Position numbers and translations under genes: made by a program. Positions 1 to 35,011 of a stretch of 35,011 nt of DNA are shown in pieces. Source of the DNA: a virus; IMG/VR virus record IMGVR_UViG_3300046318_000059, positions 1-35,011 of that record; one strand, written 5' to 3'. The number at the start of each line of letters is the position of its first letter. Position 1 is the first letter of the stretch. Below the pieces are notes generated by a model. It ran no database searches. It was given only the letters and a program-made list of their open reading frames with translations, and was not told the DNA's origin.

Positions 1-2
1 GT

Positions 3-239
3 ATTGCTTCGGCTGACGATGACGGTGAAGCCGCTGTAAAAACGCCGCCTAAGCCGCCAATTGCCGTAACCATAGACATGGATTACGCAGTGGATGAAAT
101 GGCTGCACAGACCGATTTAGACGCTTTGAAGACTTGTTTTGCGAAATGGTACAAATCTGCGCCTGATTCGCAAAAAGAATTGCTCAAAACAATGTATGAC
201 GGTATCAAAGTTCAACTAGCTGCAAAAGGAACAAAATAA
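3..239 (+). CDS. C-terminus of probable phage recombinase (RecT/Erf-like), partial
   Basis: An open frame enters from the left edge and stops at TAA 237-239, giving 78 residues with no start inside the window. The visible part has a charged Ala/Pro linker (DDDGEAAVKTPPKPP) followed by a helical tail (VDEMAAQTDLDALKTCFAKW). Such a disordered linker plus short helical tail is common at the end of phage single-strand annealing proteins. The gene is followed with a 1-base stop/start overlap by ssb and then by an exonuclease, which is the usual annealase-SSB-exonuclease arrangement. The function rests on this context, because the catalytic part lies outside the window. Confidence 0.5.
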   Translation: MASADDDGEAAVKTPPKPPIAVTIDMDYAVDEMAAQTDLDALKTCFAKWYKSAPDSQKELLKTMYDGIKVQLAAKGTK

Positions 240-649
240 TGGCAAACGACCTAAACCGCTGTGAGTTTATTGGGAGATTAGGGCGTGACCCTGAAGTGCG
301 CTACTCAGCTTCTGGTGAAGCAATTACAAACTTCTCAATTGCCTGTGGATGGAAGTCAAAAGAAAAGGAATCTGTAGAGTGGATTCGCATTACAGCTTTT
401 GGCAAACTTGCTGGCGTTTGTGGTGATTATCTTCGCAAAGGTTCGCAGATTTACATTGCTGGGCGCATGACTACACGCAAATGGCAAAACAAAGACGGAG
501 TAGAGCAATTCTCTACAGAAGTCGTTGCTGACCATATGCAAATGCTAGGCGGTAAGTCTGAAGAATCACCAGCACCAAAGAAACCTGACGCATATCGTCA
601 AATCAAAGAAGGCAATATTGCTGACCTTGAAGATGACGTGCCATTTTGA
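239..649 (+). CDS. ssb: Single-stranded DNA-binding protein
   Basis: This 136-residue protein has the bacterial SSB OB-fold signature: NRCEFIGRLGRDPEVRY at the start, ITNFSIACGW, EWIRITAFGKLA, then LRKGSQIYIAGRMTTRKWQ and VVADHMQML. A short linker leads to the acidic tip DLEDDVPF, the peptide that docks partner proteins such as exonucleases and recombinases. SSB coats single-stranded DNA during replication and annealing recombination. The ATG at 239 overlaps the stop of the upstream recombinase fragment, and the next gene starts on its own stop codon (ATGA), so the operon is probably translationally coupled. Confidence 0.96.
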   Translation: MANDLNRCEFIGRLGRDPEVRYSASGEAITNFSIACGWKSKEKESVEWIRITAFGKLAGVCGDYLRKGSQIYIAGRMTTRKWQNKDGVEQFSTEVVADHMQMLGGKSEESPAPKKPDAYRQIKEGNIADLEDDVPF

Positions 650-792
650 TGAACAAGACTGAAGAAGCAATCCTAATATCTTGGAGGTTGCAACAGTGGT
701 ACGAGGGAATGGTGTTAGACCCTCGTGCCATGCAAGACCTACAAGATGCCATTGAAATGCTTAAAACATTAGCCAAACAGGTGAACAAATGA
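649..792 (+). CDS. Small hypothetical protein (47 aa)
   Basis: A 47-residue frame begins at the ATG overlapping the ssb stop and ends in an ATGA overlap with the next gene. The protein (starting MNKTEEAILISWRLQQWYEG, ending in a helix with LQDAIEMLKTLAKQVNK) is predicted to be helical, with no recognisable domain. The tight overlaps at both ends and the filled gap support it as a real gene. Its place between ssb and the exonuclease suggests an accessory early protein, but no function can be assigned. Confidence 0.7.
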   Translation: MNKTEEAILISWRLQQWYEGMVLDPRAMQDLQDAIEMLKTLAKQVNK

Positions 793-974
793 AAACAAGA
801 GAAAAAAAAATTGATAACTATGAACAAATTATGTCTGAAATAGTACTTATTGTTGGGAATAGTTTTGATAACGAAAAATTAACACATTATGAATGCATAG
901 GTGTTTTTGAATCTGCAAAACAATTGTTTATTGATATACAAAACAGAAGAGAAGAGGAAGAACATGAAAATTAG
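789..974 (+). CDS. Small hypothetical acidic protein (61 aa)
   Basis: A 61-residue protein (MKTREKKIDNYEQIMSEIVL..., ending NRREEEEHEN). It begins at an ATGA overlap with the preceding gene and overlaps the next gene's start by 11 bases. It is helical, with a strongly charged C-terminus whose codons also hold the AGAGGAAG ribosome-binding site of the following gene. Base use is more A-rich than in the neighbouring ssb. No family was recognised. It is kept because it fills the operon without a gap. Confidence 0.6.
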   Translation: MKTREKKIDNYEQIMSEIVLIVGNSFDNEKLTHYECIGVFESAKQLFIDIQNRREEEEHEN

Positions 975-1176
975 CCAACCCGCTTTTCCAACATGGTTAG
1001 AGACAGACAACATGGCGCATGGAATGATGTTACGAGATTACATTGCAGCACAAGTTATTGCAGGTATGTGCGCTGGTGACTGGCAACTTCCCGTTGACGA
1101 TCAAACATGGGAAAAAGTTGCTGCAAAACGAGCTTTTGAAATTGCTGACGAGTTTATGAAAGCGAGAGAAGCATGA
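964..1176 (+). CDS. Small conserved phage protein (70 aa), 'MRDYIAAQV' type
   Basis: I place the start at ATG 964, behind AGAGGAAG, rather than at upstream in-frame codons lying inside the previous gene. The 70-residue product contains MMLRDYIAAQVIAGMC and ends with FEIADEFMKAREA. This layout (MxxRDYFAAxxL near the start, 'AYxxADAMLxAR' at the end) recurs in small proteins of many proteobacterial phages whose function is unknown. It overlaps the exonuclease start by 4 bases (ATGA), implying coupled translation. Confidence 0.75.
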   Translation: MKISQPAFPTWLETDNMAHGMMLRDYIAAQVIAGMCAGDWQLPVDDQTWEKVAAKRAFEIADEFMKAREA

Positions 1177-1910
1177 TTATTAAAACAGTCGATTCTGAGT
1201 CAGGGCACTGGTACGCAGCAGACGGCTCACCAGCGTATCGGATCATTGGCAAAAACGGTACAGAGCGCAATACACGCTTAACAGACGCTCGTGAGCTTGG
1301 GCTAGTCCCGTCAGTAACAACAATTACGGGATTACTTGCAAAAGCAGGTCTTAACAACTGGCTACAACAACAGGTCTTGCTTGCTGCGCTGACTTTACCC
1401 AGAGCTGATGGCGAATCAGAAGAAAACTGGTTGCAGCGTGTCATGTCGGATGCCAAAAGCACCGGACGTGAAGCAGCAGACCGTGGAACTCGCTTGCATG
1501 GTGTGCTTGAGGAATACTACCAAGGCAAAAACCTTGTGTTTCCAGACTTTGTGCATAACGTCAACACTGCGCTTAAATCACACTTTGGAACAAACCACGT
1601 CTGGGAAGCTGAACGCAGTTTTGCGTTTGGTGGCTACGGGGGCAAAGTTGACTTGATTTCAGCAAACATCGTGGTGGACTTTAAGAGCAAGGAAGGGGAC
1701 TTGAGCAAGATTACCCCTTACCACGAGCAAATAATGCAACTGGCGGCTTATAGACAAGGATTAGGGCTACCCACAGCACGATGCGCCAATGTCTACTTCA
1801 CAGAAAACGGGGATGTGCGGTTGATTGAGCATTCAGAGCAAGATTTAGCTGATGCTTGGGAGTGTTTTCAGTATCTTCTCGCTTACTACAAGAAGAAGAA
1901 CAACATATAA
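1173..1910 (+). CDS. PD-(D/E)XK nuclease, RecB/Exo-like recombination exonuclease
   Basis: A 245-residue protein with the PD-(D/E)XK core. RGTRLHGVLEEY (about residues 104-115) is the usual helix before the active site, E147 lies in EAERSF, D160 is in GGKVDLI, and VVDFK supplies D169 and K171. It is followed by the helix YHEQIMQLAAYRQ, typical of RecB/Cas4/Exo VIII-like enzymes. Such phage enzymes resect double-stranded ends to give 3' overhangs for the annealase. It is the last gene of the recombination operon and overlaps the previous gene by 4 bases. Whether it acts as an exonuclease or a sequence-independent endonuclease cannot be told from sequence. Confidence 0.88.
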   Translation: MIIKTVDSESGHWYAADGSPAYRIIGKNGTERNTRLTDARELGLVPSVTTITGLLAKAGLNNWLQQQVLLAALTLPRADGESEENWLQRVMSDAKSTGREAADRGTRLHGVLEEYYQGKNLVFPDFVHNVNTALKSHFGTNHVWEAERSFAFGGYGGKVDLISANIVVDFKSKEGDLSKITPYHEQIMQLAAYRQGLGLPTARCANVYFTENGDVRLIEHSEQDLADAWECFQYLLAYYKKKNNI

Positions 1911-1975
1911 TCCAGAGGCGGGGAACGCTGGTGTCCCCTCCCTCCTAGTTCCGGCTAGTACCCGCACCCTTGTTG
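1911..1975 (+). other. GC-rich structured stretch after the exonuclease gene
   Basis: Directly after the exonuclease stop lie several self-complementary segments: GGGGA/TCCCC around ACGCTGGTG, CTAG/CTAG around TTCCGG, and an enclosing GCGGG/CCCGC pair. Together they could fold into a branched RNA at the 3' end of the recombination transcript. No uridine run follows at once, so this is not a classic intrinsic terminator. It may protect the mRNA end or be a factor-dependent terminator. This is inferred from base pairing only. Confidence 0.4.
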
Positions 1976-2035
1976 TAAAAATCACAAAAAGTAAAAATAA
2001 TTGCAAATATTAGGGAAAACACCTAGCAAAAAGAC

Positions 2036-2064
2036 TTGCACAATTTGTTAAGTTAGCTTAATAT
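2036..2064 (+). promoter_or_regulatory. Sigma-70-like promoter for the rightward small-gene operon
   Basis: TTGCAC (2036-2041) and TAATAT (2059-2064) are separated by 17 bases, an ideal spacing with 4 of 6 matches at each box. It sits in the 198-base gap before the gene starting at 2109. A dyad operator (2048-2061) overlaps the spacer and -10 box. The stretch is AT-rich compared with the flanks. Confidence 0.6.
2048..2061. promoter_or_regulatory. Operator-like dyad TTAAG-TTAG-CTTAA (site A)
   Basis: Perfect inverted 5-base half-sites TTAAG/CTTAA flank TTAG, overlapping the -10 box of the promoter. The same dyad recurs at 34429-34442 and, with one change, at 29310-29323. Similarity to the 34429 site extends beyond the dyad, through ATA and TGTAGTTA. 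Binding by a phage repressor or activator is inferred. Confidence 0.6.
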
Positions 2065-2065
2065 G

Positions 2066-2093
2066 TAGTTATGGCAACAACGCCATATAACTA
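2066..2093 (+). repeat. Inverted repeat in the 5' leader
   Basis: TAGTTAT-GGC and GCC-AT-ATAACTA form a 10-bp stem with a 2-base bulge and a 6-base loop (AACAAC). It lies between the promoter and the first ATG at 2109. It could be a second operator or a leader-RNA hairpin. Confidence 0.45.
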
Positions 2094-2094
2094 A

Positions 2095-2112
2095 ATACAG
2101 GTGCATAAATGA
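2095..2112 (+). repeat. Repeated translation-initiation leader, copy 1
   Basis: ATACAGGTGCATAAATGA spans the ribosome-binding site (CAGGTG) and start codon of the 2109 gene. It is identical over 18 bases to 2335-2352, in front of the next gene. The proteins that follow differ, so the leader, not the gene, is duplicated. Confidence 0.75.
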
Positions 2113-2309
2113 AATACTTAAACATTTACACAAACACAACCCCAGCAGTTTATGTGTGCAGCATTTGCAAATCAACAGTTGAAGAAACTTTAGCTAGGGC
2201 GCAAGAGGCTTACTCTAATTACACATGGGAATGGGATGGCGTAAACCAGCCAAAAATCAAACACAAAAAATTTGCAGGATTTGATTCAGCAACAATTAGC
2301 ATTATTTAA
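2109..2309 (+). CDS. Small hypothetical protein (66 aa) with one CxxC
   Basis: First gene of the operon behind the promoter at 2036-2064. Its ATG lies 6 bases after CAGGTG in the duplicated leader. The 66-residue product contains VYVCSICKSTVEETLARAQE, a single CxxC in a beta-hairpin-like context, and a basic C-terminal half (KIKHKK). One CxxC alone cannot form a full zinc ribbon unless the protein dimerises. No family was recognised. Its early position suggests a host-takeover or accessory role, which is inference. Confidence 0.65.
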   Translation: MKYLNIYTNTTPAVYVCSICKSTVEETLARAQEAYSNYTWEWDGVNQPKIKHKKFAGFDSATISII

Positions 2310-2314
2310 TAACA

Positions 2315-2328
2315 GGGGCGCAAGCCCC
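2315..2328 (+). other. GNRA-tetraloop hairpin between two small genes
   Basis: GGGGC-GCAA-GCCCC forms a 5-bp GC stem closed by a GCAA tetraloop, 5 bases after the stop of the 2109 gene. There is no T-run, so it is more likely an mRNA-stabilising or processing hairpin than a terminator. Confidence 0.6.
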
Positions 2329-2334
2329 CATTAC

Positions 2335-2352
2335 ATACAGGTGCATAAATGA
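2335..2352 (+). repeat. Repeated translation-initiation leader, copy 2
   Basis: Identical over 18 bases to 2095-2112, including the CAGGTG ribosome-binding site and the ATG of the 2349 gene. This suggests duplication, or selection for equal translation of both early genes. Confidence 0.75.
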
Positions 2353-2588
2353 GTGAATACAACGACGAGCAATTTGACGTAGGTGTGCAAAGCGCCAATG
2401 ACGTTATGAACGTGATTCAGCATCGTGGCATTGATGACGATGGTTTGACTTGGTTAGATTGGTACAAGCGCATCCAGTCTGGTGACGCACTCCACAACAT
2501 TGTGATGATTCTTGTGCGTAATCGTAAAGACCCAAAGTATGCAGAGCTAATTGACGAACTTGAAGCTGAAATTGAGGGGTGGCTATGA
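2349..2588 (+). CDS. Small acidic hypothetical protein (79 aa)
   Basis: A 79-residue acidic protein (MSEYNDEQFDVGVQSANDVM..., ending ELEAEIEGWL) translated from the second copy of the duplicated leader. It is probably all-helical, with no cysteine and no membrane segment. It ends in an ATGA overlap with a tiny membrane protein gene. Acidic small proteins in phage early operons are often DNA mimics or inhibitors, but nothing in the sequence proves this. Function is unknown. Confidence 0.7.
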   Translation: MSEYNDEQFDVGVQSANDVMNVIQHRGIDDDGLTWLDWYKRIQSGDALHNIVMILVRNRKDPKYAELIDELEAEIEGWL

Positions 2589-2707
2589 AACATCTTACAT
2601 ACAAACCTGAAGATCAACGTATCCCTGTTGAGGGTTATGTGCTTGGCGCAATCGTGTTGTTTGCTGTATTTGGCTTTTTACCATTACTTAACTGGATACT
2701 AAAATGA
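2585..2707 (+). CDS. Tiny single-TM membrane protein (40 aa)
   Basis: A 40-residue frame with ATGA overlaps at both ends. The first 16 residues are polar (MKHLTYKPEDQRIPVE) and are followed by one hydrophobic span, YVLGAIVLFAVFGFLPLLNW, about 20 residues and enough for a single membrane helix. The overlap pattern is the main evidence that it is real. A short inner-membrane peptide in an early operon could modify host membrane functions or superinfection, but no family is known to me. Confidence 0.65.
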   Translation: MKHLTYKPEDQRIPVEGYVLGAIVLFAVFGFLPLLNWILK

Positions 2708-2904
2708 GCAAATCAAACCAAGTTCTGATGCACCTGCAAAAGAAACCTATTACGTCTTGGGAAGCAATTACAAAGTATCGTGTTACTAGGCTTGCTGATG
2801 TGATTTTTAGGCTAAAAAAACAAGGTCACAACATCGTGACTTGGATGGTAGACGATGGCGAAGTGCGTTTTGCCCGTTACTATTTGGTAAAGGAGAAAAA
2901 ATGA
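2704..2904 (+). CDS. Small winged-helix/HTH protein
   Basis: A 66-residue protein of a common phage type: SNQVLMHLQKKPITSWEAI (helix 1 and start of HTH), VTRLADVIFRLKKQGHNI (recognition helix), then a beta wing, TWMVDDGEVRFARYYL. This matches the small 'helix-turn-helix domain' proteins of proteobacterial phages that resemble winged regulators. It overlaps the preceding membrane peptide by 4 bases and the next gene by 4. It might bind the dyads noted in this phage, though the HTH at 33948-34280 is another candidate. Confidence 0.75.
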   Translation: MSKSNQVLMHLQKKPITSWEAITKYRVTRLADVIFRLKKQGHNIVTWMVDDGEVRFARYYLVKEKK

Positions 2905-3053
2905 GCTACGAACTGACAGAGCAACCTAAGTTGCCATGCCCGTTGATTGACAATCCTGAATGGAAATATATCCCAGCAGCATCGACTAACATTGCTGAAA
3001 CCTTTAAGCGTTTTGGCTTTGTCCCACCAAGCACACTAAAGGAATCAAAATGA
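2901..3053 (+). CDS. Small hypothetical protein (50 aa)
   Basis: The start is ATG 2901, preceded by AAAGGAG and overlapping the stop of the HTH gene. A longer in-frame extension would lie inside that gene. The 50-residue product (MSYELTEQPKLPCPLIDNPE..., ending PPSTLKESK) is proline-rich, with no membrane segment and no recognised domain. It ends in an ATGA overlap with a secreted peptide gene. Confidence 0.65.
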   Translation: MSYELTEQPKLPCPLIDNPEWKYIPAASTNIAETFKRFGFVPPSTLKESK

Positions 3054-3199
3054 AAAAGTACATCATCGCCGCAGTTTTAGCTTTATCAGCAAGCGCAGCA
3101 TACGCAGCTTGTGTCACCAACACCACGTTTTCAGGTGGACGCATGGTGACTTGTACAACTTGCTGTTATGGCAACAACTGCACCACAAACTGTTTCTAA
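3050..3199 (+). CDS. Secreted Cys-rich peptide (49 aa) with signal sequence
   Basis: This is the last gene of the rightward operon. MKKYIIAAVLALSASAAYA is a textbook Sec signal peptide with an AxA cleavage motif. The mature part, about 30 residues, is rich in Cys (six), Thr and Asn: ACVTNTTFSGGRMVTCTTCC then YGNNCTTNCF. The cysteines suggest a disulfide-bonded knot in the periplasm. It overlaps the preceding gene by 4 bases, and its stop overlaps the stop of the convergent endolysin. The function is unknown; superinfection exclusion or envelope modification is speculation. Confidence 0.75.
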   Translation: MKKYIIAAVLALSASAAYAACVTNTTFSGGRMVTCTTCCYGNNCTTNCF

Positions 3200-3708
3200 G
3201 CAAGCAAAGACGTAGCTTTAACTTTTACCGCAGCAACACGGTTTAGCCAGCCTTTACCAAACGTGTCAAACGTATTTAAGCTGCGGTAAAAGTCTTCTTT
3301 TGCTTGGCTAAATTTCTCAATTAGCTCGTCACCATCAAGAGCTTTTACAGCGGCTAAGGTGATTGGCCCTATCCCACCGTCAGGCGTTACACCTACAGCA
3401 GTTTGTAGAATCTTTGCGCTGCGTCCACAGCCTGCGTTGACAGCGAAATCAAACACCAAGTAGTCAATCCCGCTAGGCAACTCGTCGCACTTACAAGCAT
3501 CCCAGAACTTGCGCTTATAGAGCGGCTTAACCATTTCAGGGGTCAGCGAACGCATCTCTTTCTCGTTCGATTCACGCCCAACCCACTCCTCCCAGACACG
3601 CTTAGTCACGCCAAGATTGGTCATGCCGCCGGGGTCGGAAGGATGGTTACTGAAGCCCCCTTCTGATGCCAACATTTGATTAAACGATTTATCCCAGTTC
3701 TCTTTCAT
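3196..3708 (-). CDS. Endolysin, glycoside hydrolase family 108 muramidase with C-terminal PG-binding-type domain
   Basis: From ATG 3708 (behind AGGATGG; an upstream GTG at 3732 lacks support) the protein is 170 residues. The N-terminal GH108 motif ASEGGFSNHPSDPGG then MTNLGVT carries the catalytic Glu16. The second half, VFDFAVNAGCGRSAKILQ then VGVTPDGGIGPITLAAV, is the domain (PG_binding_3 type) usually paired with GH108. It cleaves peptidoglycan glycan strands after the holin opens the inner membrane. It is last in the leftward lysis cassette, overlaps the upstream HNH gene by 20 bases, and its stop overlaps that of the rightward secreted peptide. There is no signal peptide, so export depends on the holin. 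Confidence 0.93.
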   Translation of the reverse strand: MKENWDKSFNQMLASEGGFSNHPSDPGGMTNLGVTKRVWEEWVGRESNEKEMRSLTPEMVKPLYKRKFWDACKCDELPSGIDYLVFDFAVNAGCGRSAKILQTAVGVTPDGGIGPITLAAVKALDGDELIEKFSQAKEDFYRSLNTFDTFGKGWLNRVAAVKVKATSLLA

Positions 3709-4204
3709 GTTCCATCCTATGACAGTTAGCACATAACAAAATACATTTTGATAGTTCTTCGGCTATTTTATCAATGCCGGAATTTGCTATCACCCATGAT
3801 GGGTCATCATCTTTTTTGCCTATATGATGGAAATCATACACAGCCATACTAAAAACCCCACCGCAGCTTTGACAACATCCACCAAGAGCATTTACAAGAG
3901 ATTCTTTGATTGTTCTTTGTCTGACCTTTTTGTAATGATTGGCACATCGCATCCAGCCGCCTTTATTATTTAGCGGCTTTCCGCAATCAATGCAATCTTT
4001 CGTTCTTGTTCTAACGGGTCTGTCTAAATCTTTCCCTTTTTTGTTACGCAAATAATGTGCGTTACACAATCCCTTCGCAACAGCATCATCTTGGCATTTA
4101 TCAACAAGACAAGTTCCGCGCTTTATGGACAGCTTTTCTACAGCCGCATCAAGACCAGCTTGAATTATCAAAGCTATGTCTTGTTTGGCTTTACTTACTG
4201 CCAT
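3689..4204 (-). CDS. HNH endonuclease inserted between holin and endolysin
   Basis: The start at ATG 4204 follows AAAGGAA with good spacing, giving 171 residues. A helical N-terminus (MAVSKAKQDIALIIQAGLDA) precedes a Cys/His segment (CLVDKCQDDAVAKGLCNAHY, then CIDCGKPL and CANHY) and the HNH core: CCQSCGG, YDFHHIGKKDDD, CILLCANCHRMEH. The paired Cys around the core should bind structural zinc, and the HH pair is catalytic. Free-standing phage HNH proteins of this type are usually homing endonucleases. It overlaps the holin 3' end by 14 bases and the endolysin 5' end by 20, so it splits an otherwise normal holin-endolysin pair. Confidence 0.88.
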   Translation of the reverse strand: MAVSKAKQDIALIIQAGLDAAVEKLSIKRGTCLVDKCQDDAVAKGLCNAHYLRNKKGKDLDRPVRTRTKDCIDCGKPLNNKGGWMRCANHYKKVRQRTIKESLVNALGGCCQSCGGVFSMAVYDFHHIGKKDDDPSWVIANSGIDKIAEELSKCILLCANCHRMEHERELG

Positions 4205-4619
4205 TTTCAATTTCCTTTGATTTGCGTTTCTCAACCATGTCTGCAACCTTTTCGACAGTTCTGCCGCCAAAATAAAAGCTCATGATTATGATGCCCCACT
4301 GACCCAATAACTCAACGTACTGTTTATGAGTGTCCATATCAAATGCGCTCATCATAGCGAATGTGAAATAGCCCCCCAGAATGATTAAAAGCGTCATAGG
4401 GCGTATATTTTTAGATAGCCAAGAGTCTGATGCCATGTCTACAGCGTGACGCTTGGTAAGCTCGCCTTGCTCTTGCATGTCTGCTTGCATTTTAGCGAGT
4501 TCGCCAGACTGTTGTAGCTCTAGTAGCTTGAGTTTTGCAGCTTCAGCAGCGTTAGCGTCAGGAAATATCTTGTCGATTACTTTTGAAGCAACATTAAATA
4601 TATCAAGAAGGGGTAACAT
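4191..4619 (-). CDS. Holin, 3-TM family
   Basis: I take ATG 4619, which has GGAG 6 bases upstream; the ATG at 4631 has no ribosome-binding site. The 142-residue protein begins MLPLLDIFNVASKVIDKI, has a charged coiled region (AAEAAKLKLLELQQSGELAK) and then SWLSKNIRPMTLLIILGGYF and LGQWGIIIMSFYFGGRTVEK. These are the SWL-xxxRP-M and YFGxRTxEK signatures of the three-helix phage/GTA-type holins. It forms inner-membrane lesions that release the endolysin. Its first codons overlap the end of an HNH gene. Confidence 0.88.
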   Translation of the reverse strand: MLPLLDIFNVASKVIDKIFPDANAAEAAKLKLLELQQSGELAKMQADMQEQGELTKRHAVDMASDSWLSKNIRPMTLLIILGGYFTFAMMSAFDMDTHKQYVELLGQWGIIIMSFYFGGRTVEKVADMVEKRKSKEIENGSK

Positions 4620-5175
4620 TTTTTGCTCCATGTATTAGTAGTACATTTTTGGCAAATGCAAGAAGCTCTTCTTCCGTTGCCATGTTTTTCATTGAGTTAG
4701 CTTTCCTGCTCATTATCTGTATGTTGCCCTTAATATAACCTTTGGACGAATCAATTCTATCCACAGACAGGTTGTCCCACACTACGCCACTACCAACTAC
4801 TTGCGTTAAACGAACGCCCAAGTACGGGCAAAACTCAGGCACAACCAAATCCTCTTCTTCAATATTGAATTCAAGATTTTTTCTTTTGGCTGTAGCTGCA
4901 AGCTGGTACATCCGTTTTTTTAAATAATTATTTTCGTAATAAATTTGTACCTTAGCCCGCACTTCCGTTTTGTTTTCTTTATAAAGTTCTTTTCTTTTGC
5001 CTGATTCGCAATCAAAACAAAAAGGTCTTCGTTGTTTGTTCTTGCTATCAGTCCTGACCCTAAACATTTTGCTAGGCAATTCTCTATCGCAGTCATTGCA
5101 GTCTTGATAAAAAACTCCACTATGACTATTGATAATCTTGCCGCCAATGTTCAGAATATCCAAAATAGGTATCAT
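4603..5175 (-). CDS. HNH-type homing endonuclease with holin-like N-terminus
   Basis: The start at ATG 5175 has AAAGGA 6 bases upstream and a 4-base overlap with the preceding gene. Of 190 residues, the first 16 (MIPILDILNIGGKIIN) closely resemble the start of the downstream holin (MLPLLDIFNVASKVID). The rest is an endonuclease: CNDCDRELPSKMFRVR and FCFDCESGKR zinc pairs, CPYLGVRL, then LSVDRIDSSKGYIKGNIQIM and SRKANSMKNMATEEELLAFA, a block typical of phage HNH homing proteins. Its last 6 codons overlap the real holin start. The arrangement looks like an insertion into the 5' end of a holin gene, with the holin start supplied again downstream. Confidence 0.85.
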   Translation of the reverse strand: MIPILDILNIGGKIINSHSGVFYQDCNDCDRELPSKMFRVRTDSKNKQRRPFCFDCESGKRKELYKENKTEVRAKVQIYYENNYLKKRMYQLAATAKRKNLEFNIEEEDLVVPEFCPYLGVRLTQVVGSGVVWDNLSVDRIDSSKGYIKGNIQIMSRKANSMKNMATEEELLAFAKNVLLIHGAKNVTPS

Positions 5176-5777
5176 CGTTTGTCCTTTACAAGTTTGGTTG
5201 CTGCAATTAACAACATATCGTGTGCGTGTGCTGTGTCTGGTTTCTCTTTCCAACCAACCGTGATTTGTCCGATAAACTGGTTGATCTCAGGAGGCACAGA
5301 TATACGGCAAGTGTAAGTCACGCCTTGATTGAGATACCAAAGACCAATCTCAGATTGCGCTCGTGTGTATTCACCACACGGTATTTCGCTAGACATTAGC
5401 TTTACAACGTCGTTGTTATTAGCTTGGTTTGCAGTAAACAACCCAACATCCACGCCCTCAAAGCGCTTCTCACGAGTACCGTCTTTTGAGTACGCTCGCA
5501 GGATTACACGCTTGTTGACGATTGGATTGACAGAAAATATGACTACAAAATCAGCTCGTGTCTCTTTAAAAAGCAACACAGCAGCATCATCAAACTGGTT
5601 TTCGTTGAGTTTTGGCAATTCCTGCGACTTCATGTAGACGCTTAGGAACAGACCTTGGTTTTGGTATGCAAAGTAGCCAAAAAAGCCCATCAAAGCGAGC
5701 AAAACGACCACTAAGAGCTTGAACGGGCTGTCTATGTATGTCAGTACCGACATCACATTTTCACGAGCCTCTTTCAC
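5172..5777 (-). CDS. Inner-membrane-anchored protein of the lysis region (201 aa)
   Basis: The start is GTG 5777 in a GTGA overlap with the preceding stop; an in-frame ATG at 5756 is the alternative. A single N-terminal membrane helix (FKLLVVVLLALMGFFGYFAY, about residues 19-38) is followed by a 160-residue soluble, probably periplasmic, domain with two Cys (IPCGEYTR, VTYTCRISVP) that could pair. No enzymatic motif was recognised. Its position upstream of the holin and endolysin suggests a lysis accessory role (lysis timing or spanin-like), but it lacks the Rz-type coiled coil, so this is inference. Confidence 0.75.
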   Translation of the reverse strand: MKEARENVMSVLTYIDSPFKLLVVVLLALMGFFGYFAYQNQGLFLSVYMKSQELPKLNENQFDDAAVLLFKETRADFVVIFSVNPIVNKRVILRAYSKDGTREKRFEGVDVGLFTANQANNNDVVKLMSSEIPCGEYTRAQSEIGLWYLNQGVTYTCRISVPPEINQFIGQITVGWKEKPDTAHAHDMLLIAATKLVKDKR

Positions 5778-5995
5778 TTGTCAGCCTTGCTATCAAGCTT
5801 CTCAAATATCTGCTTGAGAATAGACTTTATTTCTGCAATGTCAGCACGATAATCGTCTTTTTGAACATAGGTATGTGGCAAATCATTCACTTTGTCTTCG
5901 AGCTTTTGAATCTGCCTCGTCATATTGTTAAAGACGTACACAGCTAAAAAAGCTGCAACGCTCACAATTATGTTGAAGATTTGCTGATTATCCAC
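5774..5995 (-). CDS. Small membrane protein with coiled coil (73 aa)
   Basis: I choose GTG 5995; longer frames would run deep into the fibre gene and a small membrane gene. The N-terminus IFNIIVSVAAFLAVYVFNNM is one membrane helix. It is followed by a heptad-like stretch (MTRQIQKLEDKVNDLPHTYV) and the tail QKDDYRADIAEIKSILKQIF. This TM helix plus 'LPxTYVxKDDYRxDIxEIK' layout is common in small phage proteins beside holins. It may be an antiholin or tail/lysis accessory factor. It overlaps its neighbours by 4 and 28 bases. Confidence 0.75.
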   Translation of the reverse strand: MDNQQIFNIIVSVAAFLAVYVFNNMTRQIQKLEDKVNDLPHTYVQKDDYRADIAEIKSILKQIFEKLDSKADK

Positions 5996-6096
5996 GCTGC
6001 TACTACCCACGGAATCAAGGTTGTCATCACAATCAATACTACCGGAAGCAAGACAATTGCCCCAAATAGTATTGATGCTTCTTTTAGATACTTCAA
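5968..6096 (-). CDS. Hidden small membrane protein (42 aa, TTG start)
   Basis: A 42-residue frame starts at TTG 6096, overlapping the stop of the glycine-rich fibre gene (TTGA), and stops at TAA 5968. It encodes a polar start (MKYLKEAS), a roughly 29-residue hydrophobic span (ILFGAIVLLPVVLIVMTTLI then PWVVAAWII) and a short polar tail (SKSST). Such a hydrophobic run is unlikely by chance. It exactly bridges the fibre gene and the next lysis gene, overlapping that gene's chosen start by 28 bases. The ribosome-binding site is weak (CAGG), so coupled translation is likely. A short holin or antiholin is possible. Confidence 0.55.
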   Translation of the reverse strand: MKYLKEASILFGAIVLLPVVLIVMTTLIPWVVAAWIISKSST

Positions 6097-7022
6097 GCGT
6101 TGTAAGTGCCTGACGAAGTGAAGGTATGGATAGTATAGCCGCCAGACGATGTAACAGTACCGCCTGTTCCTCGCTGTGAACCAAGATAGCTAATGATTAC
6201 GATGCCTGATCCGCCTGCGCCACCTAAACTACCAAGAGCTTGATGTCCGCCGCCACCGCCACCGCCTGTGTTTGCATTTCCTGCTGTGCCTACGCCTGTA
6301 ATACTTCCTGCACCACCGCCACCTGCACCGCCAGTTCCAGCCGATCCACTACTTGCGCCGCCGCCACCGCCGCCAGCGTATGTTGTGGATGCTCCACTAA
6401 TACTATTTGATAAACCAGCTCCACCATTACCATCTACAGAACCAGAAGACCCAACGGCAGATGCGCCACCACCACCACCGCCTTTAAATGGCGAGCCAGT
6501 TATTCCTGAACCGCCCGCATTTCCTTGGCCAGATGTTCCTGAACCACCCGAAAAAGTGCCCACCGTGCTTCCTGAGCCACCCCCACCAGAACCACCAGAC
6601 AATCCCGCCGCATTTAAACCACCACCGCCGCCGCCAGTTGCTGTAACGGCAATTACAGAAATAACAGAATTCGATCCGTTAGAACTAGATGCGCCACCGC
6701 CGCCAACAGTTATTGTGTACGCAATGCCAGAAGATAAAGTGATGCTTGATGCTAATAAACCACCTGCCCCACCGCCACCGCCATTGCTTATCCCAGCAGT
6801 TCCTGCTCCACCGCCGCCACCACCCGCTACAACAAGGTAATTAACCGTGTAGCCAGCAGGTTGCGAGAATTGCAGCCAAGATGAAGTTGTAGCGTCATAC
6901 CACTCAGGATTATTAGTCGTAGAGTTCATGCGAACCATACCTGTAGCAGGCACAACAGGTCTTTGAGCTGTCGTACCAACAGGTAATTTTAAAAAATCGG
7001 TTCCTTGGATATCGAGGGACAT
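6093..7022 (-). CDS. Glycine-rich tail fibre/adhesin protein (309 aa)
   Basis: The N-terminal 60 residues carry the phage fibre module LPVGTTAQRPVVPATGMVRM ... NNPEWYDATTSSW. YTVNYLVVAGGGGGG then opens a long domain of about 200 residues made of GGGGGG and GGSGG runs, and it ends YLGSQRGTGGTVTS...HTFTSSGTYNA. Long Gly runs of this kind form polyglycine-II sandwiches in the phage S16 adhesin gp38, so a receptor-binding distal fibre is likely. Two related genes lie upstream (8095-9144, 9148-9396). Its AGGAG site lies inside the 3' end of the preceding HNH gene. Confidence 0.82.
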   Translation of the reverse strand: MSLDIQGTDFLKLPVGTTAQRPVVPATGMVRMNSTTNNPEWYDATTSSWLQFSQPAGYTVNYLVVAGGGGGGAGTAGISNGGGGGAGGLLASSITLSSGIAYTITVGGGGASSSNGSNSVISVIAVTATGGGGGGLNAAGLSGGSGGGGSGSTVGTFSGGSGTSGQGNAGGSGITGSPFKGGGGGGASAVGSSGSVDGNGGAGLSNSISGASTTYAGGGGGGASSGSAGTGGAGGGGAGSITGVGTAGNANTGGGGGGGHQALGSLGGAGGSGIVIISYLGSQRGTGGTVTSSGGYTIHTFTSSGTYNA

Positions 7023-7024
7023 GA

Positions 7025-7534
7025 CTAAATACTCCTATGAACACCGTGGTTCGCAAAATTGTTGTGAAGCATATCTCTGGCAAGCTCAATAAATTCAACC
7101 GCCAATTCTTTTGTTTCAAAGTAGCCAAGATGCTTGACAACTTTATTAAATGCAATCTGCGCTCGCCATTTGCCTGTGCGCTTATACATTGTCACGCCTT
7201 TGTGACCTGAAACATTGTTTGATGCCAAAGGCACATTACATTGATTCTCAGATGATGTTGCCGCTCTGAGATTTTCAATTTTGTTGTCAGACTTTACGCC
7301 ATTTATATGGTCAACAGCTTCAGGGCAATAACCGTGAACCATGTAATACGCAATTCGATGCTCTAAGTACTTAACGCCCTTGATGGAAATACTCATATAC
7401 CCATTTACATACGGAGAACCTGATCGCTTTCCTGCCACAGCATGACTACTGCGAAAGACTTTGTTATACAAAAGTCCGTCTTTGAACTCTAAAACAGAGC
7501 GCAAGTAATCAAGCGGTGGCAATGGCTTTGGCAT
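7025..7534 (-). CDS. HNH endonuclease with AP2-like DNA-binding domain
   Basis: The start at ATG 7534 lies directly after the stop of the upstream gene (TAATATG), giving 169 residues. The HNH_3 core reads LEHRIAYYMVHGYCPEAVDH, INGVKSDNKIENLR and ATSSENQ: the H in HRI, the DHxNG and the N are the expected catalytic and metal residues. The C-terminal half (SGHKGVTMYKRTGKWRAQI then LGYFETKELAVEFIELAR) is the three-stranded AP2/integrase-like DNA-binding fold that often follows HNH_3. It is a probable homing endonuclease lying between two fibre-region genes. The ribosome-binding site is weak. Confidence 0.88.
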   Translation of the reverse strand: MPKPLPPLDYLRSVLEFKDGLLYNKVFRSSHAVAGKRSGSPYVNGYMSISIKGVKYLEHRIAYYMVHGYCPEAVDHINGVKSDNKIENLRAATSSENQCNVPLASNNVSGHKGVTMYKRTGKWRAQIAFNKVVKHLGYFETKELAVEFIELARDMLHNNFANHGVHRSI

Positions 7535-7535
7535 A

Positions 7536-7913
7536 TTAAGCTGCAACAATTTCTTTCCACGATGTCGTGGCTTCATTCCACTCATACGATTTACCGTCAG
7601 CAGGCATCGCTACTGGAGCTTCCCATAACGCTGTGTGTGGGCTTAGTACCCATGATGCGTATGGTTGAGGAGCGTAGAAAATGTCTGCTACGGGGTCGTA
7701 GGTGTAGCCAATTCCGGGATAATTCCCACGCAGAGCTTTTGACTGATCTGCCGATGGCTGACCGTCTTGACCGTAGTGAACTTTGCCACGGGTGTTGTAA
7801 CTGCAACGAAGCCATTGACCGGGCGAATTATCAACAAATGTGTCAAAAAATTCTTGTTCAGCAACAATGACTGACACCACTTTTGAATCTACTACTTTAC
7901 AAAAATGACCCAT
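7536..7913 (-). CDS. Conserved phage tail-fibre-associated protein (125 aa)
   Basis: The 125-residue sequence (MGHFCKVVDSKVVSVIVAEQ, LRCSYNTRGKVHYGQ, NYPGIGYTYDPVADIFYAPQ, WEAPVAMPADGK, YEWNEATTSWKEI) matches a small protein seen again and again in the fibre regions of aquatic phages, where it is annotated only as a structural or tail protein. It is beta-rich with many aromatic residues and has no catalytic motif. Its position within the fibre cluster supports a virion role, perhaps a fibre tip or chaperone. The molecular function is unknown. Confidence 0.75.
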   Translation of the reverse strand: MGHFCKVVDSKVVSVIVAEQEFFDTFVDNSPGQWLRCSYNTRGKVHYGQDGQPSADQSKALRGNYPGIGYTYDPVADIFYAPQPYASWVLSPHTALWEAPVAMPADGKSYEWNEATTSWKEIVAA

Positions 7914-7923
7914 GATGGTCTCC

Positions 7924-8085
7924 TTATGCCAATGTCACGCCAAGCCATGCAGAACCGTTCCACACTTCTAGGCGAGTTAATGTAGTATTCCACCCCAATT
8001 GCCCGTTTACAGGGCTAGATGGTCTACCTGCCGTTGTCCATGATGGTGGGCCAAATCCACCGCTACCCGAAACTATTGCTGTCAT
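7924..8085 (-). CDS. Mini fibre-module protein (53 aa)
   Basis: A 53-residue gene starting at ATG 8085 behind AAGGAAAG and stopping at TAA 7924. The product (MTAIVSGSGGFGPPSWTTAG, RPSSPVNGQLGWNTTLTRLE, VWNGSAWLGVTLA) is a free-standing copy of the 'QRPxxPxxGxxRxNTTxxxxExYNGTSW' module in the three neighbouring fibre proteins. It may trimerise at a fibre junction, or be the remnant of a larger fibre. It fills a gap of 180 bases with correct polarity and spacing. Confidence 0.7.
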   Translation of the reverse strand: MTAIVSGSGGFGPPSWTTAGRPSSPVNGQLGWNTTLTRLEVWNGSAWLGVTLA

Positions 8086-8094
8086 GTTCTTTCC

Positions 8095-9144
8095 TTATGC
8101 CGTAAATGTGCCTGATGTGGTGAAAGTGTGCACGGTGTATGTGATTCCGCCAGACGAATAGCTGGTAACTGTGCCGCCCGTTGCTCGCTGTGAACCGGGA
8201 TAAGCGATAATCACAATACCCGAACCACCTCCGCTACTATTACCACCACCGCCGCCCGTATTTGCAGTGCCGGGCGTAGACGAAAGCCCAGTGTTACCGC
8301 CTGCTTGATCGCCTTGACCACCACCGCCGTTACCACCAAGACCACCATAAGGTGATCTATTTGCGCCAGCACCTGCGGTTGGTGAACCGCCTCCACCACC
8401 TGCATAGAAAGTAGATGTGCCAGTAATTGATGAGGCAAGACCTACACCGCCGTTTGGTTGCGAACCGCCGCCAGCACCAGCACCTCCAGCACCGCCGCCA
8501 CCACCCGGCTGTCGATTGGGGTCAGATTCTTCACCATTGTTTCTGCCATTACCGCCAGCATTTCCTTGTCCAGAAGTGCCAGCGCCACCGTAAGTGGCTA
8601 CGTCAGTACTTTGACCAGCGCCACCACCAGAACCACCACTTGAACCGTTGCTACCAATGTCGGCGCTTCGACCACCACCAATTAGCGTTAAACCAAGCGC
8701 TGTTGTATTGCTGCCGCTTACAGATGCAGCGCCACCCGCACCAATCGTAATTGTGTAAGCCGTGCCTGCGCTTACGGCGGTGTAATTTGTTAGCAAACCA
8801 CCTGCACCGCCGCCACCACCACGATATCCACCGCCACCACCTCCGCCAGCTACGGCAAGGTAGTTGACTGTGTATGCTGAACCAGCAACAGCACCCCATG
8901 AAGTACCGTTATAGATTTCTGTATAGCCAAGCGTGGTGTTATATCGCAATTGACCAGCAACAGGAATTGCAGGGCGTTGTGCAGTCGTACCAACAGGTAA
9001 CTGAGCCGCACCTGTAGCCGAATCAGCATTAATCAGCACACCAGCAGCCGCAGGTACAGTGATTGTAAAGTTCGATGCAGTATTAGCAGCATCTAGTGTG
9101 ACACTTCCGCCTAATGGCGCGTTTAATCGAATTGAGCCTGCCAT
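8095..9144 (-). CDS. Glycine-rich tail fibre/adhesin protein (349 aa)
   Basis: The order matches 6093-7022. There is a beta-rich N-terminus (RLNAPLGGSVTLDAANTASN), the module LPVGTTAQRPAIPVAGQLRY ... YTEIYNGTSWG (about 50-83), YTVNYLAVAGGGGGGG, a long Gly-rich domain with GGGGG runs, and a final block GSQRATGGTVTSYSSGGITY ... HTFTTSGTFTA. Both ends are homologous to 6093-7022, while the Gly-rich interior differs in length and order. A polyglycine-II receptor-binding domain is likely by analogy with S16 gp38. It lies 3 bases after the preceding fibre gene. Confidence 0.82.
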   Translation of the reverse strand: MAGSIRLNAPLGGSVTLDAANTASNFTITVPAAAGVLINADSATGAAQLPVGTTAQRPAIPVAGQLRYNTTLGYTEIYNGTSWGAVAGSAYTVNYLAVAGGGGGGGYRGGGGGAGGLLTNYTAVSAGTAYTITIGAGGAASVSGSNTTALGLTLIGGGRSADIGSNGSSGGSGGGAGQSTDVATYGGAGTSGQGNAGGNGRNNGEESDPNRQPGGGGGAGGAGAGGGSQPNGGVGLASSITGTSTFYAGGGGGSPTAGAGANRSPYGGLGGNGGGGQGDQAGGNTGLSSTPGTANTGGGGGNSSGGGSGIVIIAYPGSQRATGGTVTSYSSGGITYTVHTFTTSGTFTA

Positions 9145-9147
9145 GTC

Positions 9148-9396
9148 TTAGCCCCAAGAAGTACCGTTGTATGTTTCAACCAAGCCAGTGGTCGTATTAA
9201 ACCGCATCATCCCAGTAGCTGGTGATGCAGGTCTTTGCGCTGTCGTGCCTGTGGGCAAAAACAGTCCACCTGTAGACGAATCAGCGTAGGACAACACGCC
9301 GTTTGCAGCCTGCACATTGACAGACACGTTTGACGCTGTATCAACAGGGTTGACTTCAACCGTACCTAGCGCAAATGCTTTGAGTCGTAAGCCCAT
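9148..9396 (-). CDS. Short fibre-module protein (82 aa)
   Basis: An 82-residue protein (MGLRLKAFALGTVEVNPVDT...) ends with LPTGTTAQRPASPATGMMRF and TTGLVETYNGTSWG. It equals the N-terminal part of the Gly-rich fibres but stops exactly where their Gly-rich domain begins. It could be a fibre base or adaptor made separately, or a fibre that lost its distal domain. Its ATG overlaps the upstream stop by one base (TAATG), and the next fibre starts 3 bases after its stop. Confidence 0.75.
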   Translation of the reverse strand: MGLRLKAFALGTVEVNPVDTASNVSVNVQAANGVLSYADSSTGGLFLPTGTTAQRPASPATGMMRFNTTTGLVETYNGTSWG

Positions 9397-10112
9397 TATA
9401 TGATTGCCCAGACAGAGTTTGCAGGAATCGTAACTGTCGCACCTGATGCGATAGTGATTGGCCCCGTAGACATAGCATTAGACAGCGAAGGAATCGAATA
9501 GCTTGTTGTCACCGTTTGACCGTTCTCGATGAATATTTTGTCACCACCAGCGCCAGTCGCACCACCGCCAAAACCGACTGAAATAAGCTGGAATTCAGTA
9601 CCGTCATATATTACAACGACCACGTTGCCTGCGGTTAAATCTCCTGCTTGTAGAGCATCAATTCCGTTACGCATAACGGCTTTTGCGCCCAAACCGTCAA
9701 TATTTAGCGTCACAGCACCAGTATTCGTGTTTGCCACGACAAAGCTAAACATCGCACCCGTGACGTAAGCAGCAAGAGAGGGCACAAGCGAGCCTAGAAG
9801 CACGTCTGTACCCGATACCGTCATAAAGTTAAGCGTATTGCCTTGAAGCTGCCCTAAGCGTACTGCGTCTGTCGCTGCAACCGCTGCTGCAAGGTCAGTA
9901 ATCCGAAATCCACCCATCGGGATATTAGCTGTCGGGGTGCTTTGACCGTCTTTCGTAATAGCGTTAGTCAGACCGTTAGCTAGGTCATTGGTCAGCGCAT
10001 TAAACGCTGTCGAACTGATGACAGTACCAGCAACAACAGGCTGTCCTGCTGTGTTGATTAGGAATACTCCATTTCCGTTGTAGCTCACTTGCATACTCCA
10101 TGAGTAAGACAT
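9396..10112 (-). CDS. Tail fibre protein, proximal (238 aa)
   Basis: The N-terminus MQVSYNGNGVFLINTAGQPV ... VISSTAFNALTNDLANGLTNAI then IPMGGFRITDLAAA is the usual start of short-tailed phage fibre proteins that attach to the tail. The middle has a carbohydrate-like beta domain (NTGAVTLNIDGLGAKAV). The C-terminus (AMSTGPITIASGATVTIPAN then SVWAII) is shared with the fibre at 22524-24761. The start is uncertain: ATG 10112 has only a weak site and ATG 10094 has GGAG too close. Both lie where a rightward HNH promoter overlaps, so insertion may have changed the initiation region. Confidence 0.8.
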   Translation of the reverse strand: MSYSWSMQVSYNGNGVFLINTAGQPVVAGTVISSTAFNALTNDLANGLTNAITKDGQSTPTANIPMGGFRITDLAAAVAATDAVRLGQLQGNTLNFMTVSGTDVLLGSLVPSLAAYVTGAMFSFVVANTNTGAVTLNIDGLGAKAVMRNGIDALQAGDLTAGNVVVVIYDGTEFQLISVGFGGGATGAGGDKIFIENGQTVTTSYSIPSLSNAMSTGPITIASGATVTIPANSVWAII

Positions 10113-10117
10113 ATACT
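10089..10117 (+). promoter_or_regulatory. Putative promoter of the antisense HNH gene at 10139
   Basis: TTGCAT (10089-10094), 17 bases, TATACT (10112-10117). The -10 box matches 5 of 6 consensus bases. The promoter overlaps the first codons of the leftward fibre gene, and the leader to ATG 10139 would be about 15 bases, just holding AGGAG (10128-10132). Confidence 0.5.
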
Positions 10118-10138
10118 GCTTGAAAACAGGAGATGTCG

Positions 10139-10699
10139 ATGACGTATAAAATTAAAAATTCTGCTCAATGCACGATTTGCGGAAAAACAGCAATAGCTCG
10201 TCACTTGTGCAGAAATCACTACAACAAAGCTAGAAAAGACAATAGTTTGAATTTTTATAAGACTGTAACTATTGAAGAATCTTTTTACGCACGAATTGAA
10301 AAAACCGATTCTTGTTGGTTGTGGACTGGTAGTAAAAATTCTTATGGATACGGGATTATTATTTGCAACAAAAAACAAGTTAGGACGCACAGATTTTCTT
10401 ATGAACATTTTGTTGGGGAAATACCTCAAGACAAAATTATCATGCACTTGTGTGATAACCCGCCTTGTGTAAACCCAGATCATTTGAGAATCGGCACAAA
10501 AGCCGAAAATAACGCTGATACATCTATTAAACGCAGACATAATTACGGATTGAATCATTGGAACGGCAGACTTTCTGAGCAAGATATTGCCGACATTCGG
10601 CAAAGCACCGAACGGCAATGTGTTCTTGCAAAAAAGTATGGGGTCGATCAATCTCATATAAGTCGTTTAAAAAACCTTCAAAAAGGATACAAAAGGTAA
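10139..10699 (+). CDS. HNH endonuclease on the opposite strand within the virion block
   Basis: The start at ATG 10139 has AGGAG 6 bases before it; the ATG at 10133 would have no spacing. The 186-residue protein has an N-terminal zinc element ([20 protein letters not shown]), then an HNH_3 core ([53 protein letters not shown]). Its C-terminal HTH ([37 protein letters not shown]) probably gives site specificity. It is visibly AT-richer than its neighbours, which suggests recent transfer. It lies exactly between two leftward genes, so it is a mobile passenger. Confidence 0.92.
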
Positions 10700-10709
10700 C
10701 TCATTTTAA

Positions 10710-12941
10710 TTACCTCTGTTCTTCAGTCTGTTGTTGACCTAGTTTAGTTGCAAGCATACGCAATGTGTAGGGGTCTAACGCAGCGCCGCCACGTCTTTTT
10801 AACGTATCTAGCATTTGCGCTGTCAATTCGCTTGTTTTGCCGCCTGCGCTTGTTTGTTTTAGTGCTTCAGCAAGTCGTTGCGGTGCACCCGCAGCTTTGC
10901 CTGCGTAGTATGCAGTTTCGCCAACAACACGAGGCATAGTCAATGGCAAACTTGCAAGGTAAGCGGGGTTCGTGACCGCAGAACCTGCCGCTGTAATAGC
11001 AGAGCCAATACCTTGCAGACTTCTTGGCGTCCATGAGCTTAGTGCTTGACCTGCCAATTGTGGCATTAGTGTCTCAGCACCTGCGCCTTCTAGCATTTGA
11101 GCTTGTTCTAGCCTGCGACCATAATTAGTATTGGCGTTGTTCCGCATGATTGATTGCAGTTTTCTGACTGATGTATCAATGTTTGCTTTTTTGCCTAACG
11201 ATAGCGAGCTTTCAATGTCTTTTAACGTGTTGCTTGCAAGCTCGTAATCTTTCATTACTTTTGCATAGCCCGGCGCTTGAGAATTGATCTCATTTTTAAT
11301 GGCGTTATATGCTGCGTCTGCAACATTTCGTGCAGGTGTACCAAATGGCGCATTGTCACGAATGTCACCAATACGCATTTTTAGCCGATCCAAACCTTCT
11401 GGGGTATGAAACTCAGCCGGATCAAGGCGCTTCCAGTTTTGAACAACCTGATTGATTTCTTGCCAAGTCTCAACCGTACTAGGCTGAATGACTTGACCTT
11501 TGTACATACCAACTTCTTGCTTGTTAGCTAATATGTCATCAATTTTGTCAAAACTGAGAATACTTTTGTCGTTTTTAATGTCAACCATGCCAGACCGATA
11601 AGCGTTAGCTCTTTGATCTCGCATTTCAGCAACAGCAGATTTAGCAGTATTTACTACGTTCTCAACAGGCGCATTGGTTCTTAATTGCTCAAGAAACGCC
11701 GTTGCATTATCGCCGCCTACAAATCCTGATTTAGCTGCTTCACGGACTGCACCGCCACCTGCTCCAGTTGTAAACCCTGCGCCTTCAGACGCAAGCAATC
11801 CTGCTAATTGAGCGGGTTTTGTAACCGCTTTAGTAACCACATTAAATGGGTCAATTGTGCGACCAACTTGTGCTGTCATTCGCCCTGCCTGAGCAAGACC
11901 GGGCACTTTTGCAGCCACAGAGCCGCCGCCAGTTGCCAACAACGACAAATCGCCAATTACGCTAACTGGGTCAGTTGCTACTGCTTGCTTAAAACCTTCC
12001 AAAGTGCCGTATTTTTTAGCGTATTCACCGCCTACAGCATTTGCCATTTGAACGGCTTGGTCAATTTGACCGGGTTCTTTAGCAATGGAAGTAATAAACT
12101 TTTGCACCACTTCAGGCGTGATGTTTTTCAACCCACCTGCTGCAACCATACCAATGTTTTTAACTGTTTCAACAGGATTCGTAACGGCTTCGTATAGCTC
12201 TTTGCCATACTTAACAGCGCTTGACGGAAAATTGGTAATTGCTTCGCCTGCAACCTGCATCCCTGTCATTTTTGGCTTTACGCCAGCAATTTGCATCAAT
12301 TGCTCGTCGCTTAGACTTGAATAATCAGGCGCTTTCGGCGTTTGTTGACGTGCAATCACCATCAATTGTTCATCAGACATTTGCGAAAAGTCAGGCTGTC
12401 GTGACATTGCAGGCGGGTTTGCATCAGAAGTAGGCGGTGCAGAAGCCAATGTTTGCCTTGGATTGTTTAATTGTTGCATAACAAACTCATTTGATTGACG
12501 AGGTTGTGGGTAATTAGCTGATGGCAAACTTGCCCAGATTGGGCCTGACTTCTTTACCGCAGATTCCCAATTGCCTTGCAACACATCAGGAAGAATCCCA
12601 CGTTCTTGCAACAAGTTCACAGCAGCCAAATCTTGACTACGCTCACCAAAATCAGGCAATCCTAGCTTCTTTGCTTGTTCATCCCAAGTGTTTGACAAGA
12701 ACTGATAGCGCCCTGCTGCCGTTGTTTTATTAGGTCTGCCAGTAGTCTCAGTAAAGTCAAACAAAATACGAGGATGGTCTGTCAACGAGTCCATTTTGCC
12801 GCCACCAAACAACGTGTTATAGCCGTGTTTAGTAGTGCCTTCTGCCGCAGAAATCATGTCCAAAAAGTTACGGACATTAGGATTATCTAATACAGGCAAA
12901 AGGTTTGCTACAGCAGGATTAACTTGTTGAACGCCATCCAT
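10710..12941 (-). CDS. Internal virion protein with N-terminal lambda R-like (GH104) transglycosylase domain
   Basis: Of 743 residues, the first ~160 match the lambda R endolysin pattern: FLDMISAAEGT (putative catalytic Glu34), HGYNTLFGGG, DHPR, TTAAGRYQFLSNTWDEQ, KKLGLPDFGERSQDLAAVNL, ERGILPDVLQGNW, GPIWASLPSANYPQ. This enzyme class makes 1,6-anhydro sugars in peptidoglycan. The rest (PDFSQMSDEQLMVIARQQ repeat, then long amphipathic helices to the end) resembles podovirus ejection proteins. It likely travels in the capsid and opens the wall during DNA entry. The stop/start overlap with the upstream gene is one base (TGATG). Confidence 0.85.
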   Translation of the reverse strand: MDGVQQVNPAVANLLPVLDNPNVRNFLDMISAAEGTTKHGYNTLFGGGKMDSLTDHPRILFDFTETTGRPNKTTAAGRYQFLSNTWDEQAKKLGLPDFGERSQDLAAVNLLQERGILPDVLQGNWESAVKKSGPIWASLPSANYPQPRQSNEFVMQQLNNPRQTLASAPPTSDANPPAMSRQPDFSQMSDEQLMVIARQQTPKAPDYSSLSDEQLMQIAGVKPKMTGMQVAGEAITNFPSSAVKYGKELYEAVTNPVETVKNIGMVAAGGLKNITPEVVQKFITSIAKEPGQIDQAVQMANAVGGEYAKKYGTLEGFKQAVATDPVSVIGDLSLLATGGGSVAAKVPGLAQAGRMTAQVGRTIDPFNVVTKAVTKPAQLAGLLASEGAGFTTGAGGGAVREAAKSGFVGGDNATAFLEQLRTNAPVENVVNTAKSAVAEMRDQRANAYRSGMVDIKNDKSILSFDKIDDILANKQEVGMYKGQVIQPSTVETWQEINQVVQNWKRLDPAEFHTPEGLDRLKMRIGDIRDNAPFGTPARNVADAAYNAIKNEINSQAPGYAKVMKDYELASNTLKDIESSLSLGKKANIDTSVRKLQSIMRNNANTNYGRRLEQAQMLEGAGAETLMPQLAGQALSSWTPRSLQGIGSAITAAGSAVTNPAYLASLPLTMPRVVGETAYYAGKAAGAPQRLAEALKQTSAGGKTSELTAQMLDTLKRRGGAALDPYTLRMLATKLGQQQTEEQR

Positions 12942-14221
12942 CAGAATTTCCGTCCTCTTTGTCTGAGAATTTCCATTGCTTGCTCAGGTGTTGGCATCAT
13001 TTGAGTTGGTGCGTTTTGACCTTGAGCTTGACTTGGATTTGCGTATTTTTCGTTTAGATTTCTAATTGTGACAATTGCAGCTTTGCGGGTATCCGCAGGA
13101 ATATTTGGGTTAGCAATGTCACCAGCCGCTTGACGATACATCTCAACGTCGATGTTAGATTGTGGGCCTTCCATACGAGGCATTTTAGAAATCAATTGAC
13201 CAGCAATTGCTTTAAGTTGTGCATCGGATTGAGAAGCTTTTGTACTAATGCCCGGCACTTCCAAAGCGCCTGTAACAATATTTTGCAATCGACCAGAAGA
13301 AGCTGTGCCGAGAAATTTATTAGCTTCATCTGTAAGCGTTAAAATGTCTCTTGCGTTTTCAGTTTTAACATCTGGTTTAGCAAGCAATGGAGCGCCACCA
13401 GTTGCTGCGTTAGCAATTTGCTCAACAGTTCTAAACTCAGGCACTTGATTTGGGCCAGTCGCTGTTTGTTCAAGTTTGTAACCTGCTTGACCCGCTGCTT
13501 TTGCCCTTTCTTCTAACCCAAGGTTTTGTGCAGAAATTTGTGCAGCATTAGGAACAGCAAATGCACTTGCTGCACCTTGCGGACTAAATTGAAGTTGAAT
13601 ATTCTCACTAACTTTTGGAATATTTAACATACCGTTAGGGCCACGCAGCGTTGAACCCGGTGGCAACACTTGAGAAATATCTTTTTCAAGCGCTTGACCC
13701 ATATATTGTTGCCCTTGTTGGCTATTCGGGTTGATTCCGCTTTCACGCAACAATTTAGCTGTTTGAGTTGGCGAAGTATTTGCTGCCAATGCTTTTACTA
13801 ACGCATCAGGCGAAATCATCATTGAAAACGCTGCTTGCTGTGGTGTCATGCCGGGCGGCACTAAGCTGCTTAATTGACCACCACCCGCACCACCCGCACC
13901 GCCTGCACCACCTGCACCACCTGTTGGCGCAAACATATTCTGAATTTGTTGCAATTGCGCTTGTCCTGCCGCCGCCTGTTGCTCAGGAATTTTGTCTGCA
14001 ACGCTGCGACCAACATAGGCTTTTAGCAATTGAGCAATACCCTGAACAGGACTTGCTGGCACATAATGCCCCGATACCATCTGACCTTGCGGCTGATCCA
14101 TCAACGCTTGCTGCATCATAATATCGGCATAGCGCTGATTTTGTGCAAGTTGGTATTGAGATTGCGCCGATTCAGGCCCTAATAACGCAGCCATCATGGG
14201 GTTTTGTACATTCGTGACCAT
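12941..14221 (-). CDS. Probable internal virion/ejection protein (426 aa)
   Basis: A 426-residue protein rich in Gln and Ala (QYQLAQNQRYADIMMQQALM, QAQLQQIQNMFAPTGG), with a (GGA)n run (GGAGGAGGAGGAGGG, about 105-120) and helical C-terminal parts (ENARDILTLTDEANKFLGTA). There is no enzyme motif or membrane segment. It lies directly between the transglycosylase-bearing virion protein and another large Gln-rich protein, in the place where podoviruses encode ejection proteins. The assignment is by position and composition. Confidence 0.7.
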   Translation of the reverse strand: MVTNVQNPMMAALLGPESAQSQYQLAQNQRYADIMMQQALMDQPQGQMVSGHYVPASPVQGIAQLLKAYVGRSVADKIPEQQAAAGQAQLQQIQNMFAPTGGAGGAGGAGGAGGGQLSSLVPPGMTPQQAAFSMMISPDALVKALAANTSPTQTAKLLRESGINPNSQQGQQYMGQALEKDISQVLPPGSTLRGPNGMLNIPKVSENIQLQFSPQGAASAFAVPNAAQISAQNLGLEERAKAAGQAGYKLEQTATGPNQVPEFRTVEQIANAATGGAPLLAKPDVKTENARDILTLTDEANKFLGTASSGRLQNIVTGALEVPGISTKASQSDAQLKAIAGQLISKMPRMEGPQSNIDVEMYRQAAGDIANPNIPADTRKAAIVTIRNLNEKYANPSQAQGQNAPTQMMPTPEQAMEILRQRGRKF

Positions 14222-14235
14222 ATTAAATTATTCCG

Positions 14236-15540
14236 TTATGGTTTCAAAAAGCCAAATGTTCCTGCTGGAGCCATTAGACCTGCCGCACCCAAGCCAAACA
14301 AACCTGACATTAATTGCGAGTTTGCAGCGTTTTGTGCGTTTGCTTGACCTAGCTGACCTTGATACTGTGCTTGCGCTGCGTTAAATGTTGGTGAGGCTGC
14401 TACGTTAACAGGCTGATAACCTGAGAACTGTGGCAATTGAATCTGTGAGCCACCCATAATTGCAGCAAGCTCTTGCAACGGTTGACTACGCAATGCCAAG
14501 TCTTGTGCAAGCTGTTGTTGCTGTGCAGTGTTTTGAAACTGAGCTTTGCCAAGCGCTTGGTTATACCCAAGACTTTGACCTGTAATGCCTTGACCAAAGT
14601 TTTGACCCATTGCTGAGTTATACAACCCTGCACCTGCTAGTTGCGCTTGGTTTGCAAAGTTTCCAAGCCCTAGCAATTCGTTGACAGTTTGATTGCGAGC
14701 TGCCATATCAAGGTTAATGCCTTGCAACGCAGTTTGGTTGTACAAGTCGTTTTTGCTCATCTCACGATTGCGAAACGCTTTGTCGTATGCCTCTGTTCCG
14801 GGCGTTAAACCTTGGTTCGCCAATTGCTGTCTAAACGAAACATCGCCAGCTTGCAACGTAGGATTTAAACGCTGAAGAATTAGCTCTTGCGCTGTTGTTC
14901 CTGCATTGATTGGCATTGCTGCTGCGCCGCTAGTATCAATTGAGTACTGTAGCGGAACTTCTGTTTTTGCCATGTAATCAGCGGCTTTTGGCACTTCTCC
15001 GTACCCACCAAAATCTTTTTTAATTTCAGTTGATGTTGGCACAAATGGCGTTGATAACGTAGCTTGCACATTATCCATAGCTGTGCCGCCAAGCTCTGCT
15101 AATCGACGCTGCACACGTTGTTGCGCTTCTAAAGTTGTTTGCGCTTCTGGGGTTAGTTGTTGCGTAACCGTTGGAATGCTTGGGCCTAAATACGCATTAC
15201 GGTCAGGCGCAGCACCTGCGTCTTTGAGCGCTTTTTGATACGCAGCATCATCAAAGTATGTGTATTCAGTGCCACCATCACCACCGCCGCCGCCAGTTTG
15301 ATAAAAAGCGTTGCGGTTGATGTTCTTTGTCTTTTGCTGATAATTCGCTAAATCAGCGTTGTAGCGAGCTTCGTCAAAAGTTGGGTTGCTGTAAGTAATT
15401 GTCTGCGTACCAAACGGAGTAATCATGTTTGGGTTGCTCAAGCGTGAAGTAGTCTCAGCCGCTTTTAAGTTTTCCTGCCCTTGCTGTTTTGCAAGTCCCA
15501 TGTAATCTGGAACTGGTGGCGTTGAAACTGACTTACCCAT
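14236..15540 (-). CDS. Probable internal virion protein (434 aa), Gln/Asn-rich
   Basis: The 434-residue protein starts MGKSVSTPPVPDYMGLAKQQ and has ITPFGTQTITYSNPTFDEAR, a Gly spacer (QTGGGGGDGG), then long Gln/Ala/Leu helices (ELLGLGNFANQAQLAGAGLY). It ends LMSGLFGLGAAGLMAPAGTF GFLKP, a weakly hydrophobic tail. This architecture is common among podovirus proteins placed next to ejection proteins. AGGGGTTCGTT precedes ATG 15540, which lies in the 3' end of the acetyltransferase gene (8-base overlap). No specific function is recognised. Confidence 0.7.
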   Translation of the reverse strand: MGKSVSTPPVPDYMGLAKQQGQENLKAAETTSRLSNPNMITPFGTQTITYSNPTFDEARYNADLANYQQKTKNINRNAFYQTGGGGGDGGTEYTYFDDAAYQKALKDAGAAPDRNAYLGPSIPTVTQQLTPEAQTTLEAQQRVQRRLAELGGTAMDNVQATLSTPFVPTSTEIKKDFGGYGEVPKAADYMAKTEVPLQYSIDTSGAAAMPINAGTTAQELILQRLNPTLQAGDVSFRQQLANQGLTPGTEAYDKAFRNREMSKNDLYNQTALQGINLDMAARNQTVNELLGLGNFANQAQLAGAGLYNSAMGQNFGQGITGQSLGYNQALGKAQFQNTAQQQQLAQDLALRSQPLQELAAIMGGSQIQLPQFSGYQPVNVAASPTFNAAQAQYQGQLGQANAQNAANSQLMSGLFGLGAAGLMAPAGTFGFLKP

Positions 15541-15946
15541 AACGAACCCCTAAAAATCGACAATTCTCTCTTGTCATTGTCAAAAATATAATGTCACCGT
15601 CTTGCGAACCGTCAACGATTCTAGCTTCTTCGGTAAAACCCATATTTGTTACTAATTTTATACTTTTAACGTGATTAGATACCACCGGAACGATAATTTT
15701 CTTTACATTGCAAGCATTAAACGGATAGTCAAAAATCGCTTTTAAATACGCTTTTGTCATTCTGCCTTCAATCGCAATGTGACAGAAAATTGATGCTCGA
15801 TTCCAATTTTCGTAAATCACGCCTGCAACGATTACGCCATCTTTCTCAAGCCCGATAGCGCTACTCGTCTCAGAATAAAACTCACCTGCAATTCGATCCG
15901 CAACCCAAGCGCCGATTTCAGCGCCTTGGACTATATTCCAGCCCAT
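15533..15946 (-). CDS. GNAT-like acetyltransferase-fold protein (137 aa)
   Basis: I take ATG 15946 as the start; a GTG further upstream lies deeper in the preceding gene. The product (MGWNIVQGAEIGAWVADRIA, AIGLEKDGVIVAGVIYENWN, SIFCHIAIEGRMTKAYLKAI, FDYPFNACNVKKIIVPVVSN, KSIKLVTNMGFTEEARI) follows the GNAT pattern: a beta strand ending in gVIyE, a substrate strand, then NxxSxKL-xxxxGFxxE near the acetyl-CoA site. Similar small GNAT proteins lie beside virion genes in many podoviruses, with unknown substrates. The ribosome-binding site is weak, so coupling with the upstream gene (16-base overlap) is likely. Confidence 0.75.
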   Translation of the reverse strand: MGWNIVQGAEIGAWVADRIAGEFYSETSSAIGLEKDGVIVAGVIYENWNRASIFCHIAIEGRMTKAYLKAIFDYPFNACNVKKIIVPVVSNHVKSIKLVTNMGFTEEARIVDGSQDGDIIFLTMTRENCRFLGVRYG

Positions 15947-17475
15947 CCGGTTTGGTACACAATGTCGGTTGATGCCCACAAGATAGTTACACCCTGTGAA
16001 GCTGACTTAAATTGAGTAGACCCACAGTAGCCAATGCCTGTGATGCCTTGCCAGTTGTTGCTGATAATGTTTTCTGTGCCCCAATATGAGCTATCCCACA
16101 GCGCTGTGTCCCACAACCCAAAGTTGCTAGGCGAAAACGCTAGTGATGCAGTCGTGTCTTGCAGGTCAAAATCGACGTTCATGCCGACAAAGACTGAGGG
16201 AGCGCCATTTGTGAACAAACTAGGTCTTGCTCGTGTGAAATACTTTTTAACGCCACGAGATTCAAAGTAATTGAACGCTTGGAATGCGTTGCTATTGATG
16301 TTTGCACCGTCATCAGCATAGGTTTCGTCCCATGCGTGTGCAACGTAGCCATCAGCACCAAAATACGGCTCGTTTTCAAAGATTTCCCAGCAATTTGCTG
16401 CCCAACCAGTGAAATTGCACCACGCTTTCGTGATGTTATTCATCACATATTGCTGTTGCTGACCTAGCAAAATCGGCACATTGACACTTAAAGCGTTATG
16501 TTTTGGGTCAAATATCATTTGCCAACCAAACGTATCGCCATAGGCTTGCGTAGCCGCTGCAAAAGCGCCTTGAATCTTGTCAGACAACGCAATACGAGGG
16601 TCTAAGCGTGAAGACTGTAAGCTAGCTGCAAGCGGATAAACACCGTTATACGTCAAAATGACAATATCGCCGCCATACTTAATCATGCAACGCTTGCCAA
16701 CAGGCTTACCAACACGCCAAACGCCCACTAGTGCCCATTTCGTTGCATCGCTAGGGTCTGTGCCACTGTAGACAATTACTTCGCCGTTAGACGTGATAAA
16801 CACGAGGTTATCGTCTACGCCATAGCCTGCGTCAATCGTCCATGTGCCTACGTTTACAAGGTAGCCACCCAATTGAGCGACTGCGCTCATGTCAATGTAT
16901 GCAGCAGCGCCCTGAATCGACAAAGTTGGCAAATACCACGCTTTTAACGTGTTGTTTTCAGTAAACCAAACCTGATTCTTAAATGTCGTGATGTTGCTTA
17001 AGTCTTGTTGGTTTACGCCTGTGATTGTTGGTGTAATCCATGTCGAACCGTCATAAATAATCGGGTCATCAACGCCGTTTACAGCGTACAAATAGCCGCC
17101 AGCAGGAGTCGTGACGTTGACGTATTCCCACTTAGCATTGGACAGTCCAAACAAATCTGGCGCACCGACAGGCCCTGACGCAGTAACGTCATACACCTCA
17201 TCAGCAACGCAAGCAAATAGCTTGTTTGTAGCGCCTGATGAGTATCCCATCAAAGTTTGCACTTGACCGCCTAAACCTGTGGCGTGTTTCGTGTAGCCCG
17301 GTCTCAGCACCACGTTATTCACAGACGGGAACAAGTTGGTCAACTGGACAGCATCAAGCACGTCCATGTTTGCAATCGAGTCACGCACGTTCCAACCACC
17401 GATAGGCGCAGGAAGTGACGCTACTTTTGCAGCATTGTGTTGAACTAACTGATTGATGCCTCTGCGTGTAGCCAT
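15931..17475 (-). CDS. Tail hub/stabilisation protein (P22 gp10-like), 514 aa
   Basis: The start is ATG 17475 (MATRRGINQL...), behind AGGGAAAG; an in-frame ATG at 17493 would put that site inside the gene. The sequence (SLPAPIGGWNVRDSIANMDV, LTNLFPSVNNVVLRPGYTKH, then repeated beta blades such as NLVFITSNGEVIVYSGTDPS and MIKYGGDIVILTYNGVYPLA) is the layout of podovirus tail hub/DNA stabilisation proteins. The opening 'APxGGxNxRDxxAxMxxxDAxxLxNxFP' is characteristic. It would sit under the adaptor and hold DNA in the head. The start region overlaps the -10 box of an antisense HNH gene. Confidence 0.75.
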   Translation of the reverse strand: MATRRGINQLVQHNAAKVASLPAPIGGWNVRDSIANMDVLDAVQLTNLFPSVNNVVLRPGYTKHATGLGGQVQTLMGYSSGATNKLFACVADEVYDVTASGPVGAPDLFGLSNAKWEYVNVTTPAGGYLYAVNGVDDPIIYDGSTWITPTITGVNQQDLSNITTFKNQVWFTENNTLKAWYLPTLSIQGAAAYIDMSAVAQLGGYLVNVGTWTIDAGYGVDDNLVFITSNGEVIVYSGTDPSDATKWALVGVWRVGKPVGKRCMIKYGGDIVILTYNGVYPLAASLQSSRLDPRIALSDKIQGAFAAATQAYGDTFGWQMIFDPKHNALSVNVPILLGQQQQYVMNNITKAWCNFTGWAANCWEIFENEPYFGADGYVAHAWDETYADDGANINSNAFQAFNYFESRGVKKYFTRARPSLFTNGAPSVFVGMNVDFDLQDTTASLAFSPSNFGLWDTALWDSSYWGTENIISNNWQGITGIGYCGSTQFKSASQGVTILWASTDIVYQTGWAGI

Positions 17476-17483
17476 GTTATACT
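17453..17483 (+). promoter_or_regulatory. Putative extended -10 promoter of the antisense HNH gene at 17513
   Basis: TATACT (17478-17483) is preceded by TG at 17475-17476, giving an extended -10 (TGNTATACT), with TTGATG (17453-17458) 19 bases upstream. It overlaps the ribosome-binding site and start codon of the leftward hub gene. Confidence 0.5.
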
Positions 17484-17512
17484 TTCCCTTCATTTAACAT
17501 TAGGGGATTATT

Positions 17513-17998
17513 ATGGAACAATGGCTTGATGTTGTTGGTTTTGAGGGCTTGTACCAAGTGTCTAATTTTGGCAACGTTAAAAACGCAAAAACTAATCATG
17601 TAAAAAAATTGCATTTGAATAAACGACTTAATAGACCGCAAATTTGCCTTTCTAAATTTGACAAAACAACTACTTATTATCCGCATAAATTGGTCATGGA
17701 AGCGTTTGTTGGAAAACGTCCTGAAGGAATGGAGTGTTGTCATGCTGATGGCAATCCTTGGAATAATGCTCTTAGCAACCTTAGATGGGACACTAGAAAC
17801 AATAATAGCCAAGACAAATTTAAACACGGAACGCAAAAGATGGGTGAAAAACATCCAATGTCGAAATTGACGGTTGAAAAAGTTATTGCAATTCGACAAG
17901 ATGATCGTGTTCATAGAATTATTGCAATTGATTATGGCGTTAGCCAATCCGTTATTTCTGAAATTAAATCAAAAAAATCTTGGGCACACGTTAGTTAG
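17513..17998 (+). CDS. NUMOD4-HNH homing endonuclease on the opposite strand
   Basis: A 161-residue protein with AGGGG before its ATG. The first 25 residues (MEQWLDVVGFEGLYQVSNFG) are a NUMOD4 motif, found at the N-terminus of phage homing endonucleases. The HNH_3 core follows: YPHKLVMEAFVGKRPEGMEC, CHADGNPWNNALSNLRWDTR, NNNSQDK. The C-terminal helices (SKLTVEKVIAIRQDDRVHRI, AIDYGVSQSVISEIKSKKSW) form an HTH. It is clearly AT-rich. It ends with an 8-base overlap into the 3' end of the convergent adaptor gene, so the insert fits exactly between two virion genes without breaking either. Confidence 0.94.
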   Translation: MEQWLDVVGFEGLYQVSNFGNVKNAKTNHVKKLHLNKRLNRPQICLSKFDKTTTYYPHKLVMEAFVGKRPEGMECCHADGNPWNNALSNLRWDTRNNNSQDKFKHGTQKMGEKHPMSKLTVEKVIAIRQDDRVHRIIAIDYGVSQSVISEIKSKKSWAHVS

Positions 17999-18899
17999 CT
18001 GGCCCATAACCTTGATCGGGTATGTTATCATATCCAATCAGCACTGTGCCCGGTCTTGGCGCAAACGACAGGTTCGCAGCGCTCATGTCCTGAGCCAATA
18101 TTGTCTCTAGCTCTGTCATGTAGTTGCGGAACATCGCTGTCGTATCGAAGCCTTTTGCCTCAAAATACTTCAGTTTTGTAGACAACACCATCAGGCGATC
18201 AGGATAGATACAGGTATCAGAATCCGCTGTAAACGAGTTCTTTGGCGTACCGTCTGCTGCCTCTGCCCATGCTTGCGAGCGGTACTCGTAGCCTAGTAGC
18301 TCATTGGTTGAGACGCCGGGCCAAATCTGAAACGTGTTACCCAACAAGCGCCACCGAATGCGAGGGCCAGTCGAGATATACCCCGAAAGCAGCCATTCCC
18401 ATTGCTGTGCGTCCGTTGGGCCTAACATCTCCCAATGCTTTGACTTATCCCAATGAGTGCGAGGGATTGTCGAATCGTAGTCAGCAGGAAGCGGATACTT
18501 TACTTTCATAAAGCACAAGTCAGTGCCGACAAAGTTGCCTGTTGACAATTGATTGACTGTTACTTGCGTAGCTGAATCTACGCTTACGATGTATGTAGCG
18601 TTCCCAAGCCCGTTGCCTGTGACCTGATAAGTTGTATCAAGCCCAGCGGTGCTTGGGATGTTCGTGATTGTGTAAGTATTGAGAGCAACGTCACCAGTTG
18701 TATTGGTGTATGTCGTTGTAAACAAATGCTGCTTTGAAAGCCTGCGCCAATCGCCTTTCTTTAGTAGCTCGTAGCCTGATGCGTTCATCAAGGCTAGGAT
18801 TTGGATAACGTCCTGATTGGTGTTACCAGCTACTGACGCAGGAGTCGAGACACCTAGCTCGTTGGTCACTTGCGTGACTAATTGCAGCATTGTGGACAT
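17991..18899 (-). CDS. Head-tail adaptor protein (302 aa)
   Basis: The protein begins with a helical part (MSTMLQLVTQVTNELGV, NQDVIQILALMNASGYELLK, KGDWRRLSKQHLF), then a beta insert with Thr/Asn-rich strands, and ends with helices (TKLKYFEAKGFDTTAMFRNY, MTELETILAQDM). This N-terminal 'LxQxVxxELG...NASGxELLxxxDW' pattern is widespread in podovirus adaptor/tail-tube-A type proteins that bind below the portal. The position next to the hub gene supports this. The ribosome-binding site is AGAGGAATAA, at the end of the upstream gene. Confidence 0.7.
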   Translation of the reverse strand: MSTMLQLVTQVTNELGVSTPASVAGNTNQDVIQILALMNASGYELLKKGDWRRLSKQHLFTTTYTNTTGDVALNTYTITNIPSTAGLDTTYQVTGNGLGNATYIVSVDSATQVTVNQLSTGNFVGTDLCFMKVKYPLPADYDSTIPRTHWDKSKHWEMLGPTDAQQWEWLLSGYISTGPRIRWRLLGNTFQIWPGVSTNELLGYEYRSQAWAEAADGTPKNSFTADSDTCIYPDRLMVLSTKLKYFEAKGFDTTAMFRNYMTELETILAQDMSAANLSFAPRPGTVLIGYDNIPDQGYGPAN

Positions 18900-19445
18900 T
18901 TATTCCTCTTTCTTTGGTCTACCAACTTCTTTTTTAGCCATCAACGCTGCAAGCTGCTCTTTGAGTTCTGCTAGTTCTTTTTTGGTGTTTTCAATATCAG
19001 ATTGACCGTCTGATCTTGTTTTATTCAACAAAAAGTTTCTAGCTTTCTCACGCAAACCTGCTGCGCCCATTCCTACTTTCTGAAGTTGCATATCTGAGGC
19101 GGTAGCGACTTGCTCAACAGTCTGAAACTTCACAATATTTAATTCTTCTAGCTGCATCTGATTAATATCTTCAGGGCGAGCTGCGTACCAATCTTTTAAC
19201 GGTGTGCCAATCAGGTGTGCATCGTTGTTTTGCATCTGATAGTGTAGCCATTGGCGAGGGAATCGCTGCTTATGACTTTCACGCACAGGTTGCTCAACTA
19301 CGTTCGTCTTATCGCCCGGCACAACTATTCTAACAAAAGGCTTGCCTTGCCACGGCTTTTTTACGTCCGTTGAAGGGTGTTCAAACGTATAAAACTCGAC
19401 AAACAACTGCGAGTCTGCATTACGAATATCGCTATCTAGTCCCAA
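18900..19445 (-). CDS. Conserved head-region protein with C-terminal coiled coil and AT-hook-like tail (181 aa)
   Basis: Initiation is probably at TTG 19445, behind GGGAGAGG; no ATG fits. The N-terminal half (LFVEFYTFEHPSTDVKKPWQ GKPFVRIVVPGD) is beta-rich, with PRQWLHYQMQ and LIGTPLKDWYAARP. A helix-hairpin-helix-like segment follows (QLEELNIVKFQTVEQVATAS). The C-terminus is a coiled coil (DIENTKKELAELKEQLAALM) ending in the basic GRPKKEE, an AT-hook-like motif that may touch DNA. This protein type lies between capsid and adaptor genes in many podoviruses, with role unknown. An intrinsic terminator lies just upstream, so expression needs read-through or a second promoter. Confidence 0.7.
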   Translation of the reverse strand: MGLDSDIRNADSQLFVEFYTFEHPSTDVKKPWQGKPFVRIVVPGDKTNVVEQPVRESHKQRFPRQWLHYQMQNNDAHLIGTPLKDWYAARPEDINQMQLEELNIVKFQTVEQVATASDMQLQKVGMGAAGLREKARNFLLNKTRSDGQSDIENTKKELAELKEQLAALMAKKEVGRPKKEE

Positions 19446-19465
19446 AATCCTCTCCCGTTAGATTT

Positions 19466-19495
19466 AAAAAGGGGGGAAGGTTGCCCAACCCCCCC
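19466..19495 (-). terminator. Intrinsic terminator downstream of the capsid genes
   Basis: On the minus strand CCCCC/GGGGG pairs enclose a GGTT-GGGC-AACC hairpin (with a 2-base bulge), followed by TTTTT (19466-19470). It sits between the stop at 19504 and the TTG start at 19445. It would reduce transcription of the tail genes relative to capsid genes. Confidence 0.8.
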
Positions 19496-19503
19496 ATACT
19501 ACA

Positions 19504-19800
19504 TTACACCGATGCTTTGCTGAACCAAGCGTAATCGCCTGATGCCAGAGCAACTGCTGGGCTGGTGTACGAACCACCAGAAGCAGTAGCTACAAAGGTT
19601 GAAGCATCAACTGAGCAATCTGCATCAGATGCAGCAATTGTTGCTCCAGCTTTAGCTAGAACGTACAAACGACCATCCGAACCAAACACTTGCAGACCGA
19701 GAGGGCCTTCAGTTGGGATTGCAACCCCAGCCGAGTTAGTGTTGGTAGGAACAGTAGTCGTGAGCGTCGTACCGATGACGTGCGAGACTGAATAAGCCAT
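19504..19800 (-). CDS. Small capsid-associated protein (98 aa), possible decoration protein
   Basis: A 98-residue beta-rich protein directly after the capsid gene (MAYSVSHVIGTTLTTTVPTN, PLGLQVFGSDGRLYVLAKAG, STFVATASGGSYTSPAVALA, SGDYAWFSKASV). It is small, Thr/Ser/Gly-rich and without Cys. It is made from the same strongly transcribed segment as the capsid protein and is followed by the terminator, which fits an abundant decoration or cement protein. That role is inferred from position; the family itself is of unknown function. The ribosome-binding site AGAGGAAA precedes ATG 19800. Confidence 0.7.
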   Translation of the reverse strand: MAYSVSHVIGTTLTTTVPTNTNSAGVAIPTEGPLGLQVFGSDGRLYVLAKAGATIAASDADCSVDASTFVATASGGSYTSPAVALASGDYAWFSKASV

Positions 19801-19816
19801 GATAGTTTCCTCTTAA

Positions 19817-20818
19817 TTAAGCGATCAAAACGCCGCAGAACTGTGGGCCAGACGATGTGAGGTTCCCGGCCCAGCCGATGAGCTTCACGATAGCGTCTTG
19901 GTTAACAGCTTGGCGCTCGCCGCCGATTGGCACGAAGTTGCGATCAACGTGTGGACGGAACATCAAGTACTTGGTGTTCAAGAACCACATATGGTTGGCA
20001 GTTGCATCGTTACCGATACCACCGTCAAGCACAACGTCAGAAGCCATACCAGCACCGTAATACTTCAGGCTTGCAAAACCAGCACCGACGTTGCTGTTGC
20101 CACCGTCAGTAATACGCTGAATTGATTGCAGCGACTGGAGGTACAGGCTGTAGTAGTTGTTGTCGCAAACGATCAAGTCAGGCTTGTCTGTTCCACGAAT
20201 CAACTGAACTGCAACGCTGTCCATGTACTTCTGAATGTTCGACGAAGAAACTGCTGCGCCGCCATCAGTTGTGCCAGAGTAAGCAACCGAACGCCAAAAC
20301 GACCAAGTAGCACGGTTGATGCCACCGTAAGTACCAGACGAAGGAGCATCAGGAACGGCTGCTGCCAGACCAGTGATGTTCTTGCCGCTGTTACCAGTAC
20401 CGTCAAGATAGATATCCTGCGAGATACGGTTAGCCAACTGTGCTTCAGCAACTTGCATACGACCATCGAGCAAGTCGATGATTGCTTCTTTACCGCTGTT
20501 TTGGATCATTTCCAAACCAGAGATAGAGACAGCAGCAGCGTACTGAGTAATCGAGAACTGAGCAGCCGAAATTGGGCTGTTCTGCGACACGTTCAGCACT
20601 TCGTAGCCAGAGTACGAGTTGGTGTTGTCAGTTGCGCTGTCGGTGTACATAATTTCTTGCAAAATTACGTTACCGCCAGAAAAAGTCTTCACGTTGCCAC
20701 GTTCTTTGAGGCGGCGCAGTAAAGCGTTGTTGTTTGTTACGTTGTCAGCAAGCTCACCGGTGCGGCTTTGAATGTTAGTCGCAATGATGTCGCTGATCGA
20801 GCTATTGGCAAATGCCAT
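19817..20818 (-). CDS. Major capsid protein
   Basis: The 333-residue protein has an N-terminal arm (MAFANSSISDIIATNIQSRT), the loop region FSGGNVILQEIMYTDSATDN, the long spine-helix region QFSITQYAAAVSISGLEMIQ ... EAIIDLLDGRMQVAEAQLAN, and the P/A-domain stretch PDLIVCDNNYYSLYLQSLQS then WFLNTKYLMFRPHVDRNFVP. This is the pattern of HK97-fold capsid proteins of short-tailed phages. The gene lies between scaffold and decoration genes, and CGGAG precedes ATG 20818. Codons look more optimised (fewer rare A/T-ending codons) than in flanking genes, as expected for the most abundant virion protein. Confidence 0.93.
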   Translation of the reverse strand: MAFANSSISDIIATNIQSRTGELADNVTNNNALLRRLKERGNVKTFSGGNVILQEIMYTDSATDNTNSYSGYEVLNVSQNSPISAAQFSITQYAAAVSISGLEMIQNSGKEAIIDLLDGRMQVAEAQLANRISQDIYLDGTGNSGKNITGLAAAVPDAPSSGTYGGINRATWSFWRSVAYSGTTDGGAAVSSSNIQKYMDSVAVQLIRGTDKPDLIVCDNNYYSLYLQSLQSIQRITDGGNSNVGAGFASLKYYGAGMASDVVLDGGIGNDATANHMWFLNTKYLMFRPHVDRNFVPIGGERQAVNQDAIVKLIGWAGNLTSSGPQFCGVLIA

Positions 20819-20838
20819 AATAATCTCCGATTAGGTTA

Positions 20839-21753
20839 TCAAAAGCGTTCGTTAAGGCTGTCTATTTGTTCAGCCAATAAAGAACGTCTATCTTGCGCTT
20901 TGGTAGCCGTGTTCACTCCGGGTGTAGAGCTTCTTACGCTGACCGCTGCCGCCCGAGCAGCTTTCGCTGCTTTGTTAGCCGATTCTCGTTTAGCCGCTTC
21001 AGCTTTGGCTTGTAGGCTTTGCTGTAGCTTGCCAGACAGAGCTTCGTCTAGGCGTAATGCTTTGTTGTATGCGTCATCTAAGTTCTGCGCCATTCCTGAG
21101 TTCAGGAGCTGGATCATTGTTGGACGGGCATCCTCAAAAAACTCAGCTTTTTCTGCAAACGTATTAATTTCGCCTAAAAGAGCTTGGTTTTGTGCTGCTT
21201 CTTGCTGCTGTTTCCATGTCATTACTTCATTTTTAACGCTATAAAGCTCGTTTTGAAGCATTGACACAGTGGGATCAACAGGTTGTTGTTGCAACGTGCC
21301 GATTTCCCCTAAATTTACACCATATTGCTGAGAAAGAGTAGCAAACATTTGCGCTTTCTGTTGCGGTGTTCCGTGACGCAGAACGTTATCTGCATCCATA
21401 AGCGCTTTAATTGCTTGCGGTGGTTCAATCCCTAGCGTTCGCAGGTTGTTTTGATACGGTTCAATTGCTTGTTGAATCTGGTCAGCAAATTGAGCCTTAG
21501 AAAGCAAGGGTTCGACCCCTTTCTTCATTTCTTCTTCACGTTGCCATGCGTATTCTTTGAGCTTTGGGTCAGCAGTTTGCCAGACTTCGTGATAATCCTT
21601 CTTCCACGATGCAGGTGGACGCTCCCAAATTGGTGGTTCTGGCGCAGGTTCAGCAGGCGCAGCAGGTGCAATGTCCACTACAGGTTGTGCGTCTTCAGCA
21701 GCCTCAAATTGCTGCATCAATAGTTCTTTTCGGTCTAACTGTTCGTCGCTCAT
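20839..21753 (-). CDS. Capsid scaffolding protein (304 aa)
   Basis: A 304-residue protein, highly charged and helical: an acidic Ala/Pro N-terminus (VDIAPAAPAEPAPEPPIWER), PPASWKKDYHEVWQTADPKL KEYAWQREEEM, helices with Gln/Glu/Lys, and a basic C-terminus (KAEAAKRESANKAAKAARAA then QDRRSLLAEQIDSLNERF) suited to binding the inside of the capsid. 'PxSWKKDYHExWxxxDPxL' is typical of podovirus scaffolds. It lies directly upstream of the capsid gene and would be lost during maturation. Confidence 0.85.
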   Translation of the reverse strand: MSDEQLDRKELLMQQFEAAEDAQPVVDIAPAAPAEPAPEPPIWERPPASWKKDYHEVWQTADPKLKEYAWQREEEMKKGVEPLLSKAQFADQIQQAIEPYQNNLRTLGIEPPQAIKALMDADNVLRHGTPQQKAQMFATLSQQYGVNLGEIGTLQQQPVDPTVSMLQNELYSVKNEVMTWKQQQEAAQNQALLGEINTFAEKAEFFEDARPTMIQLLNSGMAQNLDDAYNKALRLDEALSGKLQQSLQAKAEAAKRESANKAAKAARAAAVSVRSSTPGVNTATKAQDRRSLLAEQIDSLNERF

Positions 21754-21763
21754 AGATACTCCC

Positions 21764-22090
21764 TCAAGTAAATTTTCTGCGTATTTGGGTCAAAATCTGT
21801 TGTGCTTCTTTGTGCGTCATGTTGCCAAGCTGTTGGCGCAGCACTTCCCGTCTGCTTTCACGGTTCGGAGGCGTATATTTGGTTTCCATCTTCTCGTTGC
21901 CCACCTCAATGCAGCCATGTGCTTGCAGGTGTTCACGGTGTCTTGAGCGGCTTGTAATCATTGAGCCATCAATCATTGATTTATACGGCTGAATGTCAGG
22001 CATCACGAAAGGGCCGTACAACTTGTCCAAGTGTTCGTCTGAGCCTTTCTCGACCAACTTGCCATCAACGTAAACGTAAGTCTTTCTCAT
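21764..22090 (-). CDS. Conserved phage protein between portal and scaffold (108 aa)
   Basis: A 108-residue protein (MRKTYVYVDGKLVEKGSDEH, YGPFVMPDIQPYKSMIDGSM, ITSRSRHREHLQAHGCIEVG NEKM, RREVLRQQLGNMTHKEAQQI). The 'PDIxPYKSMIDGSxItSRSxHREHLKxHGCxEVGN' core is strongly conserved in many podoviruses next to scaffold genes, but its role is not known. It carries one Cys and three His, not an obvious zinc site. It overlaps the upstream gene by 4 bases (ATGA). A head-assembly role is inferred from place. Confidence 0.78.
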   Translation of the reverse strand: MRKTYVYVDGKLVEKGSDEHLDKLYGPFVMPDIQPYKSMIDGSMITSRSRHREHLQAHGCIEVGNEKMETKYTPPNRESRREVLRQQLGNMTHKEAQQILTQIRRKFT

Positions 22091-22527
22091 AGCAGAGCGA
22101 GAACCTCCTCATCGTCCATCTCAATGTAAGCGTCATAGATTTGCTGAACTCTTGCTAAGTCAGCCATCAACGCATCAAAGTCAACAGTATTGATAAAATC
22201 TATCGACTTTAGTTCGCTTATTGTAGCTTCCTTAATGAAGGGTGCGGCTATTTCTTCAGCGACTAGGGGTTTACCCTCGACCAAATGCTCAAATAGCGCA
22301 ACGACTTCATCCCTGCGTTTCTTAGCTTTTGCTGCTTCTTTTTCTCGTTGCTCTTTGCGCTTCTTATCGCCATCGTGCATATCAATTTCGATGACTGGCA
22401 CAACCCCACCGACTGTGCCTGTAAATGCGCCTGTGTCGTTTTGATCTGTGGCGCTTAGTACGCCAGTAACGACCAATACCTGAAAAGCATCAGGCTGAAA
22501 CGCATTTGTCTGAAAAGCTGCTGTCAT
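22087..22527 (-). CDS. Hypothetical structural protein with AFQ repeat (146 aa)
   Basis: The N-terminus has the repeat MTAAFQTNAFQPDAFQV, common at the start of small phage virion proteins. A Gly/Val segment (TGAFTGTVGGVVPVIEIDM) follows, then a highly charged helix (DGDKKRKEQREKEAAKAKKR RDEVV) and an acidic helical end. ATGA overlaps couple it on both sides. The highly basic coiled helix could act in assembly, but no family function is known. Confidence 0.65.
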   Translation of the reverse strand: MTAAFQTNAFQPDAFQVLVVTGVLSATDQNDTGAFTGTVGGVVPVIEIDMHDGDKKRKEQREKEAAKAKKRRDEVVALFEHLVEGKPLVAEEIAAPFIKEATISELKSIDFINTVDFDALMADLARVQQIYDAYIEMDDEEVLALL

Positions 22528-24761
22528 ACGATAGTCCAGACGCTACCTGATGGGACTGTGACGGTGACACCTGACGCTACGGTGATTGGCCCTGCACTCA
22601 CAGCGTTGTTATTCGTGCCGATTGTGTAGTTTGCAGAGATTGTGTTGGCGTTCTCAAACAAGCCTTGCGCTGTGATGTTGCTGCTTACAGGGGTTGACCA
22701 TGTTGGTGCTGCGCCCGAACCAGCCGAAGTCAACACCTGACCGCTTGTACCGTACGACGGTGAACCTGCTGCGCCAACGCCAAGGTTGTTGTTAATAATT
22801 ACGCCGCCAGCTAAATAGTTTGCAGCCGTACCCGCAGCGTAGAAGTTCCAGCGGTTAGAACCTGAAGCTATGTTGCCCCAAAAACCGTAATTGTTGGTTG
22901 CGCCTGTAATTGTTGATTCAGCCGCAAATCCAATTTGCGTAGTAACTGTTGAATCAGCATTGAATGTGCTTTGACCAGCAGAGTAATGGCGTAATGCACC
23001 AACAGTATAAGGAACAGCGCCGTTTGCTGCGGTTGCCGCAAATGTCTGGTTATAAATTGCAGACGATGTAACGGAAGGCTGTACTGTGCTACCCCAATAT
23101 GCGCCATAGGCAGTTGTGCCGCCAGTAATAGTTGTGCCTAGCCGCAATGCCACCGTTGTTAAAGCGGTTGAGCCAATTCCCACAGCGCCACGGTTATCAA
23201 TCCGCATACGCTCAGAGCCGCCAGTCAAAATGGCAAAAGTATTTGCTGCTGGCGAGCGTAAATTTACATAAGCTGTACTTGCTCCGGTATCGGTAAATTG
23301 AATATCACCAATATTATCTGCTGTGCGACCACGAACTCTAAATGCTATTGCGTCAGATTGAGCCTGAGCATCAACAGGGACATTAGGTGCAAGCACCCCA
23401 AAGCCAGCCTGCCCACTTGCATTCACAACAAACGGCGTAGCATCAGGATTAGCACTATCCTCAACCAACAAAGCGTTACCTGCGCCTGTTTGTGTGATGC
23501 GCAGGGCTGCAGACAAACTATTAACTGCAATAACCGTAGCGCCATCATCACCAATTGTGACCGCTGAGTTTTGTATTAATTTACCTGTTGTCCCGTCGTA
23601 TCGAGCTACAGCGTTATCCGTAGCAGATGCTGGGCCTACAACATCTCCACCTAATGATGGGGCAGTATTTGTAACCGTGATTGACCCTGCGCCGTTAGTA
23701 ACAGAAATGCCTGTGCCTGCTGTGATTCCAGCAGATTCCCATAGTTGCGTTGAATTATTCCAAATGAGCACATTACCATTTGACGGTGTTTGTGCAGACA
23801 CGTTATGGAGTTCGTCCATTTCGTATCCGTTTTGGATTTTGACTTCAATTGTGCCTTGGTTAACATGGCTACGGGTTACTACACCAACGTAAACAAGATG
23901 ATTTGGAGCATATTGTTTTGTTGAAGTCCAATCGCCAGCCGTTGTTGAACTTAAATAAAGCTGCGTCCCGTCTGTATAAGCGCTTGTATTTAGATTGCCA
24001 AGCGAACCAGCAATTGTGGCATAACCGTTTTGATTATTCGGAATGTCAGCGGTAATTACGCCATAAGTTTGTGCAGATGTAGCGTCACTTGTCGCTAATG
24101 CTTTTGAAACTAGCGCCTTATTGCCTGCTGCGCCGCTAATATATACGACTGTTCCTCGTGTAAGCGTTGCGCCAGTTTCGTTTCTGACTTGACCAATTAA
24201 AGTTGATGCTGGCGAGTTGACCGATACCGTCAAATCGACCGCTGTGCCTACAGTTGATACGTCAATACTTCCGTCTGAGCTTGTAATCGTTGCTAAAGCG
24301 CCAACATCAGCAGCGTTCAGTACGACTGTGCCTGTGTAGCCGTTTACCGATGTGACAGCATCCGTGTTGTCAATCTGCTGCCAAGCTGTGCCGCTATAGA
24401 CAGCCATGTCACCCACGTTCCAGTCAGTGATCCCGTCTAAGTTGGTAGAACCAGCAACGCTCACAACGTAGTAATAGCCTTTTGTGCCGACACCAGAAGC
24501 TAGGGTAGGCGTGTTGGTTGATGCGTTCCATGTGCCTTGATAGCTTAATGTGCCTTGAATTGAGGCGGGAATCTGACTAAGCGGTACTGTGCCGCCACCG
24601 TCAAGCGTAGCAACACCGTTTGCAACACCTGCGTTTAGCTCTGCTGCTGTGCCAAGACCAACGATAGTGTGGTCAGCGTTCCAGTTACTAGGACGAACTA
24701 AGCTCGTGTCCGCAGAATCAGGAACTGTGCTTACAAATGGGTGCTTTACGGTAACTGTCAT
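22524..24761 (-). CDS. Long fibre-like protein in the head gene block (745 aa)
   Basis: A 745-residue, beta-rich, Thr/Ser/Gly/Ala-rich protein. The N-terminus (VKHPFVSTVPDSADTSLVRP SNWNADHTIVGL) is typical of phage fibre or appendage proteins. It is followed by LDGGGTVPLSQIPASIQGTL SYQGTWNAS, the VTSVNGYTGTVVLNAADVGAL module known from head fibres and tail fibres, then variable repeats and the C-terminus NAVSAGPITVASGVTVTVPS GSVWTIV. Its place between portal and scaffold suggests a head fibre or appendage rather than a tail fibre. The C-terminus is shared with 9396-10112, so the two may use the same trimerisation or tip element. Confidence 0.78.
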   Translation of the reverse strand: MTVTVKHPFVSTVPDSADTSLVRPSNWNADHTIVGLGTAAELNAGVANGVATLDGGGTVPLSQIPASIQGTLSYQGTWNASTNTPTLASGVGTKGYYYVVSVAGSTNLDGITDWNVGDMAVYSGTAWQQIDNTDAVTSVNGYTGTVVLNAADVGALATITSSDGSIDVSTVGTAVDLTVSVNSPASTLIGQVRNETGATLTRGTVVYISGAAGNKALVSKALATSDATSAQTYGVITADIPNNQNGYATIAGSLGNLNTSAYTDGTQLYLSSTTAGDWTSTKQYAPNHLVYVGVVTRSHVNQGTIEVKIQNGYEMDELHNVSAQTPSNGNVLIWNNSTQLWESAGITAGTGISVTNGAGSITVTNTAPSLGGDVVGPASATDNAVARYDGTTGKLIQNSAVTIGDDGATVIAVNSLSAALRITQTGAGNALLVEDSANPDATPFVVNASGQAGFGVLAPNVPVDAQAQSDAIAFRVRGRTADNIGDIQFTDTGASTAYVNLRSPAANTFAILTGGSERMRIDNRGAVGIGSTALTTVALRLGTTITGGTTAYGAYWGSTVQPSVTSSAIYNQTFAATAANGAVPYTVGALRHYSAGQSTFNADSTVTTQIGFAAESTITGATNNYGFWGNIASGSNRWNFYAAGTAANYLAGGVIINNNLGVGAAGSPSYGTSGQVLTSAGSGAAPTWSTPVSSNITAQGLFENANTISANYTIGTNNNAVSAGPITVASGVTVTVPSGSVWTIV

Positions 24762-25156
24762 GAGTTGCCTCGAATAATCGTTCCTGCTGTGATATCGACG
24801 CTTTGACCAGCAGCAATGTCAACAGTGTTTAATATTAAATCTGCGCCAGACACACCTACAGAACCGTCCATTACGACAGTCGTGCCATCAGACTTAAATA
24901 TGCGAAAGAAGCTCGCAGTGCCTGATGCTGATGCGTTTGTCTGCGCTACCGCCCCTAGTGTTAGCGTCCCATCCGTGTCAGTCCCGAACACGCCTGCAAT
25001 CGGCATACTTACGAGAAGTACCTGCGTAGTAATCGCTGTATTTGCATTTGCAGGTTGTGTACCGCTGTAGAGATTGAATTGCGTATTCGTTCCAGCATAA
25101 GTAATTAACCCCTCATTTTGAGCGTGTCGTGTAGCGTTTGAGTAGTAGAGCGTCAT
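24758..25156 (-). CDS. Probable structural protein next to the portal (132 aa)
   Basis: A 132-residue beta-rich protein (MTLYYSNATRHAQNEGLITY, FNLYSGTQPANANTAITTQV, TASFFRIFKSDGTTVVMDGS, LILNTVDIAAGQSVDITAGT). Such 'Y-S-G-TqPanan-a-t..llv...l..p.fg' proteins are frequent small virion components in environmental phages. There is no Cys and no membrane segment. It is coupled by ATGA overlaps to the portal and the long fibre, and may form the base that attaches that fibre; this is inference. Confidence 0.68.
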   Translation of the reverse strand: MTLYYSNATRHAQNEGLITYAGTNTQFNLYSGTQPANANTAITTQVLLVSMPIAGVFGTDTDGTLTLGAVAQTNASASGTASFFRIFKSDGTTVVMDGSVGVSGADLILNTVDIAAGQSVDITAGTIIRGNS

Positions 25157-27354
25157 TGCACAACCTCAACACCAACAACCTTACCGTCTGCGCCACGAAT
25201 GACACGTTTAGGTGCTGCTGCGGCGTTCTTCACCCCTTCAATCTGGCTAATTGTCTGCGCCTGCATCTGAAGCATATTTTGATGCAATTCGCCCATCTTG
25301 TTAAGCGCATCGTTCAAGCTACCAGCGAGCTGTTGAACCATCTGCTTAGACTGTAGCTCTTGCGCTTCAAGCAATGGCACGTCAACGCCGGGGTTCGCTG
25401 CAATCCTAGCCAAGTTGATTTTGTTTTGCGCCTCAAACTGAACTTTCCATGCTTCAAAGTCCTGTTTCTGCTTCTCAAGCGTAGCATCGCTTTGCATCTT
25501 GATTTGCTCGATTTGCATATCAGCCTCAGTTCTAGCTTGCTCACGCTGTTGCTCAAGTTGCATTTTGACCATCTCAGGATCAGGCTGTGGCGGCTGTTGC
25601 GCTGCCATTGCTTGCTTCTGCTTCATTTGCTCAAGCGCTTGATCTATCGTGCCTTCAATCGGTTCTGCTTGTTTATATGCAGACATACCAAACTTGACCA
25701 TATCCACGAGCATAGGCACAAGCTCAGGTGCTTGTTGACCCATTGGCAGCGCCTGCGATAAGAATCCACCCATTGCTTGCAAAAACTCAACCCTGTCACG
25801 CTTGTTCTGGTTCTCATCAATCTGCACAAGACTGTCTGATGCGACTTCAATCCTAAAGTTACGCAACACTTTGTCTTTAATCAGCATCAGCGCTTGAGGA
25901 ACGAGCTGTTTGTCAGCATCGCTCATCTGTTCCGCAGCGGCATACTGGACGATTGTTTGCGGTTGGAACTTAGAACAAATAATCTGCGCTTTAAGACGGA
26001 TTAGCTCTGAGGCAAAAAGTGCCACGTCTTCTTGCATGGAGCGAAGTCGAAGACCTGCGTACTGTCCTTTGATTTGCTGTGCTGTCGCTGTTTCGCTTGC
26101 CGAAGTTTGACCACGAACAATGTCTGAAATACCCGTGATTTCATAGATTTGTCCTTTGATCTCGTCTCGTGCCCGATAACATTGAATCAATGCGCCTGCA
26201 ATCTGGTCAATTGGAAGTATGTCAATTGAGCCTTTTAGACCGCCTTTCTCGCTAAAGCCCATCCACTTATCCACAGGGATCAACGTGTTGTTGTCACCTT
26301 CGGTAAGCAGACGCTGCAAAGCTGGTTGTGATGCGTCATACACGCCACGAATACGCAACGCTTTGACTAGACCGTCAATCCTGTCTGTCAAAATGTCTAG
26401 CTCTTGCGCTTGATCTTGATACAGCACAAAGTCAGCAACAGGGATAAGCGTATCGCTCGTCATTGTTGCGTACAGTGGCTTGGCGCAAGGGAAGAATTGC
26501 TCTAATTGCAGTGGGTCATCACGCTCGTCAATGATTTGACCAACGTTCTTACTTAACCAGTAGACCTTTTCCGTTTCCAAGTCCCACAATTCGCAGATTT
26601 TTGCTCGTGTGAAGTCACGGTTGTTTTGACCGTACTGTTTGTTGGTCTCTGGCCCCGCATCCAGCGGTATCTTGTTGCCCACTTCCTCGCCAAAACGCTC
26701 AATCAGCGCCTCACGAGTCATGTACACCCAGCGCCAAACTTGGGTTACTTCTTCCCATGTACGAGCAATTGAGTGCCCAAAGTCTTTCCAATGAACGTAA
26801 TCAGTAGGAGCGCACTCGTACTCGATTTCCTCTTGCGGTTCGGCTTCCATGCCAGCGCTGCCATCAAGCGTACTGACATTGCCATCGTTACCTGTACCAG
26901 TTTCTTTATCTACGTCTTCAGTGATTTGATAGCCATCTTCTGGCATATCCTGCGCTACAACGTGCGGTTCGTACCGTACCCATGCGACACCACGCCCACC
27001 GAGGAATCTATCCTCAACAGCGTGACGCATTGCGCTACGAAAATCTGAATAATGCTCAATCTCGAAGTCTAACGAGCGTTCAATAAGCTGCGAAGCGACA
27101 CGCCCAACTGGGTCATTGTCACCAAAGCGACGAGATACCGCAGCCTTTGGTAAACGAGCGTAAACAGCAGGAATCAGCGTCTGTACGTTAGACCACAGAA
27201 TGTTGAACTTTGCTGTTTCGTTCGTGTTTTGGTTGCGGTTGTCATCACGATAGCGTTTAACTATCTTCTGTGTGCGAGCTTCCCACTTCTTGAACTCATT
27301 GTCGTATTGAGCAATGATGTTCAGATACTTCTGAACGCCTGTTAGAGCTTCCAT
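25153..27354 (-). CDS. Portal protein, P22-type (733 aa)
   Basis: The 733-residue length matches P22-like portals (gp1 725 aa). The N-terminus (YLNIIAQYDNEFKKWEARTQ KIVKRY) leads to the conserved core KFNILWSNVQTLIPAVYARL PKAAV, then DFRSAMRHAVEDRFLGGRGV AWVRYEP, YVHWKDFGHSIARTWEEVTQ VWR and YEITGISDIVRGQTSASETA TAQQIKGQYAGLRLRSMQED. A long Gln-rich C-terminal coiled coil (PDPEMVKMQLEQQREQARTE) may form the barrel inside the head. It is the dodecameric ring through which DNA enters and leaves. GAGG precedes ATG 27354. Confidence 0.93.
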   Translation of the reverse strand: MEALTGVQKYLNIIAQYDNEFKKWEARTQKIVKRYRDDNRNQNTNETAKFNILWSNVQTLIPAVYARLPKAAVSRRFGDNDPVGRVASQLIERSLDFEIEHYSDFRSAMRHAVEDRFLGGRGVAWVRYEPHVVAQDMPEDGYQITEDVDKETGTGNDGNVSTLDGSAGMEAEPQEEIEYECAPTDYVHWKDFGHSIARTWEEVTQVWRWVYMTREALIERFGEEVGNKIPLDAGPETNKQYGQNNRDFTRAKICELWDLETEKVYWLSKNVGQIIDERDDPLQLEQFFPCAKPLYATMTSDTLIPVADFVLYQDQAQELDILTDRIDGLVKALRIRGVYDASQPALQRLLTEGDNNTLIPVDKWMGFSEKGGLKGSIDILPIDQIAGALIQCYRARDEIKGQIYEITGISDIVRGQTSASETATAQQIKGQYAGLRLRSMQEDVALFASELIRLKAQIICSKFQPQTIVQYAAAEQMSDADKQLVPQALMLIKDKVLRNFRIEVASDSLVQIDENQNKRDRVEFLQAMGGFLSQALPMGQQAPELVPMLVDMVKFGMSAYKQAEPIEGTIDQALEQMKQKQAMAAQQPPQPDPEMVKMQLEQQREQARTEADMQIEQIKMQSDATLEKQKQDFEAWKVQFEAQNKINLARIAANPGVDVPLLEAQELQSKQMVQQLAGSLNDALNKMGELHQNMLQMQAQTISQIEGVKNAAAAPKRVIRGADGKVVGVEVVQ

Positions 27355-27364
27355 TTAAAGCCTC

Positions 27365-27670
27365 TTAGCTAAATGAACCTACCGCAATAACTGTCACGCC
27401 TGCGCCTGTGGTGACTTTCCAACCAGAGGTCAAAGAAGCCATGTTCAGCTCAATATCTAGCACTCCAGTAGACGCAACTGGTGCAGGAACAACAGCAATT
27501 GCTGTGACACCATCAGTTAGCGTAACTGTTGCGGTAGCTGCTGAAGTAACTGTACAAATCAGACGATGCAAATAATCGCCTGCTGCGCCTGAGCCGCCAA
27601 GCACTTGTGCTGTCTGACTAGCTGCGACTGTTTCGTATTGGTATCCGTAACCACGTTGAATTCCGCTCAT
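27365..27670 (-). CDS. Small virion-associated protein between terminase and portal (101 aa)
   Basis: A 101-residue beta-rich protein (MSGIQRGYGYQYETVAASQT, GGSGAAGDYLHRLICTVTSA, ATATVTLTDGVTAIAVVPAP, GVLDIELNMASLTSGWKVTT, GAGVTVIAVGSF). The 'AGDYLhrL.c.v....t..VtitDG..ai.v.' pattern with a final 'GW.vttGag..v.avG.f' occurs in small phage proteins of the packaging region. It may be a head decoration or completion protein. It is linked to TerL by an ATGA overlap and separated from the portal by 10 bases holding that gene's GAGG. Confidence 0.7.
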   Translation of the reverse strand: MSGIQRGYGYQYETVAASQTAQVLGGSGAAGDYLHRLICTVTSAATATVTLTDGVTAIAVVPAPVASTGVLDIELNMASLTSGWKVTTGAGVTVIAVGSFS

Positions 27671-29004
27671 ATCCTGCTACCCCTTGGAGGTTGGTAAGTT
27701 GCCCACATATCATTCAAAGTGACCGTGTTCTCTGGGCCAACTATCAACGGTTTCACAACGTCTGGTGGCTTCACTTTAGGTTCTAACCTCCAAGCGACTG
27801 CCATCATTCTAAAAGCGTCTGACGGGTGTGAAGTCCAGTCATGCCTTGGACTAGCCCTAAACGCTTTCTTATCTTCGTCGTATTCCCGCTGGTACTGTCT
27901 CAGAGCTTCAAGTCCATCCGAGCATTTAGTCTTGTCGAACCAACACATCGGAAGGCATTGCCGTACTGCTTGAATCCCATCCTGTACGCCCAAGTCAGGC
28001 ACAATTGCCATGTTGTTTATACCGAGATGTTCAGCCAATTGCTCAATAACCGACTTGCCCTGCGCTGCTAGAGTTTTAGCTCTTGCATCATGCGGAAGTT
28101 GATGTTTTCCGTATTTATAGGGCTTTTTTTTGATTATTTTCGCAATTTCATCAATATTAGCACCGGAAATAGCAAAAAAGTCGATTAAATGTATTTCATT
28201 TCGCACAACTTGATACCACCAAATTGCGGTGTCATCACGGTATCCTAAGTCCCAAGCTGTATGCACTGGTAGGTGAGGGTCATACGGAACATCCGTAATG
28301 CGCCCATCGTCCTCAGCTTGTCGCAGGTCTGTGCCGTAGTAAGCGCCAAGAATCGACGCTTCAAACGAGCATTCGTATTCCTGCAAGTATTGGTCTTCAG
28401 AGATTTGCGCTCTTGCAGCATTTAGCTCAGTCTGAGGCAATAACCCTGATTCTGACGCTGTGAGCTTTAGGCAAAACCATTCGCCATCGCTTTTAGACGC
28501 TTGGTCATATATTTGCCAAAATTGATTTTTGCCCTTTGGTGTGCCAGCGAACACTGCCCAACCCTGCTTGTCGGATAAAGTAGGACGAATGACGTTACCC
28601 CAAACGCTAGGTCTAAAGTCACCGTACTCGTCCATAAACACACCTGAGAAGCCTAGTCCTCGCATAGCGTCTGCGTTGTCAGCACCAAACAAACGTATCT
28701 TTGCGCCTGTCACTAGCTCGACTGTCAATTCAGCCTCATTTGAGCTTTTAAGCACAGGTTCTGCAAAGTGTTTAAGGTAGTCCCATGCGACAGACTTAGC
28801 CTGTGAGCGATAGGGCGCTATGTACGCATAAAGCGGGTACTCGTCCTTACTCATCAGCGCAGCACGAACAATGTCGTTGATAGCTGCAACTGTTTTCCCC
28901 GCCCTTCGATGAGCTACTAAGCAAGCCCAACGCTCTGTGCGTGAGTGAAACGGTCTAAACGCTTTACGAGGGCTATACGGTAAGACTACTTCTCGTCTTG
29001 CCAC
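27667..29004 (-). CDS. terL: Terminase large subunit
   Basis: The start is GTG 29004 with GGTGG upstream, giving 445 residues. The ATPase has Walker A at about 31-38 (AHRRAGKT), Walker B 122-126 (VFMDE) and the coupling motif FAGTPKGKNQFW. The RNase-H-like nuclease has HTAWDLGYRDDTAIWWYQ (first Asp) and, near the end, HPSDAFRMMAVAW with the last metal-binding Asp. It pumps DNA through the portal and cuts concatemers. The gene overlaps terS by 19 bases and the next gene by 4. Confidence 0.96.
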   Translation of the reverse strand: MARREVVLPYSPRKAFRPFHSRTERWACLVAHRRAGKTVAAINDIVRAALMSKDEYPLYAYIAPYRSQAKSVAWDYLKHFAEPVLKSSNEAELTVELVTGAKIRLFGADNADAMRGLGFSGVFMDEYGDFRPSVWGNVIRPTLSDKQGWAVFAGTPKGKNQFWQIYDQASKSDGEWFCLKLTASESGLLPQTELNAARAQISEDQYLQEYECSFEASILGAYYGTDLRQAEDDGRITDVPYDPHLPVHTAWDLGYRDDTAIWWYQVVRNEIHLIDFFAISGANIDEIAKIIKKKPYKYGKHQLPHDARAKTLAAQGKSVIEQLAEHLGINNMAIVPDLGVQDGIQAVRQCLPMCWFDKTKCSDGLEALRQYQREYDEDKKAFRASPRHDWTSHPSDAFRMMAVAWRLEPKVKPPDVVKPLIVGPENTVTLNDMWATYQPPRGSRI

Positions 29005-29291
29005 TTGACCACCAGTTCGATAGGGCCATTGTCTGCGCCAACGTGTTCTTGTCTTGCGAGCTTAGGAACGTGGTACTCAGCTACAGCCATGAAACAATCA
29101 AACGCTGTTTTTGGGCCGTACTTATCGTCCATAGCAATCTGTTCTAGCCACGTTTGCAATTGGTGTGCATTACCATCAACGAACGCTGCAATCGCTTCTC
29201 TAGCCTTCGCTGTTGACTTATTAGGCGTACCTGCGACACGACCGCCTGCCTTCTTTCTAGTCTTAACTACAGTAGTTTCTGCCATATCCAT
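28986..29291 (-). CDS. terS: Terminase small subunit
   Basis: I use ATG 29291 (a TTG at 29297 and an ATG at 29285 are alternatives), giving about 101 residues. The basic start (VKTRKKAGGRVAGTPNKSTA KAREAIAAFVD) with 'GRxxGTPNK.t...r' is the DNA-binding N-terminus of many podovirus small terminases. A helical middle (AHQLQTWLEQIAMDDKYGPK, FDCFMAVAEYHVPKLARQEH) forms the oligomer core. The last segment (GPIELVVKWQDE) should bind TerL. It recognises phage DNA to begin packaging and is the first gene after the promoter/operator at 29310-29328. Confidence 0.85.
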   Translation of the reverse strand: MDMAETTVVKTRKKAGGRVAGTPNKSTAKAREAIAAFVDGNAHQLQTWLEQIAMDDKYGPKTAFDCFMAVAEYHVPKLARQEHVGADNGPIELVVKWQDEK

Positions 29292-29309
29292 ACTCAATTG
29301 TCTTAGAGT

Positions 29310-29328
29310 TTAAGATAGGTTAATTATA
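29310..29328 (-). promoter_or_regulatory. Leftward promoter -10 (TATAAT) with operator-like dyad (site C)
   Basis: On the minus strand a perfect TATAAT occupies 29328-29323. Directly downstream, 29310-29323 holds TTAAG-ATAG-GTTAA (plus-strand reading), one base away from the perfect dyads at 2048 and 34429. No good -35 box is seen 17 bases upstream (GCAAAA), so an activator may be needed. It lies just before terS and after the stop of the 29483 gene. Confidence 0.55.
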
Positions 29329-29330
29329 TG

Positions 29331-29483
29331 TTACTTTTTTGCGTCTTTTGCTGTTTTAGCTGCTTCTTTGAAATCTTTAGCTGTTGGCGCACCTGGGCTA
29401 CCGGGCTTACGCATTGTCTCACCCGACCCTGCTTTAATGCGCTCTTGCTTTGCTAGGATGTTTGCATATAAGCCAGCTTTCAT
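29331..29483 (-). CDS. Conserved small phage protein (50 aa), 'GLYANI...MRKPG' type
   Basis: A 50-residue gene from ATG 29483 (AGGTG upstream) to TAA 29331. The product (MKAGLYANILAKQERIKAGS, GETMRKPGSPGAPTAKDFKE, AAKTAKDAKK) belongs to a very widespread phage miniprotein type ('GLYaNI.aKr.RI.aGSgE.MRKPGs.GAPTa..F') found in podoviruses, cyanophages and others, usually among structural or packaging genes. It is basic and likely unfolded alone. Its function is unknown. Its stop adjoins the terS promoter. Confidence 0.88.
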   Translation of the reverse strand: MKAGLYANILAKQERIKAGSGETMRKPGSPGAPTAKDFKEAAKTAKDAKK

Positions 29484-29490
29484 AATTCAC

Positions 29491-29838
29491 CTATCGTCTA
29501 CGCATCATTTCGTAGTCTGCATTGCTCATAGCGCCTTGACCCATGCCACGGGACATAGGCATTAGAGCGGGTTTAGCACCCATTGCGCTTTGTTGTGGGA
29601 TTGCTTGACCAAACATTGATACTGGCGGCTGGGAATATTGACCTTGTTGCATTGGTTGACCAGTCATCGGTACTGATTGCATACCATAATCAGGTTGTGC
29701 TGCCATTGCACGTTGAGCCATTTCCATGTCTGAACCTGACATACCACCCTGCATTGATTGCAGGAATTTCTGCATCTGTTGCTGTTGCAGCATTTGAGCT
29801 AGTTTTTGTGCTTCTGGGTTTTGTACGAGGTCATCCAT
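29491..29838 (-). CDS. Gln/Met-rich hypothetical protein (115 aa)
   Basis: A 115-residue low-complexity protein: PEAQKLAQMLQQQQMQKFLQ SMQGGMSG, then DMEMAQRAMAAQPDYGMQSV PMTGQPMQQGQ, ending MSNADYEMMRRR. Met and Gln make up a large share, as in some internal virion proteins. AGGAACGGCT precedes ATG 29838. It is 7 bases before the miniprotein at 29331-29483 and probably belongs to the same transcript. It may be a minor structural or chaperone protein; the function is unknown. Confidence 0.65.
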   Translation of the reverse strand: MDDLVQNPEAQKLAQMLQQQQMQKFLQSMQGGMSGSDMEMAQRAMAAQPDYGMQSVPMTGQPMQQGQYSQPPVSMFGQAIPQQSAMGAKPALMPMSRGMGQGAMSNADYEMMRRR

Positions 29839-29846
29839 AGCCGTTC

Positions 29847-30203
29847 CTATTTGAGAAAGCGTAATTTGTACAGCGTTGAGTCAATCAATTGAGCAATTTC
29901 GTCAATAATATTCTGTAATGGCGTGTCTTTTGGTAGCTCTTTGCGGATTTCTTCAACAAAATCACACAGGCTTTTTAGGTATTTCTGTGGCGTTTTAGCC
30001 AAATGAAAGTCATCCGGATAGGTTTTTATCTTGTCGTACTTGCCTTGATACGCTTCAGCAAAGTTATCCACAAGCTCTACGATTTCATCGTAATACTCAC
30101 CAAGCGCAACGTGTTCTGCATACGAATCTGTTTGCAGGTGCATAAAATGAGCGTTAGTTGCGCTATGTAGCAGCGTCGATACGAATACGGCGGGATAGTC
30201 CAT
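29847..30203 (-). CDS. DUF5856-like four-helix protein (118 aa)
   Basis: The 118-residue sequence (FVSTLLHSATNAHFMHLQTD SYAEHVALGEYYDEIVELVD, NFAEAYQGKYD, YLKSLCDFVEEIRKELPKD, LQNIIDEIAQLIDSTLYKLR FLK) has the ferritin/Dps-like pattern of the phage DUF5856 family: 'H..H..T.SYAeH.al.e.Y..i.elvD...E.yqG'. The H, H, E and D positions resemble the ferroxidase-type spacing of Dps-like proteins. No enzyme activity is proven for this phage family. GAGGACGAGG precedes ATG 30203, in the end of the rusA gene region. Confidence 0.8.
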   Translation of the reverse strand: MDYPAVFVSTLLHSATNAHFMHLQTDSYAEHVALGEYYDEIVELVDNFAEAYQGKYDKIKTYPDDFHLAKTPQKYLKSLCDFVEEIRKELPKDTPLQNIIDEIAQLIDSTLYKLRFLK

Positions 30204-30566
30204 TTACGCCTCGTCCTCAATGGTGGCTAGGATTATTGTACATTGCCCACCTGATTTAATCACGCCTCTTGTAATTGTTATTTGGTCAAATTGTTCATCA
30301 TCGTCAAACACGCCTGCGTCTTGAAGGCTGTCTAGCAAGGCTTTCAAGCGGTTATCTAGGTCTATTTTGCGCTTATCTCTTGGGAAGATTGTAATTATTG
30401 CGTGTAAGCGCTGTTGATTGAATTTAGGAATATTGTTCTCAGCAACGTATTCCTGAACGGCTTGTTTGTAGTCCCTTCCCTGCTTGCTTAGGATAGTGCG
30501 CCCCCTAAAATTGTTCCAGTATGAGTTTACGGATGGGGGGAGCGGTAATCGCATCGTTGCTAACAT
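30204..30566 (-). CDS. rusA: RusA-family Holliday-junction resolvase
   Basis: The start at ATG 30566 follows GGAG with 5-base spacing. The 120 residues show the RusA pattern: LPLPPSVNSYWNNFRGRTIL SKQGRDYKQAV at the start, HAIITIFPRDKRKIDLDNRL KALLDSLQDAGVFDDDEQFD in the middle, and ITITRGVIKSGGQCTIIL at the end. Asp residues in K-I-D-L-D-N and V-F-D-D-D bind the catalytic metal. It cuts four-way junctions made during replication and recombination, preparing DNA for packaging. It follows directly on the PAPS-reductase-like gene. Confidence 0.93.
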   Translation of the reverse strand: MLATMRLPLPPSVNSYWNNFRGRTILSKQGRDYKQAVQEYVAENNIPKFNQQRLHAIITIFPRDKRKIDLDNRLKALLDSLQDAGVFDDDEQFDQITITRGVIKSGGQCTIILATIEDEA

Positions 30567-31415
30567 TTAATCTCCGCAAAAACAGGCAATACCTTCTTCG
30601 TTTTCATCAAACATTTTTATTTGCTCCGACGCAAATTGCATCATACTGGCGTATCCGGGGCGGTCTTTACGAAAAGTCGCACCGCTTGGCTTGGATGCCA
30701 ATGCCAATGCCTCCATGTTTGCCCACCAAATAGCTCGATCAGGTTTTTCTGCTATCAATGTTGCAACTTGATTAGCTGGTTTTAAAAAACACAAATCGCA
30801 ATTTCCTGCCAAAGTTCTGCCTTTATATGTAGGCAACTCAAGGTTGAACGGTTGATTTTCCCAAAATTCACTTATATCTTGAACGCTAACTTTAGCTGTA
30901 AATAATGGAATTCTGCGTTTATCGGCTATTTTTGCTGCTCTGCGCCCTTCATCAAACCGCAAACCTATCCAAGAGGCGTTTTCAAGTTCAGATTTAGTGC
31001 AATCATCAAACAATCCTGAATGCTTTAGAAAACACGCCATTGTGCGTATTTTTAGCTCGCTTGTGCAAAACCTTGTTACTGGGTTTGGTAAATACTGACG
31101 CTTACGGATAATCGCCTCAAATGGTTCACCGTTACGAGCCGCCGTTTCATAAGTGACTTCTTTATATCTTTGTGATGGTTCTTCGTGGTCTTGGTACTCA
31201 ATCCAATGTATTTTGATCCCCCAGTTCACTGAGCAATCATTTACAAACTTAAGCGTTGCTTCTTCTTCTTTGCCTGTGTTGGCAAAACAGACAATTGCAT
31301 CTTCTGGTAATTTGCCATTATGCGCTTCAAGCACTTTATAAAGCATATAGGCTGAAGTTCTGCCGCCTGAAAAACTGATGCACGTTGGTTCAGTTATTCT
31401 GTAAGGGTTTAACAT
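30567..31415 (-). CDS. PP-loop ATPase, phosphoadenosine phosphosulfate reductase-like (282 aa)
   Basis: ISFSGGRTSAYML near the start contains the pyrophosphatase loop SGGxxS (S16-S21). AIVCFANTGKEEEATLKFVN (about 41-59) is the second nucleotide-site segment, and RFCTSELK (C117) matches the PAPS-reductase/DndC region. Five cysteines, C117, C206 and C209 (GNCDLCFLKP) and C278/C280 (ACFCGD at the end), could hold a 4Fe-4S cluster, as in sulfur-transfer or DndC-like members. It lacks the ECGLH end of true PAPS reductases. Possible roles are nucleic-acid thiolation or modification, or a redox step in sulfur metabolism. It overlaps the upstream nuclease gene by 7 bases. Confidence 0.82.
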   Translation of the reverse strand: MLNPYRITEPTCISFSGGRTSAYMLYKVLEAHNGKLPEDAIVCFANTGKEEEATLKFVNDCSVNWGIKIHWIEYQDHEEPSQRYKEVTYETAARNGEPFEAIIRKRQYLPNPVTRFCTSELKIRTMACFLKHSGLFDDCTKSELENASWIGLRFDEGRRAAKIADKRRIPLFTAKVSVQDISEFWENQPFNLELPTYKGRTLAGNCDLCFLKPANQVATLIAEKPDRAIWWANMEALALASKPSGATFRKDRPGYASMMQFASEQIKMFDENEEGIACFCGD

Positions 31416-31672
31416 AAAGCCTCTGTTTGAGCTAATAAGTCTTCTTCGGATACGCCGTAATGCTTGGCAAATGCTTTGCGTCCCATGCCGTGAACGCCTG
31501 TGTTGCCTCGATGGTGTTCAGGACATAACCCTATTACTGGCGCTAAATCTCTGCGCCCTGCGTGTCTAATGTGGTGTATTTCACACGGTGTTTCGCCATA
31601 ACCTAAGTGTCTGCAAAGCGAGCAACCAAGCTGTGCAAGTTTGTCGTAATGCTTTTTCTCAGCTTTCGTCAC
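31409..31672 (-). CDS. Ref-like HNH nuclease (RecA-dependent nuclease family)
   Basis: The start is GTG 31672 behind GAGGAA, 14 bases inside the preceding gene. The 87 residues are CSLCRHLGYGETPCEIHHIR HAGRRDLAPVIGLCPEHHRG NTGVHGMGRKAFAKHYGVSE EDLL. The IHHIR, LCPEHHRG and GVHG..GR.AF motifs match the C-terminal nuclease domain of the P1 Ref protein, a RecA-dependent nuclease. It may cut displaced strands during recombination. Unlike the five homing HNH genes it is in a proper operon, with tight overlaps on both sides. Confidence 0.85.
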   Translation of the reverse strand: MTKAEKKHYDKLAQLGCSLCRHLGYGETPCEIHHIRHAGRRDLAPVIGLCPEHHRGNTGVHGMGRKAFAKHYGVSEEDLLAQTEALC

Positions 31673-31826
31673 ATTGTTCCTCAGTCCATTGCTGTAGCTC
31701 GTTTGTCAAAAGCTGCATATCTACCGCAACGTCAGCAGCTTCTTCAAACTTAGCTTTTAGGATCAACTGGCGGTAAATCTTAACAGCCGCCATCAATTTA
31801 ATTAGGGTTGAGCTGTAATCAATCAT
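31659..31826 (-). CDS. Small helical hypothetical protein (55 aa)
   Basis: A 55-residue gene (ATG 31826, stop 31659) bridges the gap between two genes with a 4-base ATGA overlap upstream and a 14-base overlap downstream. The product (MIDYSSTLIKLMAAVKIYRQ, LILKAKFEEAADVAVDMQLL, TNELQQWTEEQCDES) is amphipathic and helical. Its reading frame also supplies the GAGGAA site for the Ref-like gene. The function is unknown. Confidence 0.75.
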   Translation of the reverse strand: MIDYSSTLIKLMAAVKIYRQLILKAKFEEAADVAVDMQLLTNELQQWTEEQCDES

Positions 31827-32146
31827 TTTGTCATCCTTTCAAGATTACGGTTGCTTGCCTGCTCTGTTCGCCATGCGTCAAAGCGCATTTTTGCACTTTC
31901 TAGCCGCCAACGCAGTAATTCTGCCTGCTCTGTCGCTTCTCCGATAGCTTTGCAAAGGTTTTGATAATCAGCGTGTGCGTAGGCTTCTCGCTCCTGCGCA
32001 CCAATAGCCGTTTCGTAACTTTGCTTCATCAGGATGGCTTTTAGACTGGATTTGTAGGTTTCCAGCTCCGCAAGTTTGCCTTTTGCCGCAGCGTAATCAG
32101 GCGCTGTTTTGTAGATATAGTCAATTGCGTCGTGTTGGTCTTTCAC
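31823..32146 (-). CDS. Conserved phage helical protein (107 aa)
   Basis: It starts at GTG 32146 behind GGAGG, in a GTGA overlap with the preceding gene. The 107-residue product (DQHDAIDYIYKTAPDYAAAK GKLAELETYKSSLKAILM, YAHADYQNLCKAIGEATEQA ELLRWRLESAKMRFDAWRTE) is two long charged helices, probably a coiled-coil hairpin. The 'AIDYI...P.yA.AKa.l..Le.yKsSLKAilM...E.......YA' pattern is frequent in phage early operons, beside recombination and replication genes, with unknown role. Confidence 0.78.
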   Translation of the reverse strand: MKDQHDAIDYIYKTAPDYAAAKGKLAELETYKSSLKAILMKQSYETAIGAQEREAYAHADYQNLCKAIGEATEQAELLRWRLESAKMRFDAWRTEQASNRNLERMTK

Positions 32147-32517
32147 GCTGCCTCCGCTACTTTTTGTGCAATCCGTGACCTAAACTGGCCCATGTCTTCG
32201 CCGGGACGTGGCGTCATACCCAATTCCCTCGCCTTATCCATCGTCAATTGCTCTGTTGAGTACCAAGGCAATGCAGGTTTTTTAAGTTGTTTAGGCTGCA
32301 TATCCAGCTCATCGTAATAACGCCCTTGATTGAGCCATGTCGCTGGGTGCGGTATGTACTCTATCGCTGTCTCTTTTAACTTCCAATACTCAATATGCGT
32401 CTCTAGCGCATCAATCGCTAATTCCTGCTCGTCTATAGGAAGTTTGGCAAATGATTGCATAGCGGTCTTTTTAGCGACTTTGCGAGGGTATTTTGACCAA
32501 AATTCATTAAAGCTCAT
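32143..32517 (-). CDS. Phage replication-associated protein, 'FWxxYPrK...IPHPATWLNxGRW' domain (124 aa)
   Basis: The N-terminal half has FNEFWSKYPRKVAKKTAMQS FAKLPIDEQELAIDAL ... IEYIPHPATWLNQGRYYDEL. This block is known as the C-terminal part of phage replication initiators (O/GpO-like, DnaT-like) and also as stand-alone proteins. The second half (QLTMDKARELGMTPRPGEDM GQFRSRIAQKVAEA) is a helical tail. It probably joins the replication complex, perhaps helping helicase loading. It has ATGA/GTGA overlaps with both neighbours. The absence of a larger initiator in the window suggests this may be a split protein with its partner elsewhere. Confidence 0.75.
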   Translation of the reverse strand: MSFNEFWSKYPRKVAKKTAMQSFAKLPIDEQELAIDALETHIEYWKLKETAIEYIPHPATWLNQGRYYDELDMQPKQLKKPALPWYSTEQLTMDKARELGMTPRPGEDMGQFRSRIAQKVAEAA

Positions 32518-33176
32518 GTGTTCTTGTCCTTAAGAATTTGCTCTGCTTTTTTAATGTCAATCAATCCTTCACGCCCACAATCAAGTATGTTTTTGATTTC
32601 TTCATCCGTCAGCCCGACCCATTCTTTGCGTGGTGGTGCGGTGTAGAGTGGAATATGCCAAACAGACTGAAGTATTTTTGTGTGTTTACTACCAATGCTT
32701 CTATCAGGTATTGATTCTGGATACATAAAATCAGCACCTTCATCGCCGGAATTTTCTCCGTTCCACCACGCCACAGGCTCTTGCTTTTCTGTTTGCTCAA
32801 CACAAGCCGGACAGGTTCTATCCCAATGGCGCATAGGGTGGTCTGTGTGGGTTTGCTTCTTTGCTTGTGGTGGTGCGGTGTAGAGTGGTGCGTACCCTAA
32901 TTCTTTTGGATGTTCCCGTGTCATTGTGCAGTCGTATCCAAGCTCAGGAACAATCCTATCTTCTTGTATCCACGCCACAGGCTCATAATCCAAGCCCAAC
33001 TCACGAGCGTTGTCGGCTTTTTTGTCTAGTGCTTGTTGCTTCTCTGCTTGCGCTATGGCTTGGCGTAGGGCGGTGATGGCTTTGTCTTCTGCGGCAGCTT
33101 GTTCTGGGTCTGCAACTGGGTTTGTGCAGTTTCCTTTAAGCGCCTCCAACGCTCGCTTCATTGCTTCGATGCTCAT
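32514..33176 (-). CDS. Hypothetical protein with repeated 'EPVAW...PLYTAPP' modules (220 aa)
   Basis: The 220 residues contain two copies of a module: YEPVAWIQEDR ... GYAPLYTAPPQAKK (about 65-105) and QEPVAWWNGEN ... WHIPLYTAPPRKEW (about 133-185). They are preceded by a helical N-terminus (IEAMKRALEALKGN ... DKAITALRQAIAQA) and followed by WVGLTDEEIKNILDCG. CPACVEQ may bind a metal with nearby His. These modules are common in phages of Burkholderiales and other proteobacteria. The function is unknown, but they help to place the host. Confidence 0.72.
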   Translation of the reverse strand: MSIEAMKRALEALKGNCTNPVADPEQAAAEDKAITALRQAIAQAEKQQALDKKADNARELGLDYEPVAWIQEDRIVPELGYDCTMTREHPKELGYAPLYTAPPQAKKQTHTDHPMRHWDRTCPACVEQTEKQEPVAWWNGENSGDEGADFMYPESIPDRSIGSKHTKILQSVWHIPLYTAPPRKEWVGLTDEEIKNILDCGREGLIDIKKAEQILKDKNT

Positions 33177-33179
33177 GAC

Positions 33180-33281
33180 TTATTCCTTCGTAATGTAGTA
33201 AAAGAAAACCCACAATCCTGTAACTGCGGCAATTGGCGTAACAATGAATTTCCCAATTGCCTCGATTAGTTCGACGCTCAT
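33180..33281 (-). CDS. Tiny membrane protein (33 aa)
   Basis: A 33-residue gene starting in an ATGA overlap (ATG 33281) with stop TAA 33180. MSVELIEAIGKF precedes the hydrophobic span IVTPIAAVTGLWVFFYYI and the polar end TKE, enough for one membrane helix. It fills the gap between two genes, and its last bases carry the AAGGAATAA site of the next gene. It is the first of two such tiny membrane proteins in this operon. The role is unknown. Confidence 0.62.
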   Translation of the reverse strand: MSVELIEAIGKFIVTPIAAVTGLWVFFYYITKE

Positions 33282-33523
33282 GTGTTTCCCCTTGCTCTGA
33301 TTGCTTTTGCACACCAAGTCGCCAAAACATCTTCGCCTTCGTATTCAGCGTCAATACTTTCACACAACTTCGCACACGCCTCTCTTTCTTCTTGGCGCAC
33401 TAGCTCGGCAAAGCGTTCAAGGTCAATCGTCCGTACGTCTGATTCTTGTATTGCGCTAAACCAATCATTACCATCAGGAATCAACCCCGCTTGTTCAGCA
33501 AGCTCTTTAATTCGTTCGTTCAT
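33278..33523 (-). CDS. Small phage protein, 'ELVRQEEREACAKLCE' type (81 aa)
   Basis: The start is ATG 33523, with GGAGG 8 bases upstream; a longer in-frame extension overlaps another gene. The 81-residue product (MNERIKELAEQAGLIPDGND, LERFAELVRQEEREACAKLC, ESIDAEYEGEDVLATWCAKA, IRARGNT) has the long helix 'FAeLVR.eEREaCA..Ce......' followed by 'CA.AIRARG', abundant in phages and prophages of betaproteobacteria. Three Cys may pair or bind metal. The function is unknown. Confidence 0.78.
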   Translation of the reverse strand: MNERIKELAEQAGLIPDGNDWFSAIQESDVRTIDLERFAELVRQEEREACAKLCESIDAEYEGEDVLATWCAKAIRARGNT

Positions 33524-33621
33524 TTCAACGCCTCCAACAAAAACAAAACAAGCAAAGGGCAACAAAATACAAAACCAATGAAGCCAAGCTGCAATAGCGT
33601 TTCTTTTACAAATTCTTTCAT
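33520..33621 (-). CDS. Tiny membrane protein (33 aa)
   Basis: A 33-residue gene from ATG 33621 (ATGA overlap with the previous stop) to TGA 33520 (ATGA overlap with the next start). The sequence MKEFVKETLLQLGFIGFVFC then CPLLVLFLLEALK is one hydrophobic helix with two Cys in the membrane. The exact overlaps at both ends are the best evidence for translation. The next gene's GGAGG lies within its final codons. The function is unknown. Confidence 0.6.
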   Translation of the reverse strand: MKEFVKETLLQLGFIGFVFCCPLLVLFLLEALK

Positions 33622-33824
33622 TTATCCACCTCCCAAAGTTTGACAGCAGCAACGTGAAAATAATTGTGTTGATTCTTAAATTCGTTGTGCAATTCCATCA
33701 AAAAATTACAACACTCACGCCTAGCGTTCTTTTGTATGTTTCGCAACATTGTCACTAGTTCTTCCTGCTCCTGCTGCGTAACCAATCCTGATTCCAGTAT
33801 CTCAATCGCTTTGTCAATGTTCAT
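33618..33824 (-). CDS. Small helical hypothetical protein (68 aa)
   Basis: The 68-residue protein MNIDKAIEILESGLVTQQEQ EELVTMLRNIQKNARRECCN FLMELHNEFKNQHNYFHVAA has two or three amphipathic helices, with neighbouring Cys at 38-39. It has ATGA overlaps on both sides. No family was recognised. It could be a small regulator or inhibitor, but no residue pattern proves it. Confidence 0.65.
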   Translation of the reverse strand: MNIDKAIEILESGLVTQQEQEELVTMLRNIQKNARRECCNFLMELHNEFKNQHNYFHVAAVKLWEVDK

Positions 33825-33973
33825 TTGTGCGCCTTATAAAATCTTGAACACCAGTCACATAATCCGTCAGTTAACTTTGATACTTGCCCACAACAATCAC
33901 AAATCGGTTCAACAGTTTCTTTGCTGTTTTCCCGTCTAAACTTTTCTCTAAGCCACTCTGCTAACGTTTTCAT
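33821..33973 (-). CDS. Small zinc-ribbon protein (50 aa)
   Basis: I choose ATG 33973, because a longer frame would overlap the HTH gene by about 190 bases. The 50 residues have a basic helix (MKTLAEWLREKFRRENSKET) and then CDCCGQVSKLTDGLCDWCSR FYKAHK. Two Cys pairs (CxxC ... CxxC) with 11 residues between them make a zinc ribbon, which could bind DNA or RNA polymerase. It overlaps the HTH gene by 26 bases and the next by 4. No ribosome-binding site is clear, so translation is perhaps coupled. Confidence 0.62.
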   Translation of the reverse strand: MKTLAEWLREKFRRENSKETVEPICDCCGQVSKLTDGLCDWCSRFYKAHK

Positions 33974-34280
33974 AAATGTTGTTTGCCCAATAAAGTTGTC
34001 CAAAAATGCCTTGATGCTGGTTTGCCAATCGAAGTGCTTGCTCTGTTGCGCTTTTGCTTTTCTTTGGAAACCTGTACACCCGTACATAGCGTCCACCGTT
34101 GTTTGCTTTTGTGTCTCTGATTCCTCGTTCAATGTCATAAAACGCTTTCGTCTTCATCGCTGTGCGAATGTGGTTTTGCTGAATGCCAGTAACCTTAGCT
34201 ATCTCCTTTGCACTTATCCAGTCGTTTTCTTTTATTGCTTTCAGAATCCGTTGTTGAGTGTTTGTCAGCTCCATAACCAT
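33948..34280 (-). CDS. HTH DNA-binding protein (MarR/winged type, 110 aa)
   Basis: The 110-residue protein has an N-terminal winged HTH: LTNTQQRILKAIKENDWISA KEIAKVTGIQQNHIRTAMKT KAFYDIERGI, then RDTKANNGGRYVRVYRF as the wing. The C-terminal helices (KSATEQALRLANQHQGIFGQ) may dimerise. The start is ATG 34280, or ATG 34274 (MELTN), which has GGA in a suitable place. It is the second gene after the putative operator at 34429, so it is a good candidate for the protein that binds the shared TTAAG-N4-CTTAA dyads; this is inference. Confidence 0.75.
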   Translation of the reverse strand: MVMELTNTQQRILKAIKENDWISAKEIAKVTGIQQNHIRTAMKTKAFYDIERGIRDTKANNGGRYVRVYRFPKKSKSATEQALRLANQHQGIFGQLYWANNIYENVSRVA

Positions 34281-34413
34281 CCATGTAAAAAAGTGAGTTG
34301 CTAATCCGTGTTGGGTACTTCATAAAGTCCATGCTGCCCGGTCTCGGCATCAACTTAAAGCCTGTGTATAACTTTGCAAATCTGTCTATCTTTTCTGGTT
34401 GCTTCTTTTTCAT
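34195..34413 (-). CDS. First gene of the leftward early operon (72 aa, hypothetical)
   Basis: ATG 34413 has GAGG 5 bases upstream, and the operator/promoter at 34429-34444 lies directly before it. The product (MKKKQPEKIDRFAKLYTGFK, LMPRPGSMDFMKYPTRISNS, LFYMDGYGADKHST...) has a basic start and aromatic-rich middle of a kind seen in small phage early proteins. The last 28 codons overlap the HTH gene in another frame, so the C-terminus is less certain. The function is unknown. Confidence 0.6.
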   Translation of the reverse strand: MKKKQPEKIDRFAKLYTGFKLMPRPGSMDFMKYPTRISNSLFYMDGYGADKHSTTDSESNKRKRLDKCKGDS

Positions 34414-34428
34414 ACCATCCTCATGTAG

Positions 34429-34444
34429 TTAAGATAGCTTAATA
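34429..34444 (-). promoter_or_regulatory. Operator-like dyad (site B) with putative leftward -10 box
   Basis: TTAAG-ATAG-CTTAA (34429-34442) is a perfect 5-base inverted repeat, like site A at 2048. On the minus strand TATTAA (34444-34439) overlaps it and could be a -10 box, with TTGATT (34469-34464) 19 bases upstream. The flanking TGTAGTTA (34446-34453) also matches site A. It lies 16 bases before the start codon at 34413. Confidence 0.6.
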
Positions 34445-34560
34445 CTGTAGTTAAAAAAAAGCAAATCAAATATTTGGCAGTTTTACAAAATATTCATTTG
34501 TTCGTTAATCTGTCATGTTTACCCTATGTATTTAACTACTACTGCTTTACTACTACATCA
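34443..34560. other. AT-rich intergenic stretch with GTAGTAGT repeat
   Basis: No gene is visible. Between 34530 and 34557 the minus strand carries two GTAGTAGT units separated by AAAGCA, and the stretch ends near TTAAATACAT. The sequence is AT-rich and lies between the structured RNA region and the early promoter. It could hold regulatory sites; nothing more specific can be supported. Confidence 0.35.
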
Positions 34561-34564
34561 GGAT

Positions 34565-34855
34565 GGTTAGCCAATGCTTCGCTAAACCCCTTCTGTCAAA
34601 AGAATGGGTTAGCACAATCTCATCAGTCTGGCTGAGCATTATGCCTAGAATTCGCTGCTTCCCTCATCTCGGTTAAATTCTAGTAAACCGCTACGCTATG
34701 ATGAGCTTACCCCGTTCGGTAACGTAGATTCTCTCGATAACCCCACCCAACGTGTCAAACCAAAGATAGCGGGTCATCCATCCACTTATAGTCTTGGAAA
34801 ACTTCCTACATTCGGCTGGGTTCTGAGTCCCACTTTGTTCGCAGCTAACTTTGGT
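34565..34855 (-). ncRNA. Candidate structured non-coding RNA of unknown family
   Basis: No convincing gene lies between 34414 and 35011, but dense complementary segments do. They are: 34759-34770 with 34844-34855 (11 of 12 pairs); 34691-34695 with 34723-34727, stacked on 34707-34711 with 34718-34722; 34619-34625 with 34699-34705 (7 pairs), joining the bulge of that stem to an upstream strand; 34581-34589 with 34606-34613; 34796-34799 with 34803-34806; and a pseudoknot at 34645-34690. Loop lengths of the pseudoknot are sterically sensible only on the minus strand, which sets the likely orientation. I could not match it to tmRNA, RNase P, 6S, group I intron cores or a tRNA. Confidence 0.5.
34645..34690 (-). 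other. H-type pseudoknot inside the candidate ncRNA
   Basis: Minus-strand order: CGGTT (34690-34686), 2-base loop, CTAGAATT (34683-34676), 1-base loop, AACCG (34674-34670), 17-base loop, AATTCTAG (34652-34645). CGGTT pairs with AACCG and CTAGAATT with AATTCTAG, all Watson-Crick. A short loop 1 and a long loop 3 are the geometry of classic H-type pseudoknots; on the plus strand the 2-base loop would have to cross 8 pairs. Confidence 0.55.
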
Positions 34856-34874
34856 CTGCGTTCCGTTCAGGCAT

Positions 34875-34948
34875 AAAAAAGACCGCTTAAATCTGCATCT
34901 TGGTGGAAGACCCCCGTAAAAGGGGCAAGATACAGACTTAAACGGTCT
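34875..34948 (-). terminator. Leftward intrinsic terminator with 23-bp stem, possible attenuator
   Basis: Arms 34880-34902 and 34926-34948 are complementary over 23 positions, three of them G-U wobbles in RNA, with an inner CCCC/GGGG hairpin. On the minus strand the stem is followed by TTTTTT (34880-34875). The loop segment 34900-34909 is also complementary to 34956-34967 (10 pairs plus a 2-base bulge), which is transcribed earlier and could compete with the stem. Confidence 0.75.
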
Positions 34949-35011
34949 ACATCGGCTTCCACACCAATGCTTACATTCTACACAAATTTACAACTAATGC
35001 AACTCAGGCCA
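34949..35011. other. Right-edge non-coding stretch
   Basis: No gene is seen. On the minus strand it is the leader to the terminator hairpin and contains the CTTCCACACCAA segment (34956-34967, plus-strand reading) that can pair with the hairpin loop. The gene or promoter that feeds it lies beyond the window. Confidence 0.4.

Follow-up and report, generated by a model that had tools for sequence, protein, structure and literature searches.

Phages related to the one studied here use a single genomic slot, located between a Cro-like gene and a leftward operon, as a position for several unrelated folded RNAs, and whole RNA domains have been exchanged at this position between otherwise very similar genomes. 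The window (the whole stretch of DNA that was analysed, comprising all 35,011 bases of the linear IMG/VR virus record IMGVR_UViG_3300046318_000059) contains this slot. It may encode a minus-strand RNA of ~300 nt that consists of two parts, a common 5' module and an exchangeable 3' domain (type D), and that would be expressed early and act in trans. We estimate the probability of this reading at about 0.5.

Relatives were gathered by scans with the SSB protein, a 110-aa leftward HTH protein, the Cro-like protein and an 18-mer. These scans yielded 206 loci with a cro region besides the window, which all together reduce to 99 distinct downstream regions. The order of elements on the minus strand is constant: the Cro-like gene, a promoter, an RNA of ~95 nt ending in a terminator-like hairpin, the slot, an operator-like palindrome and the leftward genes. 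The slot carries an RNA of ~200–330 nt on the same strand in 79 of the 99 regions, and this synteny supports a functional minus-strand RNA well. Assignment by best BLAST match to reference types gives ten regions with type A, 26 with type B and 41 with type C, while types D and E are singletons (the window and L007, respectively). In the majority of the 20 untyped regions the hairpin is followed immediately by a replication-type gene, indicating that not every relative needs the slot RNA; a few others are of insufficient length or ambiguous. A second hairpin class is found mostly where the replication gene follows directly.

In the relative L089 the sequence runs from window position 35011 into window position 6 with 689 extra bases between them; thus ~690 nt are absent between the two ends of the window and the record is not a closed genome. 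As seen in L089, the absent segment contains the remaining, larger part of the cro gene as well as the divergent control region. Complete homologues of the Cro-like gene exist in relatives, and the L089 homologue matches the Pfam families YdaS_toxin and P22_Cro. At ~75% identity, window positions 2034–2113 resemble the sequence that precedes the cro gene in L089 and further relatives, and are possibly a second regulator or operator copy. The features of the region are as follows.

34994..35011, minus strand: C-terminal end (WPELH, then stop) of the Cro-like HTH repressor gene, read from the sequence and running off the contig.
34975..35002, minus strand: probable promoter of the ~95-nt RNA, recognized by its sequence, with TTGCAT (34997–35002), a 16-nt spacer and TAGAAT (34975–34980).
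34876..34971, minus strand: the ~95-nt RNA, with a P1 hairpin (34950–34969), the terminator-like hairpin (34926–34948 with 34880–34902) and then a T-run, defined by covariation and a covariance model.
34804..34870, minus strand: 5' module common to type A, with hairpins at 34840–34860 (CGCAG/CUGCG) and 34818–34831 (GGG/CCC), defined by identity to type A relatives.
34487..34803, minus strand: type D 3' segment of ~315 nt, unique to the window and bounded by homologous flanks.
Within the type D segment, minus strand: candidate helices predicted from one sequence, namely a closing helix (34778–34783 with 34561–34566), a pseudoknot (34670–34690 with 34645–34653) and a hairpin (34581–34613).
34429..34442, no strand assigned: palindrome TTAAGATAGCTTAA, probably an operator to which Cro would bind at the leftward promoter; in relatives, near-palindromes are seen again ahead of both the leftward genes and the rightward operon.
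34195..34413, minus strand: first leftward early reading frame past the slot (72 aa), taken from the ORF list and conserved in L089 and L023.

A sequence-only reading had singled out 34565–34855, in the interval between the 34195–34413 frame and the Cro-like gene end at 34994–35011, as a structured RNA within a long non-coding stretch. The non-coding stretch is real: the ORF list contains no leftward frame of at least 60 aa within 34414–35011, and the sole minus-strand frame of at least 30 aa (31 aa, 34867–34962) lies inside a hairpin. The limits proposed for the RNA are slightly off, as it more likely extends from ~34870 to 34550, and the structured RNA with the best support, 34876–34971, is a neighbour outside that interval. 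No tRNA or tmRNA was found in the window or in 17 loci.

Type A includes the Betaproteobacteria-1 RNA (Rfam RF02932), which scores 80–97 bits on the same strand in relatives. A search with the type A RNA against phage and plasmid collections produced no match, and RF02932 was not found in 369 genomes, in a scan in which no positive control responded. For types B, C and E, the loci scanned gave no Rfam match at the gathering score. Types B and C are structured RNAs with strong compensatory change. The type C structure contains 67 pairs, with 98.8% of cells paired, and 19 of the 67 pairs have changed on both sides compared with 13.9 in shuffles and 1–4 in slid controls, a result somewhat favoured by the derivation of the structure from the same alignment; the slid control is the stronger of the two because counts from shuffling related sequences cannot be read as probabilities. 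For type B, 20 of 43 pairs have changed on both sides, and the model gives 160.6 bits for L032 and 137.3 bits for L014, both of which were left out of model building.

The strand follows from the excess of G-U over A-C cells in type C (187 to 4), which places the slot RNA on the minus strand of the window. The same strand had been proposed earlier from pseudoknot geometry; the strand is borne out by this asymmetry, by the Rfam match in relatives and by the strand of the terminator-like hairpin, but the geometric argument is not a basis for it. It is very improbable that the slot functions as DNA instead, for instance as a replication origin or an operator array. Replication-type genes and operators are nearby, and a small GTAGTAG..GTAGTAG repeat (~34535–34556) lies between the slot RNA and the leftward promoter; however, types B and C covary as RNA, and DNA cruciforms would not produce such a strong one-strand bias.

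The structure of the neighbouring ~95-nt RNA is supported by many paired mutations, and all of its elements are present in the window: the P1 hairpin, a kissing helix between the P1 loop (GTGGAAG, 34956–34962) and CTTCCAC (34903–34909) inside the long terminator-like hairpin, that hairpin itself and the T-run. In an alignment of 19 sequences 96.9% of cells pair, and changes on both sides are observed in 22 of 36 pairs and in five of the seven kissing pairs, compared with 4–9 in slid controls. The figure of 22 is conservative, since three aligned sequences in which P1 is shifted by one base count against it. An excess of G-U over A-C cells (63 to 3) again sets the strand. The covariance model scores 97.2 bits on the minus strand of the window, which was part of the training set; in each phage it hits a single place, where the expected strand almost always scores higher, and it also detects loci outside the training set (e.g. 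L016, L029 and L069). The weaker matches on the opposite strand are the mirror of the same hairpin.

The probable promoter at 34975–35002 was missed by the automatic scan owing to its weak −35 box, and in relatives the corresponding position is occupied by TTGCRT-N17-NATAAT or TTGACA-17-CAGAAT. No promoter was found by the scan between the terminator-like hairpin and the slot RNA; thus, expression of the slot RNA rests on read-through or on some other promoter. Several other RNA-like elements were observed in the relatives. A tRNA-like sequence (TAGCTCAGTTGG...ACTTGTAATC...GGTTCGATTC-like arm), read by eye, lies upstream of the ~95-nt RNA in L014 and overlaps the Cro-like gene at its end. L011, L016, L107, L116 and similar loci contain an extra ~190–300 nt of non-coding sequence between cro and the ~95-nt RNA (TACCCACAAGTCTGGGTGTT... 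in L011), which may be another RNA. Further along the rightward operon, the Rfam int-alpA RNA (RF02996) is present at L038:9050–9116 and L053:9148–9214.

The main rival to a trans-acting RNA is a cis-acting leader or antitermination role, in which the ~95-nt RNA and the slot RNA would lie at the start of a leftward transcript and regulate its passage through the terminator-like hairpin to the leftward operon, similarly to the HK022 put RNA or the lambda nut/tR1 arrangement. Such a role would be in keeping with the position between cro and the leftward replication-type genes and with the conserved terminator-like hairpin, one strand of which takes part in a kissing interaction that could be switched. 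However, past the slot the leftward operon seems to be equipped with an operator and promoter of its own, many relatives lack a slot RNA and have the replication gene directly after the hairpin, and a cis element has no obvious need for several unrelated 3' domains; we therefore consider this role unlikely. HK022 put consists of two adjacent stem-loops acting in cis. It likewise is structured, belongs to an early region of lambdoid type and has a terminator nearby, but here the 5' hairpin kisses the terminator-like hairpin.

The slot of the window begins with the 5' module (~65–70 nt), which is 92–97% identical to most type A relatives and 84% identical over 45 nt in L030. The genomic slot and the 5' module of phage-borne RF02932 copies are therefore both present, at the corresponding position behind the terminator-like hairpin. 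Identity to type A relatives ends abruptly at ~34800 and identity to relatives returns within the AT-rich flank, near 34487 in some and near 34469 in L089. The intervening sequence is type D, in which the RNA body probably spans about 34550–34803. The window is rejected by all three models, those for RF02932 and for types B and C: RF02932 (gathering score 49.4 bits) produced no match at the gathering score or up to E = 10, and with filters off the best scores of the type C model R1 and the type B model R3 were 1.7 and −0.1 bits, respectively. The window thus differs from the Betaproteobacteria-1 RNA in its 3' domain sequence, while close relatives sharing its 5' module carry that RNA in the same slot and on the same strand.

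No Rfam family matched the window at the gathering score, and only chance-level matches appeared up to E = 10. GOLLD and ROOL, to which the region had been compared, are ornate non-coding RNAs associated with phages, but they are much larger than the slot RNA and neither family is among these weak hits, so that the comparison finds no support. Nor does anything speak directly for the roles proposed along with it, those of a decoy, a ribozyme or an origin RNA. No homologue of type D was found in the 99 relatives, and no DNA similarity above chance was found in phages or plasmids. Two exact type D words occur in 7 and 71 IMG/VR contigs with no extended similarity, by a method that reaches near-identical copies only. 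In the 369 genomes the matches were one of 23 nt in a bioF-like coding frame and one of 36 nt at 86%, both close to what chance would give in a set of that size. Two MAG contigs obtained from GTDB genomes with a terminase search were uninformative on the slot.

L089 is 97.6% identical to the window over 34800–35011 and 90.7% identical over 33378–34469, with nothing aligned between, yet its slot is of type A. L023 is 94.7% identical to the window over 33494–34446 and has a type B slot. Whole RNA domains have therefore been swapped between very close phages. The 5' and 3' parts also recombine, as in L010 the 5' part is of type B and the 3' part of type C, and L029 lacks the 5' module of the window but has a type A core. 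In L089 a small frame resembling an HNH endonuclease by eye (L089:1430–1830) separates the type A RNA from the leftward operon, and other type A phages have different small frames in its place.

Folding stability was discarded as evidence for an RNA. For the region in question, the minimum free energy z-score is −1.04 when the minus strand is folded and −1.36 for the plus strand, and 12 of 100 dinucleotide shuffles of 34565–34855 fold equally well or better. Since slot RNAs of relatives from the covarying types score alike (sense-strand z of only −0.4 to −1.8), the test is powerless here. Many mutually compatible helices had been taken as the sign of a functional RNA; the predicted structure of 34565–34855 contains 13 helices of at least 4 bp versus 11.8 ± 1.5 in dinucleotide shuffles, which is not above chance. 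As any sequence of such length yields many compatible helices, these neither support nor refute an RNA. The proposal of a functional minus-strand RNA stands on the synteny and on the compensatory changes in types B and C, and not on the window's own helices or on its 3' part, which has no homologue.

We infer that type D is itself a folded, functional RNA. The ordinary predicted stability of type D, its occurrence as a singleton, its rejection by the RF02932, B and C models, the failure of the scan to find a promoter between the hairpin and the slot RNA, and the relatives that lack a slot RNA count against the preferred explanation. A doubtful alternative is that only the ~95-nt RNA and the 5' module are functional and that type D came in as replacement DNA, destroyed the RNA previously present and is now a non-functional spacer. 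The missing homologue, a fold no better than that of shuffles and a breakpoint exactly at the end of the 5' module count in favour of such a spacer. However, type D has a GC content of 47% beside a flank of 24% and matches the other slot types in length, and clean whole-domain swaps are seen for the other types too.

In the preferred explanation of a two-part, trans-acting RNA, the setting would be an early immunity-type region composed of the Cro-like gene, promoter, ~95-nt RNA, slot RNA, operator and leftward early operon. The 5' hairpin module at 34804–34870, common to the Betaproteobacteria-1-containing RNAs of close relatives, would serve as a common handle, and type D (~34550–34803) would be one among several exchangeable 3' cassettes. 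The RNA would arise early, either as a product of read-through past the hairpin or through processing, and would act in trans on a factor of the host or of a competing phage. The 3' domain would set the target, which would explain its exchange between otherwise near-identical phages. There is precedent for trans action by RNAs from phage immunity or early regions in the regulatory sRNAs lambda OOP and PreS, P22 sar and P1 c4 (PMC12197685). Those RNAs are short antisense or Hfq-type molecules, whereas the slot RNAs are 200–330 nt in length, multi-branched and of exchangeable unrelated types. A more far-reaching and rather improbable version is that the slot corresponds, at the RNA level, to a variable cassette for anti-defence or immunity: a common 5' handle would be joined to one of five or more unrelated structured 3' domains, each directed against its own factor from the host or a rival phage, and type D would be a new one.

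Phage RNAs are usually found family by family, whereas here one locus holds several mutually replacing, unrelated structured RNAs. Among the slot types scanned Rfam covers one only, and the conserved kissing-loop RNA also has no Rfam match at the gathering score in the loci scanned. The locus thus offers a defined system for the function of structured RNAs in phages and for the swapping of RNA domains in a manner akin to protein anti-defence genes.
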